Below are positions 1 through 44,496 of a stretch of 44,496 nucleotides of DNA, one piece after another. The stretch covers positions 1 to 44,496 of the IMG/VR virus record IMGVR_UViG_3300030107_005602, one strand, 5' to 3'. Both the position numbers and the translations under genes were made by a program. Source of the stretch: a virus. Position 1 is the stretch's first letter. Every line of letters starts with the position of its first letter. A model generated the notes under the pieces. It did not search any database. It saw only the letters and a program-made list of their open reading frames with translations, and was not told the origin of the DNA.

Positions 1-217
1 ACGCGCTGATGTCTCGCGCTGCGGAGGGGGCGGGCCCCCCCTACCGGGGTCCCCCCTGGGGTGGTGGGGGGGCTTCGCCCCCGACTGGACTACCCACCTG
101 TGCCCTATGGGACCCATTTGGGAAAACAGGGTGTAAGCAACAGCAGGTTGTAACAAACTAGGTCAGTTCGTTAGGAGGGGGAGGCTGTGGCTGCCCCATT
201 GGGTAAGGTTGTGACCT
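1..217. other. Left-end non-coding leader with GC-rich hairpin
   Basis: No convincing gene was found here. Bases 20-85 are extremely G/C-rich, and 68-73 pairs with 77-82 (GGGGGC, loop TTC, GCCCCC). No T-tract follows, so it is not a standard terminator. The A-rich stretch at 120-160 precedes the first gene and could hold a promoter: GGTGTAAG at 130-137 resembles the core of the two minus-strand promoters described elsewhere, but no TTGACA lies at the right distance. AAGG at 204-208 is a plausible ribosome-binding site for the gene starting at 218. Confidence 0.5.
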
Positions 218-1000
218 ATGACTTGGTTTGGTTTGGGCAGTCAGGTGGACGAGCGTCTAGCTCGTTACATCGACAAGGTGGTGAGTATTTCGAGTGGAGT
301 GGCTGCTCACGCCTCGTCCCACCTGGACGGTGGTACGGACGCCCTGGACGGAGACAAGCTGGAGGTCAGTTGGTCCCCCTCCAATTACACCCGAGACAGC
401 GATATCGATGAGGCGGACTCAACGGACGACCTGTCGGCCCACCTGAAGGGTGTGGACACGGGTTTGGGTTTGAGGCCCTTGGCGACGGCTCTGTCGGGTA
501 CGAGCTTCCCGGGTAGTGCTTCGAACGGGGATGTGTTCTTCCACAAGACGCACCGAGAGCAGTTCAGCTACCACAGTGGTAACTCGGTCTGGGTGGGACC
601 TGAGAACGTGGTGTACTTCGGCAAGGGTGGTACGAGCTTCAACAACACCTACCTGCGTGTGGCTGACTCGATCAGTTCGAGTGCCAAGGGCTGGCTGGTG
701 CCGAACGACATCATGATCACGAAGGTGACGGCTGTCTGGACGACGACCACGACTGAGGGGTACATCAGGATCAGGAGGGACGGTACCAACGTGGTGTCCC
801 TGGATCTTTCATCCGTGGGCACGAGCAACACGACCGCTCAGAGCCTCACGGTGGACACCAACTACGACAAGCACAACGGCTCCAGCCGCACTGGTGTAAT
901 GGGCGTGTACCTGGATTCCCTGGGTCATGGTGGGTCCGTTCACACTGGTGGGGTGGGTCACCCGGTGGTGGCTGTGTACTGGCGCAGGCGAGAGACCTGA
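218..1000 (+). CDS. Fibre-like virion protein, 260 aa
   Basis: This is a probable tail-fibre, head-fibre or other surface virion protein. The N-terminal third carries HASSHLDGGTDALDGDKLEV, a motif style (HAxxHxxGGxDxL) seen in many phage fibre and structural proteins. It is followed by DLSAHLKGVDTGLG, a short shaft-like segment. Residues from about 105 to the end are rich in Ser, Thr, Gly and Val, look all-beta, and end in a His/Gly-rich loop, as expected of a trimeric tip or receptor-binding domain. The start at 218 has AAGG about 9 bases upstream. An out-of-frame ORF from 187 was rejected because it lacks such composition. The stop overlaps the next start (TGATG). Exact virion location and receptor are unknown. 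Confidence 0.6.
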   Translation: MTWFGLGSQVDERLARYIDKVVSISSGVAAHASSHLDGGTDALDGDKLEVSWSPSNYTRDSDIDEADSTDDLSAHLKGVDTGLGLRPLATALSGTSFPGSASNGDVFFHKTHREQFSYHSGNSVWVGPENVVYFGKGGTSFNNTYLRVADSISSSAKGWLVPNDIMITKVTAVWTTTTTEGYIRIRRDGTNVVSLDLSSVGTSNTTAQSLTVDTNYDKHNGSSRTGVMGVYLDSLGHGGSVHTGGVGHPVVAVYWRRRET

Positions 1001-1368
1001 TGAACTACAAGAACACGACCGACCCTGCCTTGCGGGAGCAGTTGGAGGCTGAGGCCGAGGCTGAGAGGGCTCTGCTGAAGCAGCAGGAGGCCCTAGAGCG
1101 CGAGCGTCAGAGGCAGGAGGACCTGCTGGTGAAAGACGCCCTGCGGCTGCTTAGGCAGGACAAGATCAAGCTGGACGACATCTCGGAGACGTTCATCTTC
1201 AGGAAGCTCCTGACGGGTGCCTTCTCGTCGTCGGCTACGGAGCGTCAGTGGGCCGTGACCCAGTTGATGGGCCTGAAGGGGATGAAGGCCTCGAAGAAGG
1301 GCTCGTCCAAGTCGGAGGGGCCGGACGTGGGTAGCCAGCTTCTGGATCGACTGACTAGCGCCGTGTAG
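1000..1368 (+). CDS. Coiled-coil protein of unknown function, 122 aa
   Basis: I do not recognise a family. Residues 10-50 are almost entirely Glu, Ala, Leu, Arg, Lys and Gln (for example EAEAERALLKQQEALERERQ) and should form a long charged coiled coil. The C-terminal half is mixed, with a Lys/Ser-rich stretch (KGMKASKKGSSKS) before the end. The gene starts inside the stop codon of the fibre-like gene (TGATG), so it is translationally coupled to it. A chaperone or assembly partner for the fibre is possible. A small terminase subunit is less likely because the terminase genes lie 2 kb away behind an inverted cassette. Both ideas are inference. Confidence 0.6.
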   Translation: MNYKNTTDPALREQLEAEAEAERALLKQQEALERERQRQEDLLVKDALRLLRQDKIKLDDISETFIFRKLLTGAFSSSATERQWAVTQLMGLKGMKASKKGSSKSEGPDVGSQLLDRLTSAV

Positions 1369-1378
1369 GGTGGGTCCT

Positions 1379-1460
1379 GCCCGGTGGCCTGGGCTGGCGT
1401 TGAACGAAGCACCGCGTGTGGGAGAAGCATTGCCAGCCTTCCTTGTGGTGGCCACCGGGC
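1379..1460 (+). promoter_or_regulatory. Nested stem in the 5' leader of the nuclease gene
   Basis: Bases 1379-1389 (GCCCGGTGGCC) are perfectly complementary to 1450-1460 (GGCCACCGGGC). Inside them, 1392-1398 (GGCTGGC) pairs with 1432-1438 (GCCAGCC). The two helices stack into one long stem occupying almost the whole 100-bp gap before the nuclease ATG at 1469. The 3' arm covers CACCGGG, where a ribosome-binding site would be expected, so folding could mask initiation. Translational control is inference. The pairing is seen directly. Confidence 0.55.
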
Positions 1461-1468
1461 TTTCTGCC

Positions 1469-1846
1469 ATGACTGAAGACATCAAACCCTCGTACGTGTA
1501 TCGAGCCAAGTGTGTCAGCGTCTACGACGGGGACACCATGACCGTGGACCTAGACCTTGGGTTCGGGGTCTGGATGAAGAAGCAGAAGCTGCGGCTCTTC
1601 GGCATCAACGCACCCGAGATGCGTGGCGAGGAGAAAGAGCGGGGCAAGATCTCTCGCGATGCCGTGAGGGGCATGGCTCCCGAGGGCTGCGAGCTAGTCG
1701 TCAGCACCCACAAGGACAAGAAGGGCAAGTACGGTCGCTGGCTAGCTAGCGTCTACTGCACCTCAAAGACCAACCCTGACGGACCGATGATGTGCATCAA
1801 CGATGCGCTCGTTAGCCGTGGGTTAGCCGTGAAGGCTCTGTACTAG
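1469..1846 (+). CDS. Staphylococcal-nuclease-like (SNase) phosphodiesterase, 125 aa
   Basis: This is a probable Ca2+-dependent nuclease of the SNase (thermonuclease) OB-fold family, which hydrolyses DNA or RNA phosphodiester bonds. The core motifs are in order: DGDT at residues 20-23, LRLFGINAPE at 41-50 and KYGRWLASVY at 87-96. By family knowledge Asp22, Arg42, Glu50 and Arg90 match catalytic D21, R35, E43 and R87 of the staphylococcal enzyme. Position 47 is Asn where that enzyme has Asp40, a frequent substitution in the family. No signal peptide is seen, so the protein should stay in the cell. I chose ATG 1469; the frame is open to a GTG at 1370, but that extension does not resemble the family and overlaps the leader stem. 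Roles in host DNA degradation or genome processing are possible. Confidence 0.85.
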   Translation: MTEDIKPSYVYRAKCVSVYDGDTMTVDLDLGFGVWMKKQKLRLFGINAPEMRGEEKERGKISRDAVRGMAPEGCELVVSTHKDKKGKYGRWLASVYCTSKTNPDGPMMCINDALVSRGLAVKALY

Positions 1847-1851
1847 CAGGG

Positions 1852-2097
1852 CTAGGGCGGGCACTGGGACCCCACCCCTGGGCCCGCCCTGTCTTTCCAG
1901 TAGACGTACTCGTTCTGCCCGTTCGTGGACCTCTTGATCCCATCGCCGGACACCCAGACCGAGTGAAGGGCCTTCTTGGCGTCGATGTAGTCCATGGAGG
2001 ACCTCTCGGACAGGTCACGGGCGGTAACCCCCTGATGCTGCGCGAAGGCACTCCCTAGGAGCGTACTGGCAGCCTTGAGCCTCTCTGCTCTACGCAT
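1852..2097 (-). CDS. Unknown protein, 81 aa (third gene of inverted cassette)
   Basis: I do not recognise a family. The start was set at ATG 2097, which overlaps the upstream stop codon (TGATG); the longer frame to 2199 lies inside the upstream gene and is Arg/Pro-rich noise. The N-terminal half (RRAERLKAASTLLGSAFAQ, then VTARDLSERSSMDYIDAKKA) looks helical and could be a small winged-helix or HTH fold, in which ARDLSERSSMDYIDAKKAL would be the HTH and NEYVYWKDR the wing. That is a guess from pattern. The last dozen residues are Gly/Pro-rich because the sequence also forms a terminator-like hairpin. Confidence 0.6.
   Translation of the reverse strand: MRRAERLKAASTLLGSAFAQHQGVTARDLSERSSMDYIDAKKALHSVWVSGDGIKRSTNGQNEYVYWKDRAGPGVGSQCPP
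1854..1890 (+). terminator. Hairpin after the nuclease gene, probable weak terminator
   Basis: AGGGCGGGC at 1854-1862 pairs perfectly with GCCCGCCCT at 1882-1890, starting 8 bases after the nuclease stop. The following GTCTTTCC is only partly T-rich, so termination may be weak. The arms overlap the 3' end of the convergent minus-strand gene 1852-2097, so the hairpin is read in both transcripts. Confidence 0.45.
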
Positions 2098-2630
2098 CAG
2101 AAGGGACACTCCACCTCTTCGGCCCCGATTCCGCCCACGGGGTGACGGGGGAGGATCTTGCCCGCGTGATCCGGGAGGATGTTCCCGTTCGGGTTGCACT
2201 GAGGGCAGATGAAGCAGATGCGGGTGGTGCCCCGGTAGGTCACGGGGATGTAGCCGCTGTTCTCGTGCTCCTCAAGGCGGGCCTTGTCGGCGTCGCTCAG
2301 GGAATGTCGATGCTCTGCGTACCAGCCCGTACCAGAGCATGTCCTGCAGTCCCATCGACCGTCAGGGTAGGGCCAGTCCTGCTTCACCGTGGTCGAGGAC
2401 TTCTGTTCCACCTTTCTAAGCTGGGTGGTGAGCCACTCGTCCTCCTTGTCCTGACGGTGCATGGAGACGAAGAAGCCGTCGCACCCCTTCAGTCGCTTGG
2501 CCTTCATGGCCAGCGCATTGGCATAGAGGTCCGGGTCCTTGCCCGCCTTCTCCATCTTGTGGATCCAGGCGTGGATCAGGTCCTCGTTGACGTCGTCCAG
2601 GATCGAGTCCAGGGTCTCCTTCGCACTCAT
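2097..2630 (-). CDS. Cys-rich zinc-binding candidate, 177 aa
   Basis: The middle gene of the inverted cassette. Residues 1-85 are helical and charged. The second half carries CRTCSGTGW (Cys95, Cys98) and, 40 residues later, CFICPQC (Cys139, Cys142, Cys145). The C-x2-C-x-G-T-G form is that of DnaJ-type zinc fingers, and two such pairs could bind one structural zinc. Similar Cys pairs occur in small phage proteins and in primase or helicase-loader N-termini, but there is no catalytic motif to support a replication role. It overlaps the upstream gene by four bases (ATGA) and the downstream gene by TGATG, so the three cassette genes are one coupled unit. Confidence 0.65.
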   Translation of the reverse strand: MSAKETLDSILDDVNEDLIHAWIHKMEKAGKDPDLYANALAMKAKRLKGCDGFFVSMHRQDKEDEWLTTQLRKVEQKSSTTVKQDWPYPDGRWDCRTCSGTGWYAEHRHSLSDADKARLEEHENSGYIPVTYRGTTRICFICPQCNPNGNILPDHAGKILPRHPVGGIGAEEVECPF

Positions 2631-2824
2631 GACTGCACCTCGTCGCGGTCAAACATCATCGATTCGTACTCATTCAGGGCCATCATTAGCTCCTTGCGGC
2701 ATATCTCAGCCTCCCGCTTGGAGGAGTTGTGGCTAAGGAACTCCTGCAGGTGCTGAAGGCTCAGAACCGTTCGGTGCGCCCGGACAAGGAGCCGCTCCTC
2801 CACCTCTCGCTGGTATTCGTTCAT
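2627..2824 (-). CDS. Small helical protein, 65 aa (first gene of inverted cassette)
   Basis: No family recognised. The protein is charged and helical throughout (VEERLLVRAHRTVLSLQHLQ, then KREAEICRKELMMALNEYES), which suggests a coiled coil or a small protein-binding module. I placed the start at ATG 2824, not at the in-frame GTG 2830. The reason is that a good sigma70-like promoter ends at 2832, which puts the transcription start at about 2824-2826 and makes the mRNA leaderless from this ATG. The 3' end overlaps the next gene by four bases. Confidence 0.6.
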   Translation of the reverse strand: MNEYQREVEERLLVRAHRTVLSLQHLQEFLSHNSSKREAEICRKELMMALNEYESMMFDRDEVQS

Positions 2825-2831
2825 GTACACC

Positions 2832-2861
2832 TTCTTACACCGTACCGATCTTGCGTGTCAA
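2832..2861 (-). promoter_or_regulatory. Sigma70-like promoter of the inverted cassette
   Basis: Read on the minus strand: TTGACA (2861-2856), an 18-base spacer, then TAAGAA (2837-2832). The spacer ends in TACGGTG, so the block TACGGTGTAAGA (2844-2833) is identical to that in the promoter at 38223-38251. Only seven bases separate the -10 element from ATG 2824, which predicts a leaderless transcript. The -35 hexamer is a perfect consensus; the -10 matches only partly (TA..A.). Confidence 0.65.
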
Positions 2862-2885
2862 GGCAGGCTCGGGTGAAATGCCTGG

Positions 2886-3248
2886 ATGGCACATGTAGAG
2901 GACAACGACATCCCCAGCAAGACACGCCGCAGCTACGGAAACAGGACCTGCACCTACAGCGTAGACGGCATGACTTGCGGGAAGCCGCACTTCGCCAAGG
3001 GACTCTGCCAGGCTCACTACATGCGTAAGCGCAGGTACGGTGACTGCGGAACTGTCTATGTCGGGCCCAAGCCGACCAGGCTCCTCAAGGATCATCAGGT
3101 CGTCATGGCCCGCAGGCGGGTTCGGAGGGGGGAATGGAGCCCCAAGGACGCTGCAGAGCACTTCGGTGTGAAGTACACCACCATGGTTGACGCGCTGAAC
3201 GGCAGGACCTTCAGGGGCCTAGAGGATGCTCGACAAGCGGAAGGCTAG
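2886..3248 (+). CDS. Zinc-finger plus HTH protein upstream of terminase, 120 aa
   Basis: This is a probable DNA-binding protein. Residues 22-53 hold Cys22, Cys31, Cys41 and His44 in the context KPHFAKGLCQAHYMRKRRYGD, a motif common in small phage zinc-finger proteins of the form GLCxxHYxRxRRYGD. Residues 86-112 (SPKDAAEHFGVKYTTMVDAL) look like a helix-turn-helix of the kind found in homing-endonuclease DNA-binding tails. There is no HNH or GIY-YIG catalytic motif. The gene overlaps the terminase ATPase gene by 23 bp, the place where a small terminase subunit is usually found, so it could be that subunit or a late regulator. It also faces divergently away from the inverted cassette. Confidence 0.65.
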   Translation: MAHVEDNDIPSKTRRSYGNRTCTYSVDGMTCGKPHFAKGLCQAHYMRKRRYGDCGTVYVGPKPTRLLKDHQVVMARRRVRRGEWSPKDAAEHFGVKYTTMVDALNGRTFRGLEDARQAEG

Positions 3249-4641
3249 CGTCCCCCTCCCCCGGGAGGTCTACGACGAGGTCAGCCGGGTCATCGAGGAC
3301 CGATACCCCAAGAAGGACTGGGACGCGGTCAAGTTCCAGACCTTCTGCTCCCCGAACGTCTTCGACCACGGCAAGAGTGATTGGAAGCCATCGAAGAGGT
3401 TCCCCACTCGGGAGGATCTGGATGCACACAGGCGCATCAAGAACGCCAGAAGGTGGATCGAGCACTTCTGCCGCATCCAAAACAAGGCTGGGGACATCAC
3501 CCCCATTGCCCTAAATGCCGCGCAGAGGAAGTTCCTGGCCAAGGTGGTCAGTCGGTGGCGCAACGGGGAGATGGCGCGAGTCGTCATCCTGAAGCCCCGT
3601 CAGACGGGCTTTTCCACCGTCGTGGAGATGCTGATCTTCTACCTGACGGTCACCAGCACCTACAAGCGGGGGGAGGTGATCGCCCACAAGCGGGCCATCT
3701 CGGCCAAGATCCTCAACATGTTCCGCCGGGCGCTCAAGTTCGTCCCCTTCGAGCTTCCGACCAACCACCGCACTCGCTACGAGGTGGTCTTCGATGACCC
3801 ACTGAACTGCGCCGTGGACGTTGACTCCGCAGAGTCGGACGAGCCGGGCCACGGAGACACCCTCCAGTACCTCCACCTGACCGAGGTGAGCCGCTGGAAG
3901 GACGCCCGACGCAAGGCGAAGGGTGTAATGCAGACGGTGCCCGACCTACCTGGCACCCTCGTCGTCTGGGAGTCCACCGCGAACGGGGCCGACGGGTACT
4001 TCTACGAGCTTTACAACGAAGCCAAGGACACCTCGAACCCCGCCAACCGCATGGATGCGGTGTTCGTGGCCTGGTACGAGCACGCGGAGTACACCACGCC
4101 CCCCCTTACGGAGGAGCAGAGGCAGCATTTCCTCAAGACCATGACTCAGGACGAGGAAGAGCTACTCAAGAGGAGGTTCTTCAAGCGTGGCGAGGGGTGG
4201 ATCCACGTCTCCATGGAGCAGATCGCCTGGAGGCGGAACACACTGGTGGACAAGTGCGGGGCGAACCTCGATGACTTCCACGAGCAGTACCCTTCAACGG
4301 ACATGGAGGCCTTCTTGGCCTCAGGATCCCCAGTTTTTAGCCCAGAGAAGCTGATCGAGAGGGAGATCCAGACCCGAGACCCCGTCTGGAGCGGCGATCT
4401 GTTCGACAAGGACTTCTCACCCAAGGAGGTCCCGGACGATCCGGGCTCACTGTCGGATATCACGGTCAAGCAGCCCGGAGGACCGGCCCGCAAGCACGTC
4501 GAGTGGCCGAAAACGCCCACTTTTGAGCCGTCAGAGGGTATGGAGTCCGACGCCGACAGCATCATGAAGGCCTTCGGCGGGCCACTTGAGGACACGCATG
4601 AAAGACGAACTGACTCAGATCGAGACCCCGAGTGGTCCTAG
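3226..4641 (+). CDS. terL: Terminase large subunit, ATPase part (split TerL), 471 aa
   Basis: This is the packaging motor ATPase, which pumps DNA into the prohead through the portal. Residues 123-131 (KPRQTGFST) form the deviant Walker A loop typical of large terminases. LQYLHLTEVSRW around residues 213-224 is Walker B with catalytic Glu at 220. WESTANGADGYFYELYNEA near residue 250 matches the coupling (motif III) region. After HEQYPSTDMEAFLASGSPVF near residue 355 the family normally continues into an RNase H-fold nuclease. Here about 100 poorly conserved linker residues follow and the frame stops. The nuclease is encoded by the next, overlapping gene. The start at 3226 has AGGGG about 8 bases upstream. 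Confidence 0.9.
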   Translation: MLDKRKASVPLPREVYDEVSRVIEDRYPKKDWDAVKFQTFCSPNVFDHGKSDWKPSKRFPTREDLDAHRRIKNARRWIEHFCRIQNKAGDITPIALNAAQRKFLAKVVSRWRNGEMARVVILKPRQTGFSTVVEMLIFYLTVTSTYKRGEVIAHKRAISAKILNMFRRALKFVPFELPTNHRTRYEVVFDDPLNCAVDVDSAESDEPGHGDTLQYLHLTEVSRWKDARRKAKGVMQTVPDLPGTLVVWESTANGADGYFYELYNEAKDTSNPANRMDAVFVAWYEHAEYTTPPLTEEQRQHFLKTMTQDEEELLKRRFFKRGEGWIHVSMEQIAWRRNTLVDKCGANLDDFHEQYPSTDMEAFLASGSPVFSPEKLIEREIQTRDPVWSGDLFDKDFSPKEVPDDPGSLSDITVKQPGGPARKHVEWPKTPTFEPSEGMESDADSIMKAFGGPLEDTHERRTDSDRDPEWS

Positions 4642-5368
4642 CATCTCCCTGATGCCCTCAATGCGTGGCCCATTGAGCATCTGGGAGTGGCCCGAGAAGG
4701 GGGTCCACTACTGCGGGGGCGTAGACTCCAGCCAAGGGGTCCGAGGCGGGGATTACTCTGTCATCAAGATCATCAGGTCTGACACCCTTGAGGAGTGCGC
4801 CATGTGGAAGGGGTACGTTGACCCACGGGAGCTAGGCCGGAAGGCTGCTTGGCTGGGGTGGATGTACAACACCGCCTTCATGGTCCCCGAGGCCAACAAG
4901 GATGGTCAGTCGGTCCTGTGGGAGATGAAGGAGATGGGCTACCCCAACATCTACCGAACCACCACCTACGACAAGATTGCTGGCGAGACGGTCATCAACA
5001 AGACGCTCGGCTTCAACACGACACTGAAGACTCGCCCGTGGCTGTGGAACCACATGCGTCTAGTCATCAACCATGGCTGGGGACGCATTAGCTCTGAGTC
5101 TCAGTTGTTCGAGATGAAGCAGATCCGATACGACGAGAAGGGCGTCCCGTTCCATCCCCGTTCAGGCCACGATGACGAAACCATCGCATGGGGTTTAGCA
5201 CTTGTTGGAAGGGATCAAGCCTTCTCTAGGGGCGAGATCGAACCCGAGAAACCAGAGCCTACGACCCTCGAAGAGAAGCACTGGGCCGCGTTCGAGGATG
5301 AGATCAGTGGGGAGCCCAAACACTTTTACGGTGAAAGAGGCTTCGAAGATATACCAGACCTAGCGTAG
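4598..5368 (+). CDS. Terminase large subunit, nuclease part (split TerL), 256 aa
   Basis: This is the headful or cos-cutting nuclease half of the terminase. The RNase H-like fold begins at PLSIWEWPEKGVHYCGGVDS, with Asp43 in VDSSQGVRGGDYS as the first metal ligand. GHDDETIAWGLAL near residues 190-202 supplies the last acidic ligands (Asp192/Asp193). The residues between resemble the family (MVPEANKDGQSV, then YRTTTYDKI). It overlaps the ATPase gene in a different frame. ATG 4598 has a good GAGG ribosome-binding site six bases upstream (4588-4591), so I prefer it to the in-frame TTG at 4586. That initiation site argues for separate translation, not a sequencing frameshift, although a programmed shift within 4586-4641 could also make a fused protein. 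Confidence 0.85.
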   Translation: MKDELTQIETPSGPSISLMPSMRGPLSIWEWPEKGVHYCGGVDSSQGVRGGDYSVIKIIRSDTLEECAMWKGYVDPRELGRKAAWLGWMYNTAFMVPEANKDGQSVLWEMKEMGYPNIYRTTTYDKIAGETVINKTLGFNTTLKTRPWLWNHMRLVINHGWGRISSESQLFEMKQIRYDEKGVPFHPRSGHDDETIAWGLALVGRDQAFSRGEIEPEKPEPTTLEEKHWAAFEDEISGEPKHFYGERGFEDIPDLA

Positions 5369-5377
5369 TTTTCGTTG

Positions 5378-5641
5378 ATGGACACTACCCATTGGGGCTG
5401 GGTGATCATTGGCGCTATGACTCTGGGTAACTTCTGGATCGCCATTTCTGTGATCCTGAACTGCCTGAAGAAGCTGGATCGTTGTGAGACGAAGCTCATG
5501 GCGATGACCGAGGCTTACCCTCATCAGGCCATGATCGCCATGCAGCGAGAAGGTATGGACCTCCAGCGAGAGGTTCTACAGAACAGCCAGCAGGCACCGT
5601 CGTACGAGCCCCAGGTCTGGCAGACCCAAGAGGCAAGCTGA
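5378..5641 (+). CDS. Single-pass membrane protein, 87 aa
   Basis: Unknown function. Residues 7-28 (WVIIGAMTLGNFWIAISVIL) form one clear transmembrane helix. About 60 residues of charged, Gln-rich helix follow, probably a short coiled coil facing the cytoplasm. ATG 5378 is used; the TTG immediately before it (5375) is less likely. It sits between the terminase nuclease and the portal, an unusual place for a membrane protein. A role in membrane-associated assembly, or as a small holin-like protein, is possible, but one helix plus a coiled coil is not diagnostic. Confidence 0.6.
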   Translation: MDTTHWGWVIIGAMTLGNFWIAISVILNCLKKLDRCETKLMAMTEAYPHQAMIAMQREGMDLQREVLQNSQQAPSYEPQVWQTQEAS

Positions 5642-5645
5642 CTAG

Positions 5646-7775
5646 ATGGCTCGGCGCAAGACTAAGTGGAGCAAGTCTGAGGCGCACGAGTTCGTATCTC
5701 GATGCGTTGACCCCGACGTCCAACAGCCGGATCGGCTGGAGTGGGAACGTCGGATGTTCCGCAACCTTGCGTACCTGTCTGGCATCCAGCACTTCAGCCA
5801 GGACCCGGCCTCTGGTCGCCTGCACCCGCTCCACAACCTTAGCGGCAGGCCCAAGACCGACTTCACAGCCAACCTGATCCTCCCGACCGTCACTCGGGCG
5901 ATCTCCAAGATCACCAACCTGAAGGGGACCTTCAGCGTTGCGCCGGTCACAGGGGAGAGAAAGGATCGAGAGGGTGCGAAGATCGGTGAGAAGTGGTTCG
6001 ACTACTTCAGGGCCACCGAGGACTTCAAGGACAAGGAGTCACGGGCACTCTTCTGGGCTGCCAACACCGGACTCGGGGTACTCCGTTTCGCATGGGACCC
6101 CGACGCAGGGGATCCAGATCGGGTCTACCTGATGAACGACATGGAGAAGGAGGCCGCCGGTATGGGCGATGTCTCTGGACCCGTGGCGGCAGAGCCGGGC
6201 ATGTCACCGGAGGCTACTCGCCTCAAGGACATGAACGGGGAGTACGAGGACGTGCCCCAGGGCGAGATCGAGTGCTCGGTCATCAGCCCGTACGGCTTCT
6301 ACTGGGACCCGCAAGCCAAAGACGGTGGCCTGGAAGACTGCAACTGGTGCGCTGTAAAGACACTGGTTGACGCCGACAAGGTCAACGAGCGGTACGGGAC
6401 CAAGCTCAAGGGCGAGCAGAAGTCCACCAACTGGGGCACCAACAACACGCTGTACGAAGAGGCCATCTCCTACTTCCATGGTGGGCAGTCGGCCATCGGG
6501 CGAACCGTCCCGGACAACAGCAGGCGTGACTTCCCCCGTGTCACCGTCATCGAATACTTCGAGCGTCCGACCCGGCAGAACGGGTTCAGGGGGCGCTACG
6601 TGGTCATCGCTGGTGACGAGGTGGTCGTCAACAAGGAGAACCCGTACGCGACCATCGGCATGCCCCTGCCGTTCGTCACCTTCGGGTGGATCCCCCGCCC
6701 GGGTGGGTTCATCTCGATTGACCTCACTGGGAACCTTACGGACCCCCAGAGGGCGTACAACGAGTCGAACCAGCACATGCAGGATATGGAGAAGCAGCAA
6801 GGCTATCCAATCCTGGTGACCTGGAAGGGGTCGGGCATCAAGTCCCACCGAGTGCCGAACTACCCCGGCCCGGTGATGGAGATCAACCCGACCTTCGGTC
6901 CTCCGGTTCAGATCCCCCCTGCCCAGCTACCTCAGTACGTCTACCAGAACGTCGAGAGCCGCCGCAGGGAGATGCACGAGATCGCCTCTCAGGGAGAGGT
7001 CTCCCGTGGTGGGGCACCCGGTCAGGTCCGTGGCTCGCAGGCCATCTCCGCACTGCTCAACGAGGACAACATGATCCTCAACATGGTGGCGGAGTCGCAC
7101 TTCAGGTCGCTGGCTAAGTGCGGGAGGATGGTCCTCTGCCTTGCGGGCCACTTCTACGACACGAAACGAACCATCAAGCTGCTCGGTGAGAACTCTCACT
7201 GGGAGGTCACCTCGTTCATGGGGGCTGACCTGCGGGGCAACTTCGACATGCGGGTCACGGGCGAGCCCAACCGCGTGGACGGATCGAAGATGCGCCAGGC
7301 CGTTGTCATGGAGCTAGTCGCTGGTGGGTTCTTGAACCCCCAGGACCCGGCTGACAAGCAGCTTGTTCTCGACACCCTCTACCTCAACCTGCCGGATCAG
7401 CCGTTCGAGGACATGCTGATCGACAAGCGCAACGCTGAGAAGGAGGGCGAGGAGCTACTGGAGGTCGCCCGGCTTATCGCCAGGGTCGGACCGGAGGCAG
7501 CCCCCATCGCCATGGCGAGAGTCCCCATCGTGCGCGACTTCGAGGACCACGCTGTCCACGTCGCGGAACACGACAAGATGCGGAAGTCCAACGAGTACGA
7601 GGAGCTTCCGCCCCAAGCGCAACAGTTGATCGATCTGCACATCGAAGAGCACAAGAAATACATCGCTCAGGAGATGGAGGCGCAGATGGAGATGCAACTG
7701 ATGATGTCCCAGAACGGTGGCACACCAGCACCCAAAGGGAAGCCGTCTAATCCCAGACCCGGTAGGACACAATAA
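5646..7775 (+). CDS. Portal protein, P22-type, 709 aa
   Basis: This should form the dodecameric portal, the channel through which DNA enters and leaves the head and the docking point for terminase and connector. Length, position straight after the terminase genes and content fit P22/podovirus portals. The N-terminal segment WERRMFRNLAYLSGIQHF is followed by FTANLILPTVTRAISKITN, a typical clip/stem beginning. Residues 210-260 include SPYGFYWDPQAKDG, and later YNESNQHMQDMEKQQGYP matches the conserved stem region. The C-terminal 60 residues are a charged helix rich in Glu, Gln and Met (EEHKKYIAQEMEAQMEMQL), as in portals with a barrel. The stop overlaps the next start (TAATG). Confidence 0.88.
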   Translation: MARRKTKWSKSEAHEFVSRCVDPDVQQPDRLEWERRMFRNLAYLSGIQHFSQDPASGRLHPLHNLSGRPKTDFTANLILPTVTRAISKITNLKGTFSVAPVTGERKDREGAKIGEKWFDYFRATEDFKDKESRALFWAANTGLGVLRFAWDPDAGDPDRVYLMNDMEKEAAGMGDVSGPVAAEPGMSPEATRLKDMNGEYEDVPQGEIECSVISPYGFYWDPQAKDGGLEDCNWCAVKTLVDADKVNERYGTKLKGEQKSTNWGTNNTLYEEAISYFHGGQSAIGRTVPDNSRRDFPRVTVIEYFERPTRQNGFRGRYVVIAGDEVVVNKENPYATIGMPLPFVTFGWIPRPGGFISIDLTGNLTDPQRAYNESNQHMQDMEKQQGYPILVTWKGSGIKSHRVPNYPGPVMEINPTFGPPVQIPPAQLPQYVYQNVESRRREMHEIASQGEVSRGGAPGQVRGSQAISALLNEDNMILNMVAESHFRSLAKCGRMVLCLAGHFYDTKRTIKLLGENSHWEVTSFMGADLRGNFDMRVTGEPNRVDGSKMRQAVVMELVAGGFLNPQDPADKQLVLDTLYLNLPDQPFEDMLIDKRNAEKEGEELLEVARLIARVGPEAAPIAMARVPIVRDFEDHAVHVAEHDKMRKSNEYEELPPQAQQLIDLHIEEHKKYIAQEMEAQMEMQLMMSQNGGTPAPKGKPSNPRPGRTQ

Positions 7776-8281
7776 TGACCGACGACACAAAGCTGGGGGG
7801 CCCGACCAAGGCCACCAAGCGGAAACAGTCAACAGTGGCCGAGAGGCCGACCGCCAGTGACGCCCGCGCACAGCTTGCTGTGATGCGGGCTAAGGAAGAA
7901 GAGAAGGCACTTGAGCAGGAGATGGCAGAGGAGGCAGGGCACGACTGGTTCGTGCGCTGCAAGGGCTGCAACGGAGTTGCGGTCTTCCTGACTCGCCACC
8001 CGAAAAGCGGAACCGTCTCTCACGACGGTTGGTACTCCGACTACAAGGGAGTGGATGACAAGTACATGGCATCCGAGATCCCCTGTCAGGAGTGCGGCAT
8101 GCCTATCCAGGCTGAGTTCCCTCAGGGGATCCAGGGTGGATGGGTTATTGGCGACCGTCACGTTCAGTCCATCAAGGACATCGAGCGTCGGACCCAAGAA
8201 GCTGAACGGGAACGGAAAGAGCAGAAGGCTATGCACGTCGCACGTATGTCGATGATCTCCACTCCCGCAGGTGACCTGTAA
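7775..8281 (+). CDS. Zinc-ribbon protein between portal and scaffold, 168 aa
   Basis: No family recognised with certainty. A charged helical N-terminus (residues 25-55) leads into a four-Cys module: Cys62 and Cys65 in RCKGCNG, then Cys104 and Cys107 in PCQECGMP, which should bind one zinc. A C-terminal charged helix (IKDIERRTQEAERERKEQKA) follows. It is coupled to the portal upstream (TAATG) and to the scaffold downstream (TAATG), so it is made with the head-assembly proteins. A minor head protein or assembly factor is plausible. Nothing in the sequence suggests catalysis. Confidence 0.65.
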   Translation: MTDDTKLGGPTKATKRKQSTVAERPTASDARAQLAVMRAKEEEKALEQEMAEEAGHDWFVRCKGCNGVAVFLTRHPKSGTVSHDGWYSDYKGVDDKYMASEIPCQECGMPIQAEFPQGIQGGWVIGDRHVQSIKDIERRTQEAERERKEQKAMHVARMSMISTPAGDL

Positions 8282-9132
8282 TGTCTGAAGAAAAGCAAAA
8301 CGATCAGGAGGTCCCGGACCAGCCGCAGACCAGCGGCGACACACCCGACCAGACTGAGTTCCTTGACGGCACCTACCGTGGACAAAAGGTGTCGTGGAAC
8401 AAGGATGAGGCGCAGCGGCTTGCCCAGAAGGGGCTCGACTACGAGACCAAGATGGCTGCCGTCAACGCCGAGAAGGAGGCACTCGCCTCCGACAAAGGAG
8501 ATTTCGACCGGTGGAAGGCGTGGCGGGAGAGTCTTGCGAACGACCCCGCTAGGGCTGAGGCAGTGGCGCGGGCCTGGCAAGATCCGCAATCCGTCCTCAG
8601 CCCACCGGCTCAGGAGGGAGAGATGGGGGAGGCCCCCCGTCAGGCACCTCCTCAGCCAACCGGACCCGGACCCGAGGTCTTCGAGTTGAGAAGTCAGATC
8701 GAGCAGCTTCAGTCCAAGCTAGAAACCTTCTCCTCCGATGCGGAGTCGAAGGAGACTGGCAGCCGACTCGAACGGGCCGTGGACGATTTCAACTTCCTGT
8801 CCAGCAATCCTGAAGCGAAAGACTCCGCGCTAGAGATGGCTCGCGGCCTGATGGCCCAGGACGCTGAGATGACCCCGGAAGGGGCCGCTCACGTTGCTGC
8901 CAGCAAGCTCAAGGGCATCCTGCGTGGTCAAAACCAACAGAAGCTAGATCGGAAAGGAAAGACCGAAGAGCTACGCCCGGCAGAGACCGGGGGCGGTACC
9001 CCTCAAGGTGGTCTTGAGCGGGAGAAAAAGCAGACACCCTACGGCCAGCGTCGAGTCAGTTCCCTTCGTGGGGACGTGCTCAAGACTCTGACCGACGGGG
9101 TGTTCAAGGACCGCTTCCCGAACGCTTTCTAG
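8281..9132 (+). CDS. Probable capsid scaffold protein, 283 aa
   Basis: The protein is acidic, Glu/Gln/Pro-rich, lacks Cys, and lies directly before the capsid gene, the usual scaffold position and composition. A short ordered segment (TEFLDGTYRGQKVSWNKDEA) is followed by long helices, a Pro-rich linker near residue 125 (APRQAPPQPTGPGP) and a coiled coil (FELRSQIEQLQSKLETFSSD). The C-terminus (SSLRGDVLKTLTDGVFKDRF) is a basic helix that in scaffolds binds the capsid protein. No protease motif is visible, so release by exit or by another enzyme is expected. Assignment rests on context and composition. Confidence 0.7.
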   Translation: MSEEKQNDQEVPDQPQTSGDTPDQTEFLDGTYRGQKVSWNKDEAQRLAQKGLDYETKMAAVNAEKEALASDKGDFDRWKAWRESLANDPARAEAVARAWQDPQSVLSPPAQEGEMGEAPRQAPPQPTGPGPEVFELRSQIEQLQSKLETFSSDAESKETGSRLERAVDDFNFLSSNPEAKDSALEMARGLMAQDAEMTPEGAAHVAASKLKGILRGQNQQKLDRKGKTEELRPAETGGGTPQGGLEREKKQTPYGQRRVSSLRGDVLKTLTDGVFKDRFPNAF

Positions 9133-9158
9133 GCTAGGTCTGAGGTCAACAGGAAACC

Positions 9159-10547
9159 ATGGCTATTACTGATAGCAGCACTGGGGTTGACTACTCCGGT
9201 GACTTTTACACCTATGTTCTTCGAAACCACTTCCTCCCGGAGGTGGCAGACGGCCTGAACCACGACTACGTCCTTCTCGACTACATGTCGAGCACGAAGG
9301 ACACGTCGATGGTGCAGGGTAAGTACGTCCAGCACCCGGTCCACGATGGCCGGAACATGGGCGGCGTCGGCCCCGTGGGCGTTGGCGGCAAGCTGCCGAC
9401 TCCCGGTGCCCAGTCCTACACTGAGTTCCAGTACCCGATGCGTTCCGTTTACGGTCGCATCAAGTTCACTGGCCTTGTGGCGGATGCTTCGGCTACCGAC
9501 ATCGATAGCTGGCTGCGTGCGGTTGACTCGGAACTTTCCGGTCTCCGTGACGACCTGGCTCGCAACGAGAACCGCATGCTGCACGGAAACGGTTCCGGCA
9601 TCATGGGCGAGATCGCCACTGCCGGTGCTGACAACGTCACCCAGACTGTGATTTTCCACACTGGGTATGAAGGCCAGGCGACGATGGACTCGTCTGCTGT
9701 GGACACCACTCAGCACATCGAGATTGGCGACCGGATTGTCCTCTACAGCAGTGCTGGCGACGACTTCGTTCCTGCCAACTCTGGGTCGGACACCACGGCT
9801 GTGGTTACTGCGAAGACGGCCACTACCATCACCCTGGATAACCAGCTAAACACTGGTACTGACACGGGTCCGTTCTTCATCGTCAAGGCCAACGAAGGCA
9901 CGGCGGCGGTTACATACGCCACTTATTCGTCAAGCGTTGGCTTTGCGAACGAGCCCATGGGCCTGAACGGCATCCTGTCTGATGGCGACTTCGCCGCCAC
10001 TGCTGGCGCTGGCAAGAACACCGTCATCAACGATAGTGGCCTGACGGCTGGTGCGTTCCAGAACCTCGCGGTCTCTGGGAAAGATTTCCACCAGGCCCGC
10101 CTCCTCTCGAACTCGTCGGTCAAGCGGCCCCTCACTGAGTCGCTGATCCAGAACGGTCTCTCCCTCGTGGAGAAGTCGTTCAAGGGCAACATCGATGCGT
10201 TCATTTGCAGCTACGGCATCCGGGATGCGTTTGCTGACCTGATGCTCACCTACCGTCGCCACGTCAACAAGACCGAACTCAAGGCTGGGTTCAGCACTGT
10301 TGCCTACGGTGACATCCCCTTCATCCCGGACCGGGACGCTCTCCCGAACCGACTGATGGGCATCGACAAGAGCGACATCCGCCAGCACTGCATGGGCTCG
10401 ACGGACTACCGCTTCATCGATGAGGACGGTTCCATCTACCACCGTCTGCCCGACGAGCACGCCTACCAAGCCGCCATGTACCGCCGGTACACCTATGGCG
10501 TCTTCTGCCGTGCGCGTCACCTTCTCATCACTGACCTGGACGAGTAG
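9159..10547 (+). CDS. Major capsid protein, HK97-type fold likely, 462 aa
   Basis: This is the main shell subunit. Position after the portal and scaffold, length and composition support this. SYTEFQYPMRSVYGRIKFTG and SELSGLRDDLARNENRMLHG match the N-arm/spine-helix region of capsid proteins in related podoviruses. SLVEKSFKGNIDAFICSYGI and FADLMLTYRRHVN belong to the conserved A/P domain. Residues about 165-250 form a Thr/Gly/Asp-rich beta insertion (HIEIGDRIVLYSSAGDDF, then TTAVVTAKTATTITLDNQL), probably a surface-exposed insertion domain. A ribosome-binding AGGA lies just before ATG 9159. A stable hairpin follows the stop, as is common after highly expressed capsid genes. Confidence 0.82.
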   Translation: MAITDSSTGVDYSGDFYTYVLRNHFLPEVADGLNHDYVLLDYMSSTKDTSMVQGKYVQHPVHDGRNMGGVGPVGVGGKLPTPGAQSYTEFQYPMRSVYGRIKFTGLVADASATDIDSWLRAVDSELSGLRDDLARNENRMLHGNGSGIMGEIATAGADNVTQTVIFHTGYEGQATMDSSAVDTTQHIEIGDRIVLYSSAGDDFVPANSGSDTTAVVTAKTATTITLDNQLNTGTDTGPFFIVKANEGTAAVTYATYSSSVGFANEPMGLNGILSDGDFAATAGAGKNTVINDSGLTAGAFQNLAVSGKDFHQARLLSNSSVKRPLTESLIQNGLSLVEKSFKGNIDAFICSYGIRDAFADLMLTYRRHVNKTELKAGFSTVAYGDIPFIPDRDALPNRLMGIDKSDIRQHCMGSTDYRFIDEDGSIYHRLPDEHAYQAAMYRRYTYGVFCRARHLLITDLDE

Positions 10548-10554
10548 TCCTGAT

Positions 10555-10584
10555 GGGGGCCGGGCCCGGCATGGCTCGGCCCCC
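10555..10584 (+). terminator. Hairpin immediately after the capsid gene
   Basis: GGGGGCCG at 10555-10562 pairs with CGGCCCCC at 10577-10584 around a 14-base GC-rich loop, 8 bases after the capsid stop. No T-tract follows, only TGAACTCTCAAC, so it probably slows polymerase or protects the 3' end of capsid mRNA rather than ending transcription fully. AAGGA for the next gene lies just downstream. Confidence 0.5.
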
Positions 10585-10610
10585 TGAACTCTCAACAAAA
10601 AGGAAATGCC

Positions 10611-11276
10611 ATGGGCTCTACCAGCCACCGCTCTCTCGCTACCGGAAGCCTCCTTTGGGGCATGGGCTTCAACCCCCAGATCGTCGTCGGGATCAACGAC
10701 AACGCCTGCTTTACCGCTGAGTACGTTCAGGGGACTAAGAACCTCGTCGTCGGGACCAATGTTGACCTGGACGGGGTCCTGTCAGCTTCGGACTCGAACA
10801 ACGACAACGCCTACATGCCTGGAGCGACTGCGCTTCAGTTTGAGAGTGAAGGCGGACCGACTCTGACGTTTGACGTGGTCGGTCGAAACCAGTTTGGGGA
10901 GTCCGTGTCCGAGACGGTATCGCTCGACGGCAGCACCTCGGTTGTGTACACCAACCACTGCTATTCGTTCGTGGAGTCCGTTGTGCCTACCGTGGTTACT
11001 GGGTGGGCCGCTACCAGCGATAAGTTCCGCATCGGTTTCGAGCACAACGACGAAGCTGACTGCCCTTATCCGCTTCCGTTCCGCGTGCGTGATGAGGACC
11101 ACATCCAGGCCATCAGCCTCGCTGGTAAAACCTTTGACGGGTCCGACATCACCGTGTCCAAGGTCTACAACACGGTCACGGTCAAGAACTCTGCGACGAA
11201 CATCCAGGACACGGACGGCCTCGGCCTTCGTGTCGCCTCGATCTCTCTCGTCAACGGCGCTGCGGAGACCTACTAA
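10611..11276 (+). CDS. Capsid-adjacent beta-rich protein A (decoration candidate), 221 aa
   Basis: Probable virion protein. It is rich in Val, Thr, Ser and Gly with alternating hydrophobic residues, and lacks long helices. The central part (LTFDVVGRNQFGESVSETVS, then HCYSFVESVV) and the stretch CPYPLPFRVRDEDHIQAISL align by eye with the next gene product, so the two appear to be paralogues sharing one beta-sandwich core. Position right after the capsid gene, behind AAGGA, suggests a capsid decoration protein. A tail protein is the alternative. The stop overlaps the next start (TAATG). Confidence 0.6.
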   Translation: MGSTSHRSLATGSLLWGMGFNPQIVVGINDNACFTAEYVQGTKNLVVGTNVDLDGVLSASDSNNDNAYMPGATALQFESEGGPTLTFDVVGRNQFGESVSETVSLDGSTSVVYTNHCYSFVESVVPTVVTGWAATSDKFRIGFEHNDEADCPYPLPFRVRDEDHIQAISLAGKTFDGSDITVSKVYNTVTVKNSATNIQDTDGLGLRVASISLVNGAAETY

Positions 11277-12100
11277 TGCCCCTGTCTAAGCAAGGCATTG
11301 TCACCAGGCCGTACGCTGGTGGCTCTAGGGGCGGCACGTCCATGCGGAACGTCAAGCGTCACGGATCCTTTCTGTCCGGGATGCGAGAGGTCGTGTGGAG
11401 CAGCCTTGTTCCGACTCACAACCAAGTTCTTGGTGACGGGATCAACCTGACATCCATCACTGCTGGCAGCCTGATCTTCGATCGAGACGGCGGTAACCCC
11501 CCTAAGGTATGGGCTACGGCTTTCCCGTCAGTTCCGTGCTCTGTCTGCATCGATACGAAAACCGCATCGGCCAACACCGAAGTGACTATCCGCATCGCCG
11601 GTTACGACCAGTTCGACCGTCTGGTGGAGGAGGAGATCTCGGTTATTGCAACCGAGAAGACAGCCCTCTCCAGTCACGCCTATAGCGAGCTAATCCAGGC
11701 GGAGGTCGTGTCGAAAGGTAGCAGTCACGTCACCGACCTTGACATCAGCGTCTTGGGCGCGTCGAACCACAGCGCACTTAGCGTGAACTGGACAAGTACG
11801 GATATCAACGCCTCTTGCCGAATCGGGCTGCCTTTTATTCCGACTGACCCCGGCGCGGTCAAGGCGATCCACATCCATCAGAACGGTGCCGCTGGCTATG
11901 TCCGGCGAACCAGCGACAACGTCTGGGAAATGCAGAACGAGAACGGTGGCGTGGCTGACTCGACGGCCTTGACGGACGCAGACATGTACGGCGGGGACAT
12001 CGGCAACGCCTGCATCCTGCTCCCGGCAAACACCCAGAGTAATGGTCACGCGATGGTGACGATGGTTTTGGACCGAGACCTGATTCGGAACTTCAACTAG
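11276..12100 (+). CDS. Capsid-adjacent beta-rich protein B (paralogue of A), 274 aa
   Basis: Probable virion protein, coupled to protein A by TAATG. It shares the A core: EVTIRIAGYDQFDRLVEEEI corresponds to the GxxQF region, SHAYSELIQAEVV to the HxYS region, and CRIGLPFIPTDPGAVKAIHI to the CxxxLPF region. It differs by a basic N-terminal arm of about 35 residues (KQGIVTRPYAGGSRGG) and a C-terminal extension rich in Asp and Asn. The arm could anchor it to the shell while the C-terminus is exposed. Function is inferred from position and composition only. Confidence 0.6.
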   Translation: MPLSKQGIVTRPYAGGSRGGTSMRNVKRHGSFLSGMREVVWSSLVPTHNQVLGDGINLTSITAGSLIFDRDGGNPPKVWATAFPSVPCSVCIDTKTASANTEVTIRIAGYDQFDRLVEEEISVIATEKTALSSHAYSELIQAEVVSKGSSHVTDLDISVLGASNHSALSVNWTSTDINASCRIGLPFIPTDPGAVKAIHIHQNGAAGYVRRTSDNVWEMQNENGGVADSTALTDADMYGGDIGNACILLPANTQSNGHAMVTMVLDRDLIRNFN

Positions 12101-12102
12101 AT

Positions 12103-12546
12103 ATGGAAGCCCCCTCTATTTCTGCCCGCCACCTGAAGGAACTGGAGCAGAAGTTCCCCCACGCCTTCTACACATGGAGACGTGAGAACGGCTGCTTTGA
12201 GGTTTGGTGTGACGAGAGGAGGGGGCTCCCCCCCTACAAGTTCATGGACTGCGCCGGTCCCAGCGGCGAGTACCGTGAGCCCGGAGACTGGGTGATCCGT
12301 GCCCTGCACAAGACTGACCCCGACACGGGTGAGTATCAAGTGGGCACGAAGTACGGTCGTCAGAAGTGGCTGCAGAGCCTTGAGGACCGCGACTGGAAGC
12401 AGAAGCAGCAGCGTGCCCGCATGGAGAAGGAGAAGCGCCAGCTTCGGAACTCCGCACGCTTTATCAACAGGCACGGTCGTGTCGTTAGTCCTTACGCCAC
12501 AGTCGAGCCCAAGGCCCGGCACATGAAGAAGACGCTCGGGGGGTGA
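12103..12546 (+). CDS. Unknown protein, 147 aa
   Basis: I do not recognise a family. The N-terminal half is compact and aromatic (FPHAFYTWRRENGCFEVWCD, then PYKFMDCAGPSGEYREPGDW) and looks like a small alpha/beta domain. The C-terminal 60 residues are a strongly basic helix (KQKQQRARMEKEKRQLRNSA) followed by a basic tail. Such tails can bind DNA or a membrane-associated partner. It starts three bases after the previous stop and overlaps the next gene's GTG start by four bases, so it is made with the virion proteins. Confidence 0.6.
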   Translation: MEAPSISARHLKELEQKFPHAFYTWRRENGCFEVWCDERRGLPPYKFMDCAGPSGEYREPGDWVIRALHKTDPDTGEYQVGTKYGRQKWLQSLEDRDWKQKQQRARMEKEKRQLRNSARFINRHGRVVSPYATVEPKARHMKKTLGG

Positions 12547-13145
12547 AGTCGCTAAGGCGACTCATCAGGTCTTTCCTGGGGGGCAAGAAGAGCAGGAAAC
12601 CAATGGACGACTTCCCCGAAGAATCACAAGAGACAGACGGCAACGGCAAGCCTGTCGTCAAGCACGTAGTCAGGGACTTGGCTGCAGCCGTCAAGATGCG
12701 GAAGGTCCAGGCCCAGGCAGATGAGCGTGCTCGCCGGTCTGAGGCTAAGGCTCAAGCTGAGGCCCGAAAGATGGAGGCTCAAGCAGAGCTTGCCCGTATC
12801 AAGGCCGACGACCGCAAGCGGCGTCAGGAGCTAAAGGCAGAGATCGTCCGTCTCCGCATCAACACCAGCGCCGTGGAGAAGGCAAAGACCAATATCGCCC
12901 TCTCAACTCCAGTTCTGCTAGCCGTCCTGATCGGTGGCTTCATCATGGCCCTGGCCCAGGGGACGATCCCGGAGGAGGCGACTGCTACCTCGTCTGCCCT
13001 GCTTACGCTCCTGGTCACTGGCTTGCTTGCCAACCTTCGCTCTGTCGTGACTGGCAAGGAGGAAGAGAACGGCAACGGCAACGGTCATGCTCCGACGCCG
13101 AAGAAGCCCGGCCCCGCACCGAAGAAGCCAGGTGAACCCAAGTGA
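12543..13145 (+). CDS. Coiled-coil membrane protein with two TM helices, 200 aa
   Basis: Unknown function. Residues 45-115 form a very regular charged coiled coil (RSEAKAQAEARKMEAQAELA), followed by two hydrophobic helices, about 122-141 (STPVLLAVLIGGFIMALAQG) and 148-170 (ATSSALLTLLVTGLLANLRS). A Lys/Pro/Gly tail (KKPGPAPKKPGEPK) ends it. The start is GTG 12543, overlapping the previous stop (GTGA). ATG 12603 is an alternative that drops a basic N-terminus. Two-helix phage proteins are often holins, but a long cytoplasmic coiled coil and a location inside the head/connector genes are atypical. A host-membrane factor in assembly or DNA entry is equally possible. Confidence 0.55.
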   Translation: MKSLRRLIRSFLGGKKSRKPMDDFPEESQETDGNGKPVVKHVVRDLAAAVKMRKVQAQADERARRSEAKAQAEARKMEAQAELARIKADDRKRRQELKAEIVRLRINTSAVEKAKTNIALSTPVLLAVLIGGFIMALAQGTIPEEATATSSALLTLLVTGLLANLRSVVTGKEEENGNGNGHAPTPKKPGPAPKKPGEPK

Positions 13146-14089
13146 GAGTCTCTCAGCTAATCACTCGTGTTAGAGACCGCCTCGATGAGGCGACAGCCAA
13201 CATCTACACGGACGTAGAGATCGTCCGGTACCTGGACGAGAGCGTGAACGACATGTTCCGCCTCCAGGTGCAGCATGACGAGAGCTACAACAACTGTGAG
13301 CACAACATCACTGCCTCCAGTGACTCTCGGACACTGCACACGGACTACGTGGTGTACGACGTACCCACCTGGGTCCACAAGATCACGAGTGTGCGTGTTC
13401 AGTCAACGAGCGGCAGCCGCAGGGAACTGAACATCCCGGCAAGGACTCTGCACAACCGAAGGGGCACCTTCTGGGCGTGGCATGGACCTAACCGGATCAT
13501 GGTGTACGGGAGCAAGTCAGGTAACGACTTGACGCTTGAGGTGTCTAAGGTCCCCGCCCCTCTGAACGCAGGGACCGTTGGGGCTGCTCCCTCTGGGGTC
13601 ACCTACACGACTTCGTACTTCACATGGAACCATGCGGTCTCTGCGGAGACCCTGTACGAGGACGTCTACGAAGCCGACTGGTACAAGAATGCCACGTTCG
13701 AGTTCACCGGGGCTGGCACCACTACAGAGATTACTGGTCAGGTGGTGACGGTCGCGTCGTCTGAGATCCTCTACCAGGACAGCAAGACAAACACGGCGAT
13801 CACTTTAGACAAGGCTCTGCCTCGTGCTGTCGCGCAGAACGACACCTGGGAGATGCACGCCGAGATCCCCTCGGCTAGCTCTGGGTACCTGATCGCCCTG
13901 GCTGCGAACAAGGCCCTGATCCGCAAGAGCAACTGGGAGGCTATCTCTTCCCTGTCGGCTGATCTTGAGCGTGAGCGGGCCCGGTTCATCGAAGCCGTTA
14001 CGCCTCGCCAGGACCAAATCCTTCCCTACGCAGGGATGGAGTTCGACCCCGTGTACGAAAAGGATCTCGACAGAGACAACTACTGGTAA
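13142..14089 (+). CDS. Connector / head-tail adaptor candidate, 315 aa
   Basis: Probably the ring below the portal that links head and tail. The N-terminus (LITRVRDRLDEATANIYTDV, then EIVRYLDESVNDMF) is the helical start typical of podovirus adaptor proteins, where a DxEIxxxLNEAxxxM-like helix docks on the portal. The middle is beta-rich (residues 75-230, including VQSTSGSRRELNIPARTLH). The C-terminus returns to helices (GYLIALAANKALIRKSNWEA, then DLERERARFIEA) that would close the helical bundle. It starts at GTG 13142 overlapping the previous stop, and lies just ahead of the nozzle gene, consistent with this role. Confidence 0.65.
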   Translation: MRVSQLITRVRDRLDEATANIYTDVEIVRYLDESVNDMFRLQVQHDESYNNCEHNITASSDSRTLHTDYVVYDVPTWVHKITSVRVQSTSGSRRELNIPARTLHNRRGTFWAWHGPNRIMVYGSKSGNDLTLEVSKVPAPLNAGTVGAAPSGVTYTTSYFTWNHAVSAETLYEDVYEADWYKNATFEFTGAGTTTEITGQVVTVASSEILYQDSKTNTAITLDKALPRAVAQNDTWEMHAEIPSASSGYLIALAANKALIRKSNWEAISSLSADLERERARFIEAVTPRQDQILPYAGMEFDPVYEKDLDRDNYW

Positions 14090-14092
14090 GCC

Positions 14093-14467
14093 ATGGCTCA
14101 CAAAGACAGACCTAACGATTCACACCTGCGTTCCAGGTGCTGCCTCATTGCCGAGATTGACATCAACGCTGCTGCGGTCATCACTCAGTACGCATCCGTA
14201 TCCCTCCCCGCTGGGGTTACTGGCGTGACCCTTGCCTACGAGATCCATGACGGCGGTTCCTCTGGAACCAATGTCAGCTTTGAGGTCTCTGGCAGGCCCA
14301 CTGGTGGGACCGCATACCATCAAGTGAAAGACGCTAACACCATTACTCCTGGGATGTACGCCGAGGGCACTGCTGTAGCCAAGTGGGAGGAGTGGAAGGT
14401 CAACTACTCCGCCAAGGCTGGCACCTTCGATGCGGGGAGCACTCTCAAGGTCTGGATCATCACCTAG
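14093..14467 (+). CDS. Small beta-rich virion protein candidate, 124 aa
   Basis: No family recognised. The sequence is Gly/Thr/Ala-rich with alternating hydrophobics (ITQYASVSLPAGVTGVTLAY, then AGTFDAGSTLKVWIIT), consistent with an all-beta sandwich, and has no catalytic signature. It sits three bases after the adaptor gene and directly abuts the nozzle gene. A small tail-completion or decoration protein is plausible. It resembles in style the short beta domains inserted in the neighbouring nozzle protein, but no convincing homology is visible by eye. Confidence 0.55.
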   Translation: MAHKDRPNDSHLRSRCCLIAEIDINAAAVITQYASVSLPAGVTGVTLAYEIHDGGSSGTNVSFEVSGRPTGGTAYHQVKDANTITPGMYAEGTAVAKWEEWKVNYSAKAGTFDAGSTLKVWIIT

Positions 14468-17400
14468 ATGCAGCAGAAGCAGAGGATCTCAGTCCGTCCC
14501 ATCTCGGGAGGGATCAAGGACAGCCGCAACCCTCTGCTTCTGTCTGATGGTGAAAGTCCGTTCTGTGAGAACGTAGAGCTAAACCGCGAGTCTCTGAAAG
14601 AGGTCGGCGGGGTAGTCAAGTTCAACAACCAGGCGGCCCCTCCCGGTTGCATCAGGACCGTAGCGCCTGAGGAGCACCAGCCCCTCACCAGCAGGGTGGG
14701 CACCACCAACGTCTCCGTGCCGATGCGCGGGTACGTCAACATCCCCTACTCCAGGGAGCAGGACATTGGTGGTCAGGTCCAGCACGGGACCGACAGCTAC
14801 GACGACTACCGTGGTAGATCGTTCGACCTGAAGGTCAGCTTCAAGATCCCGGATGGGACCAAGCTGTACGGCCCGTCAGGAACTACGGGTCAGAACTACT
14901 ACGGCAACGGAAACGAGGCCCTGGGCGAGTGCTTCATCATCGCCCAGAAGGGTGGCGACAGGTTCCAGGCTATGTCCTGGGCTCTAGGAGTGGTCAACGT
15001 AGGCGACAACGAGGTCTACGACATGATTACTGGTGGGTCGAACTTCGGTGAGTCGAAGTCCACCTACCGCTTGGTGTTCATGTGGCTGGACGCCCCAGAG
15101 TTTTCCTTCGCTGACCCTGCGGCCACGAATGTAGACGACGGCAGTCATGAGGGGTTCAAGTATTCCCTGACTGACTCCAGCAGCGCCGCAACCATCTTTG
15201 GCACTCTGGCGTACCGCTCGTTCGTGGTAGACCACGCCATTGACGTGGGCACGGAGTACCACGTCAGTCTGTCTCTGGAGATGGACTCTGGAACCGTCGC
15301 TGATGCGAACACAGCCTTCAATGACGACGGCAAGATCAAGGTCAACGTAGCTGAGGGGCTTTCCACTGCTCCGAATGAGTACACCTACACGGTCAGTGGT
15401 GCGGGCAACTCAGGTTCGGCGTCTGGTCTGCATGTGTGGACGGGCCCCCAGGACAGCCTGAACTACTTTGCCCGCTACGGGGTCAGGTACCAGGGACGCG
15501 ACGACATGTACCTGGGCCTAGGCCAACGGATGATCCCGTTCATCCCTGGCGGGTCTGTTCCGTTTGGCATGGACGCTTCTCCGCTTGAGCACGGTGGGTT
15601 CTCCATGAACACCATTGCGGGCGTCAAGACGTACATGGACGCCAACGTCCCGACTGCTGATGCAGCCGTGCTCGGAACGATTACGAGGGGGTCCGGGGAC
15701 GGGTTCTTCACGATCTCCAGGCGGATGGTGACCAGCGGCGGGACGACTAACTCGCTGGACGTACTGAAGTCTCCGTTCGGTGTCGCCTCGTACAACTCAA
15801 GCGGTCCATCGATCAACTACGGGGCGTGGCAGGGCCAGGGCAAGTCTTCCACGATCTACAACTCTGAGGCTTTGCGCGGCTACCACGTAGTCGAGTCGTC
15901 ATCCTCTGTAAAGCGGATCTCTACGATCTCTAGCTACAGCGAGAGTGGCTCCGACTACAAGCTCAACTGCTTCGACTTGGATAATGCCAGTGGCACCCTC
16001 GGTGCCACTGAGTATTTCATGTACCCGTTCCGTTGGCACCAGCGGGACCTACTGATCGCTGACTTCCGTATCTACGCGAAGCAGGGTGCGTACACGGCTG
16101 ATCGGGCCAAGTGGGGTCTGCGTTCGTCTATTGACTTGACGGACGACAACGAGCCCAACATCGAAAACCTTGTCGGCTACTGGCCCTTGGATGACGGTGG
16201 CGGCGGTGTATGCAAGGACATGGTGGCCGCAAACGACGCCTACCTGGCCCCGATGCAGATGGGTGTCTCCAAGAGGGGCACTCGCGGAGACAACCAGATC
16301 TACCTCTCGGGCGAGGGCGAAGCGATCTGCCTGGACCTGTCGGAGAACCCCATCTTCGAGCGTGAGTTCCTGGAGAACCTCCGCAATGACAACATGGGGA
16401 TCGCTGTCCAGGTCACGATGAAGCTGACCGGGGCAGAGTACAGCGTCCAGCAGGTCCACCCGGACCCAGAGATTGCAGCCGCACCACAGCTTGTTGCCGC
16501 ATGGGGACCCCCTCTGATCCAGTGGGCAGTGAAAGATGCTGCTGGGTCGGGCATGGCCTCTGACCCGAATCCGATTCTGAACTTCGGCTACATGAGCCGT
16601 AGTGCTAACACCGCGAACGACAGGTACCGCAGCCCGCTGGGGTTTGCCTTGGAGGTCGCTGACCAGATGGATCAGTCGGCGCAGTCGATGCACAGCGCCA
16701 TCGATAACGCTGACCAGTTCGACAAGGACGGTGTGCCCTGGGCCGGTAAGACGATTACCTTCCAGGTCGGCATCCAGCCGGGCTCTAGCGCAGGCACGTT
16801 CAAGGCCTACGTCGCTGGCGCTCCTGCGGGCCTGCTGGTTCCAGAGGCGACCCTGAAGGGCAACGACCCGAACGGCGAGTACGTCCTGTACACCAGTGAT
16901 TTTTCCATTGAGGACAAAGACCTGTCTCGCTCGGTCATCACCATTGGTGGCGGCTGGGAGCCTAGCTCGTACGGATACCTGGGAACGAACGCCCGGATGA
17001 TCGTAGACGAGGTCAGGGTTTTCGCAGCCCCTGCCCCTGGTGCGCTGCCCGCTGCCTCTGGCGACATTATCAACGACAGGTCTGGGAAGATCCTGGGCAG
17101 CCACAGCCTGCCACTGACTGAGCTACGAGAGGAAGACCTGCTTCACGACCTGGGCCTTGGCGTCAGCCAGGTTGACGTGACGGATGGGTCTGCGACGGTC
17201 AAGGCCACGTCCAGCCTGGAGTTCTACAAGGGGGACCCCGAGAGCACGGACAAGTCCGTTGAGTCGGCCTACCTTAGGGTTGCCCAGGACAAGCATCTCA
17301 AGCGCGAGAAGGACAAGCTTGGCGTTGAGCAGGAGGAGTTCTACCGGATCAAGTCGGTGACCGGCTCCGCATCGTCAACCAGCGGCCAGTCTGAGATCAC

Positions 17401-20400
17401 GCTGCACACTCCGTACGAGGGTCAGTCCCTTACGAACATCAACGCTCAGGCGTTCCGGGTCGTAGGCTACACCTCGTTCGCAGATGGGTTTGAGGAGGTG
17501 GGCCTTCCGTCATCGGTGGGCAAGGGATTCGATCCCGGCACAGCCACCGTGGATGACGCCATCCTGTCTACTCCGCTTTGGACTAACCGGGCCCCTGTGA
17601 CGGGTGACTGGCGCGTGCGCCTGTACTCTCCTCTGTCTGGCATGTCCATTCACGACGTAGCTCCGTCGTGGGAGGGTGGCATTGTCGAGGGTCGCAGGAA
17701 CCCCATCCGTGGCCTGCACAGCCTCAACGACAAGCTGTATGCCCAGGCTGGCAGCACCGTCTTCGAGGTAGACGACCGCTGGAGAAAGACCACAGACGGG
17801 TCAGACACCCTGACGTGGCTAGAGTTCCGATCCCAGGAGGTCGGAGTAGACCGGCTCCATGCGCCTCTGGCTGGCGACCGCCTTGTCTTTACGGACATGG
17901 ACGAGGTCAACCTCAACACTGCTCAGACAAACCCCAGCACTGATGTGCATCGGACTCGCCTGATCGACTTCGAGGTAGACCTGAACGAGACTCGGGGACT
18001 TCAGACGGTCTACCAGTGCGTCAACACGGACACCTACCCTGGACACTCCGCTGCCACTGACAAGTGGGAGATGAACCACTGGGTCAGGTTCCAGGACGGT
18101 CTGCCTCAGTTGGTCTTGGGCTGTGACGTAGCGTACGACGGGTCAGGCAACAAGCCCCCCCAGAACTTGTGGGTCGCCTCTGCCGACGCGGTCATCCGTG
18201 CAGGGGAGCGCACTCACATCCGATGGATTATTGAGGACGAGACCGGCAGCGATGACCGGTACCTCCAGCCCATCTGCTGCGTCAACGGCAAGAAGGTGGA
18301 CGTAACCGTCAGTGCAACCCAGCACGGCCTGTCTGGGACCGAGTGGATTAGCTCGGGCTGCGTTGTGCCAACCAGCAACAAGACCTCTGTCCTGGTCGGG
18401 TGTGCTGTTGATCTCTACGAAGAGAACACCACGGACACCGCGTTCACGGTCAACGAGATGCGGGGGGACTACCTCACCCCCAAGCATCACTCTGGGTATC
18501 TGCATTCCCTGAATGGGAAGCTGAGAAAGCTACGCATCGCAAACGATGCCGACCTGAAGGCTGCCTCAAATACGACCGACGCCAGCTACAACTTCAACTG
18601 GCGCAACATCTCCTATGCCTCTCTGGAGAATGACCTTCTCAACTTGGTCCTAGATGAGGGGGTCGGGCACAAGGCCAAGTGTGACGCCACAAGCAAGTAC
18701 GGCGTCATCTACTCCAAGCCGTTCGTGCCTCTCTACGGAGGCATGGAGAAGCGTGACCAGCAAGCAGCCATGACTGCTGTTGGTGATGCTGTGTACTGCA
18801 CCAACGGAGGGCGACCTGTCGTCATCGATCAGGACTTCGGTGCCAAGGTCGCTGGTGTGCTGCCTCCCAAGGGAAAGCCTGACGCGGAGATCGAGCGCCT
18901 TCCGCTGTGGCAGCTAAACGATGAAACGACTCCGGTAGACAACGACCCGGTCTCCTACCACTACACGACCCGTGGGAACAGCCACCTGCTGTGCCGCCAC
19001 CACGAGGACATGAACTGGGAGTCGGGTGACGTCTGGGCCTTCAAGTGCTACCTGAAGCCCAACTCCGTACACGGCCGAATCCCGATCTACTCAGGCCGCA
19101 CGTCACTGGAGAACGGTGGCCCCTTCCTGGAGATCGTGGACGGCAAGTGCCGACTGGGTTGGTACGACACCATCCTCAAGAAGGAGGTGTACGTAGAGAC
19201 CTCCAATCAGGTGTTCTACCCGGGCTACTGGCACTACGTGTACGTTCGCAAGAACTACCCGGACGGCACCTGGCAGAACCAACTGAACTTCGAGAACGCC
19301 AGCGAGTGCAACGACATGATGGTCGTGCGGGTGTTCAACGAGAGTAGCGTCACCGCACTGTCCGAGGAGTGGCGCACCAACATGGTGGAGGATCTGTCGG
19401 GGTCTCCCGCAGCCACCAATCAGATGTGTGTGTCCTACACGATGGACTACCGCTATGGCTGGACGGTCAGCGGCAGCACGTCTGGGTTCAAGATCACGAT
19501 TACTGGAGGGGGTGACGCGGTCGCTAACTACGACGTGTCTATTGCCGCTGGTAGCTACAACGCAGTGACTATGGCTGCCGCCATCCAGACCGGCATACGC
19601 GGGTCCGGCGCGGTCGATGCCACTACATGCGTCTGGAACCCTGCTGGCTACTTCGTCATTGACTCCATTGACGGAACAGGCATCACGATTGCTGCCCGTG
19701 GGTCTGGCACGGATATGACGACCACCCTGTTCGGGGGGACCACCGACCAGGACACTGAAGCGTCTACTTGGACTGGCGCAGCGGCGGCGAAGATGTCGTT
19801 TACTGCGTCCGGCCTGTGCTCTACCAGCACGACTACGTGGGACGGCGACACAGGCGGCGTGGTCGTTGCCAGCCAGGACACCATGGTCGATGACCACTAT
19901 GGCAAGTATTTCCAGTGGGACACTTCGGTGGACCCTGAGATCTACATCCTCGCCGGTTCGGCATCGAGCAAGACGCAATTCAGCCTTGCGACACTGGCTG
20001 GCACTACCCCCGACTTCGGCAATTCTAAATACGACGGCATAGCTGGCGGGATCTTCCACGGGACGGAGTTGGTTGCGTCAGAGGACTTCTTCAACTCGAA
20101 GAACCCTGACGGGTATCCGTTCGACATTGAGTTGTTCGGTTCGGAGATGGCTGCGTACCCGATGTCGGGGGTCACCCCCTTCAACGGCAGCTTCGCTTCG
20201 TTCGGATGCACGGTCACGACCAAGTCAAGCGGCCACGTCTTTGACGCTGACGATGGGACTGACCAGGCCCGCACGGGTACTGACGCTTTTACGAAGCACC
20301 CGGACGACACGGACGGCAACGGTCCGCTGGTGTTCGACAAGTCGGACGGCGACACGTTCGTGGTTGTCCAGAGCACGACGCCCAACGACGAACTGGAAGT

Positions 20401-22078
20401 GGCGATGGACGCAGAGGCGTCCGACAACGCCGACCCGCTGACGTGGCAGAACTCCAGCAGCATTCAGATGCTCCAGGGGTTCCGTCGGGTGAGGGTGACC
20501 TTCTACGACGCAGACCAGAACATCGAGTCCAACCCCGGACCCGAGTTGCTGATCGAGCCTTCGGAGGAGGACAAGACGAACACGTCTGGTGCGGCACGCA
20601 TCAGGATCAAGGACATCCCCCTGTCTCCCCAGAAGGGGAACATCACCAGGCGGATCTACATGTCGCAGGCTGACGGGGCCAACCTCTACGAGGTGGCAGA
20701 GCTTGCGGACAACTCGTCGGACAGCATTGTCATCTACAAGGACGAGCTTGCGATTGGGGCTGGTGCCCCCCTGTCGTTCGACAGGAACGCTCCTCCGAAG
20801 TGTGACATCGTCAAGGCTGCTGGCGGGTTCATGTGGTACGGGGGACTGGCGATCCAGCGAAACGGAGCACTGTTCTCCAAGCCGTTCCAGCCTACTGCCG
20901 TCCCCTTCTCTAACTTCCTGCTGTTCGATACTGGGGACAACAGCCCGATCACCGGCATTGCGGAGCACTCGGGGCGAGTCCTGGTCTTCAAGCGGGACTC
21001 TGTGTACGGGGTCAACGTCACTGCTGCCGGTGCCACGCAGGAGACCATTAGCCGTGGCGCGGGTGCGGTCAACCACAACAGCATCCAGCAGCTAGACGAC
21101 CGGCTGTACTTCGTTGATGTCCGGGGGATCATGCACATGGCCCCCTTCGGGGAGCCTCAGCGCATCTCCGAGGAGATCGAGGTCTTCCTCAACGAGGACT
21201 GGGATGTTGCTCACCAGCAGTTCGTCGTTGGTGGTATCAACCGCAGGCGCAACCAGTACCTGTTCGCCACTAAAGAGGCTACGTCGAACTACCCGGACGT
21301 TCGGTATGCCTGCGAGCTACTGGGCGGAGGGTCTGTTCTTCAGCAGGACGTCACCTCTCTCAAGCACCGGTTCTCTAGGTTCCGGGGTCCCAACATCACT
21401 GCGCTGGGCACTGTCTGGGATCGCTTCGGTGACAACCAGCAGGTCGTTGCCGGAACGGAAGAGGGCTTCGTTCTGTGGATGGACCGCACTGACACGAAGC
21501 TGTCGATGCTTGGTCCTGACGCGAACGTGTGGGGGGCGACTTCGTTGACGCTGACGACTAGCTCTGACGTGGCGTACCTGGAGACCTCGGCGGGTACCAT
21601 CGACACGGATCTGTCGGGCATGCGGGGTGCCGTCGTCCGGTATCGGACTAGCTCGGCGTCATCGGACGAGTACGAGAGCGTGGTCCTAGGTTCTGTCGGA
21701 ACGACTCTGATCCTTGATCGTTCCAGGACGGTCGCGGTGACCAGTGGCGACACAGTGATCATGGGAGCTACTCGTCCCCAGTTCAGGACCAAGTGGTTCG
21801 ACATGGGTGCCCCCGAACTGGGCAAGAAGAGTGTGCTGCTGGACGTGTCCCGGGCTACCGACGGGTCCGGCTCCCTGACGTTCACGACTCACAAGGACTT
21901 CAGCGACTCGGCAATCGACACCATCTCCATGTCGATGACGTCTGGCCTGGGCCACGAGAGCACGACCGCCCAGGGTGCTGTTCTGCAGGTCCGGTTCGCG
22001 GAGCCCCGTGGCCAGTCGGGTACTGAGTTCGAGATCGTGGATATGGTGTGGAGGGTCCAAGTCACGGATACGTGGTAA
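14468..22078 (+). CDS. Giant tail nozzle / adhesin with lectin-like insertions, 2536 aa
   Basis: This is probably a P22 gp10/T7 gp12-type nozzle, the distal tube of a short tail. P22-class nozzles are about 470 residues, so this is over five times the usual size. Residues 1-50 (SGGIKDSRNPLLLSDGESPF, then LKEVGGVVKF) match the typical nozzle start. Beta-propeller-like pieces occur near 1075-1110 (PIRGLHSLNDKLYAQAGSTV), 1430-1460 and 1990-2340 (ITGIAEHSGRVLVFKRDSVY). Between them lie large concanavalin/LamG-like segments: residues 85-420, about 560-860 (LVGYWPLDDGGGGVCKDMV), 1150-1400 and 1495-1640 (FLEIVDGKCRLGWYDTIL, then YPGYWHYVYVRKNY). A small beta domain at 1650-1790 includes NYDVSIAAGSYNAVTMAAAI. 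The insertions suggest carbohydrate binding at the tail tip. Domain edges are approximate. Confidence 0.7.
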   Translation: MQQKQRISVRPISGGIKDSRNPLLLSDGESPFCENVELNRESLKEVGGVVKFNNQAAPPGCIRTVAPEEHQPLTSRVGTTNVSVPMRGYVNIPYSREQDIGGQVQHGTDSYDDYRGRSFDLKVSFKIPDGTKLYGPSGTTGQNYYGNGNEALGECFIIAQKGGDRFQAMSWALGVVNVGDNEVYDMITGGSNFGESKSTYRLVFMWLDAPEFSFADPAATNVDDGSHEGFKYSLTDSSSAATIFGTLAYRSFVVDHAIDVGTEYHVSLSLEMDSGTVADANTAFNDDGKIKVNVAEGLSTAPNEYTYTVSGAGNSGSASGLHVWTGPQDSLNYFARYGVRYQGRDDMYLGLGQRMIPFIPGGSVPFGMDASPLEHGGFSMNTIAGVKTYMDANVPTADAAVLGTITRGSGDGFFTISRRMVTSGGTTNSLDVLKSPFGVASYNSSGPSINYGAWQGQGKSSTIYNSEALRGYHVVESSSSVKRISTISSYSESGSDYKLNCFDLDNASGTLGATEYFMYPFRWHQRDLLIADFRIYAKQGAYTADRAKWGLRSSIDLTDDNEPNIENLVGYWPLDDGGGGVCKDMVAANDAYLAPMQMGVSKRGTRGDNQIYLSGEGEAICLDLSENPIFEREFLENLRNDNMGIAVQVTMKLTGAEYSVQQVHPDPEIAAAPQLVAAWGPPLIQWAVKDAAGSGMASDPNPILNFGYMSRSANTANDRYRSPLGFALEVADQMDQSAQSMHSAIDNADQFDKDGVPWAGKTITFQVGIQPGSSAGTFKAYVAGAPAGLLVPEATLKGNDPNGEYVLYTSDFSIEDKDLSRSVITIGGGWEPSSYGYLGTNARMIVDEVRVFAAPAPGALPAASGDIINDRSGKILGSHSLPLTELREEDLLHDLGLGVSQVDVTDGSATVKATSSLEFYKGDPESTDKSVESAYLRVAQDKHLKREKDKLGVEQEEFYRIKSVTGSASSTSGQSEITLHTPYEGQSLTNINAQAFRVVGYTSFADGFEEVGLPSSVGKGFDPGTATVDDAILSTPLWTNRAPVTGDWRVRLYSPLSGMSIHDVAPSWEGGIVEGRRNPIRGLHSLNDKLYAQAGSTVFEVDDRWRKTTDGSDTLTWLEFRSQEVGVDRLHAPLAGDRLVFTDMDEVNLNTAQTNPSTDVHRTRLIDFEVDLNETRGLQTVYQCVNTDTYPGHSAATDKWEMNHWVRFQDGLPQLVLGCDVAYDGSGNKPPQNLWVASADAVIRAGERTHIRWIIEDETGSDDRYLQPICCVNGKKVDVTVSATQHGLSGTEWISSGCVVPTSNKTSVLVGCAVDLYEENTTDTAFTVNEMRGDYLTPKHHSGYLHSLNGKLRKLRIANDADLKAASNTTDASYNFNWRNISYASLENDLLNLVLDEGVGHKAKCDATSKYGVIYSKPFVPLYGGMEKRDQQAAMTAVGDAVYCTNGGRPVVIDQDFGAKVAGVLPPKGKPDAEIERLPLWQLNDETTPVDNDPVSYHYTTRGNSHLLCRHHEDMNWESGDVWAFKCYLKPNSVHGRIPIYSGRTSLENGGPFLEIVDGKCRLGWYDTILKKEVYVETSNQVFYPGYWHYVYVRKNYPDGTWQNQLNFENASECNDMMVVRVFNESSVTALSEEWRTNMVEDLSGSPAATNQMCVSYTMDYRYGWTVSGSTSGFKITITGGGDAVANYDVSIAAGSYNAVTMAAAIQTGIRGSGAVDATTCVWNPAGYFVIDSIDGTGITIAARGSGTDMTTTLFGGTTDQDTEASTWTGAAAAKMSFTASGLCSTSTTTWDGDTGGVVVASQDTMVDDHYGKYFQWDTSVDPEIYILAGSASSKTQFSLATLAGTTPDFGNSKYDGIAGGIFHGTELVASEDFFNSKNPDGYPFDIELFGSEMAAYPMSGVTPFNGSFASFGCTVTTKSSGHVFDADDGTDQARTGTDAFTKHPDDTDGNGPLVFDKSDGDTFVVVQSTTPNDELEVAMDAEASDNADPLTWQNSSSIQMLQGFRRVRVTFYDADQNIESNPGPELLIEPSEEDKTNTSGAARIRIKDIPLSPQKGNITRRIYMSQADGANLYEVAELADNSSDSIVIYKDELAIGAGAPLSFDRNAPPKCDIVKAAGGFMWYGGLAIQRNGALFSKPFQPTAVPFSNFLLFDTGDNSPITGIAEHSGRVLVFKRDSVYGVNVTAAGATQETISRGAGAVNHNSIQQLDDRLYFVDVRGIMHMAPFGEPQRISEEIEVFLNEDWDVAHQQFVVGGINRRRNQYLFATKEATSNYPDVRYACELLGGGSVLQQDVTSLKHRFSRFRGPNITALGTVWDRFGDNQQVVAGTEEGFVLWMDRTDTKLSMLGPDANVWGATSLTLTTSSDVAYLETSAGTIDTDLSGMRGAVVRYRTSSASSDEYESVVLGSVGTTLILDRSRTVAVTSGDTVIMGATRPQFRTKWFDMGAPELGKKSVLLDVSRATDGSGSLTFTTHKDFSDSAIDTISMSMTSGLGHESTTAQGAVLQVRFAEPRGQSGTEFEIVDMVWRVQVTDTW

Positions 22079-23745
22079 TGACTAGGTCCCAGGAAGAGCC
22101 GCTCCAGAGGGTTGCCCTACTTGTTGAGCAAAACAGGAAGGCCCAGTCGCCAGTAGGCCGAGGGGCTGCCCACCAGGACCGGATCTACTCAGCCTGGCAC
22201 AGGTCGATCAAGGAGCGGTTTACGCCGGATCAGTTGTCAGCCCTGGGCCTGGGCTGGACGCAGGAGGCCAATGCCCTGCGTGTTCTGGTGGACTCTGGCG
22301 AGGTGTCGATGTCGGACGCTTCGGCCTACATGCGCCAGAAGTACCCGTCTCAGTCGTTCGCCTCGGACAGGTTCCAGGACCAGCTAGTAGACGACCGCAG
22401 CAGGAGGCTGGCTGACCTGGCGGCTCTGCCCACGGGAGACCCCCGCAGGGTCGAGCAGGAGTCCAACCTGCTGGGTGAGATCGCCGCCCAGGGCCTCCAG
22501 GGACGCAACGACTTCGTGAACCCGCAGGACGGGGCGGTGTCCACGAGGGGGGTGTCGATTCCCAAGCTGGGTCCCAGCTACGACCACCGGCAGGTCATGC
22601 GGGCGATCAAGTCAACTGCCGATCAGATCAACTCTGGGGTGTCAGACGTGGAGTCTGGGAACGTGCGGCTCCCCGTCAACTCCGTAGATGGGGCCAGCAT
22701 CACACCGGGCACCATCACGCCCGAGAAGGTCGATCAGGAGTCCTTCAACAAGATGGTCCGGGACATGCCCGGTCCAGAGGAGTCTGTAAGGCTCTCTGTT
22801 GCACGCAGGACGGACCTGGACGCAGACGCCACGCCGACTGCCAGCAAGGGAGCCAAGAGGATCTGGCAGGTCACAGACGTGACGTACCCGCCGAACTACC
22901 GCCCGAGGCCAGGCCCGATGCGGGTGACGGTTGTAAACAAGGGGATGCAGTTCAACTGCATGTCTATCGACGGGGGTGCCAAGGCGGTATCGGTCAGGTA
23001 CGGGTTGGTCCTGAAGGGGATTCCTCACTTCCTGGGCCGCATCCCGCAGCAGATCCTTTACGCCGTCTCCTCTGGTTACTCCCCGGGTCAGGTGGAGGCC
23101 GTCCACCAGAACGGTACTAGCAGTGTCGGTCCTGACGCCCTGACGTACTCGTCTGGTCAGAACACGATCCTGTACGACTCCCTGACTGCAACGACTGGGC
23201 GTGCGTACGAGGACTTCGTGACCAGGGCCCCCGGGTGGCTGGCGGAGCACGGGTCTAGCTCCAACATCAAGCCGTCCAGCACCGATGTGGCTAAGGCTGA
23301 CGGTGTGAAGTTCATGCTGATCACTGGGACGACCGCCAAGGAGGTGTACTCCCAGTTGAACTCCAAGCAGGTCAACGGGGCCTACATCGGAGGAAACAGC
23401 CAGGGCCCTACGGCCAGCCTCCCCCCCGGGCGCGTGATGGAGAGCCCCGCCCCGGCTTGCGGGTCAGTCCAGACTTCAGACGGGAGCAACGAGTTGACCG
23501 TCAGGATTCGGACAAGTGGTAGCGAGTCAGCCAAGTGGCGTATCGCCTACCCGTTCTCATACGAGTCCTGCAGCCAGCTTGTTGCTACCAGGACACATTT
23601 TTCACTGGTGGTCATGCCTGATTTGGCCCACCAGGATGCAGGAGTCGATACCGTCAGCTTCGATATCAATGACATGTCGAGCAACGGTGTTACAGTTGTT
23701 TCGGACAACGACCGAACCGTCGGTGTAGACATAGTGGTGGTGTAA
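22078..23745 (+). CDS. Virion/tail protein, 555 aa
   Basis: Probable structural protein following the nozzle gene. Residues 1-200 are helical and Arg/Gln-rich (FTPDQLSALGLGWTQEANAL, then NLLGEIAAQGLQGRNDF). A Gly/Val/Pro linker leads to beta-rich segments (VTVVNKGMQFNCMSIDGGA, then VRYGLVLKGIPHFLGRIPQQ) and a C-terminal Ser/Thr/Val domain ending in a hydrophobic strand. An N-terminal helical, virion-binding part with C-terminal beta domains resembles fibre or tail-plug organisation. ATG 22078 overlaps the nozzle stop (TAATG). The frame extends 30 bases further back, but that segment lies inside the nozzle gene. Confidence 0.6.
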   Translation: MTRSQEEPLQRVALLVEQNRKAQSPVGRGAAHQDRIYSAWHRSIKERFTPDQLSALGLGWTQEANALRVLVDSGEVSMSDASAYMRQKYPSQSFASDRFQDQLVDDRSRRLADLAALPTGDPRRVEQESNLLGEIAAQGLQGRNDFVNPQDGAVSTRGVSIPKLGPSYDHRQVMRAIKSTADQINSGVSDVESGNVRLPVNSVDGASITPGTITPEKVDQESFNKMVRDMPGPEESVRLSVARRTDLDADATPTASKGAKRIWQVTDVTYPPNYRPRPGPMRVTVVNKGMQFNCMSIDGGAKAVSVRYGLVLKGIPHFLGRIPQQILYAVSSGYSPGQVEAVHQNGTSSVGPDALTYSSGQNTILYDSLTATTGRAYEDFVTRAPGWLAEHGSSSNIKPSSTDVAKADGVKFMLITGTTAKEVYSQLNSKQVNGAYIGGNSQGPTASLPPGRVMESPAPACGSVQTSDGSNELTVRIRTSGSESAKWRIAYPFSYESCSQLVATRTHFSLVVMPDLAHQDAGVDTVSFDINDMSSNGVTVVSDNDRTVGVDIVVV

Positions 23746-23747
23746 AC

Positions 23748-24566
23748 ATGAGCTTCCAGAGTTGGCTGCAAGGTTTCCAGGGGCCCCAGATTGAGGCCGG
23801 TCCGTCTCGCATAGGAAGCCCTATGGGGGAAGCGGCTGGGGCCATGTACGACAAGTTCGCCAAGATGACTGGGACCGCCCAGCTACCGGGGTTCGATGGT
23901 CAGCCAATGGGGGCGGATTGGTTCACCTCTCCGTCGGCACCTAACGAGCACTACGGCATCAGCAAAGGTGGTGGAGCTGGTGGGTACCAGTCATCCCCGG
24001 CTGCCGCATACGTAGAGGGACTCGTGTCGGCTGCCGCCAAGGGCGGGGCAGGCATAGATGTCGATCCTGGCTACTACATGGACCTGCAGCAGCAGTTTGG
24101 TGCGGCCAAAGACTTCTACATGTCGCAAGCTGGTCCTGGGGGGATGCTGTCTGACACCTCCATGAACCCCTATGCACGCCAGCTATCTGCACAGCACCAG
24201 ATGCAGCAGGCACAAGCCCAGAGGGACATGGGCTACGGGATGGCTGCCTCTGGCGCTAACCCGTTCATGGCCCAACACCAGATGCGTGATGCGGCATACG
24301 GAGCAAACCAGGCCTACGGTCAGTCTCTTGCCCAGATCGAGGAAGACCTGATGAACCGGCGATTCGCCGCTGGCGAGGGACTGGTCAACCTGAGCGGCGC
24401 TCTTGGGTCCGAGATGACCGCCCGCAGGGAAGAGCAGCGCCGATTCGGCCTGGAGCACCTTCAGGCTGACCGCCTCGGGAAGATGAATGCCAGTGCTCAG
24501 AAGTCTGCTGGAAGGGCATCCATGTTTGGCGACATTGCCGGGGCCGCTATTGGCGCTCTAGCCTGA
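23748..24566 (+). CDS. Putative ejection (internal virion) protein 1, 272 aa
   Basis: Gln, Ala, Gly and Met are abundant, with a long amphipathic region (SAQHQMQQAQAQRDMGYGMA, then QSLAQIEEDLMNRRFAAGEG) and a short Gly/Ala-rich hydrophobic C-terminus (MFGDIAGAAIGALA). This fits small podovirus internal proteins such as P22 gp7 or T7 gp14, which leave the virion and enter the outer membrane during DNA entry. It is the first of three consecutive genes of growing size (272, 934, 2562 aa), mirroring the three-protein ejection sets of podoviruses. Homology is not provable by eye. Confidence 0.55.
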   Translation: MSFQSWLQGFQGPQIEAGPSRIGSPMGEAAGAMYDKFAKMTGTAQLPGFDGQPMGADWFTSPSAPNEHYGISKGGGAGGYQSSPAAAYVEGLVSAAAKGGAGIDVDPGYYMDLQQQFGAAKDFYMSQAGPGGMLSDTSMNPYARQLSAQHQMQQAQAQRDMGYGMAASGANPFMAQHQMRDAAYGANQAYGQSLAQIEEDLMNRRFAAGEGLVNLSGALGSEMTARREEQRRFGLEHLQADRLGKMNASAQKSAGRASMFGDIAGAAIGALA

Positions 24567-24571
24567 AACCC

Positions 24572-27376
24572 ATGGCTCTACAGTTCACACCGGGCACAAC
24601 CAAGCCCACGCCCTTTCCTTACGAGGCCGTTGCTCGCCAATACGCGAGTATTGCGGATGCCCACTACCAAAGGTACGCGAGCATCGGCAAGGGCATCAGT
24701 GCAGGTGCTCAGGCTTACGCCTCGATCAGGAATAAGAAGCAGGCAGAGCAGAAGAAGATAGAAGCGAACCAGTTGCTCTCGCAGATCGGCTTCGACGTCA
24801 ACAAGTCGATCCAGTACCGCAAGGGCACACGCGGCGAGCTACTCGGTGGTCGCTATGCGTCATATGTTGACGACACCCCCCTAGAGCTAGAGGCTGCTCA
24901 GGCTGGTGGCTCACTTGAGGGCATCCCGTTCTCCGAAGAAGCGTTGAAGACGATGAGCAAAGCCGAGATGAATCTTGGCAGGTTTCGCTTCGAAAGGAGG
25001 ATGGACGAAGAGGGCATCATGGGCCGGTCCGAAAGGGACCGACGCTACAACTACTTGACTACGTCGGTTGAGATGCCTTACGTCCCTGAGAATGTCATCA
25101 ATGCAGCCAAGGCTAACTGGACGAATGCCGGGCTGCCGCCTGAGCGGCTAGACTCATATCTGACCCAGACGATGGGTTCGACCTCTGTGGACGCCATTGG
25201 GAAGCATGGGATCAGCGGCGACCTAAAGGAGGAGTACGCGAAAGAGTTCCCCATGCCAGAGGCGCATGAGCCACACGCTTGGAGTGTGCTGACGGCGCAC
25301 ACCCGGCCTGAGCTTTATGAGGCTCACGTACGGGACTTGCTCGGCAACACCTACGGTCGCGCCTACGACCCTCAATACCTAGACCAGATCACACCAGGTG
25401 TGGCCCAAGCCCTTCGAGACAGTGGCAGCCACGACGAGTTCAAGAACTTCCTGTCTGGCCTTCTGACTCGCCCGACGGTGACACGTAGCATTCCGGCGCG
25501 TCAGCCAGCCCAGCCTGGGGCTTCGGCCAGGATGCGAAGCTCGGATGTGTTCGGGGGTAGCGACAAGGCCATCAACCTGGACAACGTCAAGGACCTGTCC
25601 GCCGGGGAACTGAACACACTCAGGGGGTTCACAGACTCCCTCGAACTCGACCCCCTGCTGAACTTCACTGTAGGTGAGGGTGGCAAAGTCAGGGTTACCA
25701 GTGACCAACCCATCGCTGACGATATCCTGGATATGTTCCAGAGGGCGGTGGACGAAGCCGGTGTTCACAACAAAGCCTTCCAGGAGATGTTCTACGGCGA
25801 GTACGCAGGCGCACCGTTTGGAGCGTCTGGAAGGACTCGGGTCACGCAGGGCGGACCGATGTACGGGGCAGGCCAGGGCTCCCCGTACGGTGGGATGGAG
25901 CCGCAGTTCAACCTAGAGGGCTGGCAGCAAGGCGTCCCGCAGCCGACTAGGACCCAAGACAGCAGGCAGCCCTTTACGCCTAACGCGGCGGCTTCGACTA
26001 CGTTCGAGCAAGGCGGTTCTGGGCTGGGCGTCATGGGCCAGCCGACCGTAGTGCCGACCGGAGTGCCGCCTGAAGTCGTTGAGGCCCCCGATGTTGATGC
26101 TGACGTTGCTGCCGGTCAAAAACTGATCGATCTGGAGTTCGAGTCTGCCAACCTGGATCCTGAAGAGGAACGCGATACTCCGAAATCGAAAAGGGCGTCT
26201 AGTCGTCGCGTCAGCGACTATGAGCACGTAGGGGAAGACGAACTGCCGCCTCTGGTTGAAGCCGCATCAAACCTTCGCTGGCCTGAGCGTGGCATTGTCG
26301 GCGTGGGGGGCAGAGTGTTGGCAGACTTTGCCCCGATCCTCGGTCGTGCTGCATGGGAAGGCGGCAAGGGGCTCGTTGAGGGATACCGTAGGCTGCCGCG
26401 TGTTGCCGAGTATCTCGGAGTCAAACACAAGCCCAAGCTAGACCAGCAGACTACGGACGTGCTTGCCTCTGGTGAGGCCAGCATTGAGGCTGGCAACTTC
26501 ACTCCCGTCGAGATTGATGGCAAGTGGGAGATGGCGTCCACGGAAGATGGTGGCACGAAATCTCTTGGCATGGGTCGCTTCGACACCGCAGAGCAAGCCA
26601 GGGCCGACTTCAGGGAGAAGAGGCATTGGCGTCCCCGGCGTGACACGCTAGCTGGCCTGACCACCGAAGCTGAAGAGTTCCTTCAAGGCCTTGGCATTGA
26701 GTCCGGTGGGTTCTTCGACATCATGCACGATGCAGACGTGCGATCCGCTAGAGAGGCTCTTGGCCTGTCTGAGAGGGCGTATGGTCCGCTTCCTCGGGTG
26801 CGGAAGAAGAAGTACGACGAGGCAAGAGCTAAACCTGGCGAGGTCATGAAAGCCATGCGCGATGCGAGGCAAGAGGTGGCGACGGCCAAGCGTAACCTTG
26901 ATGGGGCCAAGCGTAACCTTGATGGCGTGCGTCGTTTGATCGAAAGATCTGAGGGGCTGCCGATTACTGCCCCCGGCAAGGGCATGCAGTCTGAACTGCG
27001 TGACGCAGAGCGTGCCTATAAAGCGGCGCAGTCCAGAGCGACTAAGGCGGAGAAAGCTTACTCGGAACTCTACGGTGGCGACCCGGATCGAAAAGTGGAT
27101 CTGGACTACGTCGCGCCTAGGCCTGCTGCTCCTGACATTCCTGCGTCTCGGATGCAGCCGGACGCATACCCGATGTCTCCAGGCAGGACTGCCGCACTAC
27201 CGGGCGACGTCGAGAGGGTTTCCTCTGTCCTTATCGATCTCAAGGCGGCGCACTCGAAGCTGGACGCCAAGATCAAGAAGCAGCGACGAGAACGCAAGCG
27301 GGTCAGCAAGAGTGACCGAGACAGGCTTCAGCGCCTGGCGGGCCAGATCGAGCTATACCAAAACCAGCTTAGGTAA
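24572..27376 (+). CDS. Putative ejection (internal virion) protein 2, 934 aa
   Basis: No catalytic motif recognised. The N-terminus has a helical, Tyr/Ala-rich stretch (ARQYASIADAHYQRYASIGK, then GAQAYASIRNKKQAEQKKIE). A disordered middle (residues 400-560) is rich in Gly, Gln, Pro and Thr. The last 220 residues form charged coiled coils. Those coils include a seven-residue unit AKRNLDG repeated twice at residues 771-784, encoded by a perfect 21-bp tandem repeat. T7 gp15-type proteins that form the trans-periplasmic tube are the closest functional analogy, by size and position. The stop overlaps the next start (TAATG). Confidence 0.55.
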   Translation: MALQFTPGTTKPTPFPYEAVARQYASIADAHYQRYASIGKGISAGAQAYASIRNKKQAEQKKIEANQLLSQIGFDVNKSIQYRKGTRGELLGGRYASYVDDTPLELEAAQAGGSLEGIPFSEEALKTMSKAEMNLGRFRFERRMDEEGIMGRSERDRRYNYLTTSVEMPYVPENVINAAKANWTNAGLPPERLDSYLTQTMGSTSVDAIGKHGISGDLKEEYAKEFPMPEAHEPHAWSVLTAHTRPELYEAHVRDLLGNTYGRAYDPQYLDQITPGVAQALRDSGSHDEFKNFLSGLLTRPTVTRSIPARQPAQPGASARMRSSDVFGGSDKAINLDNVKDLSAGELNTLRGFTDSLELDPLLNFTVGEGGKVRVTSDQPIADDILDMFQRAVDEAGVHNKAFQEMFYGEYAGAPFGASGRTRVTQGGPMYGAGQGSPYGGMEPQFNLEGWQQGVPQPTRTQDSRQPFTPNAAASTTFEQGGSGLGVMGQPTVVPTGVPPEVVEAPDVDADVAAGQKLIDLEFESANLDPEEERDTPKSKRASSRRVSDYEHVGEDELPPLVEAASNLRWPERGIVGVGGRVLADFAPILGRAAWEGGKGLVEGYRRLPRVAEYLGVKHKPKLDQQTTDVLASGEASIEAGNFTPVEIDGKWEMASTEDGGTKSLGMGRFDTAEQARADFREKRHWRPRRDTLAGLTTEAEEFLQGLGIESGGFFDIMHDADVRSAREALGLSERAYGPLPRVRKKKYDEARAKPGEVMKAMRDARQEVATAKRNLDGAKRNLDGVRRLIERSEGLPITAPGKGMQSELRDAERAYKAAQSRATKAEKAYSELYGGDPDRKVDLDYVAPRPAAPDIPASRMQPDAYPMSPGRTAALPGDVERVSSVLIDLKAAHSKLDAKIKKQRRERKRVSKSDRDRLQRLAGQIELYQNQLR
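26884..26925 (+). repeat. Perfect 21-bp tandem duplication in ejection protein 2
   Basis: Bases 26884-26904 and 26905-26925 are identical and adjacent, and encode AKRNLDG twice within a coiled coil. The unit is exactly seven codons, one heptad, so copy-number change would add or remove one coiled-coil turn without breaking the frame. Confidence 0.9.
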
Positions 27377-30300
27377 TGACCCTTCTGGCTCAGGACGAGG
27401 GCTTCACGTCACATACGGGCTTGGTCTACCCGAAGGGGTGGACTGTACAGAAGCAGGCTGACGCATACCTGAAGGCTTACAAGGGCTGGCAGTATTCTGA
27501 GGCCCTGGACGACCCAGAGGCTTCGGCCAAGGCGAGGCAAGCTTTCGGGAATCTGTACGAGGACACCCTGCTGCTAATGGAGCACCCGAACCCTCAGGTT
27601 CAGGGGTTCGCAGCGGAGCTACTGGTCAACACCCAGCACGACATCCTACGTCGTGAAGCCGGGGAGGGCCCGATGAGCGGCTCTGTCGCAGGGACGTTCA
27701 GGCGGAACACTGGCGCTGCCTTCGACGCGCTGTCTCCTGTTAGCTCCCATACCATCGGGGAGGACTGGGGGGAGAGGTTCGAGGCGGCGCGATCGACTGC
27801 GGAGTTCCTGAACGCCGGATACCAGCCCATGACTAAGGGTTGGTTCTCTGGCAGCGAGGACATCAAGGACTCCACTACGACTAAGTGGACCTGGGGCATG
27901 CTGGACCCAGACGCTTACTGGATCCCTGAAGAAGTAGCTTCGCAGGACTACTCGTTCGACCGCACTGAGATGCACTACCGCTCTCAGTTGAAGATGGGCG
28001 AGAGGCAGGTTACGCCTGACGGTCGAGAGTACGTTGTAACCAACAAGGGTAACGTCGAGATCCCGACGCACGTTACTGGACGCGACGGAGTCTCGTACAG
28101 CATCCAGGACAAGGCGAACGCCATCAAGTTCGCCCAGGCTGGCGTCAACCCCGAGGGCCCGGGGTCGATCATCGGGGACCGAGGCATCATTGGTTCTCTG
28201 TGGTACGACTATGGGTCCGACATGGTGGAGGGGGTCCACCGTGACATCACTTTTCCTGGTGGTGAGCAGTGGCCGTTCGTTCCCAACATTACGGGCGACT
28301 TCGAGCTAGACAGAGCCAACCTAGACAACCCTGCGTACCGCAGAGCCCTGCAAGACGCTGCGGGTGACGCTACGTTTGGAGCCCGTGCGAGCCTTGCGGG
28401 CGGAGCCATGCTTCAAGAGCTTGGCGAGTACGTCGGCGTAGCTGGCATCGTCAGCAAGGTCGGCAAGGGTGCTAAGGCACTCTTTGTTGGAGGCCGCAGC
28501 GCCGACATGGCCCGCAAGGCGAGGTCCATGTCAAAGGACCGGCTGGGCAAGCCTGCGGTGGCTGGCGCTCAGGCTGCGACGGCTGCTGGCCGTACTCACT
28601 GGAAGAACGGCATTCCAGAGTTTGCGAAGTGGAGTGCCCGGGACGCAGTCAACGAGGTTGCGCTCGGCATTGGTCAGTCGATGGCCGAGGGCGGCACGGT
28701 GACGGAGGGCGTCATCAAGGGCACTAACGAGATCATCGTTGAAGGTGTCGCCAAGGCGCTTGGGACCGGGGTTCGCACTCCAGCTACTTGGCTTGGTGGT
28801 CGGATTCTTGGCGCTCGGGTTCGTGACATGCGTGAGCGTGCTCGCATCAGTCGTGACGATACGATGGGTGCGGCCCAGGCACGCATCGACTTCAAGACCA
28901 GCGGTGACCTCAAAGAACTATCGGACGAGATCCAGAAGATCGTCCACGACAGGGCTGTCGTGGAGTGGGCCAAGGCCGTCTACGACACGTCGTTTATGTC
29001 TTTGGGACTGGCGTCTCAACAGGTCGCCATGGAGCAGGCGTACCGAGAGGGAGTTGACTGGCAGTCGCTGACCATCGGTGAGAAGGCTTCCAGGATCTTT
29101 GGTGCGGTCAACGACTCGTACCCGGAAGCTCTCGGCAACTGGATGGCGATGATGGCCGGGGCGTCTCCGGGGATGGCCCAGCAGTTTGGATCCATCAAGG
29201 GGTACTACCGGTACCAAACGGATGATGGGGCGCAGTTGCAAGCCTTGCTGGGGACGGTGACTCAGTTGGGTGAGGACCGCTGGGCTGACATGACCCAGGA
29301 GGACATGCACTCCTGGGTATTGGGGTACGGGAGGATGTCCGATGCGGCCCTGGATGAAGTCCTTCAGCAGTCGCTGGATCCAGAATCAGGCGTGACTGAG
29401 GATGCCCCTAGCCCGACGGACCTTAGCCCGGTCGTTCAAGAGCTAGCAGTCATTCTGTCTGCGACAGAAGGCCTGGCTCCGACTGAGGCTGTCCAGCTTG
29501 CGATTGAAAAGCTGGGTGAGGCAGGAGCCCTAGCCAACCGTGGCCGTCTACAGGAGTTCCAGCAAACGGAACTGACGGCCTTGAGGGCCAACTACAACCC
29601 GGACGCTGACCCTCACGAAGTGGTGCCCATCAGTGCTTCGTTCGGCACCCGCTTCCTGGACCCTGAGACGGGTCGAGCCGTAGCTACAGAGCAGTACCAA
29701 GGTCAGCTACCTGACAACTTCAGGAACGTAGCGACGTTCATGGGCTGGATTGACGAGGACGGGGTCCTCGGTGGTCAGGGCAAGTGGCTGCATCAGGCTC
29801 TCCTGCATGGCGACGACACCGCTAAGAGGATCATGGCTGAGGCCACTGACCTGTATGTCGGCGTCGAGAGCCCCCAGGAAGTGGCTCGCAAGGAATCGAA
29901 CATCGGCCACCTGATGGCTGGCGTCCGCGACAAGGTTCAGGAGATCCAAAGCGGTCGCACTGCGCTAGAGACAGACCCCAAGCAGAAAACTGAGGGGTAC
30001 CTGAAGGACACTCTGTCTCGCTTGATGCACCGAGTCGGGTCAGCGGCCAAGTCCAAGATGAAGCAGAAGTCTTGGCTGCGACCGTTTAGGGAAGCGATGG
30101 ACGGGGCTCCTGCCTTCATTGCCATCCCTGCGATCAAGAAGAAGCTCAAGGCCCTTCTGCCGGGCAAGCAGAAGAAGGGGTGGGACAACATCCCCAGGGA
30201 TGAGTTTGGTGGCAAGACTGCTAACGAGATGGCTGATGCCGTCTACAGCAAGCTGTCCAGATACAAGAGAACGGGTACGACGAAGGCGACCAGGATGATC

Positions 30301-33300
30301 CTGGACGTTGACTGGCTGCTGAGTCAGATGCCCAGTGGGTGGAACCCTGAGGGCTTGGACGTAGCGCACGCCAGGTATCTTTCTGAGCCTGGCGAGCAGT
30401 CAGCGGTAGTAGACCCTGACCTCGTTGACGAGGGCCGCATCAAGTCTCTTTGGGCCCGCAGGCCCAGGAAAGAAGGCCAGACATCCGGTCGCCTGAAGAA
30501 GGTTCCGGGTGGTTGGGTCCACACGATCCCTGGCAAGAACCCGACCACTGAAGACGGTGTCACTACCTGGGCCGTCGAGCCCATTGAGGGCGACTTCGTC
30601 ATCGACAGCATCGAGACTCTCCGGGCGTACTCCATCGCACTGGGTGTCATGTCCCGCATCCACCCCAACAAGGACAGCGCAGACATCGTTCGCTACGCCC
30701 AGCGGATGATCCGTGATCGCATGGAGGCCTGGGAGGTTCTTGCCCGGGGGGCAGCTAGTCGTTCGGCGCAGTATCGACGGGAGGCACTCGATCTAGTCAG
30801 AGAGCTAGACACCCTGAACGACTTGCCGGACAGAGGGCACGAGGTGGAGGGTCTGCTGTCTGCTATTGCTCGTGGCGAGCCAACGATTCAGAAGCTTTTC
30901 GAGGCCAGGTGGGGCGAGAAGGGCGCTCAGAAGTTTGAGCAGGCGAAGATCAAGGCCAACCAAGCGGTGAAGTCCGCGCAAGAGGCAGCCTTGATGCTGA
31001 CGTCTCAGACACCTCGGATCCACGCACGCTTGCGTGTTGCGATCCTGGTTAGCGAGGCGTTGCAGAACCAAGTGGAGATGCCTCAGTGGTTGCTGAACCA
31101 GGCAACCCAGATGAAGCTACTGGATGTCACTGCCGATGGCGGCTACCAGTTGCGAACAGGATCACTTGAAGCCATCCGTGCGGACATCCAGGTGTTCTCT
31201 CGCTTGGCTGAGATCCCGGACGATGTAGCGGGTGCTATGAGCGCGTGGTCGTACACGGATCACGCAGTCCCTGTTCCCTTGCTGGAACGGGCCATGGATT
31301 CGATTCCGGGTGCTCGTGGTGGCACTACGCAGAGTCGGTGGGAGAGCTTCATCGATGCGATCAACCCGCTCAAGTGGCCGGACCCGATGTGGGCCTGGAT
31401 CCCCAAGGCGATCAAGAACCCCATCATTGCGTCGGTCAACAGGATCGGTGGACTTCACTCTCCGTTCCGCAGCGAGCAAGCACTTGAAGGTGTAGGCGAA
31501 GGCATCAAGGCTGAGGAGAGATCTAGCTCTGACATGCTGGATGTCCGGGAAGCTGTCGTGAGGATGACCCGGGACATGGAGGAGTACCTCGCCCGGCCTG
31601 GAGTGACCCGAGACCACGCTCGCCTGCTGACGAAGATGATCCACAAGGGCGTCTTCCGCATGGTGACGGACAGGGCTGAGTTCATCCGTAGGTTCGAAGG
31701 GCTGGTAGGTGACGGGGCGGGTGCCTTGCACGACATCGCCATGCAGTACGTCACTGCATCGGATCTACTGGGCCAGAAGCTCGTTGACCTGGGCATGATG
31801 GATCAGGCCCAGTACGACAGGTGGAAGGGTGGCTACATCTACCAGCCACGACTGTCGAAGGACGAGATCAGCCAGAGGCTGAAAGAGCACAGCGGTACGT
31901 CGGTTACTCCGATCAAGACCAGTCAGTTGCTGTCTAGGACGGAGGAGCCCAGCGATGCCTTGTCACTGATGGACTTCACTGCCATCGCCCCACTGGGGCT
32001 GATGCGTGAGGCTGCCAACGTGCGGATGGCTCAGATGTTCTACTCGATCGCCAGGGACGGCTCTCGCACGCTGGTTCGTGCGGACAGTCTGGACCCGGAC
32101 GTTCTTGCTAGAGACTACGTGGTCTTCGCAGACCCCGACTCTGACAACTATGTGACAAGGGGCATGTGGTACTACCTGAACCAGATGCGGATGTCCCTGG
32201 ACCCGGTCACTGATGACAAGGGGGCCCCGATCCCTGACGGCAGCAAGATCAGAGAGCTACGGGCGAAGCTGGGCTTGGCCGAGGGCGTCTGGACGGGCAG
32301 GGGGGTCAGCGACCCCAAGAGCCCCTGGTTTGAGAACACAACGGTCGGTGGCAGCAAGCGGGCCGTGATGCCCGACGGGACCGTAAAGACGGTGGAGTCT
32401 CACGGTGGGGCCTTCCCGCGCAATGGGAAGATGGACAGGATGTTGGATGACCTGCTGTCATACGACACCGACCACTACATGGAGACTCTGTCGGCCAGCG
32501 GCAACACGACAGGGGAGATCCGCCCTACGTGGGTCATCGATACGAACACTCACGAGATGCTCCACAACATGTTGAACGACATGTACCGGGACAGCTCAGT
32601 GATGCAGCAGTCTGTACACGAGACCATCGCCATCTTCCGGCGGATGAAGACGTTGTACAGCCCCAAGCACTGGATCAAGAACTTCATTAGCAGTCCGATC
32701 TTGAACTGGACGTCAGGTGGCGTTGGCCTGCTGGACTTTGCTCGTGGCTTTGTTTTCAAGTCGGGGGACTACTACGAGTCGAACCGCCTTCTTGCTCTGT
32801 GGTCGGAGAGCTACAACCCGGAGCGACTGGCTGCGTTCAATGGTGACCGCAATGCCATGATTCGAAGCTGGACCCCGAGGCAGCGCGGGGACCTGGCCAC
32901 GGTCGAGGAGTACCTCAGCCTGTCTGGTGGCGCTACTGCTACGGGGGCGATCCTGGACCCCCTGACCGTCGAGAACCTGACCGACGGTCTGCTGAACGGA
33001 GAGGTCCGGGTAGAGGACTTGGTTTCTGGCAACCAAGCAGACAAGCACTTCGGTTACCTCGCCAAGCAGCTACAGAGGTTCGCTGGTAACCGGACGCTGG
33101 CTGCCAGGGCTCAGGACAAGATGTTTGACTCGGGTCAGCGTCGTGAGATCGCCAAGGCACTGCACTCAGTTTCTTCGGAGTACGCAACTACAGAGCACTT
33201 CTTCAAGCTGGCGAACGCCCTGCACCATGCGAGGAAGCGCAACATGCCCTGGCCCGATGCTGTCCGCTACGGTGCCAAGGGAACTGCTGACTACGCGGGT

Positions 33301-35064
33301 GTGGGCCAGCCGTTGAAGGAGTGGACGACGAACTGGCGCGGCGTGTGGGACCGGCCTGAGGCCCCTTGGTTCCAGAAGGAGAAGGGGCAGGAGGCTTGGT
33401 GGAGCAAGGAACGGCTTGGCATTCCGTTCGCTCGCTTCTACTTCGGAAACGTCTTCTGGATGTTCAACGCTGGGGCGCTACCGGCGCAGGTGCGGGGGGC
33501 GTTCACGCACCCTATGCGCGCAGCTTCTGCTACGGCGTTTGCTGCTAGTGCGGCCTACGCCCTCCAGAAGGCACTAGGCAACGACGACGAGGACGAGAAG
33601 GTTCGGGAGGCCCTGCACGAGGTGCATGGCATGGAGTCGTGGGCTGCCCTGGGCGAGGACGAGCTTCGGGAGATCCTGAACGAGCTTCGTGTGTTGATGG
33701 GTGGCGACAAGCAAGTGTCGTTCGCTGGTGGTGAGTACACGGATGACGTCGTGTCTGTGCTCGCTAGGCTGCTGTCCACTCAGCCGTTCCGTGGTGTCTC
33801 TGCTCCTAAGGGTGGGCGCTCCAGGGTGTTCAGCACGGAGGAACTGGCCCCGATGTCTGTGCGGGTGGCTATGAACGCCACGAACGGCATCGCATCTTTG
33901 AGCCAGGGGCACTTCCCGCGTGGCTCGGAGATGAAGTCTTGGATGCAGGGCTTCTTGCCTGCCTCGATCAAGGGGACCATTGGTTGGTACCAGGACTTGG
34001 TTGATCGCAGGAAGGGCGAGACCCTGAGCGAGCAGGCTGTGCGTGGAGCTATGGGGGCTGGGCGTCAGTTCGGTGCCATGTTCCACCCAGTGGCGATCCT
34101 GGGTGCCCCGGAACTGATCAAGGTCTACGAGGCGATGAACGGTCGTTCGATCTACGACATGGCCCGTGGCATCAGGACGCCGGACTGGGAGAACACTTCG
34201 ATTGGCACCCGCATGCTTGATGTGGGCATCAGCCAGGTGTTCCCGACCAAAACTGTCTACGCATTCCCAGCCGAGGTGGACACCCGTGAGTTTCTGTTGG
34301 CGAGCCGGGTGCTGGAGAACCTGCTGCCGGATCTCAAGACTCAGGTGGAGGGCACTCCCGAGGAACGCTTGCTCGCAAGGGCGATGCGTAACTCGATGGA
34401 GCAGATGATCAAGAATGCCAGAGACGCATACGAGGATCACTTCACGTACACGACTGCTCTTGGCGAAGGCGTGGCTGTCACCTTCGACCAGTTGTTGGTC
34501 TCCAGGTTCGACGTGACCAAGGACTTTGAGTACACCCCGATGGGGGAGCCCTATATCACGAACTTTCCTGTGACCGATACTGGTCGTTTTATCCGTGGTG
34601 CCCAAGCTGAAGATCCCATGTATGGATGGATGGTCCAACAGGCCAGCACCAAGATGATTCGGGACTACATCTTCAGGGACAAGAGGTACTACACCCTGCT
34701 TGAGATGGGTCGCAGGCGTATGCTGGATCCGTCCACCTTCGAGCTTGTTTTCAGGGGCATGATGGATGGCTCGAATAGTGATGTGCTCAAGCTGATCCAC
34801 AATAGGGTGGTAAAGCAGAAGGACACGACTAACTTCAAGGCCTTGTACCGTGTGTTCAACACAATCCCCGCAGATCAGGTGAGGGGTGTTCTGGGCCAGA
34901 GGTACGCTAGGGAGCTATACGAAGTGTTTGCTGCCAATGGCATGTTTGAGGATGTGACGGCTCCGAACATGCAGGATCTCGACTGGGTGTTTGGCTCCAA
35001 GAAGTGGAGCCTGCAGCCCCATCAAACCGTTTGGAACATGGGACTACCGAGAGGTAACAACTGA
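27376..35064 (+). CDS. Giant putative ejection protein with LPD38-like region, 2562 aa
   Basis: This is the largest gene and probably an internal virion protein delivered with the DNA. Residues about 1755-1800 (LYSPKHWIKNFISSPILNW) and 2010-2110 (RFYFGNVFWMFNAGALPAQV, then AYALQKALGNDDEDEKVREA) resemble LPD38, a domain of very large polyvalent phage and mobile-element proteins. No lysozyme or transglycosylase motif is obvious, unlike T7 gp16. Many segments are long helices. Hydrophobic Gly/Ala stretches occur near residues 340-375 (LQELGEYVGVAGIVSKVG) and 2045-2065. It is the last and largest of the three-gene ejection set and is coupled to the Lys-rich gene by TGATG. Residue positions are approximate. 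Confidence 0.6.
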   Translation: MTLLAQDEGFTSHTGLVYPKGWTVQKQADAYLKAYKGWQYSEALDDPEASAKARQAFGNLYEDTLLLMEHPNPQVQGFAAELLVNTQHDILRREAGEGPMSGSVAGTFRRNTGAAFDALSPVSSHTIGEDWGERFEAARSTAEFLNAGYQPMTKGWFSGSEDIKDSTTTKWTWGMLDPDAYWIPEEVASQDYSFDRTEMHYRSQLKMGERQVTPDGREYVVTNKGNVEIPTHVTGRDGVSYSIQDKANAIKFAQAGVNPEGPGSIIGDRGIIGSLWYDYGSDMVEGVHRDITFPGGEQWPFVPNITGDFELDRANLDNPAYRRALQDAAGDATFGARASLAGGAMLQELGEYVGVAGIVSKVGKGAKALFVGGRSADMARKARSMSKDRLGKPAVAGAQAATAAGRTHWKNGIPEFAKWSARDAVNEVALGIGQSMAEGGTVTEGVIKGTNEIIVEGVAKALGTGVRTPATWLGGRILGARVRDMRERARISRDDTMGAAQARIDFKTSGDLKELSDEIQKIVHDRAVVEWAKAVYDTSFMSLGLASQQVAMEQAYREGVDWQSLTIGEKASRIFGAVNDSYPEALGNWMAMMAGASPGMAQQFGSIKGYYRYQTDDGAQLQALLGTVTQLGEDRWADMTQEDMHSWVLGYGRMSDAALDEVLQQSLDPESGVTEDAPSPTDLSPVVQELAVILSATEGLAPTEAVQLAIEKLGEAGALANRGRLQEFQQTELTALRANYNPDADPHEVVPISASFGTRFLDPETGRAVATEQYQGQLPDNFRNVATFMGWIDEDGVLGGQGKWLHQALLHGDDTAKRIMAEATDLYVGVESPQEVARKESNIGHLMAGVRDKVQEIQSGRTALETDPKQKTEGYLKDTLSRLMHRVGSAAKSKMKQKSWLRPFREAMDGAPAFIAIPAIKKKLKALLPGKQKKGWDNIPRDEFGGKTANEMADAVYSKLSRYKRTGTTKATRMILDVDWLLSQMPSGWNPEGLDVAHARYLSEPGEQSAVVDPDLVDEGRIKSLWARRPRKEGQTSGRLKKVPGGWVHTIPGKNPTTEDGVTTWAVEPIEGDFVIDSIETLRAYSIALGVMSRIHPNKDSADIVRYAQRMIRDRMEAWEVLARGAASRSAQYRREALDLVRELDTLNDLPDRGHEVEGLLSAIARGEPTIQKLFEARWGEKGAQKFEQAKIKANQAVKSAQEAALMLTSQTPRIHARLRVAILVSEALQNQVEMPQWLLNQATQMKLLDVTADGGYQLRTGSLEAIRADIQVFSRLAEIPDDVAGAMSAWSYTDHAVPVPLLERAMDSIPGARGGTTQSRWESFIDAINPLKWPDPMWAWIPKAIKNPIIASVNRIGGLHSPFRSEQALEGVGEGIKAEERSSSDMLDVREAVVRMTRDMEEYLARPGVTRDHARLLTKMIHKGVFRMVTDRAEFIRRFEGLVGDGAGALHDIAMQYVTASDLLGQKLVDLGMMDQAQYDRWKGGYIYQPRLSKDEISQRLKEHSGTSVTPIKTSQLLSRTEEPSDALSLMDFTAIAPLGLMREAANVRMAQMFYSIARDGSRTLVRADSLDPDVLARDYVVFADPDSDNYVTRGMWYYLNQMRMSLDPVTDDKGAPIPDGSKIRELRAKLGLAEGVWTGRGVSDPKSPWFENTTVGGSKRAVMPDGTVKTVESHGGAFPRNGKMDRMLDDLLSYDTDHYMETLSASGNTTGEIRPTWVIDTNTHEMLHNMLNDMYRDSSVMQQSVHETIAIFRRMKTLYSPKHWIKNFISSPILNWTSGGVGLLDFARGFVFKSGDYYESNRLLALWSESYNPERLAAFNGDRNAMIRSWTPRQRGDLATVEEYLSLSGGATATGAILDPLTVENLTDGLLNGEVRVEDLVSGNQADKHFGYLAKQLQRFAGNRTLAARAQDKMFDSGQRREIAKALHSVSSEYATTEHFFKLANALHHARKRNMPWPDAVRYGAKGTADYAGVGQPLKEWTTNWRGVWDRPEAPWFQKEKGQEAWWSKERLGIPFARFYFGNVFWMFNAGALPAQVRGAFTHPMRAASATAFAASAAYALQKALGNDDEDEKVREALHEVHGMESWAALGEDELREILNELRVLMGGDKQVSFAGGEYTDDVVSVLARLLSTQPFRGVSAPKGGRSRVFSTEELAPMSVRVAMNATNGIASLSQGHFPRGSEMKSWMQGFLPASIKGTIGWYQDLVDRRKGETLSEQAVRGAMGAGRQFGAMFHPVAILGAPELIKVYEAMNGRSIYDMARGIRTPDWENTSIGTRMLDVGISQVFPTKTVYAFPAEVDTREFLLASRVLENLLPDLKTQVEGTPEERLLARAMRNSMEQMIKNARDAYEDHFTYTTALGEGVAVTFDQLLVSRFDVTKDFEYTPMGEPYITNFPVTDTGRFIRGAQAEDPMYGWMVQQASTKMIRDYIFRDKRYYTLLEMGRRRMLDPSTFELVFRGMMDGSNSDVLKLIHNRVVKQKDTTNFKALYRVFNTIPADQVRGVLGQRYARELYEVFAANGMFEDVTAPNMQDLDWVFGSKKWSLQPHQTVWNMGLPRGNN

Positions 35065-35222
35065 TGGCAGAAGCTAAGAAGAAAACGAGCAAGAAGAAGG
35101 CCACCAAGAAGAAGGCAGCAGCCAAGGCTGAAGAGCCGGTGGCTAAGGAGCCCGGTGCCTACCGGGTCCGGTACAACTCCAAGGATGCAGAGCGCCGTCG
35201 GCGCATCCGGGAAGGACTCTGA
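35064..35222 (+). CDS. Lys-rich histone-tail-like protein, 52 aa
   Basis: A very small gene starting in the stop codon of the giant gene (TGATG) and ending in the start codon of the next (TGATG), which strongly supports translation. The first 22 residues are almost only Lys and Ala (MAEAKKKTSKKKATKKKAAA), like bacterial histone H1 or HU tails. The rest is a short Arg-rich segment (YRVRYNSKDAERRRRIREGL). It should bind nucleic acid without sequence preference. A role in DNA condensation inside the head, or in the virion, is inference. Confidence 0.65.
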   Translation: MAEAKKKTSKKKATKKKAAAKAEEPVAKEPGAYRVRYNSKDAERRRRIREGL

Positions 35223-35476
35223 TGCCTAAGAAGCGAGATGGTCGTGGTCGCATGCGCGACTACAAGGAGGAGTACGAGCGCGACCACTCTTCGGCAGAGG
35301 ACAGGCGGAACCGGTCCGCCAGGAACAAGGCTCGCCGCAGGGCAGGCCTAAAGGTGGGAGACCCTCGGGAGGTCGATCACAAGCACCCTCTTAAGCGGGG
35401 TGGGACAAACGGCAGAAGTAACACGCGGGTGGTTTCCCGGAGGACCAACCGCACGAAAGGATCAAGATCGAAATGA
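35222..35476 (+). CDS. Small HNH-like endonuclease candidate, 84 aa
   Basis: Residues 46-80 read GDPREVDHKHPLKRGGTNGR then SNTRVVSRRTNRTKG. This is the HNH arrangement: Asp52-His53 with Pro-Leu and Gly-Gly-xx-Asn, then Asn67, with Asn76 in place of the last His (an HNN variant). The N-terminal half is a strongly basic helix, and there are no Cys pairs for structural zinc. In many phages an HNH protein works with terminase or resolves DNA during packaging. Here it is far from the terminase, at the end of the virion operon. It is coupled on both sides (TGATG and ATGA). Catalytic activity is uncertain. Confidence 0.55.
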   Translation: MPKKRDGRGRMRDYKEEYERDHSSAEDRRNRSARNKARRRAGLKVGDPREVDHKHPLKRGGTNGRSNTRVVSRRTNRTKGSRSK

Positions 35477-35637
35477 GCTACAAAGCTAAGAGCGGTAAGA
35501 GCACGATTGGCACCACCCACGCTACTGGCAAACTGACGCCCGTGGCCTCCCTCGGTAGCAAGCAACTCACTAACGGTGAGCGCATGCCGGTGAAGACCAC
35601 GGGCGGTGGTGTCGGCTTCCCCAAGGGGAAGAAGTAG
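35473..35637 (+). CDS. Small basic Gly/Lys-rich protein, 54 aa
   Basis: Unknown function. It overlaps the HNH-like gene by four bases (ATGA) and ends exactly one base before the stop codon of the convergent nuclease gene. Composition is Lys, Gly, Thr and Ser (MSYKAKSGKSTIGTTHATGK, ending VGFPKGKK) with no helix-forming stretch, suggesting an extended or disordered protein, perhaps a minor virion peptide. Support for translation is the overlapping start and the unbroken series of coupled genes. Confidence 0.55.
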   Translation: MSYKAKSGKSTIGTTHATGKLTPVASLGSKQLTNGERMPVKTTGGGVGFPKGKK

Positions 35638-35991
35638 CTACTGGCTCCTGTGCTCTAGCCAGCAGAGGTGGTTCTGGAACATCTCCAGGAACACTTCAAG
35701 GCGCATTAGGACGATGGGCTCTTGCCTGTCAATGGCAGCGATTGCGATGGGGACATCACCTTCAGAGCAATCCCTCTCTGCCTGCTCAAGGGCCCCCTTT
35801 AGGGGGGGCCTTTTTCCTTTCTTGCATTCGAAGTGGTACGGCAAGTCCTCCGTGTAGACATCAGCGCCTTCGGCCCCACCTGCGCGAGCCTGCAGCCCAC
35901 GCTTCCACTTCTTCCCTGTTAGCTCGGTCAGGGTTCTGGCCATTTGACGCTCGAAATCGTGTCCCTTCCTTCTGCTAGATCGTCCGGACAC
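35638..35991 (-). CDS. PD-(D/E)XK resolvase-like nuclease, 117 aa
   Basis: Probable Holliday-junction or branch nuclease. RRKGHDFERQMARTL gives the N-terminal Glu14. GAEGADVYTEDLPYHFECKK supplies Asp44 and the Glu55-Cys-Lys57 pair, together the PD-(D/E)XK metal-binding site in the form used by archaeal-type Hjc and VRR-NUC enzymes. Length fits a minimal nuclease fold. It is the last gene of the recombination operon and overlaps the exonuclease gene by 17 bp. Its product could resolve joints created by the annealing protein and exonuclease, or trim branched DNA before packaging. The gene body contains the terminator of the opposite-strand virion operon at 35791-35815. Confidence 0.75.
   Translation of the reverse strand: MSGRSSRRKGHDFERQMARTLTELTGKKWKRGLQARAGGAEGADVYTEDLPYHFECKKGKRPPLKGALEQAERDCSEGDVPIAIAAIDRQEPIVLMRLEVFLEMFQNHLCWLEHRSQ
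35791..35815 (+). terminator. Terminator of the virion operon inside the antisense nuclease gene
   Basis: GGCCCCC at 35791-35797 pairs with GGGGGCC at 35804-35810 over a six-base loop, followed directly by TTTTT (35811-35815) and a further T-rich stretch. This is a canonical rho-independent terminator for plus-strand transcription, about 155 bases after the last virion gene. On the minus strand it is coding (GKRPPLKGAL of the nuclease). Confidence 0.75.
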
Positions 35992-36973
35992 GCTTCGTCC
36001 TCATGGTGCGGTATTCCTTCGGTTCTACCGTGTACCCGGCCCTTCGTGTCATCCGGTACGTGACCCTCAAAAGGCCATCCGAAGTATGACCAAGAGAAGA
36101 GTTCCCCATCATCAGCTTCAGGTTGTTCTTGCATGCTGTCTGCTTCTTCTCAAGTTCCCTGATCTGCTCTCGCAGCGGCTTGATCTTCTCTGACAGAAGA
36201 TCGATTGCGTCCATTTGGGACATGGCGAGTGCTGGTAGCGTCACTGGCTCTGCGGATTCGTCGCCTGGAAATAGCTGACTCAGCAGTAGTGCCTCGCTGT
36301 GTACCCCAGCCGCTTCCGGCATCACGTCCTGCTGCACGTTTACATTCCAGAACTCGCCAGCCTTCTCGATGATACTTGCGATGATGGAGTCATCCCTGGG
36401 CACATCGAAGATCTTGAGTTCCTGCCCTCCGATCAGGACGGCAAAGCTAGCCCACGCGAGTCCAGTCACAAGCATGTAGTGCTGTGCCTGAAGCATGTAG
36501 TAGGGAGGGGGCCCGTGGGACCAGTCACCCTTCTTGAAGGAGTTTGTTGTCTTGATCTCTAGGATCCCGACCCCACCAAAACCTTCATCATCTTCTGGGG
36601 TCCATGGCAGTGGCTGGTAACCACTGATGAGACCGTCCGGCGTAGCCAGAGCCCAGGGGTGTTCCTTGCTTCGGAACATGATCATGGACTGACTGTTGTG
36701 GTCTACCTCGACCAAGTCTGAGATGTCTTGGTCGAAGGCTTCCACAAAGTTGGCGGGCACCCTCAGTGTCCTCTCCCAGTAGGCTTCCATGATGGGGGCC
36801 TCCAGTCGGTTCCCCCACTCAACAAACTCCTTGTGGTCGAGGCTTTCCCGTTGCTGCCTCCCTGTCTTTTCCGCCCACAGTGTTAGTGCGGAACTCCAGG
36901 GTGAGAGCCCGAAGATGGCAGCGATGTCGCTTCCACCCAGGCCTTGGTTTCTTGCTTCTAACCAGTTGGACAT
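35975..36973 (-). CDS. YqaJ-type viral recombinase / 5'-3' exonuclease, 332 aa
   Basis: This is probably the lambda-exonuclease-family enzyme that resects double-strand ends to give 3' single strands. GLGGSDIAAIFGLSPW (residues 11-26) is the YqaJ start motif. VEWGNRLEAPIMEAY (51-65) carries the first acidic position. ATPDG holds Asp113, LEIKT holds Glu139 and Lys141, and YYMLQAQHYMLVTG (158-171) is the conserved Gln-containing helix. These give the D-ExK active site. The C-terminal third has a coiled coil (IKPLREQIRELEKKQTACKN). It starts in the stop codon of the annealing-protein gene (TAATG), so the pair is translated together, as in Red-type recombination systems. Confidence 0.88.
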   Translation of the reverse strand: MSNWLEARNQGLGGSDIAAIFGLSPWSSALTLWAEKTGRQQRESLDHKEFVEWGNRLEAPIMEAYWERTLRVPANFVEAFDQDISDLVEVDHNSQSMIMFRSKEHPWALATPDGLISGYQPLPWTPEDDEGFGGVGILEIKTTNSFKKGDWSHGPPPYYMLQAQHYMLVTGLAWASFAVLIGGQELKIFDVPRDDSIIASIIEKAGEFWNVNVQQDVMPEAAGVHSEALLLSQLFPGDESAEPVTLPALAMSQMDAIDLLSEKIKPLREQIRELEKKQTACKNNLKLMMGNSSLGHTSDGLLRVTYRMTRRAGYTVEPKEYRTMRTKRVRTI

Positions 36974-37962
36974 TAGGAGTTCAGGAAGTCGTCAGAAGAG
37001 GAACCGGCACCCCAGATCTCTTCAGCGGAGGCCTCAACATTGCTATCGTCTGAGGCCGCAGAGGCATCACCGGTCATGAACCATGTCATGAGGGTCTCTG
37101 CAATCTCCATGGCCTTGAAGGGGCGTTCGCCCTTGTTCCGCTTCTCGGCAGCCATAGTGGAGAGCCACTTGATGTAGTTTCTCTCTTCAGACCCGTCAGG
37201 CAGCAGGGCAATTTCACCCCATGTGTAGTCCTTGATGGGTCGGCCAGACTTCATGAGCTTCTTACCGAAGTTCACAGTCTGGTTCGGGTCTACCCCTGCG
37301 GGGAAGTTTGCAGGAACAGGCATCGCCGCTGCTGGCTTGGGCGGAGTGAACGGATCATCCGGGGCTCCAGATGCCGGGTGCGCTGCAGGCGCAGGTTGAG
37401 GCGCAGAGGCTTTCGGGGGCTCCACCGTGGCCTGCCCCATCATGGCGGGGTCAGACACGAAGCCATCTACATACCATTGCGGGATCGAGGGCACTTCTTC
37501 GATGACCCAGGTCCTCCCGAGCTTCTTTACTCCAGTCCAGATCTGGGGGAAGTTGTAGAGGGCTCGCCCGATGCCCCAGGCAACTGCAGCACGCTTGAAG
37601 GCGTCAGACATACCCCCTTTGACCTGCTCCATGGCCGTCTGCTCTGCACCGTCCGACTTGGTGACCCATCCGTTCTCAGTGTTGATGGAGAGACGGCACG
37701 TCCAGGCATGGGACTCGATGGCGATCTTCTTACCGCTGGACTGGTCGTGCTTGTAGACCGTGTAAGGCTGGCAAGCGTACTCCAGGGACCAGTTCTCAGG
37801 TCCCACGACTGAGTCGAGTCTCTCCTGCACGGCCCGTGCGTCAATGTAGGCGAGCGCCAGCCCACGAGCATGCTGGGCGTTTACAGAGCCAACCCGGAAC
37901 TGGATGTAGGCAGGGTCGATGGGTGCGCGTAGGTCGGTCAGTTGTTCTCTGGTTGCGGGCAT
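36973..37962 (-). CDS. Rad52-like single-strand annealing protein with C-terminal extension, 329 aa
   Basis: It should anneal complementary single strands made by the downstream exonuclease. Residues 29-58 (GLALAYIDARAVQERLDSVV, then GPENW) and 104-136 (DGAEQTAMEQVKGGMSD, then AFKRAAVAWGIGRALY) are signature segments of the Rad52/22 (Sak/DdrA) family. A Pro/Ala linker follows. Residues about 225-285 (VNFGKKLMKSGRPIKDYTWG, then EERNYIKWLSTM) recall the FGKxKGKxLxEI/YLxWL module found in exonuclease C-termini. The protein ends in an acidic tail (SSSDDFLNS). The start is ATG 37962, with AAGAGA 7-12 bases upstream; the longer frame to 38061 overlaps the preceding gene and does not resemble the family. 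Confidence 0.82.
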   Translation of the reverse strand: MPATREQLTDLRAPIDPAYIQFRVGSVNAQHARGLALAYIDARAVQERLDSVVGPENWSLEYACQPYTVYKHDQSSGKKIAIESHAWTCRLSINTENGWVTKSDGAEQTAMEQVKGGMSDAFKRAAVAWGIGRALYNFPQIWTGVKKLGRTWVIEEVPSIPQWYVDGFVSDPAMMGQATVEPPKASAPQPAPAAHPASGAPDDPFTPPKPAAAMPVPANFPAGVDPNQTVNFGKKLMKSGRPIKDYTWGEIALLPDGSEERNYIKWLSTMAAEKRNKGERPFKAMEIAETLMTWFMTGDASAASDDSNVEASAEEIWGAGSSSDDFLNS

Positions 37963-38216
37963 TTGATTTCTCTTGTGGTGATGGTGTCTTGCCCAGGTTC
38001 GTTCCTGGACATCTCGATTACACGACCCGATGTGGTTCGGATCGAGGTCATGGCGAGCCAAGGGTGGCTGATTAGCTGCAGGATTGCCCTGCCGATGGAT
38101 TCTTCAAGGGAGCCCTCAGGTTCTGTGGACCTGAAGTCGTTCGCTAGGTGCCCTGTCGTGGACATCCATTGTTTCTCGAAGATGTTCGGGAAGTCCTTTT
38201 CTATATCGTTGGACAT
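37938..38216 (-). CDS. Unknown protein heading the recombination operon, 92 aa
   Basis: I do not recognise a family. It is acidic at the N-terminus (MSNDIEKDFPNIFEKQWMST), with a central helix (SLEESIGRAILQLISHPWLA) and a basic beta-like stretch near the end. It is the first gene after the promoter at 38223-38251, and its ATG lies about where transcription should begin, so no ribosome-binding site is present or needed if the mRNA is leaderless. It overlaps the annealing-protein gene by 25 bp. A recombination accessory or an anti-nuclease (Gam-like) function is possible from context only. Confidence 0.6.
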   Translation of the reverse strand: MSNDIEKDFPNIFEKQWMSTTGHLANDFRSTEPEGSLEESIGRAILQLISHPWLAMTSIRTTSGRVIEMSRNEPGQDTITTREIKCPQPENN

Positions 38217-38222
38217 GTGCCT

Positions 38223-38251
38223 GTCTTACACCGTAGGGATGTAGTTGTCAA
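38223..38251 (-). promoter_or_regulatory. Sigma70-like promoter of the recombination operon
   Basis: Read on the minus strand: TTGACA (38251-38246), a 17-base spacer, then TAAGAC (38228-38223). TACGGTGTAAGA (38235-38224) is identical to the promoter at 2832-2861. Six bases separate the -10 element from ATG 38216, predicting a leaderless mRNA. The -35 lies in the palindromic AGTTGTCAACT (38243-38253), which could also be an operator. Confidence 0.7.
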
Positions 38252-38327
38252 CTCGTAGACGCTGTAGTTTGGTGGACTTGTGGTGCCGTTGTGGTGCCGT
38301 AGCTGGTTTCCTTTCGCTGGAGTAACT

Positions 38328-38543
38328 ATGGAAAAGTCGAAGCCCGTGATCTCTCCCGGGAGCATGCTCAACAGCAGCGAGGGTCTGCTGTCTACGGGAG
38401 CACTTGCTGCCCTCACCTCTGCCCTTAGCACTGCCGACGACTGGCGCATCCAGATCGCTGCTGCCGCTGGCATCAGTGTCCTGGCGTCCGTCTATGTCTT
38501 TAGTAGGGCCATGGCTAAGAAGGGTGGAACCGATGAGGCCTAA
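38328..38543 (+). CDS. Small single-pass membrane protein, 71 aa
   Basis: Unknown function, possibly holin-like. A hydrophilic N-terminus of about 20 residues leads to a weakly hydrophobic helix (LLSTGALAALTSALSTADD) and then a clear transmembrane helix (IQIAAAAGISVLASVYVF), ending in a basic tail (SRAMAKKGGTDEA). The start at 38328 is supported by GGAG five bases upstream. It overlaps the lipoprotein gene by 11 bases, so the two are made together, an arrangement seen in lysis cassettes. No endolysin is nearby. Confidence 0.6.
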   Translation: MEKSKPVISPGSMLNSSEGLLSTGALAALTSALSTADDWRIQIAAAAGISVLASVYVFSRAMAKKGGTDEA

Positions 38544-38859
38544 GGTGGTGGCTTCCCTTACGGGTGTCTGGTATCTGCTGGCGTGCATGGGCCTCTTGTT
38601 TCTCTCCTCGTGTAGCATGCTCGATAAAGAGGTCCCCGTTTTTGACGAGGTCACAGGTGAGCAGGTAGGCACCACCACCCTGGGCGACGTCATTGCCGAT
38701 ACCGGCGAGACAGCCGGGGATATGGCTGGCGGCTTGGTCGGTATGCTGACCGGGAATCCGATCCTGGGCGGAGGAGCGGCGGCCCTGGCAGGCGGATTGT
38801 TCGCCGGGGCTAGGCGTAAGAAGAAGCTAGGTCAGGTAGAGGAAGACCCTGCCAGCTAG
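38533..38859 (+). CDS. Small lipoprotein with a hydrophobic Gly-rich C-terminus, 108 aa
   Basis: The N-terminus MRPKVVASLTG plus a hydrophobic core and the lipobox LSSC (Cys27) make a convincing lipoprotein signal, so the mature protein should be acylated at Cys27. An acidic stretch follows (SMLDKEVPVFDEVTGEQVG), then a Gly/Ala/Leu-rich segment (GGLVGMLTGNPILGGGAAAL) and a basic end (ARRKKKLGQVEEDPAS). The second hydrophobic segment could insert in a membrane. The pairing with the upstream membrane protein recalls inner/outer spanin pairs, but the lipoprotein lacks the usual Pro-rich spanin body. A strong terminator follows. Confidence 0.65.
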   Translation: MRPKVVASLTGVWYLLACMGLLFLSSCSMLDKEVPVFDEVTGEQVGTTTLGDVIADTGETAGDMAGGLVGMLTGNPILGGGAAALAGGLFAGARRKKKLGQVEEDPAS

Positions 38860-38904
38860 TACCCTAGACGCTGGCGTCTTGTGATAGGGACGTGAGTGTT
38901 GATG

Positions 38905-38937
38905 CTCGGGCCCTGTTCAAAGCGGGGCCCGAGTTTT
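38905..38937 (+). terminator. Strong rho-independent terminator after the lipoprotein gene
   Basis: CTCGGGCCC (38905-38913) pairs perfectly with GGGCCCGAG (38925-38933), followed by TTTT. It ends the two-gene plus-strand unit 38328-38859. A smaller hairpin (AGACG, loop CTGG, CGTCT) at 38866-38879 precedes it. Confidence 0.85.
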
Positions 38938-39032
38938 ATAGTTAGGGAGCCTGGTCGCCAGAACGGAATTGCCATGCCGCTTTTCTTTTCAACTTCTACC
39001 GGGCCCGCACCTCTTGGTCCGTGGGGCTAGGC

Positions 39033-39064
39033 AAAAGGCCGCTACGATGCGTAGCGGCCTTTTT
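39033..39064. terminator. Bidirectional terminator between convergent units
   Basis: AAAAGGCCGCTACG (39033-39046) and CGTAGCGGCCTTTT (39050-39063) are perfect complements around a three-base loop. The A-tract and T-tract make it functional on both strands. It backs up the terminator at 38905 for plus-strand transcripts and ends the minus-strand operon. The last codons and the stop of the gene at 39042-39269 lie inside the hairpin. Confidence 0.88.
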
Positions 39065-39269
39065 CGTTGAAGTGAGACATGTACTCTTTGACCTCTGTGA
39101 GGCTTTCGAAGTGTTCTATGTCGCAGGTTCCTTCCCGTACGACCTTCCACCCGTCCCTTCTCTTACGTATGAGAGTTCGCCCTGAGCCTGCTAGTTTGCA
39201 TGCTACTGCTATGGCTTCGGGGCTTGCGTTGTCGCTGTTGGGCAGGATGACTTCTTGTTTCTCACACAT
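39042..39269 (-). CDS. Unknown protein, 75 aa, last gene of accessory operon
   Basis: No family recognised. The protein reads as a small alpha/beta fold (SPEAIAVACKLAGSGRTLIR, then DGWKVVREGTCDIEHFESL) with a helix at the end (TEVKEYMSHFNEKG). The ATG at 39269 follows AAGG, which overlaps the stop of the mini-membrane gene just upstream. The final residues are encoded by one arm of the terminator, an economical arrangement that also supports this stop. It closes a chain of tightly spaced small genes running from 41161. Confidence 0.6.
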   Translation of the reverse strand: MCEKQEVILPNSDNASPEAIAVACKLAGSGRTLIRKRRDGWKVVREGTCDIEHFESLTEVKEYMSHFNEKGRYAS

Positions 39270-39276
39270 GACGGCC

Positions 39277-39387
39277 TTAGCTCAATAACCAGATTATGAG
39301 CAGGGCCATGATGATGCTGTAGAGGCAGGAGAAGGTGAGGACTCTTGGCCCTGCTAGTCGCTCTTGTGTGTTGTTGTTGTCCTGCAT
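39277..39387 (-). CDS. Mini-membrane protein 2, 36 aa
   Basis: A very short ORF between well-supported genes. Its first 15 residues are polar (MQDNNNTQERLAGPRV), then a single transmembrane helix follows (SCLYSIIMALLIIWLLS), which ends the protein. The ATG is one base after the stop of the preceding mini-membrane gene (TAAGATG), and its stop is eight bases before the next ATG. The complete membrane-helix layout and tight spacing make translation likely. The function is unknown; small toxins, holin modulators and superinfection-exclusion peptides have this form. Confidence 0.5.
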   Translation of the reverse strand: MQDNNNTQERLAGPRVLTFSCLYSIIMALLIIWLLS

Positions 39388-39388
39388 C

Positions 39389-39496
39389 TTACAGCCAGTA
39401 GATGGCTGCTCCTACTGCTATGGTGTAGACGACCACTAGTAATAGGCAGGAGGTGTTACAGCCATACTTGTTGCTGGGTCCGTGGGTGTGGTCCAT
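39389..39496 (-). CDS. Mini-membrane protein 1, 35 aa
   Basis: A short ORF with a polar, Cys-containing N-terminus (MDHTHGPSNKYGCNTSC) and one transmembrane helix (LLLVVVYTIAVGAAIYWL). It starts nine bases after the stop of the 79-aa gene and ends one base before mini-membrane protein 2. Two adjacent peptides of the same size and layout, but unrelated sequence, suggest a two-component membrane activity or two independent host-envelope modifiers. The ribosome-binding site is weak (AAAG), so coupling to the upstream gene is likely. Confidence 0.5.
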   Translation of the reverse strand: MDHTHGPSNKYGCNTSCLLLVVVYTIAVGAAIYWL

Positions 39497-39505
39497 TACT
39501 TTGGT

Positions 39506-39745
39506 CTACCCGTTGTCTGGGTGATTTGCGTATGCGTTTAGCATTTTCAAGATCCCCATCTGGGTGTTTTGGAATTCGATGGACTGGGCCCGGTCTCCGT
39601 TTTGGATCCATACCCGTTTCTGCCGTAGGGGTATTGTCTTGTTCATCTCGTTCCAAGCCTTCTCGGCCTCTTGTCGTGATGTGAAGTATTGGTGGCCAAT
39701 ACTCTCATCATCCTCCAAGCGGTAGTGGTTGCGGTAGAATTTCAT
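39506..39745 (-). CDS. Unknown protein, 79 aa
   Basis: No family recognised. A compact alpha/beta protein rich in aromatic and charged residues: FYRNHYRLEDDESIGHQYF, then a helix (SRQEAEKAWNEMNKTI), a basic strand pair (RQKRVWIQNGDRAQSI) and a C-terminal helix. The ATG directly abuts the upstream stop codon (TGAATG). It is similar in size and organisation to the 75-aa protein at the end of the operon, but no alignment is convincing by eye. Confidence 0.6.
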   Translation of the reverse strand: MKFYRNHYRLEDDESIGHQYFTSRQEAEKAWNEMNKTIPLRQKRVWIQNGDRAQSIEFQNTQMGILKMLNAYANHPDNG

Positions 39746-40072
39746 TCACAGCCCCTTGTCTACCTCGTCGGCTAGTCGTCCCACTCTCTCTGCAATTACT
39801 TTGCTGAGGGCCTCGGCTTGTTCAAGTGTGAATTGCAGTTGAGTGAGCCGCGCTGGTACTACCTTGGTGTAATTGCATTCTGTGCAGCAGTGACCTTCCA
39901 GGAGCCGTTCGGGTACTTCTTTCCCTGCGCGTTCTTGGGAGGCTCGGTATTCTGCGCTGGTGAGTGGGTCTGAGTTGTGACCTTTTGCGTAGTCGTTTTC
40001 TATGGGGATTTCTGTCCCGCATAGACAGCAGTTATAGGGTTGTAGTGTTCGGGGTAGTTGCGGTTCTTGCAT
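39746..40072 (-). CDS. Two-Cys-pair zinc-binding protein, 108 aa
   Basis: Cys15, Cys16 and Cys18 (NCCLCGTEIP) and Cys62, Cys63 and Cys66 (GHCCTECNYTKVVPARL) flank a spacer with HNSDPL. This matches a small phage/bacterial protein type of the form CxLCG...HNxxPL...GRCCxxCNxxVVxxRL, which should bind one zinc. The remainder is a long amphipathic helix (LEQAEALSKVIAERVGRLAD). It overlaps the DUF6876-like gene (TAATG) and directly abuts the 79-aa gene. Function is unknown; small zinc proteins of this kind may contact nucleic acid or another protein. Confidence 0.65.
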   Translation of the reverse strand: MQEPQLPRTLQPYNCCLCGTEIPIENDYAKGHNSDPLTSAEYRASQERAGKEVPERLLEGHCCTECNYTKVVPARLTQLQFTLEQAEALSKVIAERVGRLADEVDKGL

Positions 40073-40422
40073 TAGTATTCGTCTGGTAGTAGTAGTACCT
40101 TGTTACTGACCCAGATCTCGAAGGGCAGTAGCTCGCGTGGAAAGTCGCTGTACTCGATTTCCTGCTTGGCTAGTGTTACGGGGCCGGAGCCTTTGTCTCC
40201 GTCTGTGCAGGTCAGCAATACACCTTCGTCGCCAGTGTCTTTTGGCTGGAGACTGCTTAGTGTCCAGAACTGGCTGTATTCGATGTGTACCGAGCCAGTT
40301 GCTTGGTGCGATAGTATCGCATCTACTAGCCAGAAGCAGTTTGCGGCTTCACATACAGCTAGGACACCATCGGTCATGACGTAGTCTGTCAGCATCGTCT
40401 GCCAGTAGTTCTGCGTCCCCAT
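40072..40422 (-). CDS. DUF6876-like protein, 116 aa
   Basis: The segment MTDGVLAVCEAANCFWLVDA followed by ILSHQ matches the start of the DUF6876 family, small proteins of unknown function found in phages and on bacterial mobile elements (YTDGVxxxxxxxxCxWLxDxI). The C-terminal half is beta-like (GSGPVTLAKQEIEYSDFP, then FEIWVSNKVLLLPDEY). The frame is open for over 100 bases upstream without any ATG, GTG or TTG, so ATG 40422 is the only good start, even though only a weak GAGA precedes it. Its leader contains the nested hairpin at 40498-40559. Confidence 0.7.
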   Translation of the reverse strand: MGTQNYWQTMLTDYVMTDGVLAVCEAANCFWLVDAILSHQATGSVHIEYSQFWTLSSLQPKDTGDEGVLLTCTDGDKGSGPVTLAKQEIEYSDFPRELLPFEIWVSNKVLLLPDEY

Positions 40423-40497
40423 TCTCGAATAGGCTTTGATGTCCTGTACTCTGTTATAGATATCAGGCTGTTCGATGCTTGGATCCTGTGTTGAAGG

Positions 40498-40559
40498 GGC
40501 CGGGACGTAGGGGGGAGTGCTTCTGAGGGGGGCTCGACCGAAGCACTTACGTCCCGGCC
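40498..40559. other. 62-nt nested hairpin between two accessory genes
   Basis: GGCCGGGACGTA (40498-40509) is the perfect complement of TACGTCCCGGCC (40548-40559). Inside, AGTGCTTC (40516-40523) pairs with GAAGCACT (40540-40547). A one-sided GGGGGG bulge (40510-40515) separates the helices, and the 16-base loop contains another G6 run. There is no T-tract on either strand, so it is not a standard terminator. In the minus-strand mRNA it starts inside the last codons of the 204-aa gene and forms part of the leader of the 116-aa gene. Confidence 0.7.
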
Positions 40560-41161
40560 TGGTTGCGGCTGTTGTTTTGGGAGAGGGTTTTGTATCGGGC
40601 AGCTTGCTGCTCCGCTCTGAGTTCTTTGTAGAAGGCTGCTATTTCCCTGCCTTTGCTGGTCATCATCTCAGGGTTGCTGTTGCGCCTGTTGTAGTGTTTG
40701 GGGTGGTCTACCGGAGGCTTTCGTTGGTCCCATGGAGTGAAGCCGGATACCTCCAAGAAGGTCCGGCCTAGGTTGATCCCCTGTACGTTGGTGAACTTGA
40801 AGTTCATCTTGTCTGCGACATCTCGGGCGGTGTATCCCTCTGTGAGCATCTGCACGATGAGCTTTACTTGCCCGTGTGTGAAGCGGGTGTATCCGCGACG
40901 ATCGGGGGGGGTGTACTTGTTCTTGCGTTTTGTCGCTGCCCCCCCTGCTTTCTCCATGGTGTCGGGCTCTAGTGGGTCGCCTTGTGATGTCGGCGTTACT
41001 TGTGCGTACTTAGTTGTCGTTGTTGGGTTGGGTGTTTCTACCTCTGGCTTCCCCTGCATGAGGGCTAGGATCCGGTCGGGTAGATCAGGCTGCTTTGCAG
41101 GGTCCCACTCAGCTTCTTGTCGTAGCTGCCCCGGAACTTCAAAGATGATTTTGAATTTCAT
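40547..41161 (-). CDS. HTH protein, probable DNA-binding, 204 aa
   Basis: Residues 85-135 (THGQVKLIVQMLTEGYTARD, then VADKMNFKFTNVQGINLGRT) form a helix-turn-helix like those of invertase/resolvase and small regulatory proteins, preceded by a basic stretch (KRKNKYTPPDRRGYTRF). The first 40 residues (MKFKIIFEVPGQLRQEAEWD) look like a small beta domain, and the C-terminus is polar and Gln/Asn-rich. It could regulate the accessory operon it heads or bind phage DNA. A hairpin (41188-41209) lies before it and a 62-nt structured element overlaps its stop codon. Confidence 0.6.
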   Translation of the reverse strand: MKFKIIFEVPGQLRQEAEWDPAKQPDLPDRILALMQGKPEVETPNPTTTTKYAQVTPTSQGDPLEPDTMEKAGGAATKRKNKYTPPDRRGYTRFTHGQVKLIVQMLTEGYTARDVADKMNFKFTNVQGINLGRTFLEVSGFTPWDQRKPPVDHPKHYNRRNSNPEMMTSKGREIAAFYKELRAEQQAARYKTLSQNNSRNQAGT

Positions 41162-41187
41162 GTTTTGCGGTGAACTGCGAAAGCGAG

Positions 41188-41209
41188 CGAGCCGCCGGAA
41201 GGCGGCTCG
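41188..41209. other. GNRA-type hairpin between two accessory genes
   Basis: CGAGCCGCC (41188-41196) pairs with GGCGGCTCG (41201-41209) around a GGAA loop, a stable tetraloop on the plus strand. It occupies the gap between the stop of the 69-aa gene (41216) and the ATG of the 204-aa gene (41161). No strong T-tract follows on either strand. It may act as a processing or attenuation site. Confidence 0.6.
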
Positions 41210-41215
41210 TTCAGC

Positions 41216-41425
41216 CTAAAAACCTCTAACTTGCTCAATCGCGGAAACGTCACCAGTCACGTTGACGACGAGCATCCCGTCATAGTCAAGGCGGGCCACC
41301 TCCCAAGAGATATCTCTTAGAAGTGGGGAACCGAAAGCGCACTCTGCCAAAAAGGCCAGCGCACCTTTCAGGTCCTTGTCAATAAACTCGGCAGGGTGAA
41401 TGCGAGTCTCGCGGGTTTCGTACAT
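41216..41425 (-). CDS. Unknown protein, 69 aa
   Basis: No family recognised. An excellent ribosome-binding site (AGGAGA, seven bases before ATG 41425) supports it. The protein is a small alpha/beta candidate: a helix (PAEFIDKDLKGALAFLAECA) and a beta hairpin (SWEVARLDYDGMLVVNVTG), ending IEQVRGF. It is the first gene downstream of the structured non-coding region, so its expression may depend on that region. It may head the operon that continues with the 204-aa HTH gene. Confidence 0.65.
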   Translation of the reverse strand: MYETRETRIHPAEFIDKDLKGALAFLAECAFGSPLLRDISWEVARLDYDGMLVVNVTGDVSAIEQVRGF

Positions 41426-41482
41426 GTCTTCTCCTGACGTGATAGGGCTTGAGGTTTACGTGAAGGGTTCTCGTTGTAAGGT

Positions 41483-41950
41483 GATCGGCCTTGGTGCGTC
41501 CACCAGGCCGATCTGTTCCGCTGTGCTGATGCACTCCGAAGTTAGCTAGTTTCGGTGGCGCTGATGAGATGGGCTCATCTGCTGCCCCATGCTGGTAACA
41601 CAACTAAAAACCCAGCATGTTTGCGTGCATCACCAAAGGAGCGGAACAATCCCTTGGCGCATACCCTGCTTCTTGAGGGTGATGTGAAGGCCTTATTGAA
41701 GCAGGGCTTGATAGGGCACCCCCCTGCATGAACTTCAGGAGGGTGCTGCTTGCGTTGCGGGGGAGACTGAGGAACACCCCTACCTCACACGAGGCACACA
41801 AGCAGGGATGCGTTCAGGATGGGTCGTATTATCCCGTTCTGAACTCATCCCTGTAGTTAGGTTGGGGAGGGGCCCCAGGTGTGACCTTCCAGACTTACCC
41901 CTCCCCCCCTCTCTCTACTATGTACCCCTACATGGCTTATTGAGAGAGGG
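41483..41950. other. Non-coding region with a series of inverted repeats
   Basis: No convincing gene occupies 41426-41955. Inverted repeats follow each other: 41483-41496/41501-41513 (GATCGGCC..TGGTG/CACCAGGCCGATC, one bulged base); 41536-41540/41551-41555; 41563-41568/41574-41579; 41588-41595/41612-41619 (CATGCTGG/CCAGCATG); 41664-41672/41698-41706 (CCCTGCTTC/GAAGCAGGG); 41716-41726/41736-41746; 41803-41823/41833-41853 (CAGGGATG..CATCCCTG, about 18 bp with one mismatch and wobble pairs); 41864-41872/41898-41906 (GGGGAGGGG/CCCCTCCCC, with AGGT/ACCT inside); and 41907-41915/41942-41950 (CCCTCTCTC/GAGAGAGGG, with ATGTA/TACAT inside). None has a terminator T-tract. Candidates are a structured RNA, a replication origin or a packaging signal. 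Confidence 0.7.
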
Positions 41951-41955
41951 TTTAC

Positions 41956-42186
41956 TTATAGAGTGACACCCACTTCTGCGGCGTATTTTTGGAGGTACTC
42001 TAGCCATTGGGAATCCGCAGTCTCTTCTAGGTGCTCGTACCAGTAGGTTCCTAGATTGTGCTCCATGATTGCCACAATCGTATCGAAGAAGTCATCAGCG
42101 GAGGGTTGCTCCTCCATGAGGATGCGGAGTTGGCGGAAGATCCGCATTTGGGATAGATTTAGGTCTCTTTCAGTGTCTAGCGACAT
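41956..42186 (-). CDS. Unknown acidic helical protein, 76 aa
   Basis: No family recognised. It is helical and acidic throughout (DLNLSQMRIFRQLRILMEEQ, then SADDFFDTIVAIMEHNLG) and ends in a Tyr/Trp-rich stretch (TYWYEHLEETADSQWLEYLQ). Small acidic helical phage proteins often act as inhibitors or DNA mimics, but nothing here proves it. No ribosome-binding site is seen before ATG 42186. It lies between the structured region and the putative 23-aa peptide gene. Confidence 0.55.
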   Translation of the reverse strand: MSLDTERDLNLSQMRIFRQLRILMEEQPSADDFFDTIVAIMEHNLGTYWYEHLEETADSQWLEYLQKYAAEVGVTL

Positions 42187-42222
42187 TGTCTATGTGTGTG
42201 GTTTTCTGGGGTGTGGATACTA

Positions 42223-42252
42223 GCCCCCGCCCGCCTTGCGACGAGCGGGGGC
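42223..42252. other. GC-rich hairpin upstream of the 76-aa gene
   Basis: GCCCCCGC (42223-42230) pairs with GCGGGGGC (42245-42252) around a 14-base loop. There is no T-tract on either strand. It separates the 23-aa peptide gene from the 76-aa gene and may stabilise the 3' end of the ATPase transcript or limit read-through. Confidence 0.6.
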
Positions 42253-42256
42253 ACCT

Positions 42257-42328
42257 TCACATCATTAGCAGTAATAGGAGTAGGGCCCAGAAGGCCCAGT
42301 CCGTCCATCTAGGTTTCTGCTTCCTCAT
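42257..42328 (-). CDS. Possible 23-aa membrane peptide
   Basis: A very short ORF with a basic N-terminus (MRKQKPRWTD) followed by a single hydrophobic helix (WAFWALLLLLLMM), the layout of small phage membrane peptides. It lies 25 bases after the ATPase stop. There is no clear ribosome-binding site; an in-frame GTG twelve bases earlier is an alternative. Its length makes chance occurrence possible, but the perfect basic-then-hydrophobic pattern matches the two mini-membrane genes at 39277-39496. Confidence 0.35.
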   Translation of the reverse strand: MRKQKPRWTDWAFWALLLLLLMM

Positions 42329-42353
42329 TCTCGGAAGCACGCGGACTTAGTTA

Positions 42354-43823
42354 TTAGTCCCTGGTGTCTCCCGTGATGGGTGCTGTGATGATTTCGTGGG
42401 TCTTGCGACCTGCGAGAGAGGCAAAGGCTGTGGTGACGTTGCGAACGATAGTCTCTACGTCTTGCTCTTCTGCAGAGAGTTCCTCTTTGGGCTCCAGCAG
42501 TCTCAGGTGTTCTTCGAGGCTGTTGGCTGCGATCTTGAGGGATTCCGCATCGATAGTGGAGGTGCACTTGTTGGTGATGTTCACCAGCTTGGCACGACGG
42601 ACGCATTCTGCGATGGATGCAGGGATGCGGCCTTGTAGGATTTGTCCGACCTCCGTGATGTCTTCGGTCGGTTCAAGGTCGTCTCCTGCGTACTTCCTTA
42701 CCAGTCGCTCTACGGTTTCTGAGTCGGGGGCTGGGAACTCAAGGATGAGGTCCATGCGTCCTTGTCGTAGAACTGCAGGGTTGATCCGGTCGAGGTGGTT
42801 GGTGGTCATGATGGTCATGACCTCGCACCCTTTGCTAGTCAAGCCATCGAGTTCGTTGATGATCTCGTTGGCTTTCTCGTCTCGGTTGTCTAGGAACTGA
42901 TCCACATCCTCACAGAAGACTACGGCTGGCTCGTAGCGGCGGGCGAGCTTGCTGATTGTCAGCATGTTCTTGGGGTTGTCTACGTAGAAGAACGTCCAGC
43001 CGTTCTGGTTGGCTTTGTTCGCAGCGACCATGGCACATAGCGTTTTGCCCGTGCCGTAGGAGCCGTGGAGCAGGGAGCCTCGGTTTAGGGTGATGCCGAA
43101 GCCCCTGCAGGTGTCAGCGTTTTCGATGGGCCCGAGGATGAGGGCTTGCACGATCTCTGCGCTGTGTTTCGGGAGAATGAGGTCTTCGGCATGTGCCTTA
43201 GATACGTCCAGGAATTCCGGGGGGTGGTTCGGGTCCAGTCCTCCGTCCTCGTTGGTCCTGACCGTGATGGACTTGCCTTTATAGATCGAGTTCTCTTTGA
43301 GCCATTCACGTAGCTCTTGGGCCACTTCGTCAATCTCTGCCCTTTGCCCTGCCGGGATATTGCCCACGAGGAGGAACTTCACGTTGTTGTCCTCCTGGAT
43401 CATCTTCGTCTCGAAGGTGCCGCCAGTGATGTTGGGGATGGCAAATTGGCCCCAGATGACTTGCTCGTAGTCGTGGAGTCCAGGACCCGTCTGGATCCTA
43501 CGGATCTCGGGAGCTACCTCGCTCGTCCCAAAGAAGCTCTGCATCTTCTTCGGCTCGCTGACTGCGTATCCGTATCGAGCCTTGAGGACCTTGTGCATTC
43601 CGTAGGCACCTTCGAGCGGCCATGCTTCGAAGGTGTATCGGACGTCCATCCTTGTGGCCTCTTCCTCCATGACATGCTGGAGGTGGCGGATGGCGTTCTT
43701 CTTGGACATGCCCTTGGGCAGGATGATCTCTTGGGTTGTACCCTCCTTGATTGCAGCCTCTTGGCGGCTGAGGTTGTCTGCGGCCTTGGTGATGTTCTTC
43801 AGGAGTTCGATTGTGTCTGACAT
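42354..43823 (-). CDS. AAA+ ATPase of the Cdc48/FtsH type, 489 aa
   Basis: Probable ATP-driven remodelling or unfolding ring. Walker A is GSYGTGKT near residues 254-261. Walker B is VVFCEDVD near 299-306. Sensor 1 is TIMTTNHLD near 340, and NPAVLRQGRMDLILEFPAPD near 348-367 is the second region of homology with the arginine finger, in the RxGRxD form of classical AAA proteins. The C-terminal lid runs from about 370 to 440. The first 240 residues are a family-specific domain (FEAWPLEGAYGMHKVLKARY, then TGPGLHDYEQVIWGQFAIP). There is no protease (HEXXH), nuclease or helicase domain, so it must act with a partner. No replicative helicase or clamp loader resembles it. Confidence 0.85.
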   Translation of the reverse strand: MSDTIELLKNITKAADNLSRQEAAIKEGTTQEIILPKGMSKKNAIRHLQHVMEEEATRMDVRYTFEAWPLEGAYGMHKVLKARYGYAVSEPKKMQSFFGTSEVAPEIRRIQTGPGLHDYEQVIWGQFAIPNITGGTFETKMIQEDNNVKFLLVGNIPAGQRAEIDEVAQELREWLKENSIYKGKSITVRTNEDGGLDPNHPPEFLDVSKAHAEDLILPKHSAEIVQALILGPIENADTCRGFGITLNRGSLLHGSYGTGKTLCAMVAANKANQNGWTFFYVDNPKNMLTISKLARRYEPAVVFCEDVDQFLDNRDEKANEIINELDGLTSKGCEVMTIMTTNHLDRINPAVLRQGRMDLILEFPAPDSETVERLVRKYAGDDLEPTEDITEVGQILQGRIPASIAECVRRAKLVNITNKCTSTIDAESLKIAANSLEEHLRLLEPKEELSAEEQDVETIVRNVTTAFASLAGRKTHEIITAPITGDTRD

Positions 43824-43853
43824 TGTTGTGATAGGTGGTTGATGTTGGTTGGG

Positions 43854-44243
43854 CTAGAACACGTGTTCGTGCCCGAAGCGGAGTCCGTGCTTGCGGACAA
43901 GCTCCTTGAATTCCGTTCGTCGTTGTTTGCTATTGGGTTTTGCGATCCACCTGATGGTGGGTTGGAAGTCGTGTGGTTGGGACGCGGGAGGCCCCATGTA
44001 GCCCAACACTGCTGGGGGTATGGCGTCGTTGCCCTTTGCGTGGAAGAAGGCCACGATCGCTGTGTTTACTAGTGATCGGAAGTAGTTGCGTCCTTGGGCT
44101 AGGGTCGAGAAGGTGGCGGCCAGGCTGAAGTCTGTTTGTACGTCTCCGTTGTCGTCGTAGACGTACCACTTGTCTGCACTTTCAGACCTTACGGCCATGA
44201 TGTATGTGCCGGTTGGAACTAGTGCGTCTGTGTTGCTATTCAT
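43854..44243 (-). CDS. Unknown protein next to the AAA+ ATPase, 129 aa
   Basis: No family recognised. The N-terminal half is beta-rich (GTYIMAVRSESADKWYVYDD, then VQTDFSLAATFSTLAQGRNY) with a central helix. The C-terminus is basic (IRWIAKPNSKQRRTEFKELV, then RKHGLRFGHEHVF). It ends 30 bases before the ATPase ATG and overlaps the upstream gene by 8 bases, so it is co-transcribed with the ATPase and could be a substrate or adaptor. No Cys or catalytic motif is visible. Confidence 0.6.
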   Translation of the reverse strand: MNSNTDALVPTGTYIMAVRSESADKWYVYDDNGDVQTDFSLAATFSTLAQGRNYFRSLVNTAIVAFFHAKGNDAIPPAVLGYMGPPASQPHDFQPTIRWIAKPNSKQRRTEFKELVRKHGLRFGHEHVF

Positions 44244-44484
44244 CTTCTTTCATCTTGGACTCTCTACCTTCGATGATGTGCCCAGCGAAGGTAGTTGCGT
44301 GTTTGTGTGTCTCTCCAATCTCGCGACCCAGGAATGCACAGGTGGCCGGGTCGGATAGCAGTGCGGTTAGCAGTGATAGGGCGACGTAGCACTGTGACGG
44401 CATAGAGAGCATGTTGGCCAGTGCTAGAGCAGGTGCAGACATAAGGGAGGCTGTCGCGCTACCGCTGCAGGATGCGATCCTCAC
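44236..44484 (-). CDS. Possible partial protein at the right edge, 82 aa visible
   Basis: The first in-frame start is GTG 44484, but the frame stays open to the end of the window, so the real start may lie outside. The protein is Ala/Leu/Ser-rich and hydrophobic (SAPALALANMLSMPSQCYVA, then LSLLTALLSDPATCAFLG) and ends with a charged tail (EGRESKMKEDE). It resembles a small membrane-associated or helical protein. Its last codons overlap the start of the 129-aa gene, so the two belong to one transcript with the ATPase. Confidence 0.5.
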   Translation of the reverse strand: MRIASCSGSATASLMSAPALALANMLSMPSQCYVALSLLTALLSDPATCAFLGREIGETHKHATTFAGHIIEGRESKMKEDE

Positions 44485-44496
44485 GATAGTGTCAGG

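Follow-up and report, generated by a model that had tools for sequence, protein, structure and literature searches.

A 530-nt block of consecutive hairpins without a convincing gene in the early operon of an uncultured phage

The analysed window comprises bases 1-44,496 of a 49,171-base IMG/VR record of an uncultured phage, to which the remaining 4.7 kb of the record was added; all positions below are those of the record unless a contig is named. A run of 10 N at 44497-44506, just past the window, marks the record as a scaffold with a gap at that point. The late genes are oriented rightward, up to ~35 kb, and the early genes leftward, from ~48.1 to 35.6 kb. Within the early region, a gap of 530 nt (41426-41955; 55% G+C, without an AT-rich stretch) is bounded by two small leftward genes. 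The upstream neighbour is a 76-aa ORF (41956-42186, minus strand) with coding-like codon usage, and the downstream neighbour is a 69-aa ORF (41216-41425, minus strand); neither has a family match. An AAA ATPase gene (42354-43823, minus strand; PHROG 10440, Pfam AAA) lies further upstream, which places the gap between the AAA-ATPase module and a downstream small-gene, Erf and RecE recombination module. The flanking genes all share a strand, and a Shine-Dalgarno sequence of its own precedes the next start codon. Among the early genes scanned (35638-48148), RecE-, Erf-, RusA-like and ATPase families were matched, and no family match to a DNA polymerase, primase or helicase was found, in which the phage differs from its portal relatives Jasmine and Shocker. 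The first-pass annotation described a genome in which most genes overlap; the early genes mostly do not.

An ordinary protein gene in the gap is unlikely. Its ORFs have codon-usage scores between -0.01 and -0.38 bits per codon, and +0.005 is the upper limit for any stop-free frame; eight of the nine leftward genes of 35.6-44.3 kb score between +0.12 and +0.40. Scores near zero are also found in real genes (-0.01 for the flanking 69-aa gene, -0.09 to +0.02 for three genes of 45.8-48.1 kb), and the test therefore rejects the gap frames only weakly. The ORFs begin with GTG or TTG or are without a ribosome-binding site, and none combines coding-like codon usage with a start that has such a site. 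The first-pass annotation had found no convincing ORF in 41426-41955, the frames starting with TTG or lacking a ribosome-binding site, and this description holds, coordinates included, with GTG added to the starts. No conserved protein was seen across the region.

An excess of structure in 41426-41955 is established. Perfect stems of 9 bp or longer, with loops of no more than 40 nt, number four in the gap; 1000 dinucleotide-shuffled copies average 0.07 and never have more than 2. Folding of both strands against shuffled sequence, a check proposed with the first-pass annotation, gave minimum-free-energy z-scores of -8.9 on the plus strand and -8.4 on the minus strand, and of -7.6 and -7.2 once the start-codon end was left out. 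Relative to other windows of 530 nt and equal G+C from this phage, the gap lies at -4.2 (plus) and -3.7 (minus) standard deviations. It ranks second among 2,161 windows of 500 nt from 16 phage genomes, most of which are distant portal relatives. It is unlikely that the structure arose by chance.

The ORF-free intercistronic block (41426-41955, assigned to the minus strand of the surrounding operon) is composed of seven hairpins and a four-way-junction domain of ~135 nt. This amounts to at least nine helices in a row, in agreement with the nine or more consecutive inverted repeats first noticed there. Read leftward, the block starts with HP1 (41907-41950, minus strand), a 9-bp perfect stem whose 26-nt loop holds an inner helix and begins with AATAAG on the minus strand. 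It is directly adjoined by HP2 (41864-41906, minus strand), also a 9-bp perfect stem with an inner helix in its loop; the pair had been correctly recognized as abutting nested hairpins. HP3 (41803-41853, no strand assigned) is the longest hairpin. The stem annotated here is present; its count of 18 bp becomes 20 pairs on the plus strand (two of them G-U) and 17 on the minus strand. HP4 (41746-41805, minus strand) is a weaker long-loop stem with 10-nt arms that are 90% complementary, and it competes with the base of HP3. HP5 (41716-41746, no strand assigned) has an 11-bp stem, uninterrupted only on the minus strand (one G-U). In the linker between HP5 and HP6 lies a motif copy, GCCCTATCA (41709-41717, minus strand), followed by HP6 (41664-41706, minus strand), which has a 9-bp perfect stem and a 25-nt loop starting with AATAAG on the minus strand.

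The four-way-junction domain (41514-41648, no strand assigned) had been overlooked. It is closed by helices 41514-41522/41640-41648 and 41527-41534/41625-41632, and folding places hairpins at 41536-41555, 41557-41586 and 41588-41619 within it. HP10 (41483-41513, no strand assigned) follows, a hairpin of 13 bp in which one base is bulged and the loop is 4 nt long; it is the near-perfect stem of the first description. Below HP10, a mostly unpaired linker of ~57 nt carries the 13-mer AGCCCTATCACGT (41437-41449, minus strand), located between the block and the Shine-Dalgarno sequence of the 69-aa gene, then that sequence itself, AGGAG (41431-41435, minus strand, read directly), and the ATG at 41425. 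No T-tract follows any hairpin in 41426-41955, so that T-tract (rho-independent) terminators are rejected, stacked or otherwise, as had been argued from the first reading. Promoter-like sites beyond chance were not found at the block.

HP1 and HP6 can be compared with each other. Their lengths are 44 and 43 nt, each has a 9-bp stem, the loops are of near-equal length, and CAATAAG, read on the minus strand, occurs only at these two hairpins in the whole record. The HP1 stem (CCCTCTCTC/GAGAGAGGG) and the HP6 stem (CCCTGCTTC/GAAGCAGGG) differ at three positions, each of which is compensated. HP2 has the same stem length and a 25-nt loop that starts with TAAG on the minus strand. The resemblance of HP1 and HP6, with HP2, to a hairpin family kept by pairing is suggestive only, as it was spotted post hoc and a shared 6-nt loop start has, by rough estimate and given the large number of hairpins, a few percent probability of arising by chance.

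Evidence from G-U pairs for one functional strand is mixed, and the z-scores do not tell the strands apart. The plus strand gives better pairing for HP3 (with its two G-U pairs), HP1, HP6 and the small hairpin of the junction, the minus strand for HP5 and HP4; HP2, HP10 and an 8-bp stem do not discriminate. In sum, folding is somewhat better on the plus strand.

A second ORF-free structured block is present at the right end of the record, outside the window (48149-48749; L002 4149-4749; z = -9.8 on the plus strand), where ~1 kb is without a convincing gene (48149-49171; L002 4149-5172). Within an outer stem of 14 bp, this block holds an inverted repeat of 24 nt. It also has one clear and strong intrinsic terminator, which points leftward and consists of the stem CGTCGGGC AGA GCCCGACG (L002 4595-4613) followed by T9. 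Exactly two copies of AGCCCTATCACGT exist in the record, at 41437-41449 and 48171-48183. Each of them separates a structured block from the leftward gene that follows, whose ATG ends at 41425 in one case and at 48148 in the other. The core of this motif, CCCTATCA(C), is asymmetric and has 11 copies on the minus strand (38882, 41440, 41709, 44374, 45548, 46232, 46982, 47538, 47652, 48174 and 48760) and none on the plus strand, all in the early half. Some of these sites immediately precede start codons, one immediately follows a stop codon, and several are within genes. The core is probably a signal for protein binding or expression. Because other copies of the core lie inside genes, AGCCCTATCACGT need not belong to the blocks.

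Comparable asymmetric repeats are known from mycobacteriophages. The start-associated SAS and ESAS of cluster K are short asymmetric repeats with a 13-bp sequence, GGGATAGGAGCCC, a few nucleotides before starts (PMC3203893). The present motif is likewise asymmetric, kept in one orientation, confined to the non-structural half and in some copies found just before starts. It differs in sequence, CCCTATCAC being without an AGGAG core, and in having several copies in genes; with a few of the 11 core copies before starts, it does not belong to SAS/ESAS. The stems of the present hairpins are long and perfect, unlike the conserved 17-bp inverted repeat of the mycobacteriophage system. In cluster A, stoperators are asymmetric repressor-bound sites with one orientation relative to transcription (PMC9283540). 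The strand bias of the core (11 copies to none) and its restriction to the early half are reminiscent of these sites; no repressor was identified in this phage.

By the sequences compared, the phage is isolated among its known relatives. Its portal and capsid relatives are phages of Arthrobacter, Microbacterium and Cellulosimicrobium, at 20-30% identity, and an alignment-based IMG/VR scan with the AAA protein gave 80 relatives at 29-40% identity. The sole close IMG/VR relative is a 5.5-kb contig (portal 71%) from which the region is absent. In the terminase of this contig, an in-frame, intein-like insertion of ~770 nt (L200 ~740-1514) begins with CYNPAMKIL and ends with VAEGLASHN; it is absent from the window phage.

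No relative of the region was found in Rfam, in 50,697 phage records, in related IMG/VR records or with a covariance model. Over the window, Rfam gave no match at the gathering threshold; with E relaxed to 10, it returned only chance miRNA-like matches far below the cut-off. Comparison of the region and the surrounding 3.5 kb with INPHARED by blastn returned no homologue, and no homologue of the block came from IMG/VR scans in which the AAA, 76-aa and RecE proteins were each used singly, from a terminase C-terminal scan or from a GTDB genome scan. Direct DNA search of 49 IMG/VR records also gave none; the best match, of 19 nt, has no hairpin at its site and is taken as chance. A covariance model of the junction domain had no match in 46 records. 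The combination of the motif, a Shine-Dalgarno sequence and ATG was met in two IMG/VR contigs, where the stretch lies inside an unrelated gene and is likewise attributed to chance.

Structured early gaps without sequence similarity do occur in distant relatives. Cellulosimicrobium phage DS1, a distant portal relative, has an equally strong one of ~380 nt (33292-33670) with 21- and 22-nt inverted repeats and with fewer and longer hairpins than the present block; a weaker gap of this kind is present in Jasmine. Such gaps therefore recur in the group. A 536-nt gap in G044 (z = -8.3) was not counted as a parallel, since its first ~175 nt look coding. In DS1, a separate intergenic early-region gap contains a match to the Pistol ribozyme (L175 31635-31704, minus strand; 66 bits, E = 1.5e-9).

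The finding is sound, yet orphan. The best candidate reading, to which we give somewhat less than even odds, is that the block is an untranslated, highly folded, cis-acting leader-type RNA segment of the leftward early transcript. We infer that the block is transcribed and that it works as RNA, in cis. During transcription, the chain of hairpins, the four-way-junction domain and the terminal hairpin would fold while RNA polymerase moved through the block, followed by the mostly unpaired linker with AGCCCTATCACGT, the Shine-Dalgarno sequence and the start codon. Such a structured intercistronic leader might set the output of the downstream genes in cis, through the processing and stability of the RNA, through elongation or through ribosome entry. 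This reading is favoured because the two blocks share the same junction, AGCCCTATCACGT, to the downstream gene. Further points in its favour are the excess of structure with its nested multi-branch topology, the lack of coding-like codon usage in any frame, the single orientation of the flanking genes, the Shine-Dalgarno sequence at the next start codon and, as suggestive support, the likeness of HP1 and HP6. The failure to find a homologue, and with it any covariation between genomes, the mixed strand evidence and the lack of promoter-like sites beyond chance count against it. The put RNA of phage HK022 suppresses termination as part of the nascent early transcript. It is ~70 nt long and has no more than two stem-loops, together with a triple helix (PMC9378689). 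The block resembles it in having abutting stem-loops, HP1 and HP2 adjoining directly, in a presumed early leftward transcript; it is 7 times longer, with a different overall anatomy.

A wider proposal, which we consider fairly unlikely, would make the two ORF-free blocks an undescribed class of early-operon RNA. Its members would consist of hairpins in a modular chain together with a junction domain, be joined by a phage-specific motif to the downstream gene, and control early expression or build a large assembly, either ribonucleoprotein or RNA. Few large structured RNAs are known from phages, and most of them have no established function. With over 500 nt of the early operon given to hairpins, and the design used again at the right end with the same junction, this compact phage would offer a clear case for testing function on one block.

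The block could instead be a stand-alone large non-coding RNA acting in trans, released from the early transcript by cleavage or expressed from a separate promoter on either strand, a reading that is conceivable although doubtful. The ~470 structured nucleotides in ORF-free space and the multi-domain fold would fit, as would the somewhat better summed folding of the plus strand, and such RNAs are known in phages. A palindrome, UAGCUA, in one junction loop could form a kissing dimer and may be due to chance. GOLLD and ROOL are ORF-free phage RNAs of roughly 0.5-0.9 kb with many helices and multi-branch junctions (PMC12286853). The block is similarly ORF-free, phage-borne and rich in helices, with a multi-branch junction. 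It differs in that neither a homologue nor a covariance-model match at a useful score was found; it falls outside the covariance models of GOLLD, ROOL, OLE and the other Rfam families. Most GOLLD and ROOL loci have tRNA genes nearby, whereas ARAGORN found no tRNA in the window. A further mark of these families is a discrete transcript that builds up during lytic growth. A tRNA/tmRNA cluster, a group I or II intron and a known ribozyme were rejected for lack of an ARAGORN or Rfam match. In phage ICP1, an ORF-less transcript of ~800 nt between gp139 and gp140 is the most abundant by RNA-seq (PMC7567579); the likeness is that of a large ORF-less space in a phage genome. A stand-alone RNA is further disfavoured by the gap having neither a promoter-like site beyond chance nor a terminator, and by the absence of Rfam matches beyond chance, at the gathering threshold as well as with E relaxed to 10.

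A DNA-level element is quite unlikely. Extruded or single-strand hairpins would here serve as a replication start, a recombination site or a protein-binding array, RNA folding being incidental. Structure equally strong on both strands is what would be expected if the symmetry of the DNA were kept, and an asymmetric repeat has copies within the block and next to it. The lack of a polymerase, primase or helicase match in the scanned early genes makes an unusual replication start conceivable, and a DNA-level role would bear on how replication starts in a phage without a recognised polymerase. Against this, G-U pairs occur in stems on either strand, the four-way junction is nested within longer closing helices, no iterons or direct-repeat arrays were found, and at 55% G+C there is no AT-rich stretch. 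A packaging site, suggested in the first-pass annotation beside a structured RNA, a replication origin and a recombination site, is unlikely because the terminase genes are at the other end, ~37 kb from the block. An RNA function is likelier than one at the DNA level on account of the nested multi-branch topology, the position inside an operon and the second block with the same 13-mer.

That the hairpins are operon punctuation only, either U-tract-free (factor-dependent) terminators or RNase III sites and mRNA-stabilising hairpins, is very unlikely. U-tract-free terminators are often proposed in high-G+C actinobacteria, the hosts of the portal relatives, and single hairpins without T-tracts occupy other early gaps (40498-40559, 41185-41212). 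At least nine helices in a row with a four-way junction nevertheless exceed the needs of punctuation, and genes go on along the same strand beyond the block. That the block is an insertion, decayed or orphan, with no function today, or an unrecognised divergent protein gene is scarcely credible: no search gave a relative, and the ORFs have GTG or TTG starts or no ribosome-binding site, but the stems are too perfect for a long-decayed element and no frame has coding-like codon usage, though several real genes are near zero too.

The intergenic hairpin at 40498-40559 is two-tiered, with a 12-bp perfect stem and an inner 8-bp helix within its 38-nt loop, and the early intergenic gap at 41185-41212 has a single hairpin. 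Between early genes at 39033-39063, a 14-bp perfect hairpin (AAAAGGCCGCTACG/CGTAGCGGCCTTTT) is likely a bidirectional terminator.
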